Positions 1-64,000 of a DNA stretch of 64,000 nucleotides are shown piece by piece. The position numbers were made by a program, and so were the translations under genes. A model generated the notes under the pieces. That model was not told where the DNA came from, did not search any database, and saw only the letters and a list, made by a program, of their open reading frames with translations. This DNA is from Roseateles puraquae. Its GTDB lineage: Bacteria > Pseudomonadota > Gammaproteobacteria > Burkholderiales > Burkholderiaceae_C. The stretch is from contig NZ_NISI01000011.1 of assembly GCF_002205845.1 (NCBI RefSeq), positions 1 through 64,000 of the forward strand, written 5' to 3'. The stretch's first letter is position 1. Each line of letters starts with the position of its first letter.

Positions 1-94
1 CGAGTTCGAGGCCAACTACCATCGACAACGCGCTGGTCAGGCCGCGACCGTCTGACTTAAACCAACGGGCCTCCGCGATACCCGGGGCGATTCA
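1..94 (+). mobile_element. Right end of an IS3-family-like insertion sequence (transposase C-terminus plus terminal repeat)
   Basis: Positions 2-55 read as the last 17 codons of a transposase-like ORF (ending ANYHRQRAGQAATV, stop TGA at 53-55). The next 39 bp (about 56-94) end in ...CCCGGGGCGATTCA. Read from the outside in, this is TGAATCGCCCCGGG..CGCGGAGGC, which has the TGA...CCCGGG form I know from IS3-family terminal repeats. Good HsdM coding sequence begins immediately after position 94, in a different frame. The rest of the element lies outside the window, so the family call rests on the terminal repeat and a short C-terminus. A 3-4 bp target duplication starting GTC (95-97) is expected but cannot be checked here. 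Confidence 0.62.
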
Positions 95-96
95 GT

Positions 97-1206
97 CGTG
101 ATGTTTTCGGCGAAGTCTACGAATACTTCCTCGGGCAGTTCGCACTGAATGAAGGCGCCAAGGCCGGCGAGTTCTACACCCCCAAGAGCGTCGTCAATCT
201 TCTGGTCGAAATCCTGGCGCCGTTCAAGGGAACGATCTACGACCCGGCCTGCGGCTCGGGCGGCATGTTCGTGCAGTCGGCACGCTTCAAGGACGCACAC
301 CAGAAGACGCTGGGCAAGAAGGGCGACCTGGCTGTTCACGGGCAGGAGTTGATGGCGCAAACCCGGCGCCTTTGCCTGATGAACCTGGCTGTGCATGGCC
401 TCGACGGCGACATCGGCCAGACCTACGGGTCGACGTTCACCAACGATCAGCACAAGACCCTGCGCGCCGACTACATCTTGGCCAACCCGCCTTTCAACAT
501 CAAGGACTGGGACGGCGACAAGCTGAAAGAAGACCCGCGCTGGGTCTACGGCATACCTCCAGAGGGCAATGCCAACTTCGCGTGGCTGCAGCACATGCTG
601 GCACGACTGTCGAGCCGTGGCCGCGCCGGCATCGTGCTGGCCAACGGCTCAATGTCGTCGCAGCAATCGGGCGAGGGCGACATCCGCAAGACCATGGTTG
701 AGGCCGATGTGGTGGAGTGCATGGTGGCGCTGCCACCGCAGTTGTTCTCCAACACTCAGATTCCGGCGTGTCTGTGGTTCCTGGCCGCGAACAAGCGCGC
801 TGGTGCCAGTGGGTCAGTCGACCGTCGCAACCAGATGCTGTTCATTGACGCACGCAAGACGGTCTCCGGCCGCATCTCGCGCACGCAGGTGGAGTTCACA
901 GACGAAGACCTGCAGAGCATCGCCTTGACATACCACCGGTGGAGGGGATCGGAGTTCTCTGATGGAAATGCGTACGAGGACGTGCCGGGCTTCTGCAGGT
1001 CGGTCACGCTCGATGAGGTCGGTCAGCATGCCCATGTGCTCACGCCGGGCCGCTATGTGGGCGCCGAGACCGTTGATGACGACGACACGGCGTTCGGCGA
1101 GAAGATGGATCGACTCACCGCCTTGCTTTCAGAGCAAATGGCCAAGGGGGCAGAGCTGGATGTTCTGATCCGAGAGAAGTTGGGAGCGCTCGGCTATGCG
1201 GTCTGA
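97..1206 (+). pseudogene. hsdM: hsdM 3' fragment: type I restriction-modification N6-adenine methyltransferase, cut by an IS
   Basis: The fragment holds the catalytic and C-terminal parts of a type I modification subunit, which with HsdS methylates adenine using SAM. Visible landmarks are the [10 protein letters not shown] segment near 160-190, the SAM-binding [10 protein letters not shown] motif at about 241-270, and the catalytic NPPF motif at about 484-495. The reading frame is open only from position 61 because a TAA lies at 58-60. The first in-frame ATG (265) falls inside the SAM motif, so no functional start remains. The N-terminal HsdM_N domain, about 150 or more residues, is absent in the window. 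The IS end at 94 explains the break. The 3' end overlaps hsdS by 11 bp, the normal coupling of these operons. Without HsdM the system should neither methylate nor cut, unless a copy exists elsewhere or the upstream half is expressed separately. Confidence 0.75.
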
Positions 1207-2485
1207 CGATGTCTCCTACACACTCGAAGATTGCCTCGACGCGTTGATTGACTATCGTGGCAAGACCCCTCGAAAGACAGAGGCAGGTATTCCGTTGATC
1301 ACCGCCAAGGTGGTCAAGGGCGGTCGCATCGAAACTCCCAACGAGTTCATCGATCCCAAGGATTTCGGTGCCTGGATGACTCGTGGCCTACCTCAAGTTG
1401 GCGATGTCGTAATGACTACCGAAGCTCCTCTCGGCGAGGTCGGCCAGATTCGAACTCTTCCTGTTGCGCTTGCTCAGCGAATCGTCACGTTGAGAGGTAA
1501 GGCAGGGGTCTTACACAACGACTACTTGCTGTACGCCCTTCAGTCGGCGCCAGTACAAGCGCAGTTGCTCGGTCGTTCCAGCGGCACAACCGTTTTGGGC
1601 ATCAAGCAGAGTGAACTACGGCGCGTTTCGCTGGCGCTTCCACGATTCGAAGAGCAAGCGGCCGTGGCGGCGGTATTGAAGTGCTTGGACGACCGCATCG
1701 ACCTGTTTCGGCAAACCAACGCGACCCTCGAATCCTTCGTCCGATCTCTGTTCAAGAGTTGGTTCATCGATTTCGACCCGGTGCGAGCAAAGGCCGAAGG
1801 CCGCGAGCCCGAAGGCATGGACGCAAGCACGGCGGCGCATTTCCCCGACCAGTTCGAAAGCTCGGCGCTTGGGGTGATTCCCAAGGGCTGGAGAGCCGGC
1901 AAGATGGGGGGGCTGTGTCATAACCCGCGCGCGCAGGCCAGGCCCGGTGACCTGCCTGTGGATACGCCCTACATGGGACTAGAACACATCCCGAGAAAGA
2001 GCATCGCACTCGACAGTGCCGGCACAGCCGAAGGGCTAGAGAGTGGCAAGTTCTGGTTCCAACCAGATGATGTCTTGTTCGGAAAACTCCGGCCGTACTT
2101 CCACAAAGTTGGACTGGCGCCCTGCCGTGGAGTCTGTTCAACGGATATCCTGGTAATTCGGCCAATCGAGGCGAGATGGCTCGGGTTTGTGGCTATGCAC
2201 GCATCAAGTGACGAACTCATCGCCTACGCGACGCAGCTCTCCAATGGTGCAAAGATGCCGCGCACAAGCTGGCACGATATTGCTGCGTTCAATCTGGTCG
2301 TTCCGACTGAGGCGATTGCACAGAGTTTCGACGACGTGGCTCGCCCCTTGTTCCGGAAGATTCATGCAAACATTGCGGCCACAAAGCTGCTTGCAGAGGT
2401 CCGCGATGCGCTCCTCCCGCGCCTAGTCAACGGCAAGCTTCGCCTGCCAGAATGCCAAGAAGAAATTCGGGAGGCGGTCGCATGA
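1196..2485 (+). CDS. hsdS: Type I restriction-modification specificity subunit HsdS
   Basis: This is the DNA-recognition subunit that directs the HsdM/HsdR complex to a bipartite target. The 429-residue length is typical. Two target-recognition halves are visible: residues 1-200, with the phrase [17 protein letters not shown], and residues 215-420, with [19 protein letters not shown]. Each is followed by a helical conserved region; [23 protein letters not shown] is the characteristic linker of HsdS proteins, and [16 protein letters not shown] the C-terminal one. The ATG at 1196 overlaps the end of hsdM; an ATG at 1209 is an alternative start. The last codons overlap hsdR by 4 bp (ATGA), so translation is coupled. 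The coding sequence appears intact although its partner hsdM is broken. Confidence 0.93.
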
Positions 2486-5400
2486 CGGGGATCAGCGAGG
2501 GGCACGTAGAGCAAGCCATGCTGGACTGGCTTGCCGGCCTCGGCTACACGGCAGTTCACGGCGATGACCTGTCGCCCGGCGGCCAGCACGAAGCCCGGCG
2601 CAGGTACTCCGATGTCGTGCTGACACCGCGCCTCCGCGTCGCCGTCGTCTCGCTAAACCCCAACCTCTCCGAGAAGGAAGTCGACCAGGCCGTGGCGCTC
2701 GTCGCCGGCTACGGCTCGCAGTCGGTGGTCGATGGCAACAAGGAGGTGTACGACTGGCTGCGCAACGGCGTACCTATTGATCGGGTCGAGCCGGACGGCC
2801 GCCGCACCATCGTGCGTGCCCGCGTCCTCGACTTCGACGGCGACAACGATCTGCTCGCGGTGCAGCAACTCACCGTGCACGGCCAGAAGATTCGCCGCCC
2901 TGACATCGTCCTGTTCATCAACGGCCTGCCCCTGGTGGTGGTCGAGCTGAAGAACCCGGCCGACATCAACGCCGACATCGAGGCCGCGTACAACCAGATT
3001 CAGACCTACAAGGCTGACATTCCGCAGCTGTTCTTCTTCAACCTGTTGAACGTCATCTCGGACGGCACGGTTGCCCGGTACGGCTCGCTCACCGCAGACC
3101 TCGGCCGGCACTCGCGATGGCGGCTGCTGGGCGGCAAGAAGGCCGCCAAGGGCATGCTGGAGTTGGAGGTGCTGATTCGCGGCCTGCTGGAGCCGGCGAC
3201 GCTGCTGGCGTTCTTCCGAGGTTTCGTGGCCTTCGGCGGCTCCGATGGCGGCGCCACCTTCAAGATCGTGGCTCAGTGGCACCAGTACCACGGCGTGCTT
3301 CGCGCCGTCGACCGTGCCGTCGATGCGCTGCTGCACAAGAAGGACGGCAAGGGCGGCGTCATCTGGTTCACCCAGGGCTCGGGCAAGTCGCTTCTCGCCC
3401 TGTTCTACGTGATGGCCCTGCGCGACAGGCCGGAGTTCGAGAACCCGACCGTCGTGCTCGTGACCGACCGGAAGGACCTCGACGGCCAGCTGTTTGAGAC
3501 CTTCGCCGATTGCAGCTGGTCCCTGCGTGCCACGCCCGATCAGGCCGATGGCCGCGACGACCTGCGCAAGAAGCTCTCGGCGGTGGAGGCCGGCGGCGTC
3601 TTCTTCACCACGATCAACAAGTTCGCTCCAGAGGCAGGCAAGACAAGCGTCCAGGTGCTGTGCGATCGCTCGAACGTCGTCGTGATCGCCGACGAAGCGC
3701 ACCGGACGCAGTACGGCTTCAAAGCCGAGATCAGCGCCGAGACGGGCAAGAGGCGCTACGGCATGGCCAAGTACATGCGCGACGCGCTGCCGAACGCCAT
3801 CTACCTCGGCATGACCGGCACGCCGGTGAGCCTCGACGACCGTGACACCGAGGCGGTGTTCGGCACCTACGTCGACGTATACGACATGGTGGCCGCGCAG
3901 GAAGACGAGGCCATCGTCCCGGTCAGCTACGAGTCGCGCGTGATCGAGCTTCGCTTCAACGAAGCCGAGAAGCAGTCGCTGATGGACGAGTTCCTCGAAG
4001 CCACCGAGGACGAGGACGAAGGCACCCAGAACACGACCGTCTCGCGCCTGACCCGTCTTGAGGCCATCGCGATGGCCGACGGCCGTCTGGAAACCCTGGC
4101 CGCCGATCTGGTGGCGCATTGGGAGGCGCGCAAGGAGACCATGGCGGGTAAGGCCATGATCGTGGCCATCTCGCGGGAGGCCGCTGTCCGGCTGTTCGAC
4201 GAGATCGTCAAGCTCCGCCCGGCATGGCGCGGCGACGATGTCAACAACGGCCGCATCAAGATCGTGATGACGAGCAACTCGTCGGACCCTGCGCACTTCC
4301 AGCCGCACCGCACCGACCCCCGACAGCTCAAGCAGATCGAGAAGCGGTTCAAGGACGCCGATGATCCGCTCGACCTCGTCATTGTTCGCGACATGTGGTT
4401 GACCGGCTTCGACGCGCCTCCGGTCAACACGCTGTACGTCGACAAGCCGATGCAGGGGCACGGCCTCATGCAGGCCATCGCGCGGACCAACCGCATCTGG
4501 CGCGACAAGCCCGGCGGCCTGATCGTCGACTACATCGGCATCGGCGAGGAACTGAAGAAGGCCATCCGCCAGTACACGCGAGACGCCCATAGCGACCGCG
4601 ACCCGGTCGACACCTCCGGCGAGGCCCTCAAAGTCCTGCTCGACACGCTCGACGTGATCCGCAAGGAGTTCTTCCACGGCTTCGAGTACGGCGGCTTCCA
4701 GGAGCCGAAGCGCGCCCTGTCGCTGCTAGGCCCGGCGATGGAGCACATCCTGGAAGTGGACCCCGAGCCCGATGAGAAGGGTCGCAACCGTGGCGTTCGC
4801 GCCTTCCTGGACCAGGTGGCCAAGCTGAACAAGGCGCAGGCCCTGGCGGGCACGCTGGACGCGGCCATGGCGCTACGCGACGAGATCGCCTTCTTCCAGG
4901 CCGTGCGCGTGTCGCTGATCAAGCTGACGCGGTCCGGCGAGACGCGCTCGCGGGTGGAGAAGGAAGCCGCGCTGCGGCAGCTCGTCGCCAAGGGCGTGCT
5001 CGTCGAAGGCGTCAACGACATCTTCGGCACGCTCGGCGTCGGCAAGCCGGACATCTCGGTGCTGGACGAGCAGTTCCTCGCGCAGATTCAGTCGATGCCG
5101 ACCAAGAACCTGGCGGCCGAGTTGCTGGAGCGCTTGATCGCCGACCAGGTGAAGTCGCGCAGCCAGAAGAATGCGATCCAGGGCAAGGAGTTCACCCAAA
5201 AGCTCGAAGAGGCTATCGCCAAGTACCAGAACCGCGCGCTGACCACCGTCGAGGTGATCGAAGAACTGATCAGGCTCGCCCGTGAGATCAACTCGTCCCG
5301 GCCGCCCGACGACATGTCGGAGGAGGAGTTCGCCTTCTACCAGGCGTTGACGGAGAACGAGTCGGCAGTGCGTGAACTCGGGCACCCAGTGCTCCGAGCC

Positions 5401-5607
5401 CTGGCGCAGGAACTGACAGACAAGCTCCGGAAGTCCGCCACCATCAACTGGCAGAACCGCAAGTCGGCACGCGCCCGCATGATCGCCATGGTCAAGGTGC
5501 TGCTCGCCAAGCACAAGTACCCGCCGGACAAGCAGGCCGAGGCCACCGACAAGGTGATCGCTCAGGCCGAGTTGCTGGCCGACACCTGGGCTTTCGAGCA
5601 CCCCTGA
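2482..5607 (+). CDS. hsdR: Type I restriction enzyme HsdR, endonuclease/translocase
   Basis: This is the 1041-residue restriction subunit, of usual length. From N to C it has a PD-(D/E)xK nuclease (D141, then E155-L-K157 in VVVELKN), a superfamily 2 translocase with Walker A TQGSGKS (about 297-303), the DEAH box at 404-407, the MTGTPV motif, and motif VI QAIARTNR, followed by a helical C-terminal domain that docks on HsdM. I chose the ATG at 2482 because it forms an ATGA overlap with the hsdS stop; an in-frame ATG at 2452 would add ten residues inside hsdS. All motifs look intact. With hsdM broken, HsdR has no visible partner here. Such orphan restriction subunits are usually harmless because the complex cannot assemble. 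Confidence 0.95.
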   Translation: MTGISEGHVEQAMLDWLAGLGYTAVHGDDLSPGGQHEARRRYSDVVLTPRLRVAVVSLNPNLSEKEVDQAVALVAGYGSQSVVDGNKEVYDWLRNGVPIDRVEPDGRRTIVRARVLDFDGDNDLLAVQQLTVHGQKIRRPDIVLFINGLPLVVVELKNPADINADIEAAYNQIQTYKADIPQLFFFNLLNVISDGTVARYGSLTADLGRHSRWRLLGGKKAAKGMLELEVLIRGLLEPATLLAFFRGFVAFGGSDGGATFKIVAQWHQYHGVLRAVDRAVDALLHKKDGKGGVIWFTQGSGKSLLALFYVMALRDRPEFENPTVVLVTDRKDLDGQLFETFADCSWSLRATPDQADGRDDLRKKLSAVEAGGVFFTTINKFAPEAGKTSVQVLCDRSNVVVIADEAHRTQYGFKAEISAETGKRRYGMAKYMRDALPNAIYLGMTGTPVSLDDRDTEAVFGTYVDVYDMVAAQEDEAIVPVSYESRVIELRFNEAEKQSLMDEFLEATEDEDEGTQNTTVSRLTRLEAIAMADGRLETLAADLVAHWEARKETMAGKAMIVAISREAAVRLFDEIVKLRPAWRGDDVNNGRIKIVMTSNSSDPAHFQPHRTDPRQLKQIEKRFKDADDPLDLVIVRDMWLTGFDAPPVNTLYVDKPMQGHGLMQAIARTNRIWRDKPGGLIVDYIGIGEELKKAIRQYTRDAHSDRDPVDTSGEALKVLLDTLDVIRKEFFHGFEYGGFQEPKRALSLLGPAMEHILEVDPEPDEKGRNRGVRAFLDQVAKLNKAQALAGTLDAAMALRDEIAFFQAVRVSLIKLTRSGETRSRVEKEAALRQLVAKGVLVEGVNDIFGTLGVGKPDISVLDEQFLAQIQSMPTKNLAAELLERLIADQVKSRSQKNAIQGKEFTQKLEEAIAKYQNRALTTVEVIEELIRLAREINSSRPPDDMSEEEFAFYQALTENESAVRELGHPVLRALAQELTDKLRKSATINWQNRKSARARMIAMVKVLLAKHKYPPDKQAEATDKVIAQAELLADTWAFEHP

Positions 5608-5613
5608 TCCGTC

Positions 5614-6414
5614 GTGCCGATCCTCTGCTACGAAATCAGCGGCGACTCTTCGCCGAACGAGCGCAGCACCACGGGCGCCGAAGACGGCCACATCGCTGCC
5701 GTGCTCAAGGGCGACCACCAGGAAGCGAGTGCGCAGCTGTACTCCGAGCTGGCGGCCAACCGGCTGGCCATGTTCCTGGGCATCCCGGTGCTGGTCGGCG
5801 TGCCGGCCAGGCGGTCCATCGAGACCACCGCCATGCGCTTCGCAGCGCTGCGAGTAGCTGAGGCCGGCCTGGACATCTACGACTTCACTGACGAGGACCG
5901 TGGTGACGGTGACGATGAAGACGACGAACAGGACGCCATCGAGGTACCTGCTGGCGTCTACCGCAACACCGGCCACGTGCGCGCGATGGCTGCGCTGTGC
6001 GCGAAGTACCCGCTGGAGGCCGCCGCCATCGCCGTCTTCGATCTGTGGATCGGCAACGAAGACCGAGCGCTGAACTTCAAGGGCCAGATTCGTGGCGCCG
6101 ATCGCGGCGTCATCTTTGCGCTGGACCAGGGCTCGTCGCTGCTGTCGTGCCGCTCGACGGTCGATTCTTCGATCGACCTGCTGTCCCGGCAGGACTACCC
6201 GTCGTTTCACCCCTTCCAGAAGCTCGTAAACGCCCGCTACTGCGGCGCAATGGTCGAGCGGGTGGTGAGCATGCCCGACTGGGCGATCGAGGCCGCCACG
6301 GTCTATCAGGACACGGTCGGCAACGTGATCCTGCCGGACCAGTACCAGTGCTACGAGGCGCTACGCGAGCGCAAGACGATCCTGGGTGGCCTGATCGACC
6401 GGGTGCTGTTCTGA
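5614..6414 (+). CDS. HipA-like (HipA_2-type) protein kinase-fold protein, co-transcribed with hsdR
   Basis: The 266-residue protein starts at a GTG 6 bp after the hsdR stop, so it belongs to the same operon. Residues 145-154 (WIGNEDRALN) match the catalytic-loop pattern N-x-D-R-x3-N of HipA-like kinases, and 166-173 (VIFALDQG) matches the metal-binding D-x-G that follows. The N-terminal half (AQLYSELAANRLAMFLGIPV) resembles the early helices of the same fold. An acidic low-complexity stretch lies at about 93-106. The family includes Ser/Thr kinases of toxin-antitoxin systems and small stand-alone HipA-like kinases. The full N-lobe of HipA is not evident, so kinase activity is inferred. No antitoxin-like gene accompanies it. 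Position at the end of an RM operon suggests a defence or RM-monitoring role, which is inference. Confidence 0.6.
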   Translation: MPILCYEISGDSSPNERSTTGAEDGHIAAVLKGDHQEASAQLYSELAANRLAMFLGIPVLVGVPARRSIETTAMRFAALRVAEAGLDIYDFTDEDRGDGDDEDDEQDAIEVPAGVYRNTGHVRAMAALCAKYPLEAAAIAVFDLWIGNEDRALNFKGQIRGADRGVIFALDQGSSLLSCRSTVDSSIDLLSRQDYPSFHPFQKLVNARYCGAMVERVVSMPDWAIEAATVYQDTVGNVILPDQYQCYEALRERKTILGGLIDRVLF

Positions 6415-6678
6415 CCAGATGCGGGCGAGCGTCAGCTTGTGCTGGGCGCCGACGCCCTTGACCTGCCGCTCGATCTGCAGCGCCTCGCCCTTCGACGCAA
6501 AGGGCTTGGCTGCCAAGAGCCGCACCGGCGGGTCCATCTTGGTGAACAGCGCGCCGCGCCCGGTCTTGTGGGCCTTCATCCGGTGGTCCAGACCCGGCGT
6601 CACGCCCGTGTAGATGCGTCCGGACCTGCACAGCAGCAGGTACACGAACCAGGGCTGCTCAGTCGACGCCGTCGTCAC
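6361..6678 (-). CDS. Small GIY-YIG nuclease-superfamily protein (UPF0213-like)
   Basis: The 105-residue protein from a GTG start at 6678 has FVYLLLCRSGRIYTGVT as its N-terminal strand pair, the GIY-YIG signature in its VYLL..G.IYTG form. It continues with a basic helix (LDHRMKAHKTGRGA), a conserved Glu (ASKGEALQIERQVKG) and a Lys-rich tail, as in stand-alone YhbQ-like proteins. An AAGGTG ribosome site sits 8 nt before the GTG. The start overlaps the end of the recombinase-like gene by 20 bp, placing it last in the integrase operon. Its 3' end overlaps the convergent HipA-like gene by 54 bp, an unusually deep overlap that marks the meeting point of the two operons. Such small proteins are predicted to act on branched DNA; the activity here is inferred. 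Confidence 0.72.
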   Translation of the reverse strand: MTTASTEQPWFVYLLLCRSGRIYTGVTPGLDHRMKAHKTGRGALFTKMDPPVRLLAAKPFASKGEALQIERQVKGVGAQHKLTLARIWSEQHPVDQATQDRLALA

Positions 6679-7948
6679 CGCGCAGCACCTTGTTGCGTGC
6701 GGCCACCAGCTCGGGAGCGACCTTCCTATGCAGGTCCGATGAGAGGTGGCGCTCAATGGACGTGATGGTGGCGATGGACACGCCCATCGTCTGGTTCAGC
6801 GTCACGCGGTCGAGGTTGCCGCGCAGCATGGCGGTGTAGACGGCCGACGCCCGGAGACGGCGCGCATCGCCACCGAGCACGTCGCTGCGGAAGTCATCGA
6901 GCTTGGGCAGCTTGTTGTCGAACAGCCGGATGAACTCGAATTCGTTGGCGTTCGCGCCGCTCCAGCCTGGCGCCACCTCGTCGGCGACCTTCGCCAGAAT
7001 CTTCGCGATGGACTTGGGCACAACCACCCACACCTTCGCCGGTCGGATGACGAGTCTTCCGGTCTCATCCAATCTCAACAGGTCGGCGGTCAAGCCATGC
7101 GCGGCGGCGGCGGTCATGCCGAGCTTGCCGACCAGCCAGGCGGCGGCGTACTCGACATCGGACCGCGACTCCTTGATGCCGGCCAGCGCCGCATCAAGCT
7201 CAGCCGGCGACAGGACCTCCTGCAGCGGTGAGGGCTTGGACGCCGTCCGCCCTCGAACGTAGCGCCCGCGTCGTTCGCTGAACGGTTTGTCCTCGGAAAT
7301 GGCACGCAGCAAGCGTGTGAGCGCCGTGGGGCGTACCAGCGGGTTCGCGGCCAGGAAGCTGACGATGTCGCGCTTGCGCATCCCGTCCCAGCTCGTGATG
7401 CCCTCGGCCTGAAGGAAGCGCGCCAGGCGCACCGGCATCTTCAGGAGTTCCGACAGGTAGCGCGGCGATCGGCTATGCCCGCGCTTGAGCAGCAGTTCGT
7501 GCCGCCGCTTCAGCCGGTCTCGGTATCGGATCAACTCGGCCTTTAGGCCCTCGGGCAGGTCGTCAGGAATGAAGGGCTCGCGGTCAGGCGGCTTGACCTT
7601 CTCGGTCTGCACGTCAACCAGCAGCGGCGAGAGCTTCACTTTCAGCTCAGGGCAGGCCCTGCGCATCAACTCGAAACGCTGCTCTGGTGTCAGCGAAAGG
7701 AGCGCGTTCCTGAGGTGCAGGTCCGACTTGTCGATGGCATCGCCGATCTTGCGGAACGCAATGGCTCGGTCCTCGAAGTGCTGGGTCGGCGTGTACGTCA
7801 GTGCCCCTGCGCACATGGCCTTGAGGCCTGAAGACCCTTCCAGCCAGCAGCCATCAGGCCGAACTGCCGACTTCACTATGCAGACGTGCGCCTCCTTGTC
7901 GGAACGATTGGTCCCGATCTCTCCTTCGCATAGACGGCATCTCCTCAT
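6659..7948 (-). CDS. Zinc-finger, tyrosine-recombinase-like protein (second member of integrase operon)
   Basis: The 429-residue protein begins with a C4-x2-C7...H21-x-C23 pattern, a likely zinc knuckle. The middle (about 120-240) is a basic helical region. The C-terminal 180 residues resemble the catalytic fold of tyrosine recombinases: PAELDAALAG..., LLRLDETGRLVIRP, then DARRLRASAVYTAMLRGN in the place of the H-x-x-R helix and LNQTMGVSIATITSIERHL in the place of the last helix. The canonical Arg, HxxR and nucleophile Tyr are not convincingly present. I read it as an accessory, perhaps catalytically inactive, recombinase-fold partner. The gene starts 13 bp after the XRE gene and overlaps the GIY-YIG gene, so it is the third of four co-oriented genes. 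I do not know a named family for it. Confidence 0.55.
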   Translation of the reverse strand: MRRCRLCEGEIGTNRSDKEAHVCIVKSAVRPDGCWLEGSSGLKAMCAGALTYTPTQHFEDRAIAFRKIGDAIDKSDLHLRNALLSLTPEQRFELMRRACPELKVKLSPLLVDVQTEKVKPPDREPFIPDDLPEGLKAELIRYRDRLKRRHELLLKRGHSRSPRYLSELLKMPVRLARFLQAEGITSWDGMRKRDIVSFLAANPLVRPTALTRLLRAISEDKPFSERRGRYVRGRTASKPSPLQEVLSPAELDAALAGIKESRSDVEYAAAWLVGKLGMTAAAAHGLTADLLRLDETGRLVIRPAKVWVVVPKSIAKILAKVADEVAPGWSGANANEFEFIRLFDNKLPKLDDFRSDVLGGDARRLRASAVYTAMLRGNLDRVTLNQTMGVSIATITSIERHLSSDLHRKVAPELVAARNKVLRGDDGVD

Positions 7949-7961
7949 CGCAAGATCGACC

Positions 7962-8435
7962 TCATTGCTTCTTCAGGGCCGCAGCGTTCATGTGGGTCAC
8001 CTTCGGCCCGGCGATGTCGTCCAGGTCATTGGCTGCAGCAGCTGGCTTCTTGCCTTTCGCGGGGGCAGCCCTCGGCGCAGGCGCAGACCCCGTCGCCGGC
8101 ACATCCGTCGAATCTGGTGCTCCCGGCTTCTTCAGCCGAATCGATCCATACCGGAAGGGCTGAAGCCGCGAGCGGAGTTCATCGATGTACTCGTCCGTGG
8201 CATCCGACACCTCGGTCTCGAACAGGTCGCCAGGCAGGCACTGCAGTTCGTTGCAGATGGCCTCGATCATCGAGAGCGAGAGCGTCACGTCCTCGTCCTT
8301 AAACTTGCGGCTCAGCGGCGTCCGGGTGATCTTGTATTTCTGGTTGTCCGTCAGTCGCTGCGCCATCTCTTCGACGCTCCGAACACCGGAGTCGCGCATC
8401 AACACGTCGAGCCGATTCTTGAGCTTGATCTTCAT
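7962..8435 (-). CDS. XRE/Cro-type helix-turn-helix regulator of the integrase operon
   Basis: The 157-residue protein has an N-terminal HTH of the short HTH_26/Cro style (LDVLMRDSGVRSVEEMAQRL ... PLSRKFKDEDVTLSLSMIEAICNELQCLPGDLFE, residues 9-75). The phrase LPGDLFE is the usual end of this domain. The C-terminal half is Ala/Pro/Lys-rich and probably disordered. Its ATG overlaps the integrase stop (ATGA), so the two are translationally coupled. It is the only obvious DNA-binding regulator of the cassette and the natural candidate to bind the paired dyads upstream of the integrase. That link is inferred from position. Confidence 0.75.
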   Translation of the reverse strand: MKIKLKNRLDVLMRDSGVRSVEEMAQRLTDNQKYKITRTPLSRKFKDEDVTLSLSMIEAICNELQCLPGDLFETEVSDATDEYIDELRSRLQPFRYGSIRLKKPGAPDSTDVPATGSAPAPRAAPAKGKKPAAAANDLDDIAGPKVTHMNAAALKKQ

Positions 8436-9619
8436 TCTTCGTCCTCTTCGTCAAACAGGTCCATCGCCGCATTCACCTCATTGCCCGCGCTCAGGGTTGC
8501 GGGGTGGTAGTAGTGCAGCGTGGTGTGCAGGAACTTGTGCCTCATGTACTTCTGGGCCGTCTCAGGCGAGTACAGCGGGACCATCAACGTGCAGCCCGAG
8601 TGGCGCAGGGTATGCGGGGTCAGCTTGTCGGCGATGACGCCGCTGGCGATCGCAACCTGCTTCAGCCGTACACGGAAGGTGCTGGGCGACACAACCCCAC
8701 CTCGTTCGCTGATGAACAGGAGTTCGCCGACACGGTAGGTCTTGCCCTCGAACGTGCAGGTGGTCGTGTCTTCATCGCCGATCTTGCGACGGAGCAACAT
8801 CTTCGGCCTGATGGTGCGGATGTACCAATCCAGCAGGTCGTGGACCTGCTGCTCGCGCATGGGAATGGTGCCCGTGACTTGGTTCTTCCCCGTCACGGTC
8901 AGGCTGCCGAGCTTGCCGAAGCGCTCCATCGCCGCCTCATGGCTGGGCTTGAAGGCGCTCATCTGGCATGACACCAACTCCGAGACGCGCAGCGCGAAGT
9001 GGATGGCCACATGAAACATCACCCGGTCGCGGATGAGCGGCAGCAGAGTCTTGCTTCGACCGGCGTAGGCCTGCTGGATTTCGAATCGGAACGTCGCGTC
9101 GATCGCGTCGATCTGATCCGGAGTCAGCGCCCATCCCTTGGGTTTCCAGTTGGCCTTGTACTTCTTGACGCTGACGCCGTTCTCTTCGTTGATGAAGACT
9201 CGCGGCCGAACCTTGAAGGTGCTGAGGATTTCGTTGGCCCGGTCGGCGTCCAGCATGTAGTTCTGGAACGACCGCCAGGCAGAGCAGTAGCCAGCCACCG
9301 TCGACGGCGCCAGGAACGTCTCCGTTGCCGGATCGCAGCGCGAATCGAGGTACAGGCCGACATGGTCCTTCTTCAGCTCCCACGGCGGCACCTTCGCGTG
9401 GTTAAGCAGGCGGAAGACATCGTCCTTGTGCCCCTTGCAGGTCTTGGGCAGCGCGCCGTCCAGATGCTGCAGCTGACGCTGCCAGTCGTTGATCAGATTG
9501 CTGGCGTAGACCTTCTCCGCGCCGGTGAGGAACGGCAGGCTTGGGTCGCACCCAGGCGCTGGGTTTTCTGCCCCGATAGGTGCAGTATTCAGCGTGCTGG
9601 AAATGGCCACAACGTTCAT
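8432..9619 (-). CDS. Tyrosine site-specific recombinase / phage-type integrase
   Basis: This is a 395-residue integrase from the ATG at 9619. It has an N-terminal SAM-like core-binding domain (about 30-150) and a catalytic domain with R211 in ALRVSEL, a Lys near 245 (TGKNQVTG), H336-x-x-R339 (TPHTLRHSG), H361 and the nucleophile Y370 in TLHYYHP. The catalytic set looks complete. An upstream in-frame ATG at 9667 would place the first residues over a palindromic operator, so I prefer 9619. No Shine-Dalgarno sequence precedes 9619, and a possible -10 lies only 10 nt upstream, so the mRNA may be nearly leaderless. The enzyme probably mobilises the island that contains the RM genes. The attachment sites were not identified. 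Confidence 0.88.
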   Translation of the reverse strand: MNVVAISSTLNTAPIGAENPAPGCDPSLPFLTGAEKVYASNLINDWQRQLQHLDGALPKTCKGHKDDVFRLLNHAKVPPWELKKDHVGLYLDSRCDPATETFLAPSTVAGYCSAWRSFQNYMLDADRANEILSTFKVRPRVFINEENGVSVKKYKANWKPKGWALTPDQIDAIDATFRFEIQQAYAGRSKTLLPLIRDRVMFHVAIHFALRVSELVSCQMSAFKPSHEAAMERFGKLGSLTVTGKNQVTGTIPMREQQVHDLLDWYIRTIRPKMLLRRKIGDEDTTTCTFEGKTYRVGELLFISERGGVVSPSTFRVRLKQVAIASGVIADKLTPHTLRHSGCTLMVPLYSPETAQKYMRHKFLHTTLHYYHPATLSAGNEVNAAMDLFDEEDEE

Positions 9620-9629
9620 TCTGTGCACG

Positions 9630-9659
9630 AGGTTAGCACAGAGAGCCAGAACGTGCAAT
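9630..9659 (-). promoter_or_regulatory. Candidate promoter of the integrase operon
   Basis: On the minus strand TTGCAC lies 17 nt before TAACCT, giving reasonable -35 and weaker -10 elements (only three -10 bases match). The -35 lies inside the proximal dyad operator. The predicted start of transcription is within a few bases of the integrase ATG at 9619, consistent with the missing Shine-Dalgarno. Confidence 0.35.
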
Positions 9660-9670
9660 TCCTGCACGTT
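9650..9670. promoter_or_regulatory. Dyad operator, proximal copy
   Basis: A perfect inverted repeat has arms AACGTGCA and TGCACGTT around 5 bp. It overlaps the -35 of the candidate integrase promoter, so a bound protein would block transcription. The XRE protein of the operon is the likely ligand. A recombinase core site is the alternative. Confidence 0.6.
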
Positions 9671-9706
9671 TCGCGCTGTGGTGGTTCAGGCCTCAGTTGC
9701 AGAAAC

Positions 9707-9741
9707 CCGACTATTGAGTCGGAACGTGCAAATCTTGCACG
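9707..9741. promoter_or_regulatory. Distal dyad operator (9723-9741) with adjacent small hairpin (9707-9722)
   Basis: The arms CGTGCAA and TTGCACG around 3 bp (9725-9741) match the proximal dyad in the AACGTGCA core, same orientation. The two copies start 73 bp apart, close to seven helical turns, so proteins bound to both would face the same side of the DNA. A separate hairpin with arms CCGACT and AGTCGG (loop ATTG) directly adjoins the distal copy. Repression by looping, or a recombination site with core and arm elements, are both possible. Confidence 0.5.
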
Positions 9742-9769
9742 CCAAAACGAGGCATATGCGTGAGAAATG

Positions 9770-9794
9770 AAAAAAGCGCCCCGCGGGGCGCTTT
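9770..9794 (-). terminator. Rho-independent terminator of the PEP-CTERM gene
   Basis: The stem GCGCCCC/GGGGCGC, extended by A-T pairs, is followed on the minus strand by six T residues. It lies 20 bp beyond the stop of the PEP-CTERM gene and marks the core-genome side of the island boundary. Confidence 0.85.
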
Positions 9795-9813
9795 CGTTCT
9801 GGTGGCTTGGCAC

Positions 9814-10590
9814 TCAGCCGCGGCGACGGCGTGCGATGAAGCCGACGGCCAGCAGGCCCGACAGCATCAGCGCGTAGGTCTGGGGTTCCGGCACGGCCGA
9901 AACGGCGATGCTGCCGGTGGGCAGGGCGCCGGTTTCCCAGTTCTGGGCATCGGCGAAGGTCGCCAGCCACTCGTCCTTGGTCTTGGCCGCGCCGGCCAGC
10001 ACTGACGTCTTGACGTGGATGCTGGTGGACGACGAAAAGGCCAGGCTGAGCGCGGTGCTGCCGGCAGTCAGGCCCGGGGTGACGTTGCCCGAGCCGGAGT
10101 CGGTGGCGTTCTCGAAGCCGTTGGTGTCGTCGAAGGCGAACAGGTGCGTCTGCGTGGCGGTGTTGAACAGCGGGTTGGTGGCGTTGCTGTTCTGGAAGGC
10201 ATAGATCTGGTCACCCGACTGGCCCAGCGCCAGCGAGGCGTAGCTGCCGGCCGTGGTGCCGGCGATGCTGCCGCTGGTGGTGAAGCCACCGCCGATGCTG
10301 GAGATGATGGTGCCGGCCGACACGGCCGAGGTCGCCGTCCAGCGGGTCAGGTTCTCGTTGCCGTCGCCATCGGTGGCGGTGGCCCCGCGGAAGGCGCTGC
10401 CGTTCCAGCCGTTGTCGGTGAAGTACACCACCTCGCCCGCCGCGATGTTGCTCAGCGCGACGAAGACGAAGGAGTCGGGCGAGCCGTTGTTGATGCGGCC
10501 GATGATGGCGATGTCGCCCGCAGTCAGGGCGGCGTGGGCCGGCAGCGCGGTGGCAGCGGCCAGGGCCAGGGAGAGCAGGGTCTTGGTCAT
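9814..10590 (-). CDS. PEP-CTERM sorted secreted protein
   Basis: The 258-residue protein starts with a signal peptide (MTKTLLSLALAAATALPAHA) and ends in a textbook PEP-CTERM tail: VPEPQTYAL, a hydrophobic stretch and RRRRG. Exosortase/EpsH systems recognise this signal, cleave it and deliver the protein to the exopolysaccharide-rich surface. The mature part is rich in Ser, Thr, Gly and Asn (DIAIIGRINNGSPDSFVFVALSNI, FTDNGWNGSAFRG) and resembles secreted proteins with a lamin-tail-like beta-sandwich; its ligand is unknown. I use the ATG at 10590, where the signal peptide begins, rather than 10641. It is a single-gene unit with its own terminator. No exosortase gene lies in this window. Confidence 0.85.
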   Translation of the reverse strand: MTKTLLSLALAAATALPAHAALTAGDIAIIGRINNGSPDSFVFVALSNIAAGEVVYFTDNGWNGSAFRGATATDGDGNENLTRWTATSAVSAGTIISSIGGGFTTSGSIAGTTAGSYASLALGQSGDQIYAFQNSNATNPLFNTATQTHLFAFDDTNGFENATDSGSGNVTPGLTAGSTALSLAFSSSTSIHVKTSVLAGAAKTKDEWLATFADAQNWETGALPTGSIAVSAVPEPQTYALMLSGLLAVGFIARRRRG

Positions 10591-10658
10591 GGTGAAGTCC
10601 AGGAAGGGAAAGCGTCGGCCGCGACTCTGTCCATGGCCCATGACCTCACCGTGACATG

Positions 10659-10680
10659 CGCCCCCTCAGCTGAGGGGGCC
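10659..10680. terminator. GC-rich hairpin after the HNH-like gene
   Basis: Perfect arms GCCCCCTCA and TGAGGGGGC meet with almost no loop. It lies just beyond the stop of the minus-strand gene ending at 10686 and upstream of the PEP-CTERM gene. There is no strong U-tract on either strand, so termination is plausible but not certain. Confidence 0.5.
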
Positions 10681-10685
10681 GTTCT

Positions 10686-11738
10686 TCATGCCGCGTAGCC
10701 GCCCGTGGCCAGCGCCCAGCCGTCGGTGCCGTCGTGATGGCGCTGGACATGCACCGGGCTGAGCTTCTTCGCCGCGGCACGCTCCACCAGGGCTTCGGCC
10801 TGTTCGGGCACCAACTGCAGGGCGAACCGTGCCCAGCGCTTTTGCACCAGCGGCAGGGCCCAGGCGTCTTCGAGCGCCCAGCGGATTTCATGTGGCTCCT
10901 GCAGTTCGGCCGCCGCCAGCACCCGCGGCGCCAGGGCCAGCAGGAAGCGGTTGAAGTCGGCTCGCAAGGCATCGGTCGGCAGCAGGGCTTCAAGCCGGGA
11001 CAGGCGGGCGCTCCAGCCGGGCGTGGCGAGCTGGCGGGTGACGAAGGCCTGCAGCGCCTGGATCGGGTTGAACAGGCGCAGGCGGTTCGGCGGCAGCACG
11101 CGCAGCGGGATCTGGGCGGCCTGCTCGTGGCTCAATGGGGTCACGAAGCTGGCCAGCACCGTGAGGCGGCCCCATTCGGCTTCGGCCAGGCCGCCGATGC
11201 GGGTGATCGGGCCGGCAGCGCAGCTGGCGGCCATGGCCTGCAGGGCCTGGTGGTCGCGGCTGGCCTTGGCCTGGTTGGCACGTCGGCTCATGACGGCCAG
11301 GTTGCCCGCGGCATAGCCGGCGTCGTCCCGCACACGGTCGATGCTGCGGTTGTCGTCGCCCAGCAGCTCGCGGGTGATGGGGCAGTGGGTCGTGTCCAGC
11401 TGGGCGAGGTGGTGGGGGGTGAGCTGGATGTCCTCGAAATGGCGACCGCGCGTCCAGGCGTGGGTGCGCAGGGCCAGCCATTGCTCGACCTGTGGGCTGG
11501 CCGGCGTGCGCACCGGGCGGCCCCGGGCCGCGAGCCAGCCGCGCTGCAGTGGCGACTGCGGGTAGAGGTGGGCGATGGGCGGGGTCACACCGTGCAGGGC
11601 GTAGTCGCGGCCCAGGGCCAGGCCGATGCGCTCGTGAGCGCTGGCTTCGCGCGAGGCGGCGGGCGTGTCGTCCATGTCCAGCGCGAACTGGACGAGGGCG
11701 CCGGACGTGGGGACTGTGCGATTGAGGACGGCTTGCAT
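10686..11738 (-). CDS. Uncharacterised protein with an HNH-like core, divergent from a WYL regulator
   Basis: The 350-residue protein starts at 11738, where AGGAG lies 6 nt upstream; an upstream ATG at 11825 lacks this. Residues 119-158 contain C119-P-I, SIDRV, GYAAGN and SRRANQAK, the layout of HNH/McrA-like endonuclease cores (C...SxDRxxxxxGYxxGN...ANxxK). The usual catalytic His is not evident, so nuclease activity is uncertain. The rest is alpha-helical with no recognised domain, including a long region (about 200-340) rich in Ala, Leu and Arg. It shares a 114-bp divergent control region with a WYL-domain regulator, which suggests the regulator controls it. I do not know a named family. 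Confidence 0.55.
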   Translation of the reverse strand: MQAVLNRTVPTSGALVQFALDMDDTPAASREASAHERIGLALGRDYALHGVTPPIAHLYPQSPLQRGWLAARGRPVRTPASPQVEQWLALRTHAWTRGRHFEDIQLTPHHLAQLDTTHCPITRELLGDDNRSIDRVRDDAGYAAGNLAVMSRRANQAKASRDHQALQAMAASCAAGPITRIGGLAEAEWGRLTVLASFVTPLSHEQAAQIPLRVLPPNRLRLFNPIQALQAFVTRQLATPGWSARLSRLEALLPTDALRADFNRFLLALAPRVLAAAELQEPHEIRWALEDAWALPLVQKRWARFALQLVPEQAEALVERAAAKKLSPVHVQRHHDGTDGWALATGGYAA

Positions 11739-11818
11739 ATCGGGCTCCTGGTTGCTAGGCACGCCGATGAAGTCGCGGGCCTTGTGCGGCAGTCTCTGAG
11801 CCAGGTCGCTCATGAGAT

Positions 11819-11843
11819 GATCCACCCCAAAACCACTGTGGAT
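11819..11843. promoter_or_regulatory. Dyad in the HNH-like/WYL divergent control region
   Basis: Arms ATCCAC and GTGGAT are separated by 13 bp, ending 9 bp before the WYL gene ATG. The position fits an autoregulatory operator of the WYL protein. The arms are short, so this is a modest call. Confidence 0.35.
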
Positions 11844-11852
11844 TTATTCAGC

Positions 11853-12821
11853 ATGGATCGCACCGAGCGCTTCTACAAGATCGAGCACCTGATCCGCTCC
11901 CGCGGCTGCGTGTCGTTTGCGGTGCTGCTGGAGGCGCTGGAGGTGTCGCCCGCCACGCTCAAGCGCGACCTGGCCTACCTGCGGGAGCGGCTGGATGCGC
12001 CCATCGAGTACGACGCGGTCGAGAACGGCTACCGCTTCGGCCAGCAGTGGCGCGGCGGCAAGCATGAGCTGCCCGGCGTGTGGTTCAACGAAGCCGAACT
12101 GCATGCGCTGCTGACCATGCAGCAGATGCTGGCGGGCCTGGACGATCAAGGCGTGGTGGGCCGCCATCTGCAGCCGATGTTCGACAAGATCACCGGCATG
12201 CTGGGTGTGGACGCCGCCGAGGCCGACGAGTTGCGCCGGCGCGTCAAGCTGATCGGCACGGCACGGCGGCGGGTGGCCAGCGACAGTTTCGAGACCGTCG
12301 GCAGCGCGGTCGTCAAGCGCCGCCGCCTGGCCATCCGCTACCGCAAGAAGCGCGATGGCGTGGCCAGCGAGCGTGAGGTGTCACCCCAGCGCCTGGTGCA
12401 TCACCGCCACGCCTGGTACCTGGACGCCTGGTGCCATGCCAGCGAGGGCTACCGCCGATTTGCGCTGGACGGCATCGAGGCGGCCAGCCTGCTCGAAACC
12501 GCAGCCAAGCCAGTACCGCTGGACGAACTGGAGGCGGAGCTGGACCAGGGCTACGGCATCTTCGCCGGGGGCAGCCCGAAGCAGGCTGAGCTGGTTTTCA
12601 GTGCCGAGGCGGCAGCCTGGGTATCGCGCGAGGAATGGCACCCGGCCCAGCACAGTGAGTTCCTGCCGGACGGCCGCTGGCGCCTGCAGCTGCCCTATGT
12701 CGACGACACCGAGCTGCTGATGGACCTGCTGCGGCATGCGGGCCAGGTCGAGGTGGTGGGCCCACCCGCGCTGCGCGAGGCCCATGCGCATCGGCTTCGC
12801 CAGGCGGTGGCGGCGCTGTAG
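11853..12821 (+). CDS. WYL-domain transcriptional regulator (HTH-WYL-WCX)
   Basis: The 322-residue protein has an N-terminal HTH_11-type helix-turn-helix (DRTERFYKIEHLIRSRG, residues 2-60), a WYL domain at about 145-220 (RYRKKRDGVASEREVSPQRLVHHRHAWYLDAWC) and a C-terminal WCX domain to 320 (GSPKQAELVFSAEAAAWV). This is the standard layout of the family, whose WYL domain senses nucleotides or nucleic acid fragments. Several relatives (BrxR, CapW) repress phage-defence genes. The start at 11853 follows the dyad; an ATG at 11817 is possible. It is divergent from the HNH-like gene and has no other obvious target. Confidence 0.88.
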   Translation: MDRTERFYKIEHLIRSRGCVSFAVLLEALEVSPATLKRDLAYLRERLDAPIEYDAVENGYRFGQQWRGGKHELPGVWFNEAELHALLTMQQMLAGLDDQGVVGRHLQPMFDKITGMLGVDAAEADELRRRVKLIGTARRRVASDSFETVGSAVVKRRRLAIRYRKKRDGVASEREVSPQRLVHHRHAWYLDAWCHASEGYRRFALDGIEAASLLETAAKPVPLDELEAELDQGYGIFAGGSPKQAELVFSAEAAAWVSREEWHPAQHSEFLPDGRWRLQLPYVDDTELLMDLLRHAGQVEVVGPPALREAHAHRLRQAVAAL

Positions 12822-12912
12822 GACAAATCCGCGTCATTTGAGCGAGGTCATATCGCCGCCGCGCAATCGCGTTAGTCTTGCGCCATGTTTGACCCTGAAT
12901 GAGGAGCCTGCG

Positions 12913-13221
12913 ATGAGTGATACCGCCCAAGCCAAGGAAAAGCTGGCCAGCGATTTCCGTGCCGTGATGGACGACATCGATGCGCTGATGACGGCCACCA
13001 CCAACAAGGCGGACACCGAGGTCAAGGCGCTGCGCGAGCGCATCCAGGACCGCCTCTCCGGCGCGAAGGAAAAGCTGCTGGACGCCCAGCATGAAGCCAT
13101 CCAGCGTGCCAAGGATGCCGCGACCGCGACCGACGACTACGTGCATGCCAAGCCCTGGCAGGCGATTGGCGTCGCCGCAGCGGTCGGCCTGGCGTTGGGC
13201 GTGCTGATCGGCCGCCGCTGA
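12913..13221 (+). CDS. DUF883 (YqjD/ElaB-type) membrane-anchored protein
   Basis: The 102-residue protein has a long amphipathic coiled-coil segment (residues 5-75) and a C-terminal membrane segment that begins at the conserved KPWQAIGVAAAVGLALGVLIGRR. This is the typical YqjD/ElaB pattern; in E. coli these proteins bind ribosomes at the inner membrane in stationary phase. GAGGAG lies 6 nt before the ATG. It is first of three genes in the same order as E. coli yqjD-yqjE-yqjK. The close spacing (13 bp, then a 4-bp overlap) indicates one transcript. Confidence 0.88.
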   Translation: MSDTAQAKEKLASDFRAVMDDIDALMTATTNKADTEVKALRERIQDRLSGAKEKLLDAQHEAIQRAKDAATATDDYVHAKPWQAIGVAAAVGLALGVLIGRR

Positions 13222-13234
13222 TCCCGAGACGCTC

Positions 13235-13621
13235 TTGAGCGACGACAAGGAACCCGTCTCCGGGCCGCTGCGGCGGCTCGGGGCGTCGATGCTGACACTC
13301 GGGCGCATCCGGCTCGAGCTGTTTGCCATCGAGGCGCAGGAGGAGAAGGAGCGCATTGCCAGCCTGCTGCTGTGGGCTGTGCTGGCGGCGCTGCTGGCGG
13401 GCTTCGGGCTTCTCATGGTGATCCTGCTGATCACCGTGGCCCTGTGGGACAGCCATCGCCTGCTGGCGCTGGGCGCTGGCACGGCCGTGCTGGTCGCGGC
13501 GGCGACTGTGGCGGTCAGCAAGGTGAAGGCCTTGATCGACCAGCCGGCCAGCCTCTTCCAGGCCAGCATCGGTGAATTGCGTGCCGATGCAGACGCGCTG
13601 CGGCGCACGCCCGGGCCATGA
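13235..13621 (+). CDS. YqjE-type phage-holin-superfamily membrane protein
   Basis: The 128-residue protein has two central membrane segments (about 46-68 and 75-97) and basic and acidic flanks, as in the Phage_holin_3_6/YqjE family. The N-terminal phrase LRRLGASMLTLGRIRLELFAIEAQEEKERI is characteristic of it. The start is a TTG at 13235; no better in-frame start fits the spacing. The function is envelope-associated and poorly defined. The name holin reflects fold similarity only. Confidence 0.8.
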   Translation: MSDDKEPVSGPLRRLGASMLTLGRIRLELFAIEAQEEKERIASLLLWAVLAALLAGFGLLMVILLITVALWDSHRLLALGAGTAVLVAAATVAVSKVKALIDQPASLFQASIGELRADADALRRTPGP

Positions 13622-13920
13622 TCCCGCGCATTCCTGACGACCCCGGGGCCCGTGCCGAGCGCAAGGCCAACCTGCTGCTCGCGTCTGAAGTGATGCGGGG
13701 CCAGGCCGCGCTGGCGGTCGATGACCTGGGTGAACGGGCCGACCGCTGGGCCGTGCGCCTGATGGCCTGGCGCAATCTGCTTGCCAATCCGTTGGTCCTG
13801 GCCACGGCGGGCGGTGGCGCGGCCTTCTTTGCGGCGAGTGGTCCGCAGCAGCGCAGCCGCTTCTGGCGCGGCCTGCGCTGGGCGTGGCTGGCCTGGCGGG
13901 TGTGGCGCCGGCCGCGGTGA
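13618..13920 (+). CDS. YqjK-like small protein
   Basis: This is the last gene of the yqjDE-like operon, with its ATG overlapping the yqjE stop (ATGA). The 100-residue product is Arg-rich (ARAERKANLLLASEVMRGQ) with one hydrophobic stretch near 57-73 (NPLVLATAGGGAAFFAA), and ends in a Trp/Arg-rich tail (RFWRGLRWAWLAWRVWRRPR). Gene order and composition support the call; direct sequence similarity to E. coli YqjK is weak. Confidence 0.65.
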   Translation: MIPRIPDDPGARAERKANLLLASEVMRGQAALAVDDLGERADRWAVRLMAWRNLLANPLVLATAGGGAAFFAASGPQQRSRFWRGLRWAWLAWRVWRRPR

Positions 13921-13936
13921 AACGCGGCCTGGGGTG

Positions 13937-14353
13937 TCAGCTCAGCGGGCTGTCCCGGCCGCGGCTGTGCGCTGGCACGGCGTCCAGGTCGTGCAGCCAG
14001 GGCATGGCCGAGCTCTTCCACACCTGAAGCCGCGGGTGAATCTCGGCGCGTTCATTGACGCAGCCCAGGCGGATGTTCATCACCTTCGGCGTGTCGGCCT
14101 CGGTCGCGTAGAGCTGGGTGCCGCAGTCGGCACAGAAGGCCTGCGCGCGGCGGTTGCCGCTGGCGGCCACTTTCACGTAGTGGCGGGCCTGGCCCTGCAT
14201 GTGCACCTGCTCGACCGGCACGGCGACGACCGCGCGAAACGGCGCCCCCGACAGCACCTGGCAGTCGCTGCAATGGCAGACGAAGACCTTCTCAGGGTCG
14301 ATGAGGGCGGTGAAGCGGATGGCACCGCAATGGCATTGGCCGGTGATTTGCAT
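13937..14353 (-). CDS. GFA-family (glutathione-dependent formaldehyde-activating-like) zinc protein
   Basis: The 138-residue protein from the ATG at 14353 shows the complete zinc-binding Cys pattern of the GFA/CENP-V fold: CHCGAI (about 8-13), VCHCSDC (about 31-37) and FCADCGTQL (about 84-92). Family members were first linked to S-hydroxymethylglutathione formation, but most have no proven enzyme activity. The gene lies 14 bp downstream of the cobalamin adenosyltransferase gene and is probably co-transcribed with it. A much longer reading frame extends upstream into that gene but has no credible N-terminus. Confidence 0.85.
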   Translation of the reverse strand: MQITGQCHCGAIRFTALIDPEKVFVCHCSDCQVLSGAPFRAVVAVPVEQVHMQGQARHYVKVAASGNRRAQAFCADCGTQLYATEADTPKVMNIRLGCVNERAEIHPRLQVWKSSAMPWLHDLDAVPAHSRGRDSPLS

Positions 14354-14367
14354 GGGGCGTCCGCCGG

Positions 14368-14952
14368 TCAGTTGTCGGCCGCATCGAGGCGCTTCATGCG
14401 CTCGCTCTGCCAGTAGACGTCGTCGCCGCCCAGGCCGTCGAGGTTGGCGCGGTTGAGCACGCGGGCCAGCACGAAGAGCAGATCCGACAGGCGGTTCAGG
14501 TATTGGCGCGGCGCGGTGTTGACCGTCTCCGCTGCAGCCACGGCCAGCACGGCACGCTCGGCGCGGCGCGCCACGGTGCGGCATACATGCGCGATGGCGG
14601 CGCTGCGGGTGCCGGCCGGGAGGATGAACTCCTTCAGGCGCGGCAGGTGTTCGTTGTAGTGGGCCAGGGCTTCGTCCAGGCGCAGCACGGCGGCGTCTTT
14701 CAGCAGCATGCCACCGGGCCAGGACAGCTCACCGCCGAGGTTGAACAGCTCGTGCTGGATGGTGATGAGCAACTCCCGGACGTCATCGGGCAGGGGCTCG
14801 GCCAGCAGCACGCCGAGGTGGGAGTTGAGCTCGTCGACATCGCCCATGGCCTGCACGCGCAGGTGGGTCTTGGGCACACGGCTGCCGTCGGAGAGGCCGG
14901 TGGTGCCATCGTCACCCGTGCGGGTGGCGATCTGGGAGAGGCGGTTGCCCAT
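14368..14952 (-). CDS. pduO: PduO-type ATP:cob(I)alamin adenosyltransferase
   Basis: The 194-residue enzyme transfers the adenosyl group of ATP to cob(I)alamin to make coenzyme B12. Signature elements are the N-terminal ATP loop TRTGDDGTTGLSDGSRV, the VDELNSHLGV helix (about 40-49), and the C-terminal RRAERAV and YLNRLSDLLFVLAR segments. Length and motif order match the PduO/MMAB family closely. It is followed by the GFA gene. No other cobalamin gene lies nearby, so it probably serves general cofactor supply, for example for methylmalonyl-CoA mutase or class II ribonucleotide reductase elsewhere. Confidence 0.93.
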   Translation of the reverse strand: MGNRLSQIATRTGDDGTTGLSDGSRVPKTHLRVQAMGDVDELNSHLGVLLAEPLPDDVRELLITIQHELFNLGGELSWPGGMLLKDAAVLRLDEALAHYNEHLPRLKEFILPAGTRSAAIAHVCRTVARRAERAVLAVAAAETVNTAPRQYLNRLSDLLFVLARVLNRANLDGLGGDDVYWQSERMKRLDAADN

Positions 14953-15021
14953 GGTTGGCGCGGTGAGAAGCCGGAAAACGCGGATTCTCAGCGACCTGCG
15001 CCACGCGCCCGGCAGTCAGGG

Positions 15022-15246
15022 TCAATGACGGCGGCCGCTGCGGTGAAAGCCGGGCTTGTGCACCGGTGCTGCATGCGGGCGCAGCCCAGGGTTGCCCGGC
15101 ACACGGTCCAGCGCGGGTGGGGCTTCGGCGGGCTGACGATCAAAGCCCGTCAGCTCGCGCCAGCGGGCCACGAGCAGGTCCCATCGCAGCGCCCCGATCA
15201 CCAGCAACGCAGCGGCAGCGATCAGCAGCAGCCAGGTGAAGTTCAT
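15022..15246 (-). CDS. Small single-pass membrane protein, unknown
   Basis: The 74-residue protein has an N-terminal membrane anchor (NFTWLLLIAAAALLVIGAL) and a polar Pro/Arg/His-rich cytoplasmic or periplasmic tail. GGGAG is 7 nt before the ATG, which makes it a credible gene. It lies between the adenosyltransferase gene and the divergent flavoprotein gene. No family recognised. Confidence 0.6.
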   Translation of the reverse strand: MNFTWLLLIAAAALLVIGALRWDLLVARWRELTGFDRQPAEAPPALDRVPGNPGLRPHAAPVHKPGFHRSGRRH

Positions 15247-15310
15247 GGTGAAGCTCCCGGTTGTGGAGGCTTGATGCTGGCACCCGGGGCGGTCGGCTGC
15301 AACACAATCA

Positions 15311-15326
15311 CCTGATCTGCATCAGG
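15311..15326. promoter_or_regulatory. Palindrome overlapping the flavoprotein gene's ribosome site
   Basis: CCTGAT-CTGC-ATCAGG is a perfect 6-bp-arm inverted repeat whose right arm runs into the AGGAG ribosome site of the gene starting at 15336. It could be an operator for a GntR-type repressor or an RNA hairpin masking the ribosome site. Confidence 0.45.
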
Positions 15327-15335
15327 AGATCTGCA

Positions 15336-16742
15336 ATGAACGCGCCCGCCGCCCTCGACGCCGTGGCCCCGCCGCTGCCGGCAGGCCTGCTGTCCACCTT
15401 GCAGGCCGAGTTCGGCGCGCGTTGCAGCACGGCGCTCGCGGTGCGCCAGCAGCATGGGCGTGACGAATCGGTGTTCGACGTGCCACCGCCGCAGGCTGTG
15501 GTGTTTGTCGATACGGAGGCTGAAGTCGCGCGCGTGGTGTCGCTGTGTGCGGCCCACCGCGTGCCGGTCATTCCCTATGGTGCGGGGTCGTCGCTGGAAG
15601 GCCATCTGCTGGCGGTGCAGGGCGGCATCAGCCTGGACGTGTCGCGCATGGACCGCGTGCTGCGCATCGATGCGGAAGACCTTACCGTGACGGTGCAGCC
15701 CGGGGTTACGCGCAAGCAGCTCAACGAGGCGCTCAAGCACGAAGGCTTGTTCTTTCCCATCGATCCTGGCGCCGATGCCAGCCTGGGCGGCATGGCTGCC
15801 ACGCGCGCCAGCGGCACGAACGCGGTGCGCTACGGCACGATGCGCGAGAACGTGTTGGGGCTGCGCTTCGTCAATGTGAACGGCGAGATCGTGCGCACCG
15901 GCTCCAGGGCGAAGAAGAGCAGTGCGGGCTACGACCTGACGCGGCTGTTGATCGGCAGTGAAGGGACGCTGGGCGTCATCACCGAGCTGACCGTGAAGGT
16001 GCATCCGCTGCCCGAGGCGGTATCGGCTGCCGTGTGCTTCTTTCCGAGCATCGATGCCGCGGTGCGAACGGCGATGCAGGTCATCCAGATCGGCATTCCG
16101 ATCGCACGCTGCGAGCTGCTGGACACGAACGCCATCCGCGCGGTGAATGCGCATGACAAGCTGGGCCTGAAGGAATCCCCGATGCTGCTGATGGAGTTCC
16201 ACGGCAGCGAAGCCGGCGTGGCCGAGCAGGCGGCGGTGGTGCAGGACGTTGCAGCCGGCCATGGCGGTGAAGCCTTCGAGTGGGCCACCACGCCCGAAGC
16301 CCGCACGCGGCTGTGGACGGCTCGCCACCATGCCTACCTCTCGGGCCTGCAGATGCGACCGGGCTGCCGCGCCGTCACGACCGACACCTGCGTGCCCATC
16401 TCGCGCCTGGCCGAGAACATCAATGCCTCGATTGCGGAGGTCGAAGCGGCGGGCCTGCCCTATTTCATCGTGGGCCATGTGGGTGACGGGAACTTCCACC
16501 TCGCCTACCTGCTGGACCCGACCCAGCCTGAAGAGCTCGCCACCGCGGAGCGCCTGAGCGCGCAAATGGTGGCGCGAGCCATTGCCATGGAAGGCACCTG
16601 CACCGGCGAGCACGGCATCGGCTTGCACAAGCAGGGTTTCCTGGTCGAGGAGACCGGGGACGAGGCCGTGGCCATGATGCGGGCCGTGAAGGCGGCGATG
16701 GACCCGCTGGGCATCCTGAACCCGGGCAAGATCTTCCGCTGA
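15336..16742 (+). CDS. FAD-linked D-lactate dehydrogenase (cytochrome)-type oxidase
   Basis: The 468-residue protein has an FAD-binding PCMH domain (about 55-230; VPVIPYGAGSSLEGHLL and DPGADASLGGMAATRASGTNAVRYG are FAD contact motifs) and a C-terminal FAD-oxidase domain with VGHVGDGNFHLAYL, EGTCTGEHGIGLHK and DPLGILNPGKIF. These match the D-lactate dehydrogenase (cytochrome)/glycolate oxidase GlcD branch, which oxidises D-2-hydroxyacids and passes electrons to the respiratory chain. The 2-hydroxyacid cannot be settled from sequence. No GlcE/GlcF genes follow, so the single-subunit D-lactate dehydrogenase role is favoured. The start at 15336 follows AGGAG. Confidence 0.9.
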   Translation: MNAPAALDAVAPPLPAGLLSTLQAEFGARCSTALAVRQQHGRDESVFDVPPPQAVVFVDTEAEVARVVSLCAAHRVPVIPYGAGSSLEGHLLAVQGGISLDVSRMDRVLRIDAEDLTVTVQPGVTRKQLNEALKHEGLFFPIDPGADASLGGMAATRASGTNAVRYGTMRENVLGLRFVNVNGEIVRTGSRAKKSSAGYDLTRLLIGSEGTLGVITELTVKVHPLPEAVSAAVCFFPSIDAAVRTAMQVIQIGIPIARCELLDTNAIRAVNAHDKLGLKESPMLLMEFHGSEAGVAEQAAVVQDVAAGHGGEAFEWATTPEARTRLWTARHHAYLSGLQMRPGCRAVTTDTCVPISRLAENINASIAEVEAAGLPYFIVGHVGDGNFHLAYLLDPTQPEELATAERLSAQMVARAIAMEGTCTGEHGIGLHKQGFLVEETGDEAVAMMRAVKAAMDPLGILNPGKIFR

Positions 16743-16842
16743 GGGCGGGCGGCGCAGACGGTCCCGATCGGGCCGCTCTGGCTCGCTTGTGTGGCCACAA
16801 TCACGACCTTCGCATCCCTTCAGCCTGACAAGGAGACAGCCC

Positions 16843-17241
16843 ATGTTCAACCACATCATGGTCGGCAGCAACGACATCGAGCGCAGCAAGCGCTTCTACG
16901 ACGCGGTGCTCGCCGTGCTCGGCGCGCCCGAGGGCGTGCGCAACACGGCGGCCACGGGCCACCAGCGCGTGTTCTACCGCCATGCGGGCAACACCTTCGG
17001 CATCAGCCAGCCGATCAACGGTGATCCGGCCTGCCACGCCAATGGCGGCACCATCGCGTTCAAGTGCGAGTCGGCCGAGCAGGTCAAGACCTTCCACGAC
17101 GTGGCGGTGGCCCACGGCGGCCAGTCCATCGAAGAGCCGCCCGGCCTTCGCGAAGGCGCCCTCGGCGCCATGCACCTGAGCTATGTGCGCGACCCCGACG
17201 GCAACAAGCTCTGCGCGGTGTGGCGCGTGCCCAAGGCCTGA
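16843..17241 (+). CDS. VOC-superfamily (glyoxalase/dioxygenase fold) protein
   Basis: The 132-residue protein has the beta-alpha-beta-beta-beta repeat of the vicinal oxygen chelate fold: FNHIMVGSNDIERSKRFYDAVLAVLG at the N-terminus and HLSYVRDPDGNKLCAVWRV at the C-terminus. Candidate metal ligands are His4, a mid-chain residue, and the final conserved acidic/His positions. AAGGAG precedes the ATG. The substrate is unknown. It is downstream of the D-lactate dehydrogenase-like gene, and glyoxalase-type chemistry produces D-lactate, which is suggestive, but this branch (YaeR/PhnB-like) is not glyoxalase I proper. Confidence 0.82.
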   Translation: MFNHIMVGSNDIERSKRFYDAVLAVLGAPEGVRNTAATGHQRVFYRHAGNTFGISQPINGDPACHANGGTIAFKCESAEQVKTFHDVAVAHGGQSIEEPPGLREGALGAMHLSYVRDPDGNKLCAVWRVPKA

Positions 17242-17255
17242 ACGGCACAGGCATG

Positions 17256-17281
17256 AAAAACGCCGCCCGAAGGCGGCGTTT
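17256..17281. terminator. Bidirectional terminator between VOC and TonB-receptor genes
   Basis: The stem AACGCCGCC/GGCGGCGTT is flanked by A5 on one side and T3 on the other, so it can serve both convergent genes; the U-tract is stronger for the minus-strand receptor gene. Confidence 0.85.
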
Positions 17282-17300
17282 GCACGGCTGAAGCCAGGCC

Positions 17301-19505
17301 TCAGAACATCGCCTTGAACTGCACGCCGTAGGTGCGCGGCTCGTTGATGAAGCCGGTCAGGTTGTTGAAGTCGATGGCGCCGGTCACGCGGATCTGGTTG
17401 GTGATGTTGCGCACGAAGCCGGCGGCCTCGTACTTGCCATTGCCCCAGAGGTAGCCCACGCGCAGGCCGCCTTCGGTGAGGGCCTTGCCGGTGAATTCGG
17501 TGGCCTCGTACAGGAAGAAGTTGACCTTGGAGCGGTAGGCCCAGTCGGTGTAGACGTAGACCTCGTCGCCGCTGGCCAGCGGGATGCTGTAGCGGGCGGT
17601 GAGGTTGGCGGTCCACTTCGGCGCGTTGGGCAGCGGGTTGCCGTCGACCATCGCGTTGCCGTTGACGATCGGGTCCAGCACGGTCGGGAAGCCCGTGCCC
17701 ACGCGCAGCGAGCCGCCCGGGGGCACGCCCAGGCCGGTGTCCTTGATCTTGGTGTTGTTCAGCGAGCCGCCGAAGGTCACCAGGAAGTCCGGCGTGATCA
17801 GGGCCTCGAGGTTCAGCTCGGCGCCGTTGCCCGTGGCCTTCTTGGCGTTGAGCAGGCGGGTGGCGTTGTTGCTGCCGCCCACGGCCGTGAGCTGCAGGTC
17901 CTTGACGGTGTAGCTGAACAGCGAGCCCGACAGGCGCAGGGTGCGCTTGAGCAGTTCGCTCTTGAAGCCGATCTCGTAGGAGTTGACGTTCTCCGGGCCG
18001 GCTTGCGACTGGCCGGCGAAGGCCGAGGCGTTCTGCATCGACGAGGCGCGGAAGCCGTTGGCGTAGCGGGCGTACAGGTTGGTCGTGCTGTCCAGCTTGT
18101 AGGTGGCGGACAGATCACCGCTCCACTTGCCGTCGTCCGTGCTGGCCGAGGTGCCGGTGGACGTGTTGAAGAGGCCGCTGCCGGCGTGGGTGGTCGACAG
18201 GTCCTTCTTGTCCTTGGTGTAGCGCAGGCCGGCGCGCAGCTTGAGCTCGTTGCTGACGGTGTAGTTCACCGAACCGAACACCGCCCAGGCCTTGTTGGTC
18301 TGCGAGGTGTAGATGTGGTCGATGTCGGCGTGGGTGGTGGTGTTGTAGGTGATGTTGTCGATCGTGTACTTCTCGTCGAAGAGGTACACGCCGGCCTGCC
18401 AGGCCAGAGGCCCGGTGGTGTTGGACTCCAGACGCACTTCCTGCGTGAGCTGGCGGTGGCCGTTCATGCCGCTGCCGGTTTCCGACTGGAAGGGCACGCC
18501 GGCCTGGCCGGGCACGCCGCCGTCGATGTCGCCGCGGGACAGCGGCTTCACATGCTCGCCGCCGGTGATGGAGTAGATGTTCAGCTCGGGCAGCGACCAC
18601 TTCAGGCGCAGGCTGCCGCCGGTCTGCTTCAGGGTCTGCTCGTTGACGCCGTTGAAGGCGACGGTGTCGGTGCTGAAGCCGTCGGCCAGGTCGTTGGTGC
18701 CGCGCTTGATCGCATTGGCGCGGAAGAGGCGCGGGCTGCCGTCCAGGTCACGCACGTGCACATTGGCCAGGGCGCTGAACTGCTTGTGCGGCTCGTACAG
18801 CACTTGCGCGCGCACGGCGGTGTCGCGGTAGCCCTCGGTCTTGGGCGTGGCCGCGCCGGGGGCGGTGTTGTCGACCCAGTCGCTGCGGCGCTGGCTCTGC
18901 GCGGAGATGCGGGCGGCCCAGTCACCGGACAGCGGCAGGTTGGCGGCGCCTTCGAGGTTGAGGGTGCCGTAGTTGCCCACGGTGATGCTGGCGTAGCCGT
19001 CCTGCTTCTGGCTCGGCTTGACGGAGTCGAACTTGACGACACCAGCCGGCGTGTTGCGACCGAACAGCGTGCCCTGCGGGCCGGCGACCACTTCGACCGC
19101 GGCGGTGTCGAAGATCGGGAAGCCCTTCAGGATGGGGTTCTCCTGGATCACATCGTCGACGATGACGCTGACGGGCTGCGAGGCGTTCAGGCGGAAGTCG
19201 GTGTTGCCATAGCCGCGGATGTAGAAGCGCGGGAAGGCGCGGCCGAAGCTGGACTCGATGTTCAGGCTGGGCACGCGGCCCGACAGGAAGCGCAGGTCCT
19301 GGCCGCCGGAGGCGAGCACATCGAGCTTTTCGCCGCTGATCTTGCTGACGGCGTTGGGCACATCCTGGATGTTCTCGGCGCGGCGCTCGGCCGTGATGAC
19401 GACGGTTTCAAGCTGGCTGCGATCCTTGGCGGGGGCTTCCTGGGCCAGGGCGGGCAGGGCGGCGCTGAGCGCCAGGGTCAGCAGAGAGAGACGGGGGACG
19501 AACAT
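17301..19505 (-). CDS. TonB-dependent outer-membrane receptor
   Basis: The 734-residue protein has a signal peptide (about 1-21, ALPALAQ), an N-terminal plug with a TonB-box-like [10 protein letters not shown] (33-42), the plug landmarks [29 protein letters not shown] and [21 protein letters not shown], and a 22-strand-type barrel ending in aromatic FKAMF as outer-membrane proteins do. It imports a large or scarce ligand across the outer membrane using proton-motive force. The sequence belongs to the FecA/FpvA-like large family, but the ligand (siderophore, vitamin or carbohydrate) is not evident. The start at 19505 has GGAG 9 nt upstream. A separate convergent terminator suggests a single-gene unit. 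No Fur box was seen upstream. Confidence 0.92.
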
Positions 19506-19783
19506 CGACGACGACTCCAAAAAAATGGGCCCCAACCTCGGGGCCGGCGGCGATTGTGCGGACTCACACGCCACCTGACAGACCTCAGGCGGCCAGGTGT
19601 TGCGCGAGTCTGACGGGTTGGTCAGTTTCTAGACGGCTGCCTCGAACCCGTCATCGCGCCATGCACCAGCACGGGGTGCGGTTGCACGAGAACGAGGCGG
19701 GCGGGGCCTTGATTCGACACGTGGCGAATCGTTGGCGGGTGTTGAGCGCACACAGTCAGCTTCGTTCATTTCGAGGAACCGCC
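19506..19783. promoter_or_regulatory. Divergent control region with an ArsR-type candidate operator (19711-19730)
   Basis: This 278-bp gap separates the TonB-receptor gene from the ArsR operon. It holds a hairpin with arms GGCCCC/GGGGCC in the receptor leader (about 19528-19545) and a dyad GATTCG-8 bp-CGAATC at 19711-19730. The dyad lies 54 bp before the first gene of an operon that encodes an ArsR-type repressor, so it is a reasonable autoregulatory operator. No promoter is clear. Confidence 0.4.
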
Positions 19784-20095
19784 ATGTCCGCCATCACCTG
19801 CTTCATCCGCTACGAACTGGACCCCGCCCAGCGCGAGGCCTTCCGGGCCTATGCCCAGGCCTGGGGCCGCATCATTCCGCGCCTGGGCGGGCGGCTGCTG
19901 GGCTATTGGCTCCCGTGGGAAGGCACCAATGACGAGGCCTGGGGCTTGGTGGGCTTCGACTCGCTGGCCGCCTACGAGGCCTACCGCGTGCGGCTCAAGG
20001 CCGATGCCGAGGCGCAGGCCAACTTCGCGTTCGCGCAGTCGCAGCGCTTCATCCGGCGCGAGGAGCGCACCTTCTGCGAGGATGTGCAGCCATGA
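19784..20095 (+). CDS. NIPSNAP-family small dimeric alpha-beta protein
   Basis: The 103-residue protein reads [63 protein letters not shown], the standard NIPSNAP/dimeric ferredoxin-like pattern. It is the first of three overlapping genes with an ABM-domain gene and an ArsR regulator. GAGG precedes the ATG. Members of the fold act as small monooxygenases or chaperone-like proteins; the substrate is unknown. Confidence 0.82.
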
Positions 20096-20415
20096 TCGCC
20101 GTGATCTTCGAGGTGCAGCCGACCGAGGCCGGCCGTGCCGCCTACTTCGCCCATGCGCAGGCGCTCCAGCCGTTGCTGCAGGCGCGCGACGGCTTTTTGT
20201 CGGTGGAGCGCTTCCAGAGCCTGGCCGACCCGGCGCGGCTGCTGTCGCTGTCCTACTGGCGCGACGAGGCGGCGGTGCGCGGCTGGCGCGAACTGGGCCG
20301 GCATCGTGAGGCCCAGGCGGCAGGCCGCGAGGGGCTGTTCCACGACTACCGGCTGCGTGTCGCCGAGGTGGTGCGCGACTACGGCCTGCACGACCGCGCG
20401 CAGGTGCCGCGTTGA
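20092..20415 (+). CDS. Antibiotic biosynthesis monooxygenase (ABM)-domain protein
   Basis: The 107-residue protein has the ABM ferredoxin-like fold: [67 protein letters not shown]. It overlaps the NIPSNAP gene by 4 bp (ATGA) and the ArsR gene by 4 bp (TTGA). Two related folds in one operon may form a heterodimer or act on one small oxidisable compound; this is inference. The family includes heme-degrading and quinol-oxidising enzymes. No heme-ligand signature stands out. Confidence 0.85.
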
Positions 20416-21125
20416 GCCTGGCGGAGCCCCGTCTGGCCCGCGTGGCCGCGGCGATCGCCGACCCCACGCGCGCCCGGGTGCTTGCACGCCTGCTGGATGG
20501 CCGCCTGCATACGGCGGGCGAGCTTGCCGCGCATGCCGGCGTGACCGCGCCGACCATGTCGGCCCACTTGAAGCTGCTGCTGGATGAAGGCCTGGCCCGG
20601 GTGCGCCCGCAGGGCAGGCATCGCTACTACGCGTTGGCCGATGGCGATGTGGCGCATGCGCTGGAAGCGTTGTTGCGGGTGGCCGAGGGGCCGGCCGCGG
20701 CGCCTGCGGCTGACCTGCGCCGCTGGCAGCGGCCGCAGATGCGGGCGCTTCGCCACGCACGCAGCTGCTACGGGCATTTGGCCGGCGAGTTGGGCGTGCA
20801 GTGGCGGGAGGGGCTGCTCGCGCGTGGCTGGGTACGGGCCGAACCTCAAGGGGGCTATGCCGTGACGCCGGCCGGCCAGGCGGTGCTGGACGAGTTGCTG
20901 CCCGGCGTGGTGGCCCCGGAAGCCGCAGGCCGGCGCCTCTATGACTGCGTGGACTGGTCTGAGCGCCGTGACCACTTCGCCGGCCCGTTGGCCGTGGCGT
21001 GGCTGGAAGCGATGCTGGCCCAGGGCTGGCTGCGCCGCACCGCAGGCTCGCGTGCGCTGCAACTGCTGCCACCGGGTCATGCGGCCTGGCCCGTGGCCCT
21101 GTCGACACGCCTGGAGGGCGGGTGA
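20412..21125 (+). CDS. ArsR-family winged-helix regulator with C-terminal sensor extension
   Basis: The 237-residue protein starts at a TTG overlapping the ABM stop (TTGA). The N-terminal 90 residues are an ArsR winged helix (AIADPTRARVLARLLDGRLHTAGELAAHAGVTAPTMSAHLKLLLDEGLARVRPQGRHRYYAL). The remaining 140 residues form an extension (RSCYGHLAGELGVQWREGLLARGW) seen in the DUF4180/YczG-like ArsR subgroup and containing a few Cys and His residues. It lacks the classical alpha3 metal site CxC, so it probably senses an organic compound handled by the two upstream enzymes. Confidence 0.85.
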   Translation: MSLAEPRLARVAAAIADPTRARVLARLLDGRLHTAGELAAHAGVTAPTMSAHLKLLLDEGLARVRPQGRHRYYALADGDVAHALEALLRVAEGPAAAPAADLRRWQRPQMRALRHARSCYGHLAGELGVQWREGLLARGWVRAEPQGGYAVTPAGQAVLDELLPGVVAPEAAGRRLYDCVDWSERRDHFAGPLAVAWLEAMLAQGWLRRTAGSRALQLLPPGHAAWPVALSTRLEGG

Positions 21126-21171
21126 GCTAACGACACTGGCCAGTGGTTCAAGCAGCGGCAGAATGCGCTGC

Positions 21172-21843
21172 ATGAAGCTCAACACGCGCATCGTCGTCCT
21201 GGCCCTGGCGGGCTTGTCTGCATGGGCCGCCCTGCCCGCCTCGGCGGCAGATCCCCTGGCGCCCTACCCCGTGTCCGTCTGGAGCCGCGTGCTGTTCGGC
21301 CCCGATGGCAAGCCGCAGACGCTGGAGGTGGTGGACGCGGACCAGTACCCCGCGGGCTTCGTGCAGAACGTCAAGCAGCGCGTCGCCCAGGCCACCATCC
21401 AGCCGCCGGTGGTGGACGGCAAACCGGTCACGCTGCGCTCGGGCGTGGAGATGCGCTTCGTGATCAGCCCCAAGCCGGAAGGCGGCGCCCAGGTGCGGGT
21501 GGATGGCCTCACCGTCGGGGCGCTGCCGGTCAAGCGCTATCTGGCCGCCTACCCGGCCGACATCGCCGCCACCGGCGGATGGGAGGGCGAGGTGACCGGT
21601 GTGTGCACCATCGGCACCAATGGACGCTGCCGTGTGGTGGATGTGTTGGCCACGGCCGGCATGCCCGAGAGCGTTCGCCGTTATGCCAAGGTGTCGCTCG
21701 ATGGCTGGCAGTTCGAGCCGCAGGAAGTGGACGGCAAGCCGGTCGAGTCGGAGTACCGGCTCGTCATGCGCTTGAACACGCTCGACACGGCGCCTGAGGA
21801 TTTCCGCCAGGACAAGTTCCAGCGCCTGCTGAAGGGCAAGTGA
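21172..21843 (+). CDS. Periplasmic protein with TonB-C-terminal-like domain
   Basis: The 223-residue protein has a signal peptide ([25 protein letters not shown]). The C-terminal third ([57 protein letters not shown]) resembles the beta-alpha-beta of TonB C-terminal domains, including the W-x-F-x-P pattern. It lacks the N-terminal anchor and proline spacer of a true TonB, so it is not an energy transducer. The function is unknown. It overlaps sugE by 4 bp. Confidence 0.65.
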
Positions 21844-22160
21844 GCGTGGCCTGGTTGCTGCTCGTCGTCGCCGGGTTGTTGGAGGTGGGCTGGGCCATCG
21901 GCCTGAAGTACACCGAGGGCTTCACGCGCCCGCTGCCCACGGCTGCCACCGTGGCTGCCATGGTCGCGAGCGTGGGCCTGCTGGGCGTGGCCATGAAGAC
22001 CCTGCCCGTGGGTACGGCCTACGCGGTGTGGGTGGGTGTGGGCGCGGTCGGGACGGCCGCGCTGGGCATGGTGCTGTTCCAGGAGCCGGCGACGGTGGGC
22101 CGCCTGGTGAGTCTCGCGCTCATCGTGGCGGGCATCGTGGGGTTGAAGCTGGCCAGCTGA
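21840..22160 (+). CDS. sugE: SMR-family guanidinium/quaternary ammonium exporter (Gdx/SugE)
   Basis: The 106-residue four-helix transporter has the diagnostic [17 protein letters not shown] at residues 13-29, with the essential Glu of the SMR family and the GLKYT sequence of the Gdx/SugE branch, which exports guanidinium with proton antiport. It starts at a GTG overlapping the previous stop (GTGA). No guanidine riboswitch is visible; its translation depends on the upstream gene. Confidence 0.9.
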
Positions 22161-22247
22161 GGCCGGCGGGCGTGCTTTTTCCCGCTGTCGCATGCGCGCG
22201 ACTGGTGCTGGTTTTTGGCCGGCATAGTCGCGCCTGGAGGACACGAC

Positions 22248-22571
22248 ATGAGCGCAGTGATGGATGGATCGATGGTGTATTGCCGGGGTTGCGGAAAGCA
22301 GCTCCACGTCACGGCGGTGACCTGCCCGCAGTGTGGCGCGCCGCAGCAGGCGGCGGGTGTGTCCGACAAGAAGATCCTGCCGGCGTTCCTGCTCTGCTTC
22401 TTCCTCGGCTGGCTGGGCGTGCACCGGTTCTACGTCGGCAAGATCGGCACCGGCATCCTGCAGATCATCACCTTCGGCGGCCTGGGTATCTGGTACCTGA
22501 TCGACTTCATCATGATCATCGTCGGGGCCTTCACCGACAAGTCGGGCCGCAAGCTCACGCAGTGGGTCTGA
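22248..22571 (+). CDS. TM2-domain protein with zinc-ribbon N-terminus
   Basis: The 107-residue protein has a zinc ribbon with two CxxC pairs (YCRGCGKQL and TCPQCGAPQ) followed by a TM2 domain: LPAFLLCFFLGWLGVHRFYVGKIGTGILQIITFGGLGIWYLIDFIMI, with the DRF-like HRFY turn between two membrane helices. GGAGG precedes the ATG at 22248. TM2 proteins are widespread and their molecular role is not established. Confidence 0.88.
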   Translation: MSAVMDGSMVYCRGCGKQLHVTAVTCPQCGAPQQAAGVSDKKILPAFLLCFFLGWLGVHRFYVGKIGTGILQIITFGGLGIWYLIDFIMIIVGAFTDKSGRKLTQWV

Positions 22572-22587
22572 TGGGCCGCGGCGCCCC

Positions 22588-22622
22588 AGGCGTTCACGCC
22601 ATCCCGGTTGACCGCAAAGCCC
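22588..22622. repeat. Relic copy of the spoVR 3' end
   Basis: About 34 bp here match 23376-23410 (the minus-strand 3' coding end of spoVR) with three mismatches, including an exact 17-bp run ending in GACCGCAAAGCCC. Both copies have the same orientation. The 211-codon gene at 22642 lies between them, as if it had been inserted into the spoVR 3' flank or the flank duplicated around it. Confidence 0.7.
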
Positions 22623-22641
22623 ACCTCAGCATCTGGCCCGC

Positions 22642-23277
22642 ATGAAAGATAGCTCGTCCGGCGGTTCGGACTCCTGGCGTCGTGGCTTACCCCTGCTGAA
22701 TCCGGCTTGGTACGGGGCGCCCGCATTGGTCTACTACCTGGGCATGTCGGGCAAGGCGGAGCACCTCCGGTCCGTGCCTTTCATCCACGACGTCGCCCGA
22801 TGGCTGTACCACCCATCGGTGCCGAAGCTGCCAAGCGGGTGGCCTCGACCTCCGATGGAGGCCTTGCCGCCACCGTTGCCGCCGCACGCTTTGATCGCCG
22901 GTCTTTCGCTGGTGTTGCTTCCGGCGGCTGTTGCTGGCGTGTTCTGGGTGTTGTGGCCGCTGCGACATCAGGTTGCGCAAACACAGCTCAAGAGCAACTC
23001 ACGCCCGCACAGGTTCTATGAAGTGGGCGCCGTGCTCTCGTTTTGCCTTTTCTTCTGGGGCACCCTGTGGAGCCCGGACCCGGGCAGCTGCACGCGCTGC
23101 CCAGCGCCGAACACATCGTTTCATTGGTTCTTGGCCGCGGGTGGGCTTTTCGTGATGTCGCTGCTGCCGTACTTGATCGCGTTGTCCTTGTACGTGCGGC
23201 TGGCCTTCTGGACACGCGATACCGAGCCCAGGCGCCAGGCGGCCGCGTTCAACAAGTCGCCGCCGAGCGATGGGTGA
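22642..23277 (+). CDS. Uncharacterised multi-pass membrane protein
   Basis: The 211-residue protein has an N-terminal hydrophilic and proline-rich part (VPKLPSGWPRPPMEALPPPLPP) and about three hydrophobic segments (near 84-106, 127-142 and 163-190, the last MSLLPYLIALSLYVRLAFW). Four Cys residues are present, two in the loop CTRCPAP. No family recognised and no ribosome site stands out. It is convergent with spoVR and flanked on both sides by copies of the spoVR 3' end. Confidence 0.5.
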   Translation: MKDSSSGGSDSWRRGLPLLNPAWYGAPALVYYLGMSGKAEHLRSVPFIHDVARWLYHPSVPKLPSGWPRPPMEALPPPLPPHALIAGLSLVLLPAAVAGVFWVLWPLRHQVAQTQLKSNSRPHRFYEVGAVLSFCLFFWGTLWSPDPGSCTRCPAPNTSFHWFLAAGGLFVMSLLPYLIALSLYVRLAFWTRDTEPRRQAAAFNKSPPSDG

Positions 23278-23327
23278 TGTTGAGCGCTTTCCTGCGCGTG
23301 CTGTTCGACAAGGCGGATGGGCCGGCG

Positions 23328-24929
23328 TCAATGCGCCTGGGCCGGCACGTTCCAGCGCCGCGTCACGTCGCCGCGGGCGTTCACGCTTTCCAGGTTGACC
23401 GCAAAGCCCCACAGCCGGCCGACGTGCTTGAGCACTTCCTGTGCGCTGTCGTGCAGCGGGCGGTTGAGGTGCTGGATGTGGCGCAAGGTGAGGGAGCGGT
23501 CGCCGCGCAGGTTGACGTTCCAGACCTGGATGTTGGGCTCGCGGGTGGAGAGGTCGTACTGGCGTGACAGCGCCTGGCGCAGGTGGCGGTAGCCGGTCTC
23601 GTCGTGGATGGCCGAGATCTCGTATTCGGCCTTGGCCTCGTCGTCGAGGATGGCGAAGAGCCGGAAGTCGCGCATGACCTTCGGGCTCAGGTACTGGCCG
23701 ATGAAGCTCTCGTCCTTGAAGTTGCGCATCGCATGGTCGAGCGTGGGCAGCCAGTCGCTGCCGGCGATGTCGGGGAACCAGGCGCGGTCTTCTTCCGTCG
23801 GCGCCTCGCAGATGCGCTTGATGTCGGTGTACATCGCAAAGCCGAGCGCGTAGGGGTTGAGGTTGGCGCCGGGGTGCTGGTAGACGACGTTGGTGTGGGA
23901 CTTGAGCCACTCGATCATCATGCCGTCGGAGAGGTACCCGTCGTCGTACATCTGGTTGAGCAGCCGGTGGTGCCAGAAGGTGGCCCAGCCTTCGTTCATG
24001 ACCTGGGTCTGGCGCTGCGGGTAGAAGTACTGCGCGATCTTGCGCACGATGCGCACGATCTCGCGCTGCCAGGGTTCCAGCAGTGGTGCGTTCTTCTCGA
24101 TGAAGTACAGCAGGTTCTCCTGCGGCTCCTCGGGGAAGCGGCGGCTCTCGGCGGCCTCATCGGGCCGGTCGGGCTTCTTCGGCAGCGTGCGCCAGAGGTC
24201 GTTGACCTGCATCTGGGCGTGGTGCTCGCGGTCCTTGAGGCGTGCGCGTTCCTCGGCGAGGGATAGCTTGGCCGGGCGGCGGTAGCGGTCCACGCCGTGG
24301 TTCATCAGCGCGTGGCAGCTGTCGAGCAGGGTCTCCACCGCGTCCAGGCCATGGCGCTCCTCGCAGTCGGCGACGTAGTTCTTGGCGTAGACGAGGTAGT
24401 CGATGATGGACGAGGCGTCCGTCCACATGCGAAAGAGGTAGTTGCCCTTGAAGAAGGAGTTGTGCCCGTAGCAGGCATGCGCGATGACCAGCGCCTGCAT
24501 GGCCAGCGTGTTCTCCTCCATCAGGTAGGCGATGCAGGGGTCGGAGTTGATGACGATCTCGTAGGCCAGGCCCATCTGGCCGCGCTTGTAGTTGCGCTCG
24601 GTGGCGATGAACTCCTTGCCGTAGCTCCAGTGCCGGTAGTTCACGGGCATGCCCACGCTGGCGTAGGCGTCCATCATCTGCTCGGCAGTGATGACTTCCA
24701 GCTGGTTGGCATAGGTGTCCAGTCCGAAGCGCTCGGCCGTCTGCTTGATGACGGCGTGGTACTCCTCGATGAGGTCGAAGGTCCAGTCGTTGGGCGAGGG
24801 CAGGGGCTGGCCGGGCCGCTGCAGCAGCGGCAGCATCTGGCGCAGGGGGTCGCGCTGGCGGCGCTCGGCCATGCCGGGCGGCGGCTTGGCCACGCGCTCG
24901 GGGTGGCGGCGGTCTTCAAGTGAACTCAT
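23328..24929 (-). CDS. spoVR: SpoVR-family protein (E. coli YcgB homologue)
   Basis: The 533-residue protein is full length for the family, with the invariant MNEGWATFWHH, YLMEENTLAMQALVIAHACYGHNSFFKGNYLF and LNPYALGFAMYTDIKR segments. It is the third gene of the yeaG-yeaH-spoVR operon; its ATG overlaps the yeaH stop (ATGA). The family is needed for spore cortex formation in Bacillus, and in proteobacteria it travels with the PrkA-type kinase in stationary-phase stress and nitrogen-starvation responses. The biochemical function is unknown. A reading frame extends upstream to 25193 but has no credible start. Confidence 0.95.
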   Translation of the reverse strand: MSSLEDRRHPERVAKPPPGMAERRQRDPLRQMLPLLQRPGQPLPSPNDWTFDLIEEYHAVIKQTAERFGLDTYANQLEVITAEQMMDAYASVGMPVNYRHWSYGKEFIATERNYKRGQMGLAYEIVINSDPCIAYLMEENTLAMQALVIAHACYGHNSFFKGNYLFRMWTDASSIIDYLVYAKNYVADCEERHGLDAVETLLDSCHALMNHGVDRYRRPAKLSLAEERARLKDREHHAQMQVNDLWRTLPKKPDRPDEAAESRRFPEEPQENLLYFIEKNAPLLEPWQREIVRIVRKIAQYFYPQRQTQVMNEGWATFWHHRLLNQMYDDGYLSDGMMIEWLKSHTNVVYQHPGANLNPYALGFAMYTDIKRICEAPTEEDRAWFPDIAGSDWLPTLDHAMRNFKDESFIGQYLSPKVMRDFRLFAILDDEAKAEYEISAIHDETGYRHLRQALSRQYDLSTREPNIQVWNVNLRGDRSLTLRHIQHLNRPLHDSAQEVLKHVGRLWGFAVNLESVNARGDVTRRWNVPAQAH

Positions 24930-26206
24930 GCAGCGGCCCCCTCTTTCTTGAACAGGTCGCGGAAGACGGGATAGATCTGCGAGGCCTCCACCGCCTTGCG
25001 CATCGCGAAGTGGGGCACGTCCTCGGCCAGCTTCTCGTACTCCTCCCACAGGTTCTGCTCGGGCTCGGCGACCTGCACATAGGCGAAGTAGCGGGTGAGC
25101 GGCAGGATCTTGTCGGCCAGCAACTCGCGGCAGCGGCCGCTGTCGTGGTGCCAGTTGTCGCCGTCGCTGGCCTGCGCGCCGTAGATGTTCCACTCGGTGG
25201 GCGAGTAGCGCTCGCGGATGATCTGCTCCATCAGCACCAGCGCGCTGGACACCACCGTGCCACCGGTTTCCGTCGCGTGGAAGAAGTTCTGTTCGTCCAC
25301 CTCCTGCGCCTGGGTGTGGTGGCGGATGAAGACCACGTCGATCTTCTCGTAGTGCCGCGTGAGGAAGAGGTAGAGGAGGATGAAGAAGCGCTTGGCGAGT
25401 TCCTTGCGGCTTTCGTCCATCGAGCCGGAGACGTCCATCAGGCAGAACATCACCGCCCGCGTGGTGGGCACCGGGATGCGCACCCGCGCGCGAAAGCGCA
25501 GGTCGATGGGGTCGAGGAAGGGGATGGCGTCGAGCCGGGCGCGCAGCACCGTGATGCGCTCACGGGTCTCGGCCAGCAGGCGCGGGGTTTCGGGGCGGTC
25601 TTCCTTGAGCAGCTCCTGCTCGCGGGCTTCGAGCTCGTGCAGCTCCCGGCGCTTGTCCATGCCGAGCGCAATGCGCCGGCCCAGGGCACCACGCATGGAG
25701 CGCACCACGTGCAGGTTGGTGGGCGTGCCGTCCGACACGAAGCCCGCGCGCTGGCTCTTCCATTCGGGCGTGTCGGCGAGCGTCGTGCGGGCGAGGTTGG
25801 GCAGGGCCAGGTCATCGAAGAAGACCTGCATGAACTCTTCCTTGCTGAGGTGGAAGACGAAGTCGTCCTCCCCCTCGCCCTGGTCGCTGGCCTGGCCACC
25901 CCCGCCGCCGCCGCCTTGCCCACCTTTGGGCTTGGCGATGCGGTCGCCCTTCACATACTCCTGGTTGCCCGGCCGCACGACCTCGCGCACGCCGCCGTCC
26001 CCATGGCCGAAGACGGGCTCTGACAAGTCCTTCTTGGGGATGTGCACCTCTTCGCCGCGCTCCATGTCGCGGATGCCGCGCCCGTCCACCGCGCGCTTGA
26101 CGGCCTCGCGGATCTGCTCCTTGTGCCGGCGCAGGAAGCGCTCGCGGTTGCCGATGGACTTGTTCTTGCCCGACAGCCGTCGGTCGATGATTTGCTGGAG
26201 GGACAT
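24926..26206 (-). CDS. yeaH: YeaH/DUF444-family VWA-like protein
   Basis: The 426-residue protein has a VWA-like MIDAS motif DVSGSM at 258-263 and a Gly-rich linker (about 96-104) after a basic N-terminus (LSGKNKSIGNRERFLRRHKEQIREAV). These features and the length match YeaH. It is the middle gene of the yeaG-yeaH-spoVR operon. YeaH is thought to work with the YeaG kinase in the nitrogen-starvation and acid-stress responses. A palindromic intergenic element separates it from yeaG. Confidence 0.95.
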   Translation of the reverse strand: MSLQQIIDRRLSGKNKSIGNRERFLRRHKEQIREAVKRAVDGRGIRDMERGEEVHIPKKDLSEPVFGHGDGGVREVVRPGNQEYVKGDRIAKPKGGQGGGGGGGQASDQGEGEDDFVFHLSKEEFMQVFFDDLALPNLARTTLADTPEWKSQRAGFVSDGTPTNLHVVRSMRGALGRRIALGMDKRRELHELEAREQELLKEDRPETPRLLAETRERITVLRARLDAIPFLDPIDLRFRARVRIPVPTTRAVMFCLMDVSGSMDESRKELAKRFFILLYLFLTRHYEKIDVVFIRHHTQAQEVDEQNFFHATETGGTVVSSALVLMEQIIRERYSPTEWNIYGAQASDGDNWHHDSGRCRELLADKILPLTRYFAYVQVAEPEQNLWEEYEKLAEDVPHFAMRKAVEASQIYPVFRDLFKKEGAAA

Positions 26207-26225
26207 GCAGACTCAGTCCAAACAA

Positions 26226-26313
26226 GGCCGCAGAGGCACAGAGACACAGAGAACGCGCACCGGTTCACAGAGCCCGATGTCTCTGTGCCTCTGTGTCTCT
26301 GTGGCTGTGTTCA
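26226..26313. repeat. CACAGAG palindromic intergenic repeat, copy 1
   Basis: A left arm built from GAGGCACAGAGACACAGAG (26232-26251) faces a right arm CTCTGTGCCTCTGTGTCTC continuing to GTGGCTGTGTTC (26281-26312). The arms are quasi-repetitive, so several pairings are possible. It fills the gap between yeaG and yeaH. Copies 2 and 3 are at 41727-41807 and 42454-42538. Confidence 0.85.
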
Positions 26314-26326
26314 TCGCGTCAGGCCA

Positions 26327-28249
26327 TCAGGAGCTCTTGCGAACGCGCAAGTACCACTCGCACAGCAGCCGCACCTGTTTGGCGGTGTAGCCCTTGTCCA
26401 CCATGCGCTGCACGAAGTTCTCGTGCTTCTTGGCGTCCTCGGCGCTGGCCTTGGCGTTGAAGCTGATGACGGGCAGCAGTTCCTCGGTGTTGGAGAACAT
26501 CTTCTTCTCGATGACGGTGCGCAGCTTCTCGTAGCTGGTCCACAGCGGGTTCTTGCCCGCGTTGTTGGCGCGCGCCCGCAGCACGAAGTTGACGATCTCG
26601 TTGCGGAAGTCCTTGGGGTTGGAGATGCCCGCGGGCTTCTCGATCTTCTCGAGCTCGGCGTTCAGCGCCGCGCGGTCGAAGACCTCGCCGGTGTCGGTGT
26701 CGCGGTACTCCTGGTCCTGGATCCAGTAGTCGGCATAGGTCACGTAGCGGTCGAAGATGTTCTGGCCGTACTCGCTGTAGCTCTCCAGGTACGCGGTCTG
26801 GATCTCCTTGCCGATGAACTCGGCATAGCGCGGCGACAACTGCTCCTTGATGAAGCCGACGTACTTCTCCTCCAGCTCCTTCGGGAACTGCTCGCGCTCG
26901 ATCTGCTGCTCCAGCACATACATCAGGTGCACCGGGTTGGCCGCGACCTCGGCGGGGTCGAAGTTGAAGACCTTGGACAGGATCTTGTAGGCGAAGCGCG
27001 TGCTGATGCCGCTCATGCCTTCATCGACACCGGCGTAGTCGCGGTACTCCTGGTAGCTCTTGGCGCGGGGGTCGGTGTCCTTGAGGTTCTCGCCGTCGTA
27101 GATCTGCATCTTGGAGTACAGCGACGAGTTCTCGGGCTCCTTCAGCCGCGTGAGCACCGCGAACTGGCTCATCATCTTCAGCGTGCCGGGCGCGCACTTG
27201 GCCTCGGCGAGCGACGAGCCGCGGATGAGCTTCTCGTAGATCTTGACCTCTTCGCTGACGCGCAGGCAGTAGGGCACCTTCACGATGTAGACGCGGTCGA
27301 GGAAGGCCTCGTTGTTCTTGTTGTTGCGGAAGGTCTTCCACTCGCTCTCGTTGCTGTGCGCGAGCACGATGCCATCGAAGGGAATGGCGCCGAAGCCTTC
27401 GGTGCCCTTGTAGTTGCCCTCTTGCGTTGCGGTCAGCAGCGGATGCAGCACCTTGATGGGTGCCTTGAACATCTCGACGAACTCCAGCAGGCCCTGGTTG
27501 GCCAGGCACAGGCCGCCGGAGTAGCTGTAGGCGTCGGGGTCGTCCTGTGCGAACGTCTCCAGCTTGCGGATGTCGACCTTGCCGACGAGGCTGGAGATGT
27601 CCTGGTTGTTCTCGTCACCCGGCTCGGTCTTGGCCACGCCGAGCTGCTTGAGCACGCTGGGGTAGCGCTTCACGACCTTGAACTTGCGGATGTCGCCACC
27701 GAACTCGTCCAGGCGCTTGACGGCCCAGGGCGACAGGATGCGGTTGAGGTAGCGGCGCGGGATGCCGTAGTCGCGCTCCAGCAGCGGGCCGTCTTCCAGC
27801 GGGTCGAACAGACCCAGGGGAGATTCGTTCACCGGTGACCCGGCCAGCGAGTAGAAGGGCACGTGCTCCATCAGGGTCTTCAACCGCTCGGCGATGCTGC
27901 TCTTGCCGCCGCCCACCGGGCCCAGCAGGTAGAGGATCTGTTTCTTTTCCTCCAGCCCTTGCGCAGCGTGCCTGAAATAGGACACCACCTGCTCGATGGC
28001 TTCTTCCAGGCCATAGAACTCGGCGAAGGCCGGGTAGATCTTGATCGTCTTGTTGGCAAAGATGCGCGACAGCCGCGGGTCGTTGCGCGTGTCCAGCATC
28101 TGTGGCTCGCCGATGGCCTTGAGCATGCGCTCGGCGGCGGTGGCGTAGGCCAGGGGGTTGCGTTTGCATTCGGCCAGGTACTCCTCCAGCGTGAGTTCCT
28201 CGACCTTGCTGCGCTCGTAGCGCGCTGCGAAATGGCTGATGACGTCCAT
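26327..28249 (-). CDS. yeaG: YeaG/PrkA-type serine protein kinase
   Basis: The 640-residue protein is the PrkA AAA+ and kinase family member. It has Walker A GPVGGGKS at 110-117, SPWAVKRLDEFGGD and the long C-terminal PrkA domain ending EWYLRVRKSS. AGGAG precedes the ATG at 28249 by 8 nt. It is the first gene of a three-gene operon with yeaH and spoVR. In E. coli YeaG is a Ser/Thr kinase induced by nitrogen starvation and stationary phase through NtrC and RpoS. The leader carries a strong hairpin. The neighbours strongly support the assignment. Confidence 0.96.
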   Translation of the reverse strand: MDVISHFAARYERSKVEELTLEEYLAECKRNPLAYATAAERMLKAIGEPQMLDTRNDPRLSRIFANKTIKIYPAFAEFYGLEEAIEQVVSYFRHAAQGLEEKKQILYLLGPVGGGKSSIAERLKTLMEHVPFYSLAGSPVNESPLGLFDPLEDGPLLERDYGIPRRYLNRILSPWAVKRLDEFGGDIRKFKVVKRYPSVLKQLGVAKTEPGDENNQDISSLVGKVDIRKLETFAQDDPDAYSYSGGLCLANQGLLEFVEMFKAPIKVLHPLLTATQEGNYKGTEGFGAIPFDGIVLAHSNESEWKTFRNNKNNEAFLDRVYIVKVPYCLRVSEEVKIYEKLIRGSSLAEAKCAPGTLKMMSQFAVLTRLKEPENSSLYSKMQIYDGENLKDTDPRAKSYQEYRDYAGVDEGMSGISTRFAYKILSKVFNFDPAEVAANPVHLMYVLEQQIEREQFPKELEEKYVGFIKEQLSPRYAEFIGKEIQTAYLESYSEYGQNIFDRYVTYADYWIQDQEYRDTDTGEVFDRAALNAELEKIEKPAGISNPKDFRNEIVNFVLRARANNAGKNPLWTSYEKLRTVIEKKMFSNTEELLPVISFNAKASAEDAKKHENFVQRMVDKGYTAKQVRLLCEWYLRVRKSS

Positions 28250-28281
28250 GCCCGATCTCCTGCGGTGTGAACTCCACAGGG

Positions 28282-28306
28282 CCACAGGCACGATCCGTGC
28301 CCGTGG
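28282..28306 (-). promoter_or_regulatory. Hairpin in the yeaG mRNA leader
   Basis: Arms GGCACG/CGTGCC with a 3-nt loop are extended by CCAC/GTGG across one mismatch, giving about 10 bp of stem 33 nt before the yeaG start codon. It could affect translation or mRNA stability. Confidence 0.5.
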
Positions 28307-28408
28307 GGACTGGGGGGTTCTGATCGCGCCTCAACTGCAAGGCGTCATCAGAACTCTCCATCGCCGGCCTGGCGACCAGCTTCGCGCTGGCGCGACGGCC
28401 TGATCCCA

Positions 28409-28437
28409 AGAATAAGCCGCCGCCAACCCACCAACAA
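28409..28437 (-). promoter_or_regulatory. Candidate yeaG promoter
   Basis: On the minus strand TTGTTG and TATTCT are exactly 17 bp apart, about 160 bp upstream of the yeaG ATG. The elements are moderate matches to sigma70/sigmaS. No clear sigma54 GG/GC pair was found. The rest of 28250-28703 shows no gene. Confidence 0.35.
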
Positions 28438-28620
28438 ATCCGCTCGGGCTTTCGTTGACAGGGTGCGGCCCAGCATACGCCCGCGGGCGAGGCAAGACCT
28501 GTCACTTCCTGTGCAAACCACACCCAGCTGCGGGGTTTCGCACAGCGAGGCTTCGGTGTGCGTGATTCGCCGAAGCCGGGTTGTTACGAACGCTGCCGTG
28601 GCAAGGTGACGCTAGCATCA

Positions 28621-28634
28621 TGAAAGCGTTTTCA
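28621..28634. promoter_or_regulatory. LacI/GalR-type operator
   Basis: TGAAAGCGTTTTCA matches the palindromic LacI/GalR-family operator form TGAAA-N-CG-N-TTTCA with a central CG. It overlaps an ATG at 28620, which argues that this ATG is not the start codon and that the true start is downstream. Confidence 0.65.
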
Positions 28635-28703
28635 GAAGGCTCTCAAACCCAGGGTGACTGCGCGTCTGCCAGCGACGCGCGGCGCCTGCCACTGCTGTCC
28701 GCC

Positions 28704-30920
28704 ATGCGACCTCGACACCTGCTGCGCCACGCCGCCGCCTTGGCCTGCGCGGCATCGACTGCCTGCGCCTTCGCAGCACCGGCCGACACCGCCCGCTCGC
28801 CCATGAAGATCACCGTGCAAGGCACCCAGATCGCCGGCCCTGACCAGGACGACCGCGGCGAGCCCGACTGGCTGGCGCGCATGAACAACTGGCGGCGCGA
28901 TCCCGCCGGCACGCATGCGGCCTGGCTGCAGGCGATGCAAGCCTGGCGCGAGGCCGAGCGCCGCCGCATCGGCTTCGACGATGCCCAGTACCGCCGGCCC
29001 GAGCTGCAGTGGACGCAGCGCAGCTTCGTGCAGCCGCAGGTGATGGTGGAAGACCGCCTGCTCTACGACCCGGTCAAGCGCGTGTACACCGTGTCACGCC
29101 TGCTCGACGACCTGCGCCAGCGCTACGGTGGCATCGACAGCGTGTTGCTGTGGCCGGTCTACCCCAACAGCGGCGTCGATCACCGCAACCAGTGGGACCT
29201 GCTGCGCGACATGCCCGGTGGTGTGGCCGGCGTGAAGGCGATGGTGCAGGACTTCCAGCGCCAGGGCGTGCGGGTGTTCTTCCCCACGATGCCTTGGGAT
29301 GTGGGCACGCGCGACGAAGGCCTCAGCCAAGCCGAGGCGACGGTGGCGCTGCTGGCCGCGATTGGTGCGGATGGCGTCAACGGTGACACCATGCCCGGCC
29401 TGCCGATCGACTTCCTGCGGGCCGCCGAGGCGCGCGGCCTGGCGCTCGCGCTGGAGCCCGAGCTGCCGCTGCAGGACGACGCCATGCTCGCCTTCAACAC
29501 GCTGAGCTGGGGCTACTGGGCCACGCCCTTCGTGCCGATGGTGAGCAAATGGAAGTGGCTGGAACCGCGCCACATGGTGCATGTGTGCGATCGCTGGGCC
29601 ACCGACCGCAGCGACCTGCTGCAGGCCGCTTTCTTCAACGGCGCGGGCATTCAAAGCTGGGAAAACGTCTGGGGCTGGTGGAACGGCATCACGCCGCGCG
29701 ACGCTGCGGCCTTGAAGCGCATCGCGGGTGTGTACCGCGGCTGGCCGGCCCTGCTGTCGAGTGCCGGTTGGGAGCCCCATGTGCCCACCGGTCAGTACGG
29801 TGTTTATGCCAGCCGCTTCCCCGGCGAGGCCGAGACGCTGTGGACGGTGGTCAACCGCAACGACTTTGCCGTGGCCGAGTTGCCGCTGCGCGTGGCGCAT
29901 GTGGCGGGCGCGCGCTACCTGGATGCCTGGAACGGCCGCGAGCTGCAGGCCGAGGTCGGCGCCGACGGCCTGGCCCGGGTGACCTTGTCACTGGAGCCGC
30001 GTGGTTATGCCGCGTTGGTGCAGGTGCGCACGCCGGCCGCCTTTGACGCCGCCGCGCCGGTGCTGAAGGCGCAGCGGGCGATGGCGGCCAAGCCGCTGGC
30101 TGCCTACTCGCGCGAATGGAAGGCCTTGCCGCAGCGCCTCGTGCCGCAGGCGGCGACACCCCGCGTGAAGGTGCCGCCGCCGGGCATGGTGACCGTGCCG
30201 GCAACCCAGGCCTTCGACTTCCGCGTCAGCGGCTTGCAGATCGAAGGCGAGAACCGGCCGGGGCTCGACGTGCAGTACCCGTGGGAGTCGGTCGCGCGGC
30301 GCGAGCATGTGCACCGCATGGCCGTGCCGGCGTTCCACATCGACCGGCATCCGGTCACCAACCAGGACTTCGCCCGCTTCCTGCAGGCCAGCGGCTACCG
30401 GCCCGCGGATGCGCACAACTTCCTGACGCATTGGTCGAGCGGCCAACCAGCACCCGCCGACCTGCGCCGGCCGGTCACCTGGGTGGGCCTGGAAGATGCA
30501 CGCGCCTACTGCCGCTGGGCCGGCAAGCGCCTGCCGCATGAGTGGGAATGGCAGTACGCCGCCCAGGGCCTGGACGGGCGGCGCTACCCCTGGGGCAATG
30601 ACTGGCGCGAAGGCCACACGCCGGCCGCGCACACCGCACGCAGCCTGCCCGTGCTCGCCGAGGTGGGCCAGTACCCGCAGGCGGCCAGCCCCTTCGGCGT
30701 GCAGGAGCTGGTGGGGCACCTGTGGCAGTGGACGGACGAGTTCGAGGACGACCGCACCCGCGCCGCCATCGTGCGGGGCGGCAGCCCCTACCAGCCGCAG
30801 GGCGCGTCCTGGTACTTCCCGAACACGCAGCGCCTGGACCAGCACGGCAAGCTGCTGCTGATGGCCCCGTCCAAGGACCGCTCGGGGCTGATCGGCTTTC
30901 GCTGCGTGGCTGACACCTGA
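28704..30920 (+). CDS. Secreted fusion of a glycosidase-like barrel and a formylglycine-generating-enzyme (FGE/SUMF1)-like domain
   Basis: The 738-residue protein starts with a signal peptide (RHLLRHAAALACAASTACAFAA). Residues about 60-480 look like a TIM-barrel glycoside hydrolase with a beta-sandwich tail: YGGIDSVLLWPVYPNSG, RVFFPTMPWDVG, ADGVNGDTM, then WTVVNRNDFAVAELPLRV. The C-terminal part (about 510-738) is an FGE-sulfatase domain: FHIDRHPVTNQDFARFLQASGY, WAGKRLPHEWEWQYAAQG, LVGHLWQWTDEFEDD, IVRGGSPY, GLIGFRC. The two catalytic Cys of true FGE are not in the expected loop, so this domain probably binds rather than oxidises. The barrel substrate is unknown; a LacI-type operator upstream suggests carbohydrate control. 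An ATG at 28620 is a less likely start. Confidence 0.75.
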   Translation: MRPRHLLRHAAALACAASTACAFAAPADTARSPMKITVQGTQIAGPDQDDRGEPDWLARMNNWRRDPAGTHAAWLQAMQAWREAERRRIGFDDAQYRRPELQWTQRSFVQPQVMVEDRLLYDPVKRVYTVSRLLDDLRQRYGGIDSVLLWPVYPNSGVDHRNQWDLLRDMPGGVAGVKAMVQDFQRQGVRVFFPTMPWDVGTRDEGLSQAEATVALLAAIGADGVNGDTMPGLPIDFLRAAEARGLALALEPELPLQDDAMLAFNTLSWGYWATPFVPMVSKWKWLEPRHMVHVCDRWATDRSDLLQAAFFNGAGIQSWENVWGWWNGITPRDAAALKRIAGVYRGWPALLSSAGWEPHVPTGQYGVYASRFPGEAETLWTVVNRNDFAVAELPLRVAHVAGARYLDAWNGRELQAEVGADGLARVTLSLEPRGYAALVQVRTPAAFDAAAPVLKAQRAMAAKPLAAYSREWKALPQRLVPQAATPRVKVPPPGMVTVPATQAFDFRVSGLQIEGENRPGLDVQYPWESVARREHVHRMAVPAFHIDRHPVTNQDFARFLQASGYRPADAHNFLTHWSSGQPAPADLRRPVTWVGLEDARAYCRWAGKRLPHEWEWQYAAQGLDGRRYPWGNDWREGHTPAAHTARSLPVLAEVGQYPQAASPFGVQELVGHLWQWTDEFEDDRTRAAIVRGGSPYQPQGASWYFPNTQRLDQHGKLLLMAPSKDRSGLIGFRCVADT

Positions 30921-30942
30921 GCCCGCGCGGGGCCCGGCGGGG

Positions 30943-31851
30943 TCAGCTCGCTTCGCCGCGCAGCTTGTCGAGGATGCCGGAGAGGGCGTCCAGGGAGTCG
31001 AAGTGGATAGCCAGCTCGCCACTCTGGCCGCCCTTCTTGGTGCGCTTCTTGACGCGCACTTCCACCGTGGCGCCGAGCGCGTCGGCCAGCTCTTCTTCCA
31101 GGCGCAGCACGTCGCGGCTCTTGTCAGTCTTCACGCGCAGCAGCGGCGTCTGGCGGGCCGAGCCCTGGGCCTTGGCGACGAGCTTCTCGGCCTCGCGCAC
31201 GCTGAGCTTCTTGGCGGCGATCTCGCTGGCCGTGGTGATCTGCGTGGCGCCATCCAGCGGCAGCAGGGCGCGGGCGTGGCCCATGTCCAGGTCGCCGGCC
31301 ATCAGCATGTTCTGCACCGGGGCGGCCAGGTTGAGCAGGCGCAGCAGGTTGCTGGCGGCGCTGCGCGAGCGGCCCACCGCCTGCGCAGCCTGTTCGTGCG
31401 TGAGGCCGAACTCTTCGGTCAGGCGCTTCAGGCCCTGGGCCTCTTCCAGCGGGTTCAGGTCTTCGCGCTGGATGTTCTCGATGAGGGCCATGGCGGCGGC
31501 TGACTCGTCGGGCACCGCCTTGACCAGCACCGGGACCTCGCGCAGCCCGGCGAGCTTCGCTGCACGGAAGCGCCGCTCGCCCGCGATGATCTCGTAGCCC
31601 ACCGCGCCGTTGGGCGTGATCGGGCGAACCAGAATCGGCTGCATGATGCCCTGGCCCTTGATGCTCTCGGCCAGCTCGTAGAGCGAGCCTTCGTCCATGC
31701 GGGTGCGCGGCTGGTACTTGCCGGCCTGCAGTTGCTCCAGCTTGAGCGTGCTGGGCGTGCCCTCGCGTTCGGGCGCGGGGGTGTCGCTGACTTTGGGGCC
31801 GAGCAGGGCTTCGAGGCCGAGGCCGAGGCCTTTGGGTTTCTTGGTCGCCAT
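30943..31851 (-). CDS. parB: Chromosome partitioning protein ParB (parS-binding CTPase)
   Basis: The 302-residue protein has the N-terminal ParB/Srx-like domain with GERRFRAAK (91-99) and ENIQREDLNPLEEA, a central HTH (LTHEQAAQAVGRSRSAASNLLRLLNL) and a C-terminal dimer domain. It loads on parS, spreads as a CTP-dependent clamp and works with ParA to move the chromosome origin. It lies 16 bp after an RBBP9-type hydrolase gene and about 9 kb from parA, instead of the usual close parA-parB linkage. Three parS sites are in rsmG and mnmG near parA. Confidence 0.97.
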   Translation of the reverse strand: MATKKPKGLGLGLEALLGPKVSDTPAPEREGTPSTLKLEQLQAGKYQPRTRMDEGSLYELAESIKGQGIMQPILVRPITPNGAVGYEIIAGERRFRAAKLAGLREVPVLVKAVPDESAAAMALIENIQREDLNPLEEAQGLKRLTEEFGLTHEQAAQAVGRSRSAASNLLRLLNLAAPVQNMLMAGDLDMGHARALLPLDGATQITTASEIAAKKLSVREAEKLVAKAQGSARQTPLLRVKTDKSRDVLRLEEELADALGATVEVRVKKRTKKGGQSGELAIHFDSLDALSGILDKLRGEAS

Positions 31852-31867
31852 GGGGGCGGATTGTCGT

Positions 31868-32407
31868 TCAGCCCTTCAACAGGCCGTGCAGCAGCTCGCG
31901 GCCCTCGGGCCAGTCGCCCAGGCCCGAGTCGGCATTCAGGTGGCCGCGCGGCCCCGCGATGACGACGCTGCTGCCCCAGTCGGCCGCCATCTGGGTGCTG
32001 CGCTCGGCGGCGCCGTAGGGGTCGTCGCTGCTGATGACCGCGACGCTCGGGAAGGGCAGGCGCGTGCGACGGATGGGCCGCCAGTTGTGCAGCTGCGGCG
32101 GGGTGTCTTCACGCTCGGTGTCGGGTGGCGCCACCAGCAGCGCGCCCTTCACACGGGCGGTGTGCTGCGAATGCTCGGCCCAGCTCGCCACCAGCTGGCA
32201 GCCCAGCGAATGCGCCACCAGCACGGCCGGCGCGTCGTCCTGCAGCAGCACCTCGTCCAGCCGGGCCATCCAATCGCCGCGCCGGGGCCAGTGCCAGTCG
32301 TGCTGTTCCACCCGCTGGTCGCCATGCAGGCGCTCCCAACGGCTTTGCCAATGCTCGGGGCCGGAGTTCTGCCACCCGGGCAGCAGCAAGACGCGCGATG
32401 AATTCAT
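31868..32407 (-). CDS. RBBP9/YdeN-type small alpha/beta-hydrolase
   Basis: The 179-residue hydrolase has the N-terminal LLLPGWQNSGPEHWQ, nucleophile S67 in VAHSLGC, an Asp in ISSDDPYG and the catalytic His in GPRGHLNADSGLGDWPEG, all hallmarks of the RBBP9 family (Ser-Asp-His triad). The substrate is unknown; relatives are serine hydrolases. It precedes parB by 16 bp and is probably co-transcribed. In related Burkholderiales I recall such a gene between parA and parB, which would make it a marker of the original locus. Confidence 0.88.
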   Translation of the reverse strand: MNSSRVLLLPGWQNSGPEHWQSRWERLHGDQRVEQHDWHWPRRGDWMARLDEVLLQDDAPAVLVAHSLGCQLVASWAEHSQHTARVKGALLVAPPDTEREDTPPQLHNWRPIRRTRLPFPSVAVISSDDPYGAAERSTQMAADWGSSVVIAGPRGHLNADSGLGDWPEGRELLHGLLKG

Positions 32408-32458
32408 GGTTTGCCCTTATCCTGACGGGCTCGATTCTCAGCGGTTGGAGCAGCGGCG

Positions 32459-33406
32459 ATGACGTTCAAGGTGTTTGTGGATGGACAAGAGGGCACGACG
32501 GGTCTGCGGATCCATGAATACCTCGCCGCGCGCAGCGACATCGAGGTCCTGAAGATCGACGCCGACAAGCGCAAGGACCCTGCCGAGCGCTCGCGCCTGC
32601 TGAATGCGGCGGACGTGGCCTTCCTGTGCCTGCCGGACGCCGCCTCGCGCGAGGCGGCCTTCATGGTCAACAACCCCAACACCTGCCTGATCGACGCCAG
32701 CACCGCGCACCGCACCGCGCCGGGCTGGGCCTTCGGCTTGCCGGAGCTGGCGCGCGGCCAGCGCGGCGCCATCCAGGCCAGCAAGCGCATTGCCAACCCG
32801 GGCTGCCATGCCAGCGCCTTCATCCTGGCGGTGCGGCCCCTGGTGGACGCCGGCCTGCTGCCGCGCGACGCGGCCGTGACGGCCACGTCCATCACCGGCT
32901 ACTCCGGCGGCGGCAAAAGCATGATTGCGGAGTACCAGCAGCAGCCGCTGCCGGCCCACCTGCAGGCGCCGCGCCCCTATGGCCTGGGCCTCAAGCACAA
33001 GCACCTGCCCGAGATGATGGCTCACACAGGCCTGGCCACGCCGCCGGTGTTCATGCCCATCGTCAGCAGCTTCTACAAGGGCCTGACGGTCAGCGTGCCG
33101 CTGCAGCTGAGCCAGCTTGCGCCCGGCACGACGCCTGAGGCCGTGCACGCCGCCCTGGCTGCACACTACGCCGGCGAGCGCTTCATCAACGTGATGCCGC
33201 TGCGCGACGCCGCCACGCTGGAGGCGGGCTTCTTCGACGTGCAGGCCTGCAACGACACCAATCGCGTGGACCTGTTCGTCTTCGCGTCTGACACGCAAGT
33301 GCTGGTCATGAGCCGGCTGGACAACCTCGGCAAGGGCGCCAGCGGCGCGGCCGTGCAGGCAATGAACGTCCACCTCGGGGTGGAGGAGACGCTGGGTCTG
33401 GTCTGA
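32459..33406 (+). CDS. argC: N-acetyl-gamma-glutamyl-phosphate reductase (short, type 2)
   Basis: The 315-residue enzyme reduces N-acetylglutamyl phosphate to the semialdehyde in arginine synthesis. The NADP-binding start ([20 protein letters not shown]), catalytic C116 in NPGCHASAF, and the Type 2 features [13 protein letters not shown] and [10 protein letters not shown] identify it. It is transcribed away from the parB group, with only 51 bp between the divergent starts. No other arg genes are near. GGAG is 9 nt before the ATG. Confidence 0.96.
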
Positions 33407-33479
33407 CCCGAGGCCGGCGCCCGCGCGGATGGCGATACTGCGGCCATCCATAACCACACAGGCGCAGGGAAGGCGACGG

Positions 33480-35897
33480 ATGGGGACAGCGAGGTCATCG
33501 CCGCAGGCGCTGCAGCCGCTGCTGGGCGGCGTGCATCTGGCCAGCGCGGCCGACCGCCACGGCCGCTCGGTCGCCGAGGCTTCTGATGACGGGCGCCAGC
33601 TGCTGGCCCAACAGGCCTTGCGTTGGACCTATGTCGTGCGCTCGCGCCAGCGTTGGGTGCACGACCCCGCCCTGCGCGAGCAGCTCGAGGCCTCGGCCCG
33701 CGACAGCCTCGCTGCGCTGGGTGTGAGCGAGGAGGCGCTGCAGGCCCTGGCCCGCGAGCCTCTGGTGGTGGTGCGCATGCCCTATCGGCACGAAGCGCTG
33801 GGCTGGGAAGGGCGGGTGCTGCCCTGGGAATACCTGCTCGCCGCCGCCACCCGTGGCCGCCGCCGCAGCCCCACGGGCCGGCCGCGCCCCCTGACCGTCA
33901 TCCGCGAGCTGCAGGTGCAGCTCGAAGACCAGGGCCGCTGGACCGTGCGCTCGCAGCCTCGCGTGAGCTTGCCGTCGCAGCCGCGGGCGCTGTTCGTGAC
34001 CGCGCTGCCGCCCGAGTTGCGCACCACCTGGCCTGTGGACGCCGAGCTGGCCCAGTTCCGCCGCGCGCTACCGGCCGATGTGGTGGCCTTGCGGGTGCTC
34101 GACTATCCGAGCCTGGACGAATTCGGCCAGGTCCTGCGGGACTTTCAGCCGACCCTGCTGCACATCGCGGGCGTGGACGCCCACCAGGGCCTGCGTGAAC
34201 TGCAGCGCGTGGCGGGCGGCGGCCGGGTGGTGCAGGTGCTGGGCAGCGACGCCGGCGCGACGCCACGCGACTGGGCCCTCCAGGCGCTGCTGGCTGACCG
34301 GCATCAGCGTGTCGACGGACTGCTGTTGCGAGGCTCGGGCGGCCGGCCTCAGCTGGTGCCGGCACAAGCGCTGGCGCGGGCGGCGGCGGGTGCCGCCCGG
34401 GGCGCGGAGGTGCCGGTCTACCTGACCACCTTCAACGTGTGGAACAGCGCGGCGCGCCTGGCGCCGCTGATGGTGGGCGAGGGCGCCTCGCTGGCCGCCG
34501 TGGGCTTTCAGGACGCATTTGACGACGCGCTGGCGGAGTTCATGCTCGTGCAGTTGTTGCAGGGCCTGTTCGCCAACGGCTTCGACCTGCCGAGGGCCTT
34601 CGAGCGGGCCTGGCTCATCGTGCGCGAGCTGCCCGGCGCGGTCGATGCCACCGGCGTCACCTTGTGGGCCGGGGCGCCCGTGCTCGCGCCGCCTGCGGCT
34701 GCGACCCGTCGCCGGGCGGTGGTGCCGCGGCCTCAGCCGGCCGTGCAGCGCGCGGCACCGAGCGTGCAGTGCCAGGTCGAGCCGCTGGCCGAACTCAATT
34801 ACGCCGCCCTGCACAACGGGCAGCCGCTGTTCCGCCAGTTCGTGCTGAGTTGCGACGAGCCGGCGCGGGCGGCGCCGGTGGACGTGGACGTGGTGCTGGA
34901 CCTGGGGACCGAACAGGTGCGGTTCCAGCGCCACGTCACGCTGCAGCTGCAGCGTGAGAAGCTCACCGACCGCATCCATCTGCCGCTGGCCGCCGACACG
35001 GTGCGCAGCATCCGCGAGGCCGTGCAGGCGACGCTGCGGGTGCGCGTGGCCCAGGGCGAGCAGGTGCTGCACGACGACAGCTACCGCCTGCGTCTGCTGC
35101 CGGTCGATCAGTGGCGCGACAACGCCCACGACGGGCGCTGGCTGCCGTCCTTCGTGCTCCCGCGTGACCCGGCGGTCAGCCGCATCGTTCAGCAGGCCCA
35201 GCGCTACAACCGCGTGCTGCGCGACGACCCCAGCGCCGGCTTCGAGGGCTACCAGGGCGTGCCGTTCACGGCACTGGGCCGCGGAGCGCGCGTCGATGAA
35301 GCCTTGCTGCGGCGGGTGGACTGCCAGGTCGAGGCGGTGTGGGCCGCGCTGCTGCACGACGCCCGGCTCAGCTACATCAACCCGCCGCCGGCCTACAGCG
35401 AGGGGCGCGATTCGCAGCGGCTGCGCACGCCGTCCGCCGTGCAGGCCGAAGGTTCGGGCACCTGCATCGACCTGGCTTTGCTGTTCGCGGCCTGCCTGGA
35501 GTTCATCGACATCCACCCGGTCATCTTCCTGCTCGACGGCCATGCCATGCCGGGCTGGTGGCGCCACGCCAGCTTCCGCGACGAATACCTCGGATTGCGC
35601 GAGATGAGCCAGGCCGGCCTGGCCGAGGCGGCCGCCGACACCGGCGCCGACCCGGCGCAGGGCGTGCCCTGGCAGGCGGGCCGCGCGAGCTGGCCCGAGG
35701 TGGCGACCTGGATCCAGGAGCGCAAGCTGGTGCCGCTGGAGGCCGTGAAGCTGACGCAGCACGGCGGCTTCATCGAGGCCATCGAAGCCGGCATCGGCGC
35801 CCTGGGCGCGGGCAATCGCTTCGAGTCACTGCTGGACATCATGGCGGCACGCCGGGCGCTCGTGACGCCACTGCCGTTGATCGGAGGTGGCGCATGA
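33480..35897 (+). CDS. Degenerate CHAT-domain protein with C-terminal transglutaminase-like protease domain
   Basis: The 805-residue protein starts at 33480 behind GGGAAGG. Residues about 160-400 have the layout of a CHAT (caspase HetF-associated with TPRs) domain: RALFVTALPPEL, LQPTLLHIAG-like LLHIAGVDAH (227-236) and VPVYLTTFNVWNSAARL (311-327), then AVGFQDAFDDALAEFML. The catalytic His of the usual HxxGHG is Val (232), and the Cys of NACxSA is Trp (321), so the site is probably dead. About 430-545 is a beta-rich module. Residues 610-770 resemble a transglutaminase-like protease: C662 in GSGTCIDLALLFAACLE, H688 in DGHAMPGWW and a Glu near 754 in VPLEAVKLTQHGG. The next gene, a lipase-like hydrolase, overlaps by 4 bp. 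The order pseudo-CHAT, linker, active thiol protease is unusual; function unknown. Confidence 0.7.
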   Translation: MGTARSSPQALQPLLGGVHLASAADRHGRSVAEASDDGRQLLAQQALRWTYVVRSRQRWVHDPALREQLEASARDSLAALGVSEEALQALAREPLVVVRMPYRHEALGWEGRVLPWEYLLAAATRGRRRSPTGRPRPLTVIRELQVQLEDQGRWTVRSQPRVSLPSQPRALFVTALPPELRTTWPVDAELAQFRRALPADVVALRVLDYPSLDEFGQVLRDFQPTLLHIAGVDAHQGLRELQRVAGGGRVVQVLGSDAGATPRDWALQALLADRHQRVDGLLLRGSGGRPQLVPAQALARAAAGAARGAEVPVYLTTFNVWNSAARLAPLMVGEGASLAAVGFQDAFDDALAEFMLVQLLQGLFANGFDLPRAFERAWLIVRELPGAVDATGVTLWAGAPVLAPPAAATRRRAVVPRPQPAVQRAAPSVQCQVEPLAELNYAALHNGQPLFRQFVLSCDEPARAAPVDVDVVLDLGTEQVRFQRHVTLQLQREKLTDRIHLPLAADTVRSIREAVQATLRVRVAQGEQVLHDDSYRLRLLPVDQWRDNAHDGRWLPSFVLPRDPAVSRIVQQAQRYNRVLRDDPSAGFEGYQGVPFTALGRGARVDEALLRRVDCQVEAVWAALLHDARLSYINPPPAYSEGRDSQRLRTPSAVQAEGSGTCIDLALLFAACLEFIDIHPVIFLLDGHAMPGWWRHASFRDEYLGLREMSQAGLAEAAADTGADPAQGVPWQAGRASWPEVATWIQERKLVPLEAVKLTQHGGFIEAIEAGIGALGAGNRFESLLDIMAARRALVTPLPLIGGGA

Positions 35898-37264
35898 GCG
35901 CGACGCGCGCAACGCGAACAACGCGTGCAGGGCAAGCCGTCGACGCGCAGGCGTCCAGCACGCTGTGGGCGGGCGTGGCGGCGTCGCTGGCCGCGGTGCC
36001 GGTGCCTGCCGCGGCCTCGGCCGGACGGCGGGCGCCGGCACCGGCCGAAGGGGCACTGAGTCTCGTGCGCGAGGAGGGGCTGCTGCGCTGGGTCTATGAG
36101 CCCGCGGAGCCACGCGCGGCGGCGTCAGCGGGCCGGCGCAGCTGGCGGGTGGATGCCCTTCAGCCGCGCCAGACGGTGCAGCGCTTCCCCATTCCCGAGT
36201 TGGGCGACAACCAGGTGACGGCGGCGCTGCAACGGCTGGATCAGCGCCTGAACCCGGTGCTTGCCGGCCTGGACCGGCCGGCCGCGGGCCTGCGGCGCTG
36301 GGACGGCCATGGCTGGGCCCCGCTGCCGGCGGGCTTCCTGGCCGGGCTGACGGGGCGCGTGCTGGTGCTGGTGCACGGCACCTTCAGTGCGAGCGCGATG
36401 TACGCCCAGGAGTTCGCCGCGACGCCGGCTGGCCGTGCGCTGTGGGCGCGCTGTGGGCAAGCGGGGGCGCCTTATGCCGCCCTGCTGGCTTTTGATCATC
36501 CGACGCTGTCGGTCTCGCCCTGGCTCAATGCGCTGGCTTTGTGTGATGCGCTGACCGGCTGCACGGCCGAGTTGGACTTTGTCGGCCACAGCCGTGGCGG
36601 GCTGGTGGTGGCCTGGCTGCTGCGCATGGCTCCGGCGTTGCGTGCGCGCCAGGCGGTCTTCGTCGGCTCACCGCTGGCGGGCACCTCGCTCGCAGCGCCT
36701 GACAAGCTGCGCCAGGCGCTGGACACGCTCGCCAGCCTGGCCGATGCCCTCACGGCCACGGCAGCCCGTGCCGGCGCGGCCGCGCCGCCGGGTGTGGGGC
36801 CACTGGCCCTTGGCGTGGCCGGCCTGGCCTGTGCGCTGGCGCGCGTGCTGCAGTTGGGCGCCCGCAGCCCGCTGGCCGATGCGGCGGTCGGGCTGGTGCC
36901 GGGGCTGTTGGCGCAGGGGCGCGTGGCCAACAACCTCGAACTGGCGCAGCTATGGCCGTTGCAGACCCGCGCAGCCCTGCACGCCACCGGTGGCAGCTTC
37001 AAGCCCACCGAGGTGGACGAGCCGCTGTGGAAGCTCTGGAAGCGCGTCACCCACCTGAAGGACCAGGGCCTGTACTACGGGGCCGACCTGATCTTTGACC
37101 AGCCCAATGACCTGGTGGTCGACAGCGCCGCGATGAACCGCCTGGGCGACCTCACGCTGCCCGCGCCCCAGTGGCGCGACCTGGGCGAGAGCGCGACGAC
37201 GCATCACTGCAACTACTTCCAGGACGGGGCGGTGCTGGCCTGGCTGGACGCACTTTTGCGCTGA
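35894..37264 (+). CDS. Lipase-like alpha/beta-hydrolase coupled to the CHAT/transglutaminase gene
   Basis: The 456-residue protein starts at the ATG overlapping the preceding stop (ATGA), with GGAGGT 5 nt upstream. The hydrolase core runs from about 150: LVLVHGTFS with the oxyanion HG (161-162), nucleophile S233 in DFVGHSRGGLV, an Asp near 406-410 in DQPNDLVVD and His 437-438 in ATTHHCNYF. A hydrophobic insertion (about 270-345, rich in Ala and Leu) sits where lipases carry a lid and could contact membranes. The N-terminal 150 residues are Ala/Pro/Arg-rich and of unknown fold. No signal peptide, so it is cytoplasmic. Its tight coupling to a protease-like partner suggests that the protein is activated or restrained by it, and its most likely role is a membrane- or lipid-damaging effector. 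Substrate unknown. Confidence 0.75.
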   Translation: MSATRATRTTRAGQAVDAQASSTLWAGVAASLAAVPVPAAASAGRRAPAPAEGALSLVREEGLLRWVYEPAEPRAAASAGRRSWRVDALQPRQTVQRFPIPELGDNQVTAALQRLDQRLNPVLAGLDRPAAGLRRWDGHGWAPLPAGFLAGLTGRVLVLVHGTFSASAMYAQEFAATPAGRALWARCGQAGAPYAALLAFDHPTLSVSPWLNALALCDALTGCTAELDFVGHSRGGLVVAWLLRMAPALRARQAVFVGSPLAGTSLAAPDKLRQALDTLASLADALTATAARAGAAAPPGVGPLALGVAGLACALARVLQLGARSPLADAAVGLVPGLLAQGRVANNLELAQLWPLQTRAALHATGGSFKPTEVDEPLWKLWKRVTHLKDQGLYYGADLIFDQPNDLVVDSAAMNRLGDLTLPAPQWRDLGESATTHHCNYFQDGAVLAWLDALLR

Positions 37265-37414
37265 GCGGCGGCTGGCGGCTACCCGGTGCCGGGGCCCGTT
37301 GACGTGGGTGGGTCGTGCGTTCACGCCGTCGGCTGTCGATTCATCGCACACCGCTCGCCGGGGGTGGCGGGCTTCGTCACAGTGGCCGTCATTGCAACGC
37401 ACCGAGTGAACGCC

Positions 37415-37903
37415 ATGACTTCCACCGCCGCCGCCTTCCCCCTCTGGCCCTTGCTGATCCTGGCCCTGCTGATCGCGCTGGGATGGCGCCAGTCCCGAGA
37501 CCGCCTGGTGCAGCCGAAGACGCTGGTGCGGCTGGCCGTCATCATGCTGGCCTTGTCGCTGTACGGGGTGGCCTCTGCCTTCGGCGTGCAAGCGCTGCCG
37601 TTGCTGGCCTGGGCGGCGGGTTTGTCTGCCGTGCTGACGCTGGGCCGCCATGCGCTGGCGCCACGCATCCTGGCGCGTGAAGGGATGGCGGTGCGGCTGC
37701 AGGGCAGCTGGCTGCCGCTGGCGCTGATGCTGGGCATCTTTGCGGACAAGTTCGTGCTCGGCGTTGCGGCTGGCGTGGGCTCGCCGGTCGTGCACGAGGC
37801 CTGGTTCGTGGCTGCGGCCAGCCTGAGCTTCGGCCTGTTCAGCGGTGCCTTCGCGGCACGTGCCGCGGCGGTGCGGCGCGCCGTCAGCGCTGCCGCCGCC
37901 TGA
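37415..37903 (+). CDS. Integral membrane protein, unknown
   Basis: The 162-residue protein is hydrophobic with about five predicted membrane segments (starting near 8, 41, 59, 101 and 130). Recognisable phrases are LVRLAVIMLALSLYGVASAF and GSWLPLALMLGIFADKFVLGV. It lies 150 bp after the lipase-like gene, in the same orientation, and is convergent with the OmpA-type gene (3 bp between stops). The sequence resembles small hypothetical membrane proteins common in Burkholderiales. No function can be assigned. Confidence 0.65.
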   Translation: MTSTAAAFPLWPLLILALLIALGWRQSRDRLVQPKTLVRLAVIMLALSLYGVASAFGVQALPLLAWAAGLSAVLTLGRHALAPRILAREGMAVRLQGSWLPLALMLGIFADKFVLGVAAGVGSPVVHEAWFVAAASLSFGLFSGAFAARAAAVRRAVSAAAA

Positions 37904-37906
37904 GCC

Positions 37907-38938
37907 TCACTGCGCCACCAGCTCCACGCGCCGGTTGCGTGCGCGGCCGGCGTCGTCGCCATTGCCGGCCAGCGGTGCCAAAGAGGCGAGGCCCCTGGCT
38001 GTGAGACGCTTGCCGTCCACCTTGTAGGGCGCGGCGGTGAGGGCGGCCACCACGGCCTGGGCGCGGGCGAAGCTGAGCTTCTCGTTGGCGTCAAAGGGGC
38101 CGACGTTGTCGGTGTGGCCGACGATCCAGGCCTTGAGTGCCGGCTGGCTCTTCAGCAGCTCGGCCATGGCGTCCAGCTGGGCCTTGGACTCGGGCTTGAG
38201 CTCGGTCTTGCCGGTGTCGAAGAACAGACCCGTCAGCGTGACGCGGCCTTCGGCCGCGAGGCCGGCCTGCAGCGCGGCGGGGTCGACCGTGACCTGACCG
38301 GTGGCCATGGCCTTGGGCTCCACCACCTGCAGGTACGTGGCGACCAGCCCGGTCGTGGCGTTGGCCGCCAGCGAGGTGTAGAGCAGCACGGTGGCCTCCT
38401 GCCCGGGCTTGCCCAGCGTGCCCACCAGCATGCGGCCCTGGTCGAAGCTCAGCGCGGAGGTCAGGCTGTAGCGGCTGCCGGTAGGTGTGTCCAGGTCGCC
38501 CTTGGCCCACGTGAAGCCCTTGGTGGGGTCGAGCTGGCGTGACCACGCGAAGTAGAGGTCACTGCAGTCGCGCTCGCAGGCGAAGCGCTTCTTGAACCCG
38601 GCGGCATTCAGCGCCTGCTCGTAGTTGCGCCACACCTCCAGCGCCGACTTGCCGCGCGGGGCCACGTAGAGCAGCCGCGTGATCTTGCCCTCCAGCTCGA
38701 TGAGGTCCTTGAACTTGTATTTGTCGGCCTTCTGGAATTCGGGTGCGGCGGGTACAGCGGCGGCGTCCCAGTCGCTGACGCGCTGGCCGGCCAGCCATGA
38801 GCCGTTGAAGCGCTTGATGAGCGGGTGGTCAGCCGCACCCGGCACATCGGGTGCGAAGCCTTCGGCCGCGCGGGCCGGCAGCGTCAGCAGGCTGGCGGCA
38901 GCGACCAGGATGGTGGCGAGGCGATGGTGAAGTCTCAT
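37907..38938 (-). CDS. OmpA-family protein with N-terminal DUF4892-like domain
   Basis: The 343-residue protein has a signal peptide (RLATILVAAASLLTLPARAA), an N-terminal domain of about 200 residues (ADHPLIKRFNGSWLAGQRVSDWDAA, RLLYVAPRGKSALEVWRNYEQALNAAGFK) that matches DUF4892, and a C-terminal OmpA peptidoglycan-binding domain (LFFDTGKTELKPESKAQLDAMAELLK, IVGHTDNVG, ARNRRVELV). It is anchored in or near the outer membrane and binds peptidoglycan. A single-gene unit convergent with the preceding membrane gene. The 186 bp upstream hold no recognised gene. Confidence 0.9.
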   Translation of the reverse strand: MRLHHRLATILVAAASLLTLPARAAEGFAPDVPGAADHPLIKRFNGSWLAGQRVSDWDAAAVPAAPEFQKADKYKFKDLIELEGKITRLLYVAPRGKSALEVWRNYEQALNAAGFKKRFACERDCSDLYFAWSRQLDPTKGFTWAKGDLDTPTGSRYSLTSALSFDQGRMLVGTLGKPGQEATVLLYTSLAANATTGLVATYLQVVEPKAMATGQVTVDPAALQAGLAAEGRVTLTGLFFDTGKTELKPESKAQLDAMAELLKSQPALKAWIVGHTDNVGPFDANEKLSFARAQAVVAALTAAPYKVDGKRLTARGLASLAPLAGNGDDAGRARNRRVELVAQ

Positions 38939-39124
38939 GGCGCTTGGTGGAAGAGTTAGGCGGGCGGACCGTCGCCGACGGTGCGATGGCTCGCGATGGT
39001 GCCGCCGTCAACGCGCAGCGCGCGGGTCGTGATGGCCTTCAAACGAGGGACGGTGCAGTTCGGGAGGCGAGGTTTTTGTCGCCAGATGTAAGCGCCGAAG
39101 GCAAGGCCTGACGCCTAGCCCGTG

Positions 39125-39625
39125 TCAGCGGCTGCAGCGCGCCAGCTCGTAGCGGTGTTCGACGCACGGTTCGCCGCGGAACTCGGTCTCGATGCGTGCG
39201 AGGTGAACCGCACCCAGGCGGTCGAGCAGGCGCAGGCAGGCGGTGTTGCGGGCGTCGGTCTGCGCGTGGATGCGCTGCACCGGGGTCTCGGCAAACACGC
39301 GCTGGATGGCCTCGCGCACTGCGGCGCTGGCCAGGCCGCGGCCCTGGGCCGTGCGGGCGAGGGTGAAGCCGAACTCGGCCTCGGTGGCGTCGTTGCTGAT
39401 GTGGATGCCGATGTCGCCGATCAGATGGCCCGTCAGGTCGTCGGCGATCGCGAGCTGGGTCCAGCAGCCGGGCTCGAACAAGGCGCAGCTGGCCATCTCG
39501 TCCAGGAAGGCGGTGGCCTGGGCGTCGGTCTGCGGCTGCCAGCCTTGCCAGCGGCCCACCTCGGGATCGTGGCGGTAGGCCTGGAAGGCCGCCAGGTCCG
39601 TGCGGGCGAGGCGGCGCAGGCTCAT
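39125..39625 (-). CDS. GNAT acetyltransferase, RimJ/RimL type
   Basis: The 166-residue protein has the RimJ/RimL-type GNAT layout: SLRRLARTDLAAFQAYRHDPEVGRWQGW at the start, IGDIGIHISNDATEAEFGFTLARTAQGRGLASAAVREAIQRVF with the acetyl-CoA pyrophosphate loop (QGRGLA), and LRLLDRLGAVHLAR near the end. Its ATG overlaps the next GNAT stop (ATGA), so it is the last of four coupled genes led by parA. The acceptor is unknown. Confidence 0.85.
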   Translation of the reverse strand: MSLRRLARTDLAAFQAYRHDPEVGRWQGWQPQTDAQATAFLDEMASCALFEPGCWTQLAIADDLTGHLIGDIGIHISNDATEAEFGFTLARTAQGRGLASAAVREAIQRVFAETPVQRIHAQTDARNTACLRLLDRLGAVHLARIETEFRGEPCVEHRYELARCSR

Positions 39626-40380
39626 GTCAGCACAGCCTCCGGGCTGCGGTAGTGGTAGCGGTAGGCGAACACGAATCCCAGGCGGGCGTAGAGGCGTTGT
39701 GCCACGCTGTTGTCGCTGCCCACCTGCAGATAGGCCTGGCGTGCGCCTTGGGCTTGTGCCAGCGTCAGCAGCGCGCGGCACAGGCGCTCGCCATGGCCCT
39801 GGCGCGGCACGGCGCTGGCGATGTCGTAGAGGCCGACGAGGTCGCCGGCCACCACCATCTGGCCGCAGGCGAGCAGCTGGCCGTGGGAGTCGTTCAGCGC
39901 ATAGCCCTGGTAGCGCACCGGTGCGCTGGCGATGCGCTCGGCGTGCGCCGCGATGGCGGTGGCGCTCGACCCCCGCAGGCCGCCGACCAGGGCGGCGTAG
40001 GCGGGCGCATCCAGCGCCTGGAGCGGGGCGGGCGACGGTTCAGGGGTGAGGCGGTCGAGCACCATCACGTCGGCCGCATCGAAGGCGCCCCAGCCCTTGG
40101 CGGCGAGCTGGGTGTCCAGGTCGGCGGGCTGGCTCCAGGGCGTCACGCGCACGGCCAGCGGCAGCCCGGCGGCGTCAAAGGCGCGCTGGCAGCGGGCCAG
40201 CAGTTCGTCCAGCGGCAGCGTGCCTGCGCGCAGCGCATTGATGCAGCGGGAGCGCTTGGCCTTGCCCGGCGACAGGCGGATCAGCCAGCCGTCGATGTCG
40301 GTCTGCTGGGGGGGCGCGCTGGCGTCGAGGCCGGCAGCTTCGGCGCGCAGGGCGAGGGACATGAGGCGGGCGTCAGTCAT
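39622..40380 (-). CDS. GNAT acetyltransferase with N-terminal extension
   Basis: The 252-residue protein has a C-terminal GNAT domain (LYDIASAVPRQGHGERLCRALLTLAQAQGARQAYLQVGSDNSVAQRLYARLGFVFAYRYHYR) with a Gly-rich CoA loop (RQGHGE), and an N-terminal half (DGWLIRLSPGKAKRSRCINAL) related to other two-domain GNATs. The ATG at 40380 is preferred over 40413. It overlaps both neighbours and is the third gene of the parA operon. Target unknown. Confidence 0.82.
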   Translation of the reverse strand: MTDARLMSLALRAEAAGLDASAPPQQTDIDGWLIRLSPGKAKRSRCINALRAGTLPLDELLARCQRAFDAAGLPLAVRVTPWSQPADLDTQLAAKGWGAFDAADVMVLDRLTPEPSPAPLQALDAPAYAALVGGLRGSSATAIAAHAERIASAPVRYQGYALNDSHGQLLACGQMVVAGDLVGLYDIASAVPRQGHGERLCRALLTLAQAQGARQAYLQVGSDNSVAQRLYARLGFVFAYRYHYRSPEAVLT

Positions 40381-40912
40381 GGGCCGCCAGACGTTGCGGG
40401 TCGCGCCACACACAGCGCCACACCGGATGCTGCTGGCCGGCCAGCGGGTCGCTGAGCTGCAGGTCGCGCACCTCGGCGCCGAGCCGCTCGTAGAAGCCGA
40501 GGGCGGCCGTGTTGACGTCCAGCACCCAGAGATACAACGGGCGTTGCGAGCCGCTGCTCAGCAGCCGCTGTGCCACCGCCTGCATCAGCCGCCGGCCGAT
40601 GCCGCCGCCCTTGAGGTCGGGGGCCACATGCAGGTTGTCGATGTAGTCGCCCCAGGTGGGGTCGTGGTCGGGCATGACCCAGGCGAAGCCCAGCACGCGG
40701 CCGGTGTCGTCTTGCGCCACCACGCCCCAGTCGGCGCCTGTGGCCGCATTCAGCCGGGCGTGCCAGGCCTCGCGTCGCTCGGCTTCGGCCTGATGGTCGA
40801 GATAGTCGTCGGTGAAGACGCCCCGGTAGGCGCCGCGCCAGCTGGCCACGTGCAGGGCGGCGACGGCATCGGCGTCGGCCGGGTTCATGGGGCGAAGCGC
40901 GGGCGCGCTCAC
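40373..40912 (-). CDS. GNAT acetyltransferase, coupled to parA
   Basis: The 179-residue protein has a standard GNAT fold: LRPMNPADADAVAALHVASWRGAYRGVF, DNLHVAPDLKGGGIGRRLMQAVAQ with the CoA loop KGGGIG, and NTAALGFYERLGAEV. It starts at a GTG overlapping the parA stop by 4 bp (GTGA), so it is made together with ParA. Whether any of the three GNATs acts on ParA, ParB or a nucleoid protein is unknown. Confidence 0.85.
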   Translation of the reverse strand: MSAPALRPMNPADADAVAALHVASWRGAYRGVFTDDYLDHQAEAERREAWHARLNAATGADWGVVAQDDTGRVLGFAWVMPDHDPTWGDYIDNLHVAPDLKGGGIGRRLMQAVAQRLLSSGSQRPLYLWVLDVNTAALGFYERLGAEVRDLQLSDPLAGQQHPVWRCVWRDPQRLAAHD

Positions 40913-41682
40913 TTCATCGTCTCGATGCGCTTGACCATTTCCTTGGCGAAATCGACGAAGGCCTGTGCGCCCTTGGAGGTAGGGTCGAACACCACGCCCG
41001 GCAGGCCGTAGCTCGGGGCCTCGGCCAGGCGCACGTTGCGCGGGATGACGGTGTCGAAGACCTTGTTGCCAAAGTGCGCCTTGAGCTGGTCGCTGACCTG
41101 CTGCTGCAGCGTGATGCGCGGGTCGAACATCACGCGCAGCAGGCCGATGATCTGCAGGTCGTTGTTCAGGTTGGCGTGGATCTGCTTGATGGTGTTGACC
41201 AGGTCGGTCAGGCCTTCAAGCGCGAAGTACTCGCACTGCATCGGCACGATGACGCCGTGGGCGCTGCACAGGCCATTGAGCGTGAGCATGGACAGCGACG
41301 GCGGGCAGTCGATCAGGACGAAGTCGTAGTCGGGCCCCACCTCGGCCAAGGCGGCTTTGAGCCGGGCCTCGCGGCGCTCCAGGGCCACCAGGTCCACCTC
41401 GGCGCCGGCCAGTTCGCGGTTGGCGCCGAGCACGTCATAGCCAGCCTTCTCGGCGCGGGCCTTGGCCTCGGGGATGGAGGACGACTCCAGCAGCACGTCG
41501 TAGACCGTGGTCTCGAGCTTGCGCTTGTCGATGCCGGAGCCCATGGTGGCGTTGCCTTGAGGGTCGAGGTCGACGACGAGGACGCGCTGCCCGATCTGCG
41601 CCAGTCCGGCGGCGAGGTTGACGGTGGTGGTGGTCTTGCCGACGCCACCCTTCTGGTTGGCGATGCAGAAAATCTTGGCCAT
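40909..41682 (-). CDS. parA: Chromosome partitioning ATPase ParA (Soj)
   Basis: The 257-residue Walker-type ATPase begins MAKIFCIANQKGGVGKTTTTVNLAAGLA, with the deviant Walker A KGGVGKTT at 10-17, followed by DLDPQGNATMGSG and IDCPPSLSMLTLNGL. It forms the nucleoid gradient that moves ParB-parS complexes. The chromosomal length and lack of an N-terminal DNA-binding domain agree with chromosomal ParA. I use the ATG at 41682; a frame from 41754 reads through the palindromic repeat and is not credible. The expected parB partner is about 9 kb away at 30943. Confidence 0.97.
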   Translation of the reverse strand: MAKIFCIANQKGGVGKTTTTVNLAAGLAQIGQRVLVVDLDPQGNATMGSGIDKRKLETTVYDVLLESSSIPEAKARAEKAGYDVLGANRELAGAEVDLVALERREARLKAALAEVGPDYDFVLIDCPPSLSMLTLNGLCSAHGVIVPMQCEYFALEGLTDLVNTIKQIHANLNNDLQIIGLLRVMFDPRITLQQQVSDQLKAHFGNKVFDTVIPRNVRLAEAPSYGLPGVVFDPTSKGAQAFVDFAKEMVKRIETMK

Positions 41683-41726
41683 CTCTTGTTGTGCCGGGCG
41701 CTGAGTCGAACCGGGAGGATAAGCGC

Positions 41727-41807
41727 GAACACAGCCACAGAGGCACAGAGTCACAGAGAGAGAGGTATGGATTTCTCAGTGCCTCTGTGTCTGTGTGGCG
41801 CTGTTTC
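41727..41807. repeat. CACAGAG palindromic intergenic repeat, copy 2
   Basis: Left arm GAACACAGCCACAGAGGCAC (from 41727) and right arm TGCCTCTGTGTCTGTGTGG (from 41779) enclose about 16 bp. It fills the parA-rsmG gap. The match to copies 1 and 3 is strong, including the outer ACAGCCACAG/CTGTGTGG-type ends. Confidence 0.85.
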
Positions 41808-42433
41808 TACTGTGGCTTCATCCAGACGATGCAACGCTGGGCGTCCAGCCCGGGCACGTTGAGTTGTTCCACGTGAAACACCGTCACATCGTCAGGCAGG
41901 GCGGCGATCTCGTCCGCCGGGTGCTGGCCCTTCATCGCCAGCCAGACCGCACCCGGCGCGAGGTGCTGGCGGGTGAGGGTGGTGAAGTCCACCAGGGACG
42001 CAAACGCACGCGAGGTGATCACGCCGAAGGGCTCGGCCGTCAGTTGCTCAACCCGGCTGTGCACCCCATGCAGGTTGGGCAGCTTCAACTCGGCGGCCAC
42101 CTGCTGGATGAAAGTGGCCTTTTTGGCGACCGCGTCCACGCAGGTGACGTCGGTGCCGGGGCAGCAGATGGCAATGACCACACCCGGCAGCCCGCCGCCC
42201 GCGCCGACGTCCATCAGCCGAGCGGGCGCCCCGTGGCGCAGCAGCGGCGGGATGGCCGACAAGCTGTCCACGAGATGGTGGCTCAGCATTTGCGCCGGGT
42301 CTCGCACGGCGGTCAGGTTGTAGACCTTGTTCCACTTCTGGAGCAGGGCCAGATAGGCCAGCAGCTGGTCGATCTGGGCGGGCGACAGGTCGAGGCTGAG
42401 CTGTTGCGCGGCTTGTTCCAGGGTTGCTCTCAT
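41807..42433 (-). CDS. rsmG: 16S rRNA (guanine-527-N7)-methyltransferase RsmG
   Basis: The 208-residue enzyme has the SAM-binding loop DVGAGGGLPGVVIA, the preceding LVDSLSAIPPLLRHG, LQKWNKVYNLTAVRD near the N-terminus and SRAFASLVDF, all typical of RsmG/GidB. It follows mnmG in the usual mnmG-rsmG-parA order. A consensus parS site lies in its 3' coding part (41865-41880). The CACAGAG palindromes flank it on both sides. Confidence 0.97.
   Translation of the reverse strand: MRATLEQAAQQLSLDLSPAQIDQLLAYLALLQKWNKVYNLTAVRDPAQMLSHHLVDSLSAIPPLLRHGAPARLMDVGAGGGLPGVVIAICCPGTDVTCVDAVAKKATFIQQVAAELKLPNLHGVHSRVEQLTAEPFGVITSRAFASLVDFTTLTRQHLAPGAVWLAMKGQHPADEIAALPDDVTVFHVEQLNVPGLDAQRCIVWMKPQ
41865..41880. 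other. parS site 1 (in rsmG)
   Basis: TGTTCCACGTGAAACA matches the 16-bp chromosomal parS consensus TGTTNCACGTGAAACA exactly. It lies in the rsmG coding sequence about 180 bp upstream of the parA start. Confidence 0.93.
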
Positions 42434-42453
42434 CGGCGGCCCTCGAACCAAGC

Positions 42454-42538
42454 TATAGAGGCACAGGGGCACAGAGAGGCAGGTTTGGCGCCAACCGAGC
42501 GGCTCTGTGTCTCTGTGCCTCTGTGGCTGTGTTTTTTC
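42454..42538. repeat. CACAGAG palindromic intergenic repeat, copy 3
   Basis: Left arm AGAGGCACAGGGGCACAGAG (from 42457) and right arm CTCTGTGTCTCTGTGCCTCT (from 42503), then GTGGCTGTGTTTTTTC, a T-rich end. It lies between rsmG and mnmG, where it could also act as a terminator in the minus-strand mnmG transcript only if read the other way; the T-run faces plus-strand transcription. Confidence 0.85.
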
Positions 42539-42551
42539 AGCATCGCGAAGG

Positions 42552-44501
42552 TCATGCCGCCTCCGCTTCGGTGAAGCCCTTGAACTTGCCCTTCTTCAGG
42601 TGCACCAGCAGCAGCGAAATGGCGGCTGGCGTGATGCCGGAAATGCGGGAGGCTTGGCCCAGGGTCTCGGGGCGGTGGGCGTTGAGCTTCTGGCGGGCCT
42701 CGAAGGAGAGGGCATGGACGAGGCTGTAGTCCAGGTCTTGAGGCAGCTTCAGATGCTCGAAGTGCGCAGCGCGGGCGACATCGTCCACCTGCTTGTTGAT
42801 GTAGCCGGCGTACTTCACGCTGATCTCGACCTGCTCAGCCACGAGGTCGGCCAGCTCGGCGCCCAGTTCCGAAGCGAGGGTTTCACGTGAAACACCGGAG
42901 CCTGGTTTGGCGATGGCCGCGACTTCAGCCACGGTGTCGAAGCCGACGCCCGGCCGGCGCAGCAGGTCCGCCAGGTTGTATTCGCGCTCCAGCGCCTTTC
43001 CCACCAACCGTTCGGCGTCCGCCGCCGGCAGGATGCCGGGGTGCACCCAGGTGCTCTTGAGCTTCTCGGTTTCACGTGAAACAGCGTCGCGCTTGCGGTT
43101 GAACGCAGCCCACCGCTCGTCGTCCACCAGGCCGAGCTGTCGCCCGACGTCGGTCAGGCGCGCATCGGCGTTGTCCTCGCGCAGCTGCAGGCGGAACTCG
43201 GCGCGGCTGGTGAACATGCGGTAAGGCTCGGTCACGCCCTTGGTGATGAGGTCGTCCACCAGCACACCGAGGTAAGCCTGGTCGCGTGCCGGCGTCCAGG
43301 GGCCATCGCCGCGCACCTGCAGCGCCGCGTTCAGGCCGGCGAACAGGCCCTGGGCGGCTGCCTCTTCGTAGCCCGTCGTGCCGTTGATCTGGCCCGCGAA
43401 GAACAGCCCCTGGATGACCTTGGTCTCGAACGAGGCCTTCAGGCCGCGCGGGTCGAAGTAGTCGTACTCGATGGCGTAGCCCGGGCGCAGGATGTCGGCG
43501 TTCTCCAGGCCCGGGATGCTGCGCACCGCGGCGAGCTGGATGTCGAAGGGCAGGGAGGTCGAGATGCCGTTGGGGTAGAACTCGTGCGTCGTCAGGCCCT
43601 CGGGCTCCAGGAAGATCTGGTGCGAGTCCTTGTCGGCGAAGCGGTTCACCTTGTCCTCGATGCTCGGGCAGTAGCGCGGGCCCACGCCCTCGATGACGCC
43701 AGTGAACATGGGGCTGCGGTCGAAACCGCTGCGGATGATCTCGTGCGTGCGCGCGTTGGTGTGGGTGATCCAGCAGGGCACCTGCTGCGGGTGCATGGTG
43801 GCGTTGCCCATGAAGCTGAACACCGGCACCGGCGTCAAGTCACCGGGCTGGGCCTCGCACTTGGAGAAGTCGATGGTGCGGCCATCGATGCGCGGCGGCG
43901 TGCCGGTCTTGAGCCGCCCCTGCGGCAGCTTCAGCTCCTTCAGGCGCGCGGACAGCGACACCGCCGGCGGGTCGCCCGCGCGGCCGGCGCTGTAGTTCTC
44001 CAGGCCCACGTGGATGCGGCCGTCCAGAAACGTGCCGGCCGTCAGCACCACCGCGCGGGCGCGAAAAGCGATGCCGGCCTGCGTGACGGCGCCCACCACG
44101 CGGTCGCCTTCCACCATCAGGTCGTCCACGGCCTGCTGGAAGAGCATCAGGTTGGGCTGGTTCTCCAGGCGGCGGCGGATGGCGGCCTTGTAGAGGATGC
44201 GGTCAGCCTGGGCGCGGGTGGCGCGCACGGCCGGGCCCTTGGAGCCATTCAGGATGCGGAACTGGATACCGCCTTCATCGGTGGCCAGCGCCATCGCGCC
44301 GCCCAGGGCGTCGACCTCCTTCACGAGATGGCCCTTGCCGATACCGCCGATGCTGGGGTTGCAGCTCATCTGGCCCAGGGTCTCGATGTTGTGGGTCAGC
44401 AGCAGCGTCTGCGCACCCATGCGCGCCGCGGCCAGCGCCGCCTCGGTGCCGGCATGGCCGCCACCGACGACGATGACGTCGAATTCCTTGGGGTAGAGCA
44501 T
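42552..44501 (-). CDS. mnmG: tRNA uridine-5-carboxymethylaminomethyl modification enzyme MnmG (GidA)
   Basis: The 649-residue FAD enzyme works with MnmE to make cmnm5U34 in tRNA. Landmarks are the FAD fold [54 protein letters not shown] and the C-terminal helical domain. The ATG at 44501 is the natural start. It leads the mnmG-rsmG-parA series on the minus strand. Two parS sites lie in its coding sequence (42879 and 43068). A DnaA box lies about 70 bp upstream of the start. Confidence 0.97.
42879..42894. other. parS site 2 (in mnmG)
   Basis: GGTTTCACGTGAAACA matches the parS consensus at 15 of 16 positions (first base G instead of T). It lies in the mnmG coding sequence. Confidence 0.88.
43068..43083. 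other. parS site 3 (in mnmG)
   Basis: The same 16-mer as site 2 (15 of 16 to consensus), 189 bp further on. Three parS sites within 1.22 kb form the centromere cluster. Confidence 0.88.
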
Positions 44502-45159
44502 CTCGATCCTGAAAGAACATGGCCCCCGGGCCGGGTGCCCGGGCAAACCCCGAATTTTACGAACCCCCTGTGGATAAGTCACCCGTCGGATTTCTCGACG
44601 GCGGGCCCGCTGATTCGGAACAAAAGAGTCCCGGTCCGGAACAAACAGTCGTGACTGGCCCGTTTCGACAAATAGCCCTGACCAGCCGGCTTCAACAAGT
44701 GCCTGTGTTGCAAGGGAAATCTGCGACCGTCGAGGGCTTCCAAGCCGCCGTGCGCAGTCCTCGAATTCGGCCCCCTTAGCGAACCGAACTGGCCGTTGCG
44801 CCTGAGTTCCAATGCATAAAGCCCTTGCGAATCAGGCTGTTCCTTCAATCCGCACCGAAACCGCGGTGACAAACAAACCGGTCCGGAAAGTCGGAATGAC
44901 ATTCAAGTCTTGACCGGCCTCATTGCCCTCGGTGCTCTGGACTGTTCCGATGAATCGCGCGTTGTTTGACCTCTGAAGGGAGTGCGTGGCACTCCGAATC
45001 AGTATAGCCCGGCGAGGACCGGTACTCCTCGATACCGACTGCCTCAGCCGTTGCGGTAGTTCGAGCCGTAAGTCGGTCGTCCCGGTGCGCTTCGCCGGCG
45101 TCGCGCGGTGGGGCAACCGGCTGGTTTCAAAAAATACGGTTTAGCGCCATACTATATTT
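44502..45159. other. 658-bp intergenic region with one consensus DnaA box (44569-44577)
   Basis: TGTGGATAA at 44569-44577 is a perfect DnaA box (TTATCCACA on the other strand), about 70 bp before mnmG. No second close match was seen, so this is not a clear oriC; DnaA control of mnmG or an isolated box is possible. The rest of the gap has no convincing gene: reading frames there lack ribosome sites and normal composition. Around 45016-45090 there are complementary stretches (GACCG..CGGTC, CCGACT..AGTCGG) that could fold. Confidence 0.5.
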
Positions 45160-45165
45160 ATGGCG
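45126..45165 (+). promoter_or_regulatory. Promoter and dyad operator of the MerR-like gene
   Basis: TTCAAA and TACTAT are 18 bp apart, and the predicted start of transcription coincides with the ATG at 45160, so the mRNA would be leaderless; no ribosome site is present. A dyad CGCCAT-9 bp-ATGGCG (45145-45165) covers the -10 and the start codon and is a likely autoregulatory operator. Confidence 0.5.
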
Positions 45166-45615
45166 AAAGTGGCCGATCCCGCGCGCAGACCTGCCGAGTT
45201 CTTTTCTGCAGGGCAAGCTGCGCAGCTTTCGGGCCTCACGCTGGCGATGGTGAACTACCTGTGCCGTAACGATGTGGTGGTCCCGTCCGGTGGAGCGCAG
45301 CGTGGTCATGGAAGGAGCCGCCGATACACCTTCGGGGACGTGGTCGCTCTGAGGCTCGTTGCCAAGCTATCGGCTACCGGGGTGAGTCCTCTGCGGCTGC
45401 GACACGGCCTCCTGGGGTTGCGCAAGCACCATCCGGAAATCACGCTGACGTCGCTGCCGGGTAGCCACATTGTTACTAACGGGAGCGAGCTGTACCTGCG
45501 GCACAGGGACGCCCCCATCGAGCGGGCGTTTGACGGGCAATTCGCGTTCGCATTCGTAGTGGAGTTGACGACGCTGCAGCGGGAGGTTGCCTCCCTGATT
45601 GGCCTCGCCGCGTAG
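45160..45615 (+). CDS. MerR-type HTH protein of a small accessory module
   Basis: The 151-residue protein has an N-terminal MerR-like winged HTH (EFFSAGQAAQLSGLTLAMVNYLCRNDVVVPSGG...RGHGRSRRYTFGDVVALRLVAKL) and a C-terminal part of about 70 residues with no recognised effector domain (SLPGSHIVTNGSELYLRHRDAPIERAFDGQFAFAF). Base composition here is less GC-biased than the neighbours. It is followed by a short conserved-type gene and a broken third gene, probably one transferred unit. Its target is probably its own promoter. Confidence 0.7.
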   Translation: MAKVADPARRPAEFFSAGQAAQLSGLTLAMVNYLCRNDVVVPSGGAQRGHGRSRRYTFGDVVALRLVAKLSATGVSPLRLRHGLLGLRKHHPEITLTSLPGSHIVTNGSELYLRHRDAPIERAFDGQFAFAFVVELTTLQREVASLIGLAA

Positions 45616-45769
45616 CGGCAGGGAACCTGGGTCTGACAAAATGAGTGCAGTGCTTGATGAATCGACCGGAGAGGCCGGCCGACGCAGGCGTGGCTCTCGG
45701 CTTCTGGCTGAGACAACTGGCTCACTTTCAGGCCCTCAGTGCAAGACGACTGCCAAAGGGGGTGTCGAC

Positions 45770-46033
45770 ATGACGATTGGAATTACAGGTCAAGCATCGG
45801 CGTTCGAAAACGACGTCGCCGCATACCTGCAGGAACTGCCGAGGCTGCTGGGAACCAGCGAGGGCAAGTTCGCGCTCATCGGTCACGCGCACCTTGAGGG
45901 CATCCACGACTCGCAAGAGCAGGCAATGCGAGAGGGTTACACCCGCTTCGGCCTGGGCGGCTTTCTGGTTCAACAGATCGCCCAGAGCGACCTCGACATG
46001 GCGGTGCACTGGCATCAGTCATGCCAGTCCTGA
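45770..46033 (+). CDS. Small DUF5678-like protein of the MerR module
   Basis: The 87-residue protein from the ATG at 45770, behind AAGGGGGT, reads AAYLQELPRLLGTSEGKFALIGHAHLEGIHDSQEQAMREGYTRFGLGGFLVQQI. This follows the DUF5678 pattern (short N-term helix, GKFALI, eAxxxGyxrFGxxxFLVqxI). The function is unknown. In other bacteria I recall similar genes between an HTH gene and a retropepsin-like protease gene, which fits the remains downstream. Confidence 0.6.
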   Translation: MTIGITGQASAFENDVAAYLQELPRLLGTSEGKFALIGHAHLEGIHDSQEQAMREGYTRFGLGGFLVQQIAQSDLDMAVHWHQSCQS

Positions 46034-46115
46034 CCTTTTCAAAGTCGCAGCTAGGCCCAATTCTCGAAGTCTCAGTCTGGCCGGGCGCTGAAGCGCTCAA
46101 GCAGTTGAAGCTTCG
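46021..46115 (+). pseudogene. 5' fragment of a retropepsin-like protein gene (tentative)
   Basis: A frame starting at 46021 inside the end of the preceding gene reads MPVLTFSKSQLGPILEVSVW and then PGAEALKQLK before composition changes to Arg-rich nonsense of the antisense neighbour. The phrase GPILEV near the N-terminus resembles starts of retropepsin-like proteases found after DUF5678-type genes. The body is missing, so a deletion near 46100-46123 probably removed it. Identification is weak because only about 30 residues remain. Confidence 0.35.
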
Positions 46116-46123
46116 TGCGAGGT

Positions 46124-46396
46124 TCAGTCCTGAGCGTCGGCTTCGATCCAGGCGAGGTCGTCGATGGCGTCGGCCACCGGCACGCGCCAGCCCAGGGCTG
46201 ACGGCGGGGCCAGCGGCGCAAGCGGCTTGAGGGCGCGCAGGTCGGGCCGCGCGTCGATCAGGCGCCGGGCGCTCAGGATGCTGTGCGCGAACTCCGGGCT
46301 GGCCGCCAGCTTGAAGTCGAGGTAGCTGTCATGCCGCTCGGGAAAGACCCGCCACCAGGCGACGATGCTGTCCACATTGCTCAGGTCGAGTTGCAT
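46124..46396 (-). CDS. Small conserved-type protein downstream of the SRAP homologue
   Basis: The 90-residue protein begins MQLDLSNVDSIVAWWRVFPERHDSYLDFKLAASPEFAHSIL and contains many aromatic residues in the first half. AGGAG lies 7 nt before the ATG at 46396. It follows the SRAP homologue by 14 bp and is probably under the same SOS box. I do not recognise a named family, but the compact, well-formed N-terminus and ribosome site support a gene. Confidence 0.65.
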   Translation of the reverse strand: MQLDLSNVDSIVAWWRVFPERHDSYLDFKLAASPEFAHSILSARRLIDARPDLRALKPLAPLAPPSALGWRVPVADAIDDLAWIEADAQD

Positions 46397-46410
46397 CAGG
46401 AGGCTCCTGC

Positions 46411-47229
46411 TCAGAAAAGGTCGGCCGTGGTCGGGCCGGCGGGCTCGGGGGACCGGGGGCGCATCAGGCGCGGCGAAGCCCGGCGGGTGGGGGCCGCGGG
46501 GGCCTGGGCGGCCATCGCATGCCATTCATGGGCGAACATGTCCGGCACCACCGACCAGCTCGCCGGCTCGCGCCAGGGTGTGTCGGCCTGCGCCAGCGGC
46601 GCCGCCTGCAGGGCTTCGGCCATGGGCCGCTGCAGCAGCCGTTCGGCGTCTTTCAGCCCGCCGTCCAGCCAGGGCGCCAGCGACTCCAGCGGCAGCAGCA
46701 CCGGCATGCGCGCCGCCTGCCCGGGCGAGGCCAGGTGGCGGAAGACCTCATGGCCGTCCGCCGGACGCGTCAGCACACAGAAGGAGAGCAGCTCGGCGCC
46801 GTCCGGTCCCGTCCAGGTGTTCCACAGGCCGGCCAGCGCCAGCGGCAGGCCGGCCGACTGCTGCACGGTCCAGCGCTGGGGCTGGCCGGTCGAAAAACTC
46901 CAGGCCTGCAGGCCCATGACAGGCACCACGCAGCGCTGCCCCGCCCACCAGCTCTCCCGGAAGGTGGCGAGTGACTTCATCGTCTCGATGGCGCAGTGCG
47001 TGGCCTGGCCGCCAAGGCTCAGGTCGACAGCCCGGCGCGACAGCAGCCCGAGCCGGCCGAGGCGCACCTCGCCCACTGCGCCGGCGGGCTTCGTCGGGGC
47101 GGGCATCAGCAGCGGCATGTCCAGCTCGCCGGGTGCCTCCGGGCACGGGCTGCCCCCCTCCGGCAGGGCCGAGCCGAAGCGGGCCAGCAGCAGTGCGGCG
47201 TCGGTGACGGGTACGTAATGCGGATGCAT
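46411..47229 (-). CDS. SRAP (YedK/HMCES-like) homologue lacking canonical active-site residues
   Basis: The 272-residue protein follows the SRAP fold: KSLATFRESWWAGQRCVVPVMGLQAW resembles the core pfR.a...rRClvPadGfyEW, and VLTRPADGHEVFRHLASPGQAARMPVLLP matches the following His-containing segment. True SRAP enzymes begin MCGR and use Cys2 to cross-link abasic sites; here residue 2 is His, the N-A-R-x-E motif is C-A-I-E-T and the Glu of FYEW is Ala. It is therefore probably not a canonical abasic-site cross-linker. A LexA box at 47284 controls it, so the SOS link is kept. The 90-residue gene follows. Confidence 0.75.
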   Translation of the reverse strand: MHPHYVPVTDAALLLARFGSALPEGGSPCPEAPGELDMPLLMPAPTKPAGAVGEVRLGRLGLLSRRAVDLSLGGQATHCAIETMKSLATFRESWWAGQRCVVPVMGLQAWSFSTGQPQRWTVQQSAGLPLALAGLWNTWTGPDGAELLSFCVLTRPADGHEVFRHLASPGQAARMPVLLPLESLAPWLDGGLKDAERLLQRPMAEALQAAPLAQADTPWREPASWSVVPDMFAHEWHAMAAQAPAAPTRRASPRLMRPRSPEPAGPTTADLF

Positions 47230-47283
47230 GGTGGGGGCCTCTTGCCAACCTCAGCGTTCCAAAGCTGGCTGGCTCGGATGGTA

Positions 47284-47299
47284 CTGTATACAAAAACAG
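47284..47299. promoter_or_regulatory. LexA (SOS) box
   Basis: CTGTATACAAAAACAG has the exact CTGT-N8-ACAG form with an AT-rich centre. It is 55 bp upstream of the SRAP-like gene and 53 bp upstream of the divergent Crp/Fnr gene. The SRAP operon is the usual SOS target. Confidence 0.8.
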
Positions 47300-47351
47300 G
47301 TGTTCAAACATCCAGGGCGGCGGACGAGAGTCGGCGTGCTGCAATCCCGCC

Positions 47352-47990
47352 ATGCCGTTTCCGACCGATCCTGCGCTGGCGCCCCTGGCCGAGCTGGCCG
47401 CCCGCGCCCAGACCCTGCGTGTGCCGGCCGGTACCCGTCTGTTCGACGCCGGGCAGCCTTGCCCCGGCTTCCCGCTGGTGGACGCGGGCAGCGTGCGCGT
47501 GTCGCTGATGGCGCCCGACGGGCGGCAACTGGAGCTCTACCGTGTCGAGCCGGGTGAGGTCTGCGTGGTGTCGGCCACCTGCCTGTTCGCGCACCGCGCG
47601 GCGACCGCCAGCGGCGAGGCGCGCACCGAGACCGTCCTGCGCCTCATCAGTCCGGCCGACTTCGAGGCCGTCTGCGAACGTGACGCCGTGCTTCGCCGCT
47701 ATGTGATGGGCCTGATGGCCGAACGCCTGGCCGACCTGATGGCCCTCGTCGAAGCCGTGGCCTTCCAGCGCCTGGACCAGCGCCTCGCGGCCCTGCTCGG
47801 CGCCCGCGGGCCGCAGGTGCGCACCACGCACCAGCAGCTGGCCGATGAGCTGGGCACCGTGCGCGAGATCGTCAGCCGGCTGCTGCGCCGCTTCGAGCGC
47901 GACGGCTGGGTGGCGCTGGGGCGCGAGCGCATCGACGTGCTGGACCCGGCCGCGCTGCAGCGGGTTTGCGCTGGCGCAAACGCTGTGTGA
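47352..47990 (+). CDS. Crp/Fnr-family transcription regulator
   Basis: The 212-residue protein has a cyclic-nucleotide-binding-like sensor (about 20-130; DAGQPCPGFPLVDAGSVRVSLMAPDGRQLELYRVEPGEVC) and a C-terminal winged HTH (THQQLADELGTVREIVSRLLRRFERDGWVAL). The N-terminal Cys cluster of FNR is absent; scattered Cys at about 37, 71 and 77 could sense redox or nitric oxide. A DUF2892 gene follows after 67 bp with a palindrome between, so this regulator probably controls that gene, a combination I associate with anaerobic or sulphur-linked control. Confidence 0.88.
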   Translation: MPFPTDPALAPLAELAARAQTLRVPAGTRLFDAGQPCPGFPLVDAGSVRVSLMAPDGRQLELYRVEPGEVCVVSATCLFAHRAATASGEARTETVLRLISPADFEAVCERDAVLRRYVMGLMAERLADLMALVEAVAFQRLDQRLAALLGARGPQVRTTHQQLADELGTVREIVSRLLRRFERDGWVALGRERIDVLDPAALQRVCAGANAV

Positions 47991-48000
47991 CCGCGGTCAC
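47964..48000. promoter_or_regulatory. Two palindromes at the 3' end of the Crp/Fnr gene
   Basis: GTTTGCGC-TG-GCGCAAAC (47964-47981) is a perfect 8-bp-arm repeat inside the last codons. GTGACCGCGGTCAC (47987-48000) is a perfect 14-bp palindrome over the stop codon, about 58 bp upstream of the DUF2892 ATG, the natural place for an operator of the Crp/Fnr protein. Confidence 0.6.
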
Positions 48001-48057
48001 CGACAGTCGCCGTCGTCGTGTCGAAGATGACATCACCCACTCGCCAAGGAGAGACTG

Positions 48058-48252
48058 ATGTTCAAGACCAATGTCGGCGGCCTCGACCGCATCGCCCGCA
48101 TCCTGGCCGGCCTCGTGCTGCTCGCGCTGACCCTCACCGGCGTGATCGGTGTCTGGGGCTGGATCGGCCTCGTGCCGCTGGCCACCGGCCTGCTGAGCAC
48201 CTGCCCGCTGTACTCGGTACTCGGCTTCAACACCTGTCCCGTGAAGACCTGA
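48058..48252 (+). CDS. DUF2892 (YgaP-like) small inner-membrane protein
   Basis: The 64-residue protein has the [22 protein letters not shown] start and two membrane segments typical of DUF2892, ending [16 protein letters not shown]. The family often accompanies rhodanese domains (YgaP), but here stands alone. AAGGAGA precedes the ATG. Confidence 0.85.
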
Positions 48253-48286
48253 GCCGAGCGGCGCGCGAGCGGCCGACAATCCCGCC

Positions 48287-48565
48287 ATGGATTGCCGCCC
48301 CCGCTGCGCTGCCTGCTGCATCGCGCCGTCGATCAGCTCGCCCATCCCCGGCCACCCGCAGGGCAAGCCGGCCGGCGTGCGCTGCGTGCAGCTCGATGAC
48401 GACGACCGCTGCAAGATCTTCGGCCGCCCCGAGCGCCCGGCGGTGTGCGGCTCGCTGCAGCCCAGCGAGCTGATGTGCGGCGACAGCCGCGAGCAGGCGA
48501 TGCGCTGGCTGGGCTGGATGGAGCGCGAAACCGCACCCCACACCACGCCGGATCAGCCCGGCTGA
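48287..48565 (+). CDS. YkgJ-family cysteine-cluster protein
   Basis: The 92-residue protein has the Cys pattern [20 protein letters not shown] (C3, C7, C10, C11), [36 protein letters not shown], which is the YkgJ-type metal-binding cluster. It is convergent with the DUF2061 gene, overlapping by 13 bp. Function unknown; probably binds iron or zinc. Confidence 0.85.
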
Positions 48566-48777
48566 GCCTGGGGCGCGCGGCGATGCGCCAGGCGCTCACG
48601 CCAGGCCTCAAAGCGCGGATGGTCCCAGTACTTGTCGAAGAAGTAGTGCAGCACGGTGTTCGCCACCGGCTCGATGAAGGTCACCGCGCCGGCCACGGCC
48701 ACGCTGCCGGTCAGCGCGTAGGTCACGCCGAAGGACGTGCCGAGGTGCATGACGCCGAAGCTGAGGGTCTTGGCCAT
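48553..48777 (-). CDS. DUF2061 membrane protein
   Basis: The 74-residue protein matches DUF2061: [51 protein letters not shown], with two membrane segments. A Fur-type box lies 35 bp upstream, and DUF2061 genes are often in iron/oxidative-stress regulons. It overlaps the convergent YkgJ-like gene at its 3' end. Confidence 0.85.
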
Positions 48778-48811
48778 GATGTCTATCGATCCATCGTTGC
48801 GAATAGCTAAA

Positions 48812-48826
48812 TGCTAATGATTCGCA
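48812..48826. promoter_or_regulatory. Fur box upstream of the DUF2061 gene
   Basis: TGCTAATGATTCGCA is a 7-1-7 Fur-type dyad, within AATGCTAATGATTCGCATC. It lies at the expected promoter distance (35 bp upstream of the ATG at 48777). The surrounding 48778-48869 has low GC for this genome and shows no gene. Confidence 0.7.
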
Positions 48827-48869
48827 TCTGGGGCGGCCAATCGAATCGTCCTATCCCGGCGATAACCGC

Positions 48870-51659
48870 TCACAGCCCGACATAGACCGGGTCGCGCACG
48901 GTGGGGCTCTCGGGCGCATCGGTGCGCTTCGCGGCGGCCAGCGCCTGGTCGCGCAGGGCTTGCGCGCCGGCCGGATCACCCGAGGCGGCCAGCACGGCGG
49001 CACGCACGCGCCAGAGGTAGGCCTGCATGCGCACGTCCCGGAACCCGGTCACGGCCGCCCAGTCGCCCACCGCGGCGGCGCTCAGGCGCTGCGCCGCGGC
49101 GAGGTCGCCCTGGAGCAGCGCCGCCCGGGCAAGGCCAGCGCGGGCGAGCACGACGTGGCTCCAGGTCTTGGTGGCCGCGTCGTCCACCACCCGCTGCAAC
49201 TGGGCGCGAGCGGCGTCGGGCCGCTTCATGTCCAGCAGCAGCCGGCCCAGCCGCTCGCGGCAGGCGGCGGTGGGCTGGCGGTTGGGCGGGTCGGCGGCCT
49301 CGAACTCGCGCATCGTGGCCTGCAGCACGGCCAGCGCTTCATCGTGCCGGCCGAGGCGGGCCAGGGCGTCGCCCACATGGCGGCCGATGCGGCGGTGGTC
49401 GAACTCGTTCTGCGAGGTCGTCGCGTACAGGGCCTGGGCGCGCCGCAGCAGGGGCAGGCCGGCCTCGGGGCGGCCTTCCGCGGCCAGCCGCTCGCCGGCG
49501 TCCTCGATGGCCACGGTGACGTCGGCGGGTAGACCGGACGGGCCCTGCGCGCGCGCGTCGAGGTCGGCAAGCAGCCGGGTGAAGAGGGCGTCGGCCTGCT
49601 CGCGCTCGCCCGCCAGGTGCAGCGTGCGGGCGTGGCGGCTGCGTGGCAGCAGAGCGGCGTTGGCCGTCGGGCCACTGGTGCGCTCGGCGATGGCGGCGGC
49701 CTGGCCCAGGGCCTCGGCCGCCCCGGCCAACTCGCCCAGCTGCATCAAGGCCAGGCCACGGTTGGCGTGCAGGGTCTGCAGCTCCGCCTCGTTGCGGCTG
49801 GGCAGCGCCTGGGCCATCGCGATGGCGCGTCCGTTCGTGTCGACCGCCTCGCGCAACTGCATCTGGCCGTTCTGGTCGGTCGCCAGCTCGGCCAGCGCCG
49901 TGACGTGGCCGCGCTGGCCGGGCTCGACCTGCGCAAAAAGGGCCACGCCGCGCTCCAGCGCCGCGCGTCGTTCGGCTGGGTCGTTCTGGTCGCGCAGGCA
50001 GATGCCGCGCGTCGTCCACCAGTGGGCGCGCGGCACCGAGCGGTCCTGCCCGGTGGCGCGTAGGCCGGCGTCGGCCTCGTCGAGCCGCGCACGGCAGGCG
50101 GCGAGGTCACCGCGCTGGTAGGCCCGCACGGCGGCCTCGATCTGGCCGTCGATGACGTTCGAGTGCAGCGGGCCGAAACGTTCGCGCACGAGTGCGAGCT
50201 GGCGCTGCTGCAGCAGCTCGTAGGCCTCGTCCTCGCCGAGCTCGCGGTAGATGTCGGCAGCGGTGCGCAGCAGTTCAATGCGCAGGTCGGGGTCGCCCGC
50301 GAACTGCGCGTCGATGCGCGCGGCGGCGCGGTCCAGCAGGGTCTTGGCGGTGGTCTGCCCATCGGGCTTGCCTCCGGCCAGGCGCGGGTCGGCAGCGCTG
50401 AACACGCCGAGCAGAAAGTCCTTCACCGCTTCAGCCCGCTGCGCCTGGGCGCGCGCCTCGTGCGCCTGCCAGGCCACGCCCGCACTGCCCAGCAGCAGCG
50501 CCAGCACGAGCGCTGAGCCCATCGCCACCGGCACCCTGTGGCGGCGTGCATACCGCCAGGTGAGCGACCACGCGCCCAGGTGCCGGGCCTGGATGGGCCG
50601 GTGTTCGGCATGGCGCTGCAGGTCGTCCGCGAGCGCCGCCACCGAGGCGTAGCGGTCCTGCGGGCGCGGCTGCAGCGCGCGGTCGACGATGGCATCCAGA
50701 TCGCCGCGCAGGGCCTTGCGGCGGGCGGCGTCGGTCACGACGCGCGAGGGCGTTGGCAGCGGCTCGCCTGGGGCGGGCGGCGGCTGGTCGGTCAGCAGCT
50801 CGTAGAGCATCAGGCCGAGCGCGTAGACGTCGGTCGCCACGCTGACCGGCCCGCCGGCCAGTTGCTCGGGCGCGGCATAGCGCGGTGTGGCGAGCAGCCC
50901 CTGTGCGCGGGTGAGGGCGGTGCTGTCGGTGGCGGCGCCGTCGCCCTCGTCGGCGGCCAGCAGTTTGGCGATGCCGAAGTCCAGCAGCTTGACCTGGCCG
51001 TCTGCCGTCACCAGCACATTGGCCGGCTTCAGGTCGCGGTGGGCGATGAACTGGCCGTGGGCGTGGCTCACGGCATCGGCCACCTGCGCGAACAGCGCCA
51101 GCCGGGCGGGGAGCGGCAGCGCACGCTCACGGCACCAGTCGGTGATCGGGCGGCCGTCCACCGCCTCCAGCGCCAGGTAGGGCTGGCCGTCGGCGGCCAG
51201 GCCGGCGTCGTAGAAGCGGGCGATGTGCGGATGGTCCAGCGCCGCAAGGATGTCGCGCTCGCGGTCGAAGCGCTCGCGCAGCGCGCCGGCCAGCAGGTGG
51301 GCGTGCGGCAGCTTCAGCGCCACCTCCCGCGCATAGGCGCCATCGGCGCGCTGCGCCAGCCAGACCACGCCCATGCCGCCGCGGCCGAGTTCCCGCAGCA
51401 GGCGGTAGGGGCCGACGACGGCGCCGGGTTCGCCGGGCCGCGTGGCGTCGGTCGCCGTCACTGCTGGCAGGCTGTCCAGGAAGGCGCCGCCGGCCCCGGG
51501 CAGGCCCTGCAACACCTCAGCCAGGCCATCGCGCAGGTCGGCATCGGTTGCGGGCAGGCACGCCAGCCAGGCCTCTCGTTCGCCTTCAGGCAGCGCCAGC
51601 ATCTCATCCAGGCGCGCCGAAAAGCGCGGCCAGGCATCAGGCGGGCAGGGCAGCTTCAT
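48870..51659 (-). CDS. Transmembrane Ser/Thr protein kinase with TPR-like sensor domain
   Basis: The 929-residue protein has a Hanks-type kinase domain (about 83-360): G-loop LGRGGMGVVW (91-100), catalytic K116, HRDLKPANVLV (207-217), DFGIAK (227-232) and the C-lobe. After one membrane segment (near 380-405, PVAMGSALVLALLLGSAGVAW) follows an Ala/Leu-rich TPR-type periplasmic region of more than 500 residues. It is 59 bp downstream of an ECF sigma factor gene of the type that is phosphorylated by partner kinases. The sensor ligand is unknown. Divergent PEP-CTERM genes lie next to the pair. Confidence 0.92.
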   Translation of the reverse strand: MKLPCPPDAWPRFSARLDEMLALPEGEREAWLACLPATDADLRDGLAEVLQGLPGAGGAFLDSLPAVTATDATRPGEPGAVVGPYRLLRELGRGGMGVVWLAQRADGAYAREVALKLPHAHLLAGALRERFDRERDILAALDHPHIARFYDAGLAADGQPYLALEAVDGRPITDWCRERALPLPARLALFAQVADAVSHAHGQFIAHRDLKPANVLVTADGQVKLLDFGIAKLLAADEGDGAATDSTALTRAQGLLATPRYAAPEQLAGGPVSVATDVYALGLMLYELLTDQPPPAPGEPLPTPSRVVTDAARRKALRGDLDAIVDRALQPRPQDRYASVAALADDLQRHAEHRPIQARHLGAWSLTWRYARRHRVPVAMGSALVLALLLGSAGVAWQAHEARAQAQRAEAVKDFLLGVFSAADPRLAGGKPDGQTTAKTLLDRAAARIDAQFAGDPDLRIELLRTAADIYRELGEDEAYELLQQRQLALVRERFGPLHSNVIDGQIEAAVRAYQRGDLAACRARLDEADAGLRATGQDRSVPRAHWWTTRGICLRDQNDPAERRAALERGVALFAQVEPGQRGHVTALAELATDQNGQMQLREAVDTNGRAIAMAQALPSRNEAELQTLHANRGLALMQLGELAGAAEALGQAAAIAERTSGPTANAALLPRSRHARTLHLAGEREQADALFTRLLADLDARAQGPSGLPADVTVAIEDAGERLAAEGRPEAGLPLLRRAQALYATTSQNEFDHRRIGRHVGDALARLGRHDEALAVLQATMREFEAADPPNRQPTAACRERLGRLLLDMKRPDAARAQLQRVVDDAATKTWSHVVLARAGLARAALLQGDLAAAQRLSAAAVGDWAAVTGFRDVRMQAYLWRVRAAVLAASGDPAGAQALRDQALAAAKRTDAPESPTVRDPVYVGL

Positions 51660-51718
51660 CGCTGACACCAACGTGAAACGGTGGGGCAAGCGGACATGGG
51701 TGCCAGACGCTCAGGGCC

Positions 51719-52258
51719 TCAGAGCATGGTGCGCAGCAACGCCCGCGCCTTGTCCCAGTCGCGCCGCACGGTCCGGTCGGTGATGCCGAGTGCCGCGGCC
51801 ACCTCGCTGTCGCTCATGCCGCCGAAATAGCGCATCTCCACCACCTGGGCCAGGCGCGGTTCCACGCGGGCCAGCGCGGTCAGCGCGGCGTCCACCTTCA
51901 GGGCCTCGTCGTTGTCCTCGACAAGCTGCCCGGCGACATGGGTGTCCAGCGTGACAGGGTCCGCCCCGCCGCCGCGGCGCTCGGCCCGGCGCTCGCGGAG
52001 TTCATCGACGATCACCGAGCGCATCACCTGCGCGGCATAGGCATAAAAATGCCCGGGGCTGGCGAACTCCACCTGGCCCAAGCGCTGGGCCAGCCGCAGA
52101 TAGCTCTCATGGACCAGCGCCGTCGTATTGAGCCCGGCCTGCGGGCCCGCCGCATGCAGCCGCGCCCGCGCGATCTTCTTGAGCTCGGGGTAGACCTCCT
52201 GCCAGGCCGCAGGCCAGATGTCGGTGACGGGGCGGGGCGCAGCGTCCATGCGGGTCAT
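51719..52258 (-). CDS. ECF sigma factor (ECF43-like, partner of Ser/Thr kinase)
   Basis: The 179-residue protein has the region-2 signature VYPELKKIARARLHAAGPQAGLNTTALVHESYLRLAQRLGQ and a region-4 HTH (MRYFGGMSDSEVAAALGITDRTVRRDWDKARALLRTML). This style (PF07638-type, ECF43-like) is typical for sigma factors next to Ser/Thr kinases. No anti-sigma gene is present, consistent with control by phosphorylation, as shown for EcfP/PpkT in Vibrio parahaemolyticus. ATG at 52258 or 52249. Its likely targets include the divergent PEP-CTERM genes, by position only. Confidence 0.9.
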   Translation of the reverse strand: MTRMDAAPRPVTDIWPAAWQEVYPELKKIARARLHAAGPQAGLNTTALVHESYLRLAQRLGQVEFASPGHFYAYAAQVMRSVIVDELRERRAERRGGGADPVTLDTHVAGQLVEDNDEALKVDAALTALARVEPRLAQVVEMRYFGGMSDSEVAAALGITDRTVRRDWDKARALLRTML

Positions 52259-52382
52259 CGTCTCATGCGGATGCACCCGCGCTCCCCCACACCTTGGGGA
52301 GGGCGGGCCTGTCCGGCTTGAGGATGAGGCTGCGTTGGCTCTGGCAGGTCGAACCTTCGGCTGCACCCACAGAGGACTTGTC

Positions 52383-53030
52383 ATGCAACGCTTTGCCTTC
52401 CCCACCGCGCTGGCCCTGGCGGCCGCGCTGCTCGCCGCGCCCGCGCTGGCGGCCAATCCCGGGCCCTTCGGCACGGGCCTGGACGCCAGCGGCGCCCAGC
52501 TCGCCCAGGATGCGGTCGACCCGCACTACGTCATCGTCGGCTCGTCGGTCTTCGGCCCGGCGGCCTATGCCAAGCGCAGCGGCGCGCCCATCGACAACCT
52601 GGCCTGGGTCAACGATTCGGCCAACTCGACCTGGCTGGTGCCGGCGGTGGACTTCTTCTTTGCCGACCAGCCCGGCATCACCGACACCATCACCTACCGC
52701 ACCCAGTTCGACCTCAGCGCCTTCAGTGCGCCGGGCTGGCGCATCGATGGCCGCTGGGCAGCCGACGACAGCGGGCTGACGATCCGGTTGAACGGCGTCG
52801 TCGTGCCCGGCCTGGCAGTGGCCCAGGCCGACCGCTGGACGACCTTCAACATCACCAGCGGCATCCTGCCGGGGCTCAACACGCTGGAGTTCACGACGGC
52901 CTCCACCGTCAGCCCCACCGGCCTGCGCGTGGAGATGACCACCTCGCCCGTGCCCGAGCCCGGCACCTGGCTGCTGATGGGCGCGGGCCTCGGCCTGGTC
53001 GCGCTGCGCCGCCGTGGGGGTGCGCAATGA
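52383..53030 (+). CDS. PEP-CTERM sorted protein, first of a pair
   Basis: The 215-residue protein has a signal peptide (QRFAFPTALALAAALLAAPALA) and a C-terminal PEP-CTERM: VPEPGTWLLMGAGLGLVALRRRGGAQ. The mature part has beta-sandwich-like strands (LSAFSAPGWRIDGRWAADDSGLTIRLNGVVVPGL). GAGG lies 8 nt before the ATG. Its stop overlaps the next PEP-CTERM gene by 4 bp. It is divergent from the ECF/kinase pair, 124 bp apart. Confidence 0.87.
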   Translation: MQRFAFPTALALAAALLAAPALAANPGPFGTGLDASGAQLAQDAVDPHYVIVGSSVFGPAAYAKRSGAPIDNLAWVNDSANSTWLVPAVDFFFADQPGITDTITYRTQFDLSAFSAPGWRIDGRWAADDSGLTIRLNGVVVPGLAVAQADRWTTFNITSGILPGLNTLEFTTASTVSPTGLRVEMTTSPVPEPGTWLLMGAGLGLVALRRRGGAQ

Positions 53031-53854
53031 GGGCCGCCGTGCTGCATGCCGTTGCCGCGCTGGGGCTGGTGGCGCTGACCCTGCCGGGCACTTCGCAGGC
53101 CGCGTCCTATGGCCTGTCGGGCTTTGTCTACACCGAGGTCACCAACTTTCCGGCGGGCGACATCAAGCGGGGCGAGGTGTTTCTTGACGGCGACCCGCTG
53201 GCCGCCTCGCTGCAGGCCGTGGACCGCACGGCCAGGCTCGGCCCCGGCAGCGAGGCGACCGCGCGCTTCCTGGGCCAGGTGGGTGTGCTCAAGGCCTATG
53301 CCAGCGCGACCTACCCGCGCGGCGGCGATGGCCTCGCGACCAGCACCGCCTCGGGTGGCTTCTATGACGAGATCCGCGTCACGGGTGGCGGGCTGGCCGT
53401 GGGCACGCCGGTGAGCTACCGGCTGGACTTCAGCATCTCCGGCTCGGTGCTGGGCGTGCAGCCCGATCCGACCTTTGGCGCCTTTGGCACCGCGTCGGTC
53501 TCGCTGCAGGACTACGTCACGGGCAAGTCGGTGTTCATGAACTGGGACAACCGGCGCGACGCCACCGGCATCTACTCCCTGACCCTCAACACGGTCGTCG
53601 GTTCTTCGTTGCTGATCAATGCCTCGCTGCAGACCGGCGCGCGCGTGCAAGGCAACTCGATCAACGCCCGCTTTGCGGAGGCCGACTTCTACCACTCCGC
53701 CCTCTACAGCCTCACGCCGTCAGTCGCTGGCCTGAACGTGGTGGGCCTGAGCGGCCACGACTTCACCGCCGCGGCGGTGCCGGAGCCGGCGAGCTGGGCG
53801 CTGATGGGATTGGGTGTGGGGATGGTGGCGCTCTTCAAGCGCCGGCGGGCCTAG
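53027..53854 (+). CDS. PEP-CTERM sorted protein, second of a pair
   Basis: The 275-residue protein starts in an ATGA overlap with the previous gene. It has a signal peptide (RAAVLHAVAALGLVALTLPGTSQAA) and ends VPEPASWALMGLGVGMVALFKRRRA. The mature part is Ser/Thr/Gly-rich and beta-rich. The two are probably surface proteins made together; function unknown. The stop overlaps the convergent lipoprotein gene by 4 bp. Confidence 0.87.
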   Translation: MRAAVLHAVAALGLVALTLPGTSQAASYGLSGFVYTEVTNFPAGDIKRGEVFLDGDPLAASLQAVDRTARLGPGSEATARFLGQVGVLKAYASATYPRGGDGLATSTASGGFYDEIRVTGGGLAVGTPVSYRLDFSISGSVLGVQPDPTFGAFGTASVSLQDYVTGKSVFMNWDNRRDATGIYSLTLNTVVGSSLLINASLQTGARVQGNSINARFAEADFYHSALYSLTPSVAGLNVVGLSGHDFTAAAVPEPASWALMGLGVGMVALFKRRRA

Positions 53855-54351
53855 CCGCCCGTGCCTTTGCCGCTGACCTTGGCCGTCACGGCCTGCTGCG
53901 TGGCGGCGTCTTCGATCCAGGCCTCGCAGGCGTCGGCGGCGATGCGGCCGGTCACGCGGTAGGCCTTGCCGGCCTCTGGCGTGAAGTCCACCTCGCCCTG
54001 GGCGCGGCAGGTCGGGTTCGTCATCGCGAGGATGGGGGCGGCGTACTGCGTGGCGGCCTGCAGGCGCACGCGGGTGGGCTGCAGCGGCAGCTCGTTGGTC
54101 AGGGCCGGCACCGGCGCGATCGACAGGCCGCGCCCCTGGTTCGCGCCCACGGTGGCGATGCTGGTGCTGGACAGCCGCCGGCCGTCCACCGCCGACATCT
54201 CGAAGATGTGCAGCCGCTGCCCGCTGATCACGACAGCCTGGTCGGCGACGTTGGCGGTGGGCCCGGTGTAGTCAGGCGGCGTGGCGGGTTCGAAGCTGGC
54301 GCAACCGGCCAGCAGGAGCGCGCCGAGCAGGGGTAGGGCACGGGGTTTCAT
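53851..54351 (-). CDS. Small lipoprotein
   Basis: The 166-residue protein has a lipobox LLLAGC (Cys near 17) after a signal peptide and a beta-rich mature part (RVRLQAATQYAAPILAMTNPTCRAQGEVDFTPEAGKAYRVTGRIAADACEAWIED) with two Cys that could form a disulfide. It ends the peptidase-natA-natB series on the minus strand, 11 bp after natB, so it is probably in that operon. Function unknown. Confidence 0.75.
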   Translation of the reverse strand: MKPRALPLLGALLLAGCASFEPATPPDYTGPTANVADQAVVISGQRLHIFEMSAVDGRRLSSTSIATVGANQGRGLSIAPVPALTNELPLQPTRVRLQAATQYAAPILAMTNPTCRAQGEVDFTPEAGKAYRVTGRIAADACEAWIEDAATQQAVTAKVSGKGTGG

Positions 54352-54362
54352 CGGCGCGCAGC

Positions 54363-55526
54363 TTAGCGCGCCACCGCCGCCCGCATCGATTTCGCGACGT
54401 AAACCAGGGCGACTGCCGCCATCGCGAAGCCGACGATCACGCCCGGCAGCACCTGGCTCCAGCGCAGCGCCTCGCCCTTGAGCACGCTCATCATCAGCGT
54501 GTTCTGCGCCAGGCCCGGCACCCAGAAGTACCAGGCGGCCTCACCGCCCGGGTTGAACATGCTGACCATGGGCATCAGCGTGATGGCGGTGATGACGAGG
54601 GTGCTGCCGGCCTGGGCTTCCTTGAAGGTCTTGGAGCGGATGGCCATGGCCATCAGCAGGGCGGACAGGCCGGCGGCCAGCGGGATCTGCAGCAGCCAGA
54701 AGGCCAGCACTTCGCCCGTGCCGAAGCTGAACTGGGCCTGCAGCACATCACTCTTGAGCAGCCACTGCGCCGGCACGAAGCTCAGCGACGAAAGCAGCGC
54801 CACGGCCATGCCCAGCAGCGCCACCGCCGCCCATTTGCCCACCACCAGCGCGCCGTGGGGAGCCGGGTTCATCAGCAGCGGCTCCAGCGAGCCGCGCTCA
54901 CGCTCGCCGGCGGTGCTGTCCAGCGCGGCGGTCAGCGCGCCGTAGAGCACGGCCATGATGATGAACATCGGGATGATGACGGTCAGCCGGGCCGCGCGGG
55001 CTTGTGCGCTGGCCAGGTCGCGGTCCTGCACGTCCACCGGCTCCAGCAGTTCGGTGGAGACGCCGCGCAGGGCCAGGTTGAGCGACGCGCGCTCGCGGTT
55101 GAAGCCGTACAGCAGGCTCTTGATGGCGCCCACACCGGCGTTGGCGCGCTGGTTGGCACTGTCGCTGACGACCTCCACCGTCGGCGCCTCACCGGCCCGC
55201 AGCTTGGCCTCGAAGTCGGCCGGCACCACCAGCACCGGCTCCGACAGCGTGGCGGCGCGCAGCCGGGCTTCGTAGTCGGAGGGAGCGGGCTTGAAGCTGT
55301 AGGTCTGGCGCTCGATGAAGTTCTTCAGCGTCGGGGCGGCGTCAATGCCCACGGCCATCACCTCGCGCTTCTCGGCCCGCTCCTCGAGCGAGGCGATCAG
55401 GCCCGACAGCGCGGTGAGCAGCAGCGGCCCCATCAGCAGCGCCGGGATCAGCAGGCGCATCAGCGTGCGGCGGTCGCGCAGGGCGTCGGAGAGCTCCTTG
55501 GCAAAAACGATCAGGGCTTGTTTCAT
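54363..55526 (-). CDS. natB: ABC-2-type exporter permease (NatB-like)
   Basis: The 387-residue permease has one N-terminal membrane helix, a large extracytoplasmic domain (about 45-215) and five more helices near the C-terminus (e.g. RLTVIIPMFIIMAVLYGALTAALDSTAGERERGSLEPLLMNPAPHGALVVGKW), as in NatB/YhaP. The start overlaps natA (ATGA). With NatA it exports an unknown substrate; the Na+ export role of Bacillus NatAB should not be assumed. Confidence 0.87.
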   Translation of the reverse strand: MKQALIVFAKELSDALRDRRTLMRLLIPALLMGPLLLTALSGLIASLEERAEKREVMAVGIDAAPTLKNFIERQTYSFKPAPSDYEARLRAATLSEPVLVVPADFEAKLRAGEAPTVEVVSDSANQRANAGVGAIKSLLYGFNRERASLNLALRGVSTELLEPVDVQDRDLASAQARAARLTVIIPMFIIMAVLYGALTAALDSTAGERERGSLEPLLMNPAPHGALVVGKWAAVALLGMAVALLSSLSFVPAQWLLKSDVLQAQFSFGTGEVLAFWLLQIPLAAGLSALLMAMAIRSKTFKEAQAGSTLVITAITLMPMVSMFNPGGEAAWYFWVPGLAQNTLMMSVLKGEALRWSQVLPGVIVGFAMAAVALVYVAKSMRAAVAR

Positions 55527-56305
55527 GCCGCCACCTCTTCCGGGAATGCGAGCTTCACGAAGGCGTCCTCGAAGCGGGATTCGCCGGCTTGATTCAGCAG
55601 CGCGGGCACGCTGCCGCGGGCGACGCTGCGACCCTTGGACACCACGACGACCTCGTCGCACAGTTGCTCCACCTCCTGCATGATGTGGGTGGAGAAGACG
55701 ATGCACTTGGCCCCACCCTCGGGGCTCTTGAGCCAGCGCAGCGCTTCGCGCAGTGCGCGGGTGGCCAGCACGTCCAGGCCGTTGGTGGGTTCGTCGAGCA
55801 CGATGTTGGCAGGGTCATGCACCAGGGCGCGGGCCAGCGCGGTCTTCATGCGTTCACCCTGGCTGAAGCCGTCGGCGCGGCGGTCCAGGATGGCCTGCAT
55901 GTCCAGCAGCCGGGCCAGCTCCTCGGCGCGGGCGTTGGCGGCGTCCGGCGTCATGCCCTGCAGGCGGCCGAAGTAGATGATGTTCTCGCGCGCCGACAGT
56001 CGCGGATACAGGCCGTGGGCGTCGCCCAGGATGCCCATGCGGGCGATGGCTTTCAGCGGCGCGTCCTTCACCGCGATGCCGTCCACGCTGATGTGGCCCG
56101 AGTCCGGCGGGAACAGGCCCGCGAGCATGCGCAGCGTGGTGGTCTTGCCCGCGCCGTTGGCGCCGAGCAGGCCGGTGATGCGGCCGTCGCCGGCACGCAC
56201 GGTCACGCCTTGCACCGCATGCACCGTGCGCTTGACGCCGCGCTTGAACAGGCTGCCGCCGCTCTGGGCGGTGAACTGCTTGTGAACGTCCTGGATGTCG
56301 ATCAT
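55523..56305 (-). CDS. natA: ABC transporter ATPase (NatA-like)
   Basis: The 260-residue ATPase has Walker A LLGANGAGKTTTLRML, signature FSQGERMKTALARALVHDP, Walker B IVLDEPTNGLDVLATRAL and switch His STHIMQEV. The middle of a four-gene coupled operon with the S33 hydrolase upstream (ATGA overlap) and natB downstream (ATGA overlap). The N-terminus carries an insert (LFKRGVKRTVHAVQGV) typical of NatA. Confidence 0.92.
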   Translation of the reverse strand: MIDIQDVHKQFTAQSGGSLFKRGVKRTVHAVQGVTVRAGDGRITGLLGANGAGKTTTLRMLAGLFPPDSGHISVDGIAVKDAPLKAIARMGILGDAHGLYPRLSARENIIYFGRLQGMTPDAANARAEELARLLDMQAILDRRADGFSQGERMKTALARALVHDPANIVLDEPTNGLDVLATRALREALRWLKSPEGGAKCIVFSTHIMQEVEQLCDEVVVVSKGRSVARGSVPALLNQAGESRFEDAFVKLAFPEEVAA

Positions 56306-57789
56306 TTCGTGGCCCCTTGGGGGGTGGCGGACTCGGGGGGCTGGATGGGCTGGAAGGCGACCGGGCGCGGGATGCGCGTGGCGCAGGCAGCGTCCTGGGG
56401 CAGGGCGGTGCCGTCGGTCTTGGCGTCGATGAAGCGGAAGATCAGGTCGCGCATGCAACCCACCGGCATCACGCCGTGGCCGGCTTCGGGCACGACGATG
56501 TGCTGCACCCGGGCCTTGTCGGTCACGCCAAGGGCCTGGGCGACGCGCTCGCCGTGGCGCGGTGGCGTGGCGGGGTCGGCGCCGCCGCTGAGCAGCAGCA
56601 CGGGGCTGGGGGCGGGCGCGATCTTGTAGAAGCCCGGCGACACCGCGCCGCGGGGCCAGGTCTTGCACACGCGGGTGTACATCTCGGCGTTGGCGGTGCG
56701 GAAGTCGGCGCCGGGCGGGTCGGTGGCCTCGGCCAGGCGCGGCACGTCCTCGGCGCACACCACCGAGAAATGCATGCCCATGGCCAGGCGCAGTGACGGG
56801 CTGCTGCCGAAGGCGCTGGTGAGCCCGAAGAGGCCGGCGAAGTTGCCGTCGCGGGCGGCGGCCTCGATGGCCGCCGGCAGCGCCGAGGCGAGCGAGGGCT
56901 GGTACAGCGGGCCGCGCACGGCGCTCAGCAGCAGGTTGCGCTCCAGCCTGAAGCGCTCGGGCACGCCGGTGAGCGGTTGCTGCACGCTCACCTCGCGGGG
57001 CAGCGAGGCGAGCAGCTGGTGCCAGTCGGCTTTCAGCGTCGGGTGGGTCTTGGCGTTGGCCTCGAAGAGCTTGTCGAGGGCGGCCTGGCCGTCGGTCGAG
57101 AAGCTGGCTGGCAGCACCATGTCGGGCGGCGCCACGCCGTCGATGACGGTGCGGCGCGCCTTGGTGGGGAAGAGGCGCAGGTACTCCAGCGCGGCGCGCG
57201 TGCCGTAGCTGGCGCCGAACAGATTCCACTGCGGCACGCCCAGCTGCTCGCGGATGGCGTCCATGTCCTGCATGGCCAGGGTGGTCGTGAAGAAGCCCAG
57301 GCCACCGTCACGGCCGTAGGGCAGCTTCTCCAGCGCCACCCGGCAGGCGTCGATGCGGGCGTAGCGGGCGGTGTCGTCCAGCTGTTCGGCCACCGGCAGC
57401 TTGCTGTCGTCCGGGCAGTCGAGCGGGGCCGAGCGGCCCACACCGCGTTGGTCGATGAAGACGATGTCGCGCCGGTTGTTCAGGCGCGACAGGCGCGGCA
57501 TCACGCGCGAGGCGAGCTTGATCGCGCTCTGCCCGGGGCCGCCGGCCAGCACCAGCACCGCGTCGGGCTGCTTGTTGCGCGCCAGCGCCGGCACCACGAG
57601 GTAATGCACGTCGATCTTCGGCCCGTCGGGCCGCGCGGGGTCGAGCGGGCGTTGCAGGCTGCCGCATTGCAATTCGTTGGGAATGCCGTCGATGCGGCAG
57701 GGCTTGAGCGACCCTGCGGCATGCGCCAGCGGGGCGCTCAGGGCCAGGGCGGCGGCGAGCGTCCAGGCGCGCCGGGCGGGGAAGGGCAT
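56302..57789 (-). CDS. Secreted S33-family/TAP-like alpha/beta-hydrolase
   Basis: The 495-residue protein has a signal peptide (PARRAWTLAAALALSAPLAHA), the core VLAGGPGQSAI, DQRGVGRS, nucleophile S194 in FGASYGT, the Asp in GGADPATPPRHGE and the His in EAGHGVM. The C-terminal part has the TAP-like CxxxxxF tail. It is a periplasmic or secreted proline-type aminopeptidase or esterase. It leads an operon with natA and natB, which may process or export the same substrate; this is inference. The ATG at 57789 is the natural start. Confidence 0.88.
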   Translation of the reverse strand: MPFPARRAWTLAAALALSAPLAHAAGSLKPCRIDGIPNELQCGSLQRPLDPARPDGPKIDVHYLVVPALARNKQPDAVLVLAGGPGQSAIKLASRVMPRLSRLNNRRDIVFIDQRGVGRSAPLDCPDDSKLPVAEQLDDTARYARIDACRVALEKLPYGRDGGLGFFTTTLAMQDMDAIREQLGVPQWNLFGASYGTRAALEYLRLFPTKARRTVIDGVAPPDMVLPASFSTDGQAALDKLFEANAKTHPTLKADWHQLLASLPREVSVQQPLTGVPERFRLERNLLLSAVRGPLYQPSLASALPAAIEAAARDGNFAGLFGLTSAFGSSPSLRLAMGMHFSVVCAEDVPRLAEATDPPGADFRTANAEMYTRVCKTWPRGAVSPGFYKIAPAPSPVLLLSGGADPATPPRHGERVAQALGVTDKARVQHIVVPEAGHGVMPVGCMRDLIFRFIDAKTDGTALPQDAACATRIPRPVAFQPIQPPESATPQGATK

Positions 57790-57946
57790 GACAGGCTCCA
57801 GGAATCGGATGGCTGGCAGTATCCGGGCGCTGCGCCGGTGGCGTGACCGAGTTGGGATGACTGGCGGGGCCGTGCGTTGGACGGTGGCTGTTGTTGCATG
57901 AACGGCGGCGTATGCTGCGCCAACTCCATCGCCAGAAAGGCCCGGC

Positions 57947-58156
57947 ATGCAGACCCTGGACGAGATGCGCGACCGCTGCCTGCTCACGCCGCAGCAGCAT
58001 GCCGAGATCGGCGCCTGGGTGAGCCAGGCGCGCACGCCGGAGGGCATCCTGGCCATGCCCGAGGCGCTGTGGCGCAGCCTGGAGCTGGCCAGCGTGCTGA
58101 TGGATGTGGATGCCGACCTGCGGCGTGAGCCGGTGGGGTTGGGCGAGCTGGACTGA
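57947..58156 (+). CDS. Small protein, unknown
   Basis: The 69-residue protein MQTLDEMRDRCLLTPQQHAEIGAWVSQARTPEGILAMPEALWRSL... has AAAGG upstream and an acidic, helical sequence. No family recognised. It lies alone between the peptidase operon and a minus-strand pair. Confidence 0.5.
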   Translation: MQTLDEMRDRCLLTPQQHAEIGAWVSQARTPEGILAMPEALWRSLELASVLMDVDADLRREPVGLGELD

Positions 58157-58174
58157 GCCCGCGGCCTGCAGTGG

Positions 58175-58543
58175 CTAGGGCATCCGCTCCCAGAACTGGC
58201 GGCGATTGGGGATGTTCGGGAAGACCAGACGGCCCTCGTGGATGAAATAGGGCGCACCGCCCTCGGCTTCGCCCGGGACCTGCAGCATCAACTGGCCCTC
58301 CAGCACGCGCCAGCGGCCCGCCTGAGGCGTGCTGCGTGAGGTCGCCTTCACCTGCCAGGTGGTCATGCGGCCGTCCGCGCCCAGTGTGAGATGGTCGTCG
58401 ACGGGTTCCTCCAGCACGATGCGGGTGCGGCGCCAGTGCCCCACCAACACCGGCGGGCGGGCGCTGTCGGGCTGCTGTGCCGAAGCAAGGCCGGCCATGC
58501 CGAGCAGGCCTGCGAGGGTCAGTCGACGCCGCAGGAGGGTCAT
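58175..58543 (-). CDS. Secreted protein, unknown
   Basis: The 122-residue protein has a signal peptide (RRRLTLAGLLGMAGLASAQ) and a mature part (VLVGHWRRTRIVLEEPVDDHLTLGADGRMTTWQVKATSRSTPQAGRWRVLEGQLMLQV) that resembles lipocalin-like or SH3-type small beta domains. It follows the PKD/Ig-type gene by 5 bp, so the two are one unit. Confidence 0.6.
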   Translation of the reverse strand: MTLLRRRLTLAGLLGMAGLASAQQPDSARPPVLVGHWRRTRIVLEEPVDDHLTLGADGRMTTWQVKATSRSTPQAGRWRVLEGQLMLQVPGEAEGGAPYFIHEGRLVFPNIPNRRQFWERMP

Positions 58544-58548
58544 GGTCT

Positions 58549-58866
58549 TCACCGCGTGGCCAGGCCGAGGTAGGTGAAGCGCCAGGTCTTGATGATCCCG
58601 CCGCCGGTGTCGAAGGAGCGGGCGCCGCTCAGCGTGAACGGCTTGCCCGCGGAGGCGACGTCGGGCCCCTGCAGCACGGCGGTGGGGCGATCGCGGTCGG
58701 CCACGATGACGTCGACCGTGTCGGGCGTGCTTTCGTTGCCGGAGTCGTCCACCACCACCAGGCTGAAGCGGTGCCGGCCGGGCGGCAGCGCGGCTTGGGG
58801 GTCGGCGTCCACCACGACGTTCGGCGTGTTGGTTTCGACGGGGACGTTGACGGTGAACTTGGCCAT
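58549..58866 (-). CDS. Ig/PKD-like single-domain protein
   Basis: The 105-residue protein is a single beta-sandwich: PGRHRFSLVVVDDSGNESTPDTVDVIVADRDRPTAVLQGPDVASAGKPFTLSGARSFDTGGGIIKTWRF, which has the PKD-type V-x-D-x5-S-xxP pattern and ends at R-x-F. No signal peptide. GGAG precedes the ATG. It is coupled to the next gene (5 bp). Probably a binding module of unknown use; such domains are usually secreted, so the missing signal is odd. Confidence 0.6.
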   Translation of the reverse strand: MAKFTVNVPVETNTPNVVVDADPQAALPPGRHRFSLVVVDDSGNESTPDTVDVIVADRDRPTAVLQGPDVASAGKPFTLSGARSFDTGGGIIKTWRFTYLGLATR

Positions 58867-59019
58867 GGCGGGCTCCGGGTGCGTTGACGGGCCGACGGCA
58901 GGCGGCGCCCGCTCGCAGCGGCATGCGCTTCGGGCGGCTTCACACGTCGGTGGCCGCCATGGTGGTCGCTTTCGGGTTCGGCGTCCTCAAGGTTCTCTGA
59001 GGTTTGTCTGAGGCCGGGT

Positions 59020-60129
59020 TCAAGCGGTGGCCAAGGCCCCCACGAGGACCAGCGCCAGCAGCCCCAGGCCGATGATGACCCAGTGCAGCACCGCCAGCAG
59101 CGCTGCGCGCAGCAAGGTGGTCCACCAGCTCGCCTCGTGCACGCGCTTGAGCGCCACCACCGGGTAGATGTTGGACCACAGCCAGGCCGCAAAGGCCACG
59201 CCGCCCCACGGCAGCAGCACCGCCAGCAGCAGCATGCCGTACCAGGCGGCGTGCAGGTGCATCGCGAATACGAAATGCGCGCCGTAGGGCTGTCGCCAGA
59301 ACAGCAGCTTCAGCAGCCCGGCGAAGAAGGGCAGGGAGCACAGCACCGCATAGGGCGCCAGGCCCAGCATGGTGGCGCCCATGGTCTTGAGCGAGCCCTT
59401 GGGGTCGGCCCGCCAGTGCTCCTCGGCGCGCGCGACGCGGGCCTGCAGGGCCGGTGGCAGCTGTTCGCTGATCTTCTCGTCGAGGATCTTGGCGTCGCCT
59501 GAGTGTTCGGCGATGCGCCGTGCGGCGCGGTCCAGCTTCTCGGCGGCCTTGGCCGATTGGGGCGACGACGCCGCGGCCGACGCCGCCGAGGCGGCCGTTG
59601 CCAGCGCCGAAGCGGCTTCAGACGGCGAGTTCGCAACGATCACCTCGCCTACCTCGGCATCGCCTTCCTTCTCGAGGCCCAGCGTCTTGGTGCTGCCGGG
59701 CATGAACTTCAAGGCCAGGAAGAACAGCAGGCCCAGTGTCAGCAGCAGGCGCAGCGGCAGCACATAGCGCTGCTTGTGGCCGATGAGGTACTCACGCGTC
59801 AGGAAGCCGGGCCGGGCCATCAGGCCCCACAGGCTCTTCCAGAGCGTGCCTTCGACGGCGATGTAGTGGCTGACGAACTCGTGCACGAACTCCAGCAGCG
59901 AGGGCGGGTGGTTGGCGGTGTCCTGGCCGCACTGGCTGCAAAAGCGCGCCTCGGGGGCGAGCACGGTGTCGCAGTTCAGGCAGCGCCCACTGTGCCCATG
60001 GCCATGCCCGTGGCCATGCGCGGTGTGACCCGCCTGGGTACCTTGGCTGCCGCCGCCCGCCAGGCCTGCAGCCTCGGCCGACGCCGCCACGGCAGCCGCG
60101 CTGCCGGAGAGTCCGCTGAGTTCGTCCAC
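59020..60129 (-). CDS. DUF3667-family multi-pass membrane protein with His-rich N-terminus and zinc ribbon
   Basis: The 369-residue protein from a GTG at 60129 has an Ala-rich start, a His-Gly run (HTAHGHGHGHGHSG, near 34-47), a zinc ribbon CLNCDTVLAPEARFCSQCGQDT and the DUF3667 core (FVSHYIAVEGTLWKSLWGLMARPGFLTREYLIGHKQRYVLPLRLLLTLGLLFFL). Membrane segments continue to the C-terminus. TGAGG lies 5 nt before the GTG, in the end of the thioredoxin gene (7 bp away). The His run suggests metal binding and is unusual for the family. Confidence 0.8.
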   Translation of the reverse strand: MDELSGLSGSAAAVAASAEAAGLAGGGSQGTQAGHTAHGHGHGHGHSGRCLNCDTVLAPEARFCSQCGQDTANHPPSLLEFVHEFVSHYIAVEGTLWKSLWGLMARPGFLTREYLIGHKQRYVLPLRLLLTLGLLFFLALKFMPGSTKTLGLEKEGDAEVGEVIVANSPSEAASALATAASAASAAASSPQSAKAAEKLDRAARRIAEHSGDAKILDEKISEQLPPALQARVARAEEHWRADPKGSLKTMGATMLGLAPYAVLCSLPFFAGLLKLLFWRQPYGAHFVFAMHLHAAWYGMLLLAVLLPWGGVAFAAWLWSNIYPVVALKRVHEASWWTTLLRAALLAVLHWVIIGLGLLALVLVGALATA

Positions 60130-60136
60130 AGCGGCC

Positions 60137-61702
60137 TCAGGCCTTCTTGGTCTTGAGCAGCCCGTCGCAGGCCGACTTCGCCTTGGCATCGCTCGGGTCG
60201 AGCTTGCCGCAGACGCCGTCGAGCTGGGTCTTGAGCCGCGTGTAGGCGGCGGTCTGGGCGGGCGACTGGCTCCAGCCGGCCAGCAGGCTGGCCACCTTCT
60301 TCAGCGACCGTTCGCTGCGCTCATAGAAGGCGCCCGGGTCTTTCTCGGCTTCGGCGAAGAGCTGGGCGGCGGCCTTCTCGATGCGCGGCGTGTCTTCGGG
60401 TGACAGCTCGAACAGCGCGGCCACGTAGTTGGACCCCCACTGCAGCCGCGTGGCCGGGCCCTCGCTCTTGTTGAAGGCCTCCTCGTACCAGCGCAGCGCG
60501 TCCTGCTTCTTGCCCTGCTTCCTGGCGTTGCCGCCGAGCTGGCTCATCAGGTAGTAGGGCGAGTGGCTGCGCGCGAGGGCCGACTTCAACAGGTCGTCGC
60601 TCTCTTTCCAGAGGCCGGCGCGGCCGAGCAGATGCGCGGCTTCGGTCACCACGGCCTGGCGCTCGTAGCCGTCCGTCACCTCGCGGTTGGCACGGCCGGC
60701 CTGCTCGCGGGCTTCGGCCAGCAGCGCGGCCGGGATGCCCTTGGGCTGCGGGTCATCCTTGGGCGCGTCGATGCGGGCCAGGTCGATGCGGGCCTGCAGT
60801 GCATTCAGGCGGTCGGCGCGCGACAGGCTGGTGTCGGCATTGAGCCGCTTGAGCGCTGCGTCGAAGTCGGCCAGCAGCGCGGTGCGGGCGTCGCCCGGCT
60901 GCGGCGTCAGGGCCTTGACCAGGTCGGGGGCTTCGTTCGTCAGCACGTCCATCTGGGCATGGGCCTGGGCGGCGTCGGTCAGCACGGCGCGCAGGCGCGG
61001 CAGGCCGGCTGGGTCGGCGGGCTTGCCCTCGGCCATCGACCCGACGGATTTCAGCCACAGCCGCGTGGCCGTGTCGGCATCGGCGCCTTCGCTGGCCTTG
61101 GCGAGCTGGGCCAGCGTGGCCGCGCGCTCGGTGGCGGGCAGCAGTTGCTGCTCGTCGGTCTCCCAGCCATAGAAGCCCAGCAGGCGCCACTCATTGGCAT
61201 TGAGCTTCTTGCCAGCGCGCGCATCGGCCAGCACGGCCTTGACCGGGCGGCCGCTGGACAGGCCAAGTTGCAGCACCTTCATCACCTGCGCCGCATCGGC
61301 CTCGCCGGGCAGGCGGGTGATCTCGTTGCCGGCGGGGCTGAAGAGGATGAGCGTCGGGTAGCCGCGCACCTTGAAGCGCGCCCCCAGCTTCTGCGCGCCG
61401 GGGCCGTCGCCGTCGATGCCCACCGCCACGAAGGCCTTGCTTTGCTCGATGAAGTCAGCCCGGTTGAACAGCGTGGCCTTGAGCTGGTTGCACGGCGGGC
61501 ACCACTTGGCGCCCCAGTACAGCAGCACCGGCTTCTTCTCGGCCTTGGCCTGCACGAAGTAGCGGTCGATGTCCGCATCGGCGGCCGCAGCCTGCCAGGC
61601 GACGCCGGGGCCGGTGCTGGCGTGCAGCGGCGGGCTGGTGAGCGCCGTGAGCGCGAGAGCGAGTGCGAGTGCGAGCGACGAGAACGCGGGGTACAGCTTC
61701 AT
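60137..61702 (-). CDS. Secreted thioredoxin-fold protein with long helical C-terminus
   Basis: The 521-residue protein has a signal peptide (LYPAFSSLALALALALTAL...), a thioredoxin domain with active site WCPPC (67-71) and cis-Pro GYPTLI (about 112-117), and about 370 residues of helical repeats resembling TPR. Probably a periplasmic disulfide oxidoreductase. It is 7 bp upstream of the DUF3667 gene and coupled to it. The signal peptide is encoded by a short GCGAGTGCGAGT-type repeat. Confidence 0.82.
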   Translation of the reverse strand: MKLYPAFSSLALALALALTALTSPPLHASTGPGVAWQAAAADADIDRYFVQAKAEKKPVLLYWGAKWCPPCNQLKATLFNRADFIEQSKAFVAVGIDGDGPGAQKLGARFKVRGYPTLILFSPAGNEITRLPGEADAAQVMKVLQLGLSSGRPVKAVLADARAGKKLNANEWRLLGFYGWETDEQQLLPATERAATLAQLAKASEGADADTATRLWLKSVGSMAEGKPADPAGLPRLRAVLTDAAQAHAQMDVLTNEAPDLVKALTPQPGDARTALLADFDAALKRLNADTSLSRADRLNALQARIDLARIDAPKDDPQPKGIPAALLAEAREQAGRANREVTDGYERQAVVTEAAHLLGRAGLWKESDDLLKSALARSHSPYYLMSQLGGNARKQGKKQDALRWYEEAFNKSEGPATRLQWGSNYVAALFELSPEDTPRIEKAAAQLFAEAEKDPGAFYERSERSLKKVASLLAGWSQSPAQTAAYTRLKTQLDGVCGKLDPSDAKAKSACDGLLKTKKA

Positions 61703-61857
61703 GGCAGGCAGCGTGGATGCGGTGGCGGAATTGTCCTTGGCTTTGCGCGGGCGTCAGTGCGGCAAGCGCATGAGCATCTGCGGTCTGTGCATTCATAGGG
61801 AGAGCGCAATCCCGCAGTCCTGCCTAGACTCGTCGCGCCTCATTTCTCATCTGCGCC

Positions 61858-62475
61858 ATGAAATCTGCTGTCGTCGCCGCCCTGGCAGGCCTGTCCTTCA
61901 CCACCGCATGGGCCGCAGGCCCCAACCTGGTAGTCAATGGCAGCTTCGAGGCCGACCTGATCCCTCTCAACAGCTGGAGCATCCGCCCCACCATCACGGG
62001 CTGGGTCGGTGCGCCCGACATCGAGTTGCAGCACGACCTGGAGGGCAATGTGGCGCAGGACGGCGTGCAGCTCGTCGAACTGGACACCTTCTACAACAGC
62101 GCCATGAGCCAGACACTGAACGCCAGCGGCCTCGTGGAACTGAGCTTCTGGTTCAAGCCGCGCATCGGCTGGGGCGCCGGCACGCAGGGCATCGAGGTCA
62201 GCCTGGGCAGCTTCTCCAGCGTGGTGATGGACACCGCCACCGGCATCGGGCCGACGCCCGCATGGCAGCGCTTCAGCACCCAGGTGGACCTGGGCAGCAG
62301 CGGCAGCGCCGTGCTGCGCTTTGCGGCCGTGGGCACGTCAGACATGGCGGGCGGCTTGATCGACAACGTGTCGGTCACGGCGGTGAGCGCAGTGCCCGAG
62401 CCGTCGACGGCGGCCCTTGCGCTGGCCGGTGGCCTGGGGTGGGTGGCCTGGCAGCGCCGGCGCCGCCCCGGCTGA
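61858..62475 (+). CDS. PEP-CTERM sorted protein
   Basis: The 205-residue protein has a signal peptide (KSAVVAALAGLSFTTAWA), a CBM-like or DUF642-type start (GPNLVVNGSFEADLIPLNSWSIRPTITGW) and the C-terminal VPEPSTAALALAGGLGWVAWQRRRRPG. The pattern NLVVNGSFE is typical of secreted beta-sandwich proteins of the PEP-CTERM type. No clear ribosome site. Confidence 0.85.
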   Translation: MKSAVVAALAGLSFTTAWAAGPNLVVNGSFEADLIPLNSWSIRPTITGWVGAPDIELQHDLEGNVAQDGVQLVELDTFYNSAMSQTLNASGLVELSFWFKPRIGWGAGTQGIEVSLGSFSSVVMDTATGIGPTPAWQRFSTQVDLGSSGSAVLRFAAVGTSDMAGGLIDNVSVTAVSAVPEPSTAALALAGGLGWVAWQRRRRPG

Positions 62476-62508
62476 CCTGTGGCGGGCCCGGCGCTAGAGT
62501 GCCGGGCC

Positions 62509-63198
62509 ATGCCCGCCGCCCGACTCGACGAAGCCCTGGCCCGACTGCAGGCCGCGGCGCGGCCCGACCAGCTCGCCGCCATGGCCCGCTTCGGCCTGAC
62601 CGGGGACACCCGGCTCGGGCTGGCCGTGCCCACGCTGCGTGCGCTGGGGCGCGAGTTCCGGCGCGACCATCCGCTCGCCCTGGCCCTGTGGGACACCGGC
62701 ATTCCCGACGCACAGATCCTGGCCAGCCTCGTGGCCGAGCCCGCCCGCTTCACGGTCGCCCAGATGGACCAGTGGGTGGCGGGTCTGCAGGCGTGGGATG
62801 TCTGTGACCAAGCCTGCCTCAATGCCTTCGTGAAAAGCCCCCTGGCCTGGGCGGCCATCCCGCGCTGGGCGGCACGCGAGACGGCGTTCGAGCGGCGGGC
62901 CGGCTTCTCGCTGCTGGCTGTGGCGGCGGTGCACCAGAAGTCGCGGCCTGACGAGGACTTTCTGGCCATGCTTCCTCTGATTGAGGCGGCTTCCGGCGAT
63001 GACCGCAACTTCGTCAAGAAGGCGGTCAACTGGGCGCTGCGCCAGATCGGCAAGCGCAGCCCGATGCTGCGTGAGCCTGCGCTCACATTGGCGGAAAAGC
63101 TGTGCCTACAAGAACCGCGGTCAGCGCGATGGATAGGGCACGACGCGCGGCGGGAGCTGCTGCGCGTGGCGCAAGCCGCCAGAGAAAATCGACTCTGA
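62509..63198 (+). CDS. alkD: DNA alkylation repair protein, AlkD-like glycosylase
   Basis: The 229-residue protein matches the AlkD/HEAT-repeat fold: RFGLTGDTRLGLAVPTLRALGREFRRDHPLALALWDTGIPDAQILASL, WDVCDQACLNAF and DDRNFVKKAVNWALRQIGKRSP, the last being the conserved DxxNFVKKxVNWxLRxIGKR. AlkD excises bulky and cationic alkylpurines. The 3' end of the gene overlaps a repeat-like motif (63184-63208) that provides the last codons ENRL. Confidence 0.9.
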   Translation: MPAARLDEALARLQAAARPDQLAAMARFGLTGDTRLGLAVPTLRALGREFRRDHPLALALWDTGIPDAQILASLVAEPARFTVAQMDQWVAGLQAWDVCDQACLNAFVKSPLAWAAIPRWAARETAFERRAGFSLLAVAAVHQKSRPDEDFLAMLPLIEAASGDDRNFVKKAVNWALRQIGKRSPMLREPALTLAEKLCLQEPRSARWIGHDARRELLRVAQAARENRL

Positions 63199-63225
63199 CC
63201 CCATTTTCATTCCCTCCTTGGAGGG
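63184..63225. repeat. Repeat-like motif at the alkD 3' end, with adjoining hairpin
   Basis: GAAAAT-13 bp-ATTTTC (63184-63208) encloses CGACTCTGACCCC. Read in reverse (GGGGTCAGAGTCGATTTTC) it resembles a repeat I associate with REP/IS-related sequences in proteobacteria. It is followed by CCCTCC-TT-GGAGGG (63212-63225), a possible terminator stem without a U-tract. The remaining 63226-63358 shows no gene. Confidence 0.4.
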
Positions 63226-63358
63226 GCACGGTGGGGGGCGGATGGGCGGCCTCCCCCGGCGGGTAGCCGTCCGGGTGATGGGCGCGCGGATGGCGGGCCG
63301 CGATGCTGACGGCATGGCGTTGAACGCGACGCCGGACACCCCCGACACGGAGCCCGCC

Positions 63359-63574
63359 ATGCAACACCGCCTCTCGTCCCCCGCCACCAGCATCGCCCTG
63401 ACGCAAGGCCGCCTTGAGGTCGCCGGCCGCACCCAGGCCCCGGCGGCTCTTGCCGCGGCCCGCAAGATGGACTGCGGCTGGTACGACTCCAGCTTCGATC
63501 TCGCCCGGGGCCTGGACATCGTCGAGCAGGACGACGACGCCCTCTACCAACTCTGGACGCTGGCCCGCCACTGA
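63359..63574 (+). CDS. Small protein, unknown
   Basis: The 71-residue protein starts MQHRLSSPATSIALTQGRLEVAGRTQAPAALAAARKMDCGWYDSSFDLARGLDIVEQDDDALYQLWTLARH; the C-terminal half is acidic. CGGAG lies 6 nt before the ATG at 63359; an ATG at 63314 would add 15 residues. No family recognised. Confidence 0.55.
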   Translation: MQHRLSSPATSIALTQGRLEVAGRTQAPAALAAARKMDCGWYDSSFDLARGLDIVEQDDDALYQLWTLARH

Positions 63575-63589
63575 GGCCGGATGTCGGTC

Positions 63590-63781
63590 GTCGAACCGTG
63601 CGCAGGCACGGTTCTGGGTCTGGCCTCATGCCAACCCGCATGCAGGCGGCTTGTCCTTCGGCAGGCGTCGAACCGTGCGTAGGCCGGTTCTCGGTCCTGC
63701 CTCATGCCAGCCCGCATGCAGGCGGCCTGTCCTTCGGCAGGCGTCGAACCGTGCGCAGGCACGGTTCTCGGTCCTGCCTCA
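63590..63781. repeat. Tandem repeat array, 76-77 bp units, about 2.5 copies
   Basis: Copies begin with GTCGAACCGTG at 63590, 63667 and 63743. Copy 1 is 77 bp, copy 2 is 76 bp, and copy 3 stops at about 63781, over the fadH stop codon. Each unit contains a hairpin: AACCGTGC-GCAG-GCACGGTT in copies 1 and 3, shortened in copy 2, and a second GCCTG..CAGGC stem. Confidence 0.9.
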
Positions 63782-64000
63782 GAGCCTGCAGGCGAGGGTG
63801 GTGCCCTGCAGGATGGCGCGCTTGGCGTCCAGCTCACCCGCCTCCAGCGCGCCGCCGATCAGGTGCACGCTCACGCCCGCCGCCTTCAGCGGCGCCTCCA
63901 GCTCGCGCAACGGCTCCTGGCCGGCGCACAGCACGATGGTGTCGGCCTCGATCAGCTGGGCGTCTTCCCGCTTCTCCCCAAAACTCACCCATAGCCCCTC
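63779..64000 (-). CDS. fadH: 2,4-dienoyl-CoA reductase (FadH-like), C-terminal part
   Basis: The visible 73 residues end LIEADTIVLCAGQEPLRELEAPLKAAGVSVHLIGGALEAGELDAKRAILQGTTLACRL, the C-terminus of NADPH-dependent 2,4-dienoyl-CoA reductase, where the flavin domain and GGA-x-x-AxELDAKRAIxQG signature are conserved. The frame is open to the edge of the window, so the N-terminal part (OYE-type TIM barrel) lies beyond 64000. The enzyme reduces 2,4-dienoyl-CoA in unsaturated fatty acid breakdown. The third tandem repeat reaches its stop codon. Confidence 0.85.
   Translation of the reverse strand, partial: EGLWVSFGEKREDAQLIEADTIVLCAGQEPLRELEAPLKAAGVSVHLIGGALEAGELDAKRAILQGTTLACRL

What the first reader, a model, noticed from the sequence alone, without database searches (positions are those of the whole stretch)
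33480..37264. Undescribed two-gene system: degenerate CHAT / transglutaminase-like protease coupled to a lipase-like hydrolase
The first gene joins a CHAT-type fold whose catalytic His and Cys are both replaced (V232 and W321) to a C-terminal transglutaminase-like thiol site (C662, H688, possible E754). The second gene overlaps by 4 bp and encodes a cytoplasmic hydrolase with a full Ser-Asp-His set (S233, D406/410, H437/438) and a hydrophobic lid-like insert. A protease-like sensor next to a lipid-acting effector is the shape of an abortive-infection or programmed-death module. Similar transglutaminase-like domains occur in large helicase proteins of defence type (DUF4011 class). The pair lies within foreign-looking DNA in the parAB locus. 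I know no named system with this combination.
Basis: partly seen in the sequence, partly recalled or inferred. Interest (0 to 1): 0.8.

Follow-up and report, generated by a model that had tools for sequence, protein, structure and literature searches.

The report
Dead caspase-fold protease–lipase gene pair
Two overlapping bacterial genes encode a protein with a disabled caspase-like domain joined to a probably working second protease, and a lipase-like partner; they were always found together and may form a protease-controlled, membrane-damaging defence switch, which is untested.

Summary
Gene 1 (33480-35897) folds as CHAT (2.6 Å rmsd to SAVED-CHAT over 190 residues), then an Ig-like domain, then a transglutaminase-like (TG) domain. 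The CHAT catalytic His is absent in all 192 proteins examined (75 near, window included; 117 distant), while the TG triad C662-H688-E754 is present in all 192. The Ig-TG module is shared with defence-type helicases (Hhe, PDC-S37, NCBI 'anti-phage ProA'). Gene 2 (35894-37264) is a DUF7379 lipase-fold hydrolase with an invariant Ser-Asp-His set. Both genes are present in all 24 assessable carrier assemblies, usually with a 4-nt overlap. Elsewhere, 8 of 10 other strong DUF7379 loci are fused in one chain to a CHAT with intact His and Cys. So the hydrolase often partners CHAT, and here TG seems to have replaced CHAT catalysis. In Roseateles/Pelomonas the pair is argC-adjacent in the 14 of 20 genomes that carry it; composition is unremarkable, but three divergent versions occur there independently of the flanks. 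A defence role is untested. Best reading: protease-switched lipase conflict module. Caspase/hydrolase pairing is already described in VMAP systems, so this is a new variant of a known kind.

The parts
33480..35897 (+). Gene 1: pseudo-CHAT / Ig-like / transglutaminase-like protein, 805 aa (alternative start 33429)
33495..34688 (+). Gene 1 residues 6-403: caspase-like double domain; CHAT core 163-401 without catalytic His (V232) or Cys (F318)
34764..35108 (+). Gene 1 residues 429-543: Ig-like beta domain
35280..35879 (+). Gene 1 residues 601-800: transglutaminase-like thiol site C662, H688, E754
   Evidence: NCBIfam ProA E 9.2e-46 over P0001 457-715, i.e. 440-698 in this numbering; Foldseek TG2 E 5.8e-4; invariance
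35894..37264 (+). Gene 2: DUF7379 alpha/beta-hydrolase, lipase-like, 456 aa; 4-nt overlap with gene 1
   Evidence: Pfam PF24096 E 2.6e-25; fold
36584..36598 (+). Nucleophile elbow G231-H-S233-R-G235 of gene 2
   Evidence: translation; S233 and G235 55 of 55
36698..36865 (+). Gene 2 residues 269-324: hydrophobic helical insert, possible lid
   Evidence: DSSP; hydropathy peak near 301

Best explanation
A two-protein, protease-switched lipase module of the bacterial conflict (immunity / programmed death) kind. Gene 1 is built on a catalytically dead CHAT domain that serves as sensor or scaffold, with a TG-like thiol peptidase as the live catalytic domain. Gene 2 is the effector, an alpha/beta-hydrolase that cuts lipids or other acyl esters once released or activated by gene 1. 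Shown: domain anatomy, loss of CHAT catalytic residues, invariant TG and hydrolase catalytic residues, strict linkage, a recurrent DUF7379-CHAT partnership, and a history of the pair coupled within itself but not to its flanks. Inferred: that TG is a peptidase, that it acts on gene 2, that gene 2 attacks membranes, and that the trigger is a phage or other invader.
For: Fold and catalytic columns. Ig-TG module homologous to NCBIfam 'anti-phage protein ProA' and to a 2184-aa PDC-S37/Hhe-type protein with the same Cys and His and a matching Glu. Both genes in 24 of 24 assessable carrier assemblies; 4-nt start-stop overlap in 16 of 18. Eight other DUF7379 proteins carry an intact CHAT in the same chain. 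One of these (Ruegeria) lies beside a SIR2_2 plus AAA_21 ATPase. Versions at the same site decoupled from flanks. One genome without the pair holds DUF4231 (below cut-off), DUF4062 and PGDYG-TPR-S genes in the same interval. Passages of PMC7159879 say that a caspase domain of a VMAP always has a neighbouring alpha/beta-hydrolase gene and that about 70% of effector-position caspase domains are inactive.
Against: No direct defence evidence: PADLOC finds neither protein; no relative confirmed in viral contigs (two peptide patterns each); none of gene 2 in phage records (gene 1 not searched there); no place in the plasmid records covers 80% of gene 1, and gene 2 matched one record, the Ruegeria fusion. 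Few of 106 pooled neighbours are defence-like and no background rate was measured. In its own genus the site is chromosomal and recurrent. No cleavage relation between the proteins was tested. TG-like domains can also be amidases or true transglutaminases.
Confidence: 0.5

Rival explanations
1. A chromosomal envelope or lipid-homeostasis enzyme with a regulatory protease: gene 1 processes gene 2 (or senses envelope damage) and gene 2 remodels lipids or deacylates proteins; no immune function.
For: Recurrent argC-adjacent site in 14 of 14 genus carriers, with an OmpA-like gene nearby in many; neighbours that I could name elsewhere are largely metabolic or regulatory.
Against: Absent from 6 of 20 genus genomes and sparse in family and order; three divergent versions at one site; TG module shared with defence-type helicases; DUF7379 partnered with CHAT in unrelated loci.
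Confidence: 0.27
2. A weapon between bacteria: gene 2 is a secreted lipase effector and gene 1 its processing or immunity partner.
For: Lipase fold with lid-like insert; the best profile match of gene 2 in the PDB is a putative lipase whose structure title calls it a bacterial effector (E 0.003).
Against: By eye no secretion gene lies between parB and parA in the window; NCBIfam gives gene 2 only chance-level matches; gene 1 is large and conserved in its catalytic half, unlike an immunity protein.
Confidence: 0.08
3. TG acts as a cross-linking or deamidating enzyme on an invader or host protein, and the hydrolase is an unrelated metabolic passenger kept by translational coupling.
For: TG folds include transglutaminases and deamidases (established knowledge); no cleavage site in gene 2 is known.
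Against: Hydrolase kept in 24 of 24 assessable carriers, down to about 35% identity; pair identities correlated r 0.88; DUF7379-CHAT fusions elsewhere.
Confidence: 0.1

Closest known systems
VMAP (MoxR-vWA) ternary conflict systems, caspase + alpha/beta-hydrolase pairing (eLife 2020, PMC7159879; passages and one short section read)
   Same: A caspase-superfamily domain accompanied by a neighbouring alpha/beta-hydrolase gene; inactive caspase domains are common in the effector position; TG-like thiol peptidases occur there on rare occasions.
   Different: Only two linked genes; dead CHAT and TG in one chain. No MoxR-like P-loop was seen among the genes read between parB and parA, but the motif scan was crude: it missed ParA's own P-loop and hit ArgC by chance.
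   Same: Same hydrolase family with a CHAT domain.
   Different: CHAT there keeps His and Cys and no TG domain was found; one chain rather than two genes; four of them also carry TPR-S.
DUF4011/DUF3320 helicases: Hhe, PDC-S37, NCBIfam anti-phage ProA; [quoted passage not shown]
   Same: Homologous Ig-TG module with the same Cys and His and a matching Glu.
   Different: Gene 1 ends after the TG domain and starts with CHAT; 155.9 bits against the ProA cut-off of 1500.
Bacterial gasdermin with caspase-like protease (review PMC9612521, passages)
   Same: Works-like analogy: adjacent caspase-like protease and membrane-acting effector.
   Different: Effector is a lipase fold, not a pore; the live protease domain would be TG-like. 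No homology claimed.
SAVED-CHAT (PDB 8tl0)
   Same: Closest solved fold to the CHAT core.
   Different: CHAT lacks its catalytic residues here, and no SAVED domain was reported by the family searches.

Membership tests
CHAT peptidase (PF12770) | CHAT fold | tested here: met
CHAT peptidase (PF12770) | Catalytic His (HG) and Cys | tested here: not met
   V232 and F318; His absent in 75 of 75 and 117 of 117
Transglutaminase-like superfamily | Cys-His-Asp/Glu triad in a TG-like domain | tested here: met
   C662, H688, E754 invariant; fold support moderate (Foldseek TG2 E 5.8e-4, ranked below a POMGNT2 match at 1.1e-4); triad geometry not measured
Transglutaminase-like superfamily | Peptidase or transglutaminase activity | not testable with these tools
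   needs assay
DUF7379 (PF24096) | Match above curated cut-off | tested here: met
   89.9 bits against 33
NCBIfam NF058533 anti-phage ProA | Whole-protein score over the cut-off of 1500 bits | tested here: not met
   155.9 bits, best stretch at profile positions 1-240 of 1903
VMAP ternary system | MoxR ATPase, vWA and VMAP genes together | tested here: inconclusive
   Only a crude P-loop pattern was run on 12 window genes from 28581 to 41754, and it missed ParA's P-loop; no profile for vWA or VMAP was run on the window
PADLOC defence systems | Match to a defence model | tested here: not met
   0 families for either protein at E up to 1

The most novel reading that the evidence does not exclude
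A large cross-phylum family of pseudo-CHAT/Ig/TG proteins in which the caspase-fold protease has died as an enzyme and survives as a sensor (signature H-x-x-G-[hydrophobic]-D-x-H-Q), its catalytic job taken over by a TG peptidase shared with anti-phage helicases. In the Burkholderiales members the constant partner is a DUF7379 lipase, so this is a protease-swap inside an immune protease-lipase switch.
Probability: 0.33. Interest if true: 0.78.

Novelty: new variant of a known kind. Interest (0 to 1): 0.6.

Why it matters
If right, it shows how an immune protease can lose its active site yet keep its job by borrowing another protease, and it places the Ig-TG module of anti-phage helicases in a compact two-gene system that can be expressed and tested directly. 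It also suggests a function for DUF7379, a name that no paper of the searched library holds: a lipase-type effector working under a CHAT-fold controller.

Tried and rejected
Rejected: gene 1 as a member of anti-phage ProA (only the N-terminal module of that profile matches). Pair as plasmid-borne: gene 1 matched 73 plasmid records, none over 80% of its length; of the 20 listed, coverage was 25-34% and those with an annotation under the match read DUF3320 or DUF4011 protein; gene 2 matched one record. Pair as phage-borne: gene 2 had no match in phage records, and neither alignment gave a confirmed relative in viral contigs. 'Foreign by third-position GC'. Pair as Burkholderiales core. Cys equivalent at W321 (my motif reading puts it at F318).

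Led nowhere: promoter and terminator scan (no promoter; two terminator-like sites inside gene 2, 1.0 expected); plasmid search with a Gimesia relative; an hhalign of gene 1 with four fused CHAT domains lined up the His region and the late helices but misplaced the Cys strand and gave probability 1.7%. Partner genes of the cross-phylum relatives could not be read, because no contig context is offered for them. Literature: ten searches in one open-access library; none of the titles, abstracts or passages that I saw names this combination. The one paper holding 'CHAT domain' and 'transglutaminase' (PMC9284123, passages) is unrelated. No paper on ProA as an anti-phage protein was found, so that label rests on NCBIfam.

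Selection effects: A1 is the window protein plus 74 of the 120 relatives listed (305 found); A2 is the window protein plus 54 of the 120 listed (653 found); the distant set is 117 of the 120 listed (1177 found; three of 640 aa or less dropped). The neighbour pool is 106 ORFs chosen by me from 13 loci with a simple ORF picker, which is noisy and missed gene 2 in several loci. The pooled lists show 25 of 26 and 25 of 117 families.
Full report
OBSERVATION. Gene 1 (33480-35897, 805 aa) and gene 2 (35894-37264, 456 aa) are intact ORFs that overlap by 4 nt. Residue numbers below use the 33480 start; P0001 in some calls starts 17 residues earlier. The nearest relative (98% identical) is also 805 aa, which favours that start. 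The window lies in a Roseateles/Pelomonas-like genome, judged by the names of its nearest relatives.

WHICH ACTIVE SITES ARE ALIVE. The sequence alignment to 8tl0 puts its HG at V232-D233. Among the 75 rows of A1 (window included), position 232 is L, M, F, V or I and 233 is always D; position 318, where I place the CHAT Cys, is Cys in 1. A Piscinibacter relative at about 35% identity opened a wider family of 1177 proteins; of the 120 listed, 51 carry a precomputed CHAT domain, and source names include Vicinamibacterales, Krumholzibacteria, Eiseniibacteriota, Bryobacteraceae and Gimesia. In 117 of these the His is absent in all; position 233 is D in 116; Cys 318 is kept in 73; a His at 235 is present in 112. 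A relocated site using His 235 is therefore not excluded where Cys 318 survives, but not in the window protein. C662, H688 and E754 are invariant in 75 of 75 and 117 of 117. The TG core (601-700) keeps 72% mean identity to the window in the 54 more distant A1 rows, against 45% for CHAT. Selection thus sits on the TG enzyme. The two profiles A1 and A4 align over 711 columns, E 8e-225.

LINKAGE. In 17 of 17 genome loci that hold gene 1, gene 2 follows it. In the genus 14 of 20 genomes have both and 6 have neither. One further assembly (G134) ends inside gene 1 and cannot be judged. Gene 2 has a start codon in the gene 1 stop (ATGA or GTGA) in 16 of 18 loci; L002 and L013 do not. The pair is rare further out: near full-length gene 1 in 9 of 250 family genomes, 3 of 300 order genomes and, of 273 class genomes, only the window's own.

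THE HYDROLASE'S USUAL PARTNER. Strong DUF7379 hits (E up to 1e-15) in 274 class and 398 phylum genomes, plus the one plasmid hit (Ruegeria), give ten loci besides the window. Eight (G132, G109, G678, G683, G395, G274, G339, Ruegeria) are single chains with a CHAT domain, with CHAT His and Cys motifs in place in all eight and no TG motif by pattern. G427 is cut by its contig end; G833 has another N-terminus and no CHAT by Pfam. Weaker hits over the cut-off are mostly small hydrolases (open frames of 209-254 aa, one of 594) that match part of the profile; their neighbours were not examined. Ruegeria's fusion lies beside a SIR2_2 plus AAA_21 ATPase. So the hydrolase's partner is a live CHAT elsewhere and a dead CHAT plus TG here: a protease swap, by inference.

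SITE AND HISTORY. In the genus the pair lies next to argC in 14 of 14 carriers, within 0.3 kb in 12 and within 2.0 kb in the other two; in one (G001) parA is not on the far side. Of the six genomes without it, four have argC and parA 11.0, 3.2, 1.4 and 1.9 kb apart; in the other two one of the markers was not found. In G003 the interval holds a Pirin gene and DUF4231 (below cut-off), DUF4062 and PGDYG-TPR-S genes; that these are conflict-type is recalled; TPR-S also occurs in four of the CHAT fusions. Among 11 loci (55 pairs) argC proteins are 85-99% identical, parB 90-100%, gene 1 58-93%, gene 2 69-92%. Over 45 pairs (L005 left out), gene 1 tracks gene 2 (r 0.88) but not argC (-0.37) or parB (-0.12), while argC and parB track each other (0.53). 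Trees show three versions at one site: window + L005; G006 + G012; the rest. By flanks the window is next to L008 and L009. AU tests: pair data reject two flank groupings (p 2e-6, 5e-23), flank data reject the pair split (p 5e-6), but pair data do not reject window + L005 + L008 + L009 (p 0.08), and flank data do not reject L002 + L004 + L006 (p 0.09). The groups were named after seeing the trees. Exchange of the pair as a unit is the best reading; a burst of change in the window's lineage is not excluded. Window against L005, dN/dS is 0.14 (gene 1), 0.26 (gene 2), 0.03 (argC), 0.07 (small hydrolase), 0.15 (OmpA), 0 (parB, 137 codons) and 0.29 (parA, perhaps through a wrong start), so the pair is faster than most but not all neighbours.

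DEFENCE LINKS. PADLOC has no model for either protein. Of 20 neighbouring ORFs named by Pfam, most are metabolic or regulatory, such as glycosidases, a biotin carboxylase, RtcB and sensor kinases. In a pooled scan of 106 neighbours at E up to 1e-10, 26 families matched, 25 shown: two ORFs match LmuB, and one each PDC-S06, SoFic, PDC-M05A, PDC-S04, PDC-S24, mad2, PrrC, a subtilase and type IV DinG; several of these may be the same ORF. L015 holds two P-loop ORFs and one GNGR-bearing ORF near the pair, so those may lie there. No background rate was measured. Nothing was confirmed in viral contigs.

MECHANISM. A caspase-family domain with a neighbouring alpha/beta-hydrolase is described for VMAP systems (PMC7159879), as are inactive caspase domains thought to act as regulators or peptide binders. 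Caspase-like proteases that activate membrane effectors are known for bacterial gasdermins (PMC9612521, passages). I therefore propose: dead CHAT senses or scaffolds, TG cuts, DUF7379 hydrolase attacks lipids. Sensing, cutting and lipid attack are all inference.

NOVELTY. New variant of a known kind: the pairing principle is described; the TG swap, the two-gene form and the cross-phylum pseudo-CHAT/TG family were not found described in the ten literature searches listed under Tried and rejected.

Noticed in passing
L068:2397-7512 (G003): A genome lacking the pair carries DUF4231 (below cut-off), DUF4062 and PGDYG-TPR-S genes in the same argC-parA interval, perhaps an alternative conflict module at this site; PADLOC finds none of the three.
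   Followed up: partly
window 30943-41754: parB and parA are separated by about 9 kb holding, by eye, a small hydrolase, argC, the pair, a membrane protein, an OmpA-like gene and three GNATs; in relatives the argC-parA interval varies from 1.4 to 27 kb and can hold GH3, GH31 or alpha-2-macroglobulin genes.
   Followed up: partly
L005: A contig filed under a Methylotenera MAG is Roseateles-like (argC 99%, pair about 92% identical to the window), so it is probably mis-binned.
   Followed up: no
L061:7419-13316: Ruegeria pomeroyi megaplasmid: DUF7379-CHAT protein next to a SIR2_2 plus AAA_21 (PtuA-like) ATPase, itself a candidate defence locus.
   Followed up: partly
L124:5839-8151: A 770-aa DUF7379 protein whose long N-terminus has no Pfam match, possibly another controller domain for the same hydrolase.
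   Followed up: no
distant gene 1 family (P0244-P0363): Signature G-[hydrophobic]-D-x-H-Q with Cys 318 kept in 73 of 117 and His 235 in 112 of 117: a relocated or binding site is possible in those members.
   Followed up: partly
window 28581-30920: A 779-aa ORF that by eye ends in a formylglycine-generating-enzyme-like domain after a long unrelated N-terminal part; not searched.
   Followed up: no
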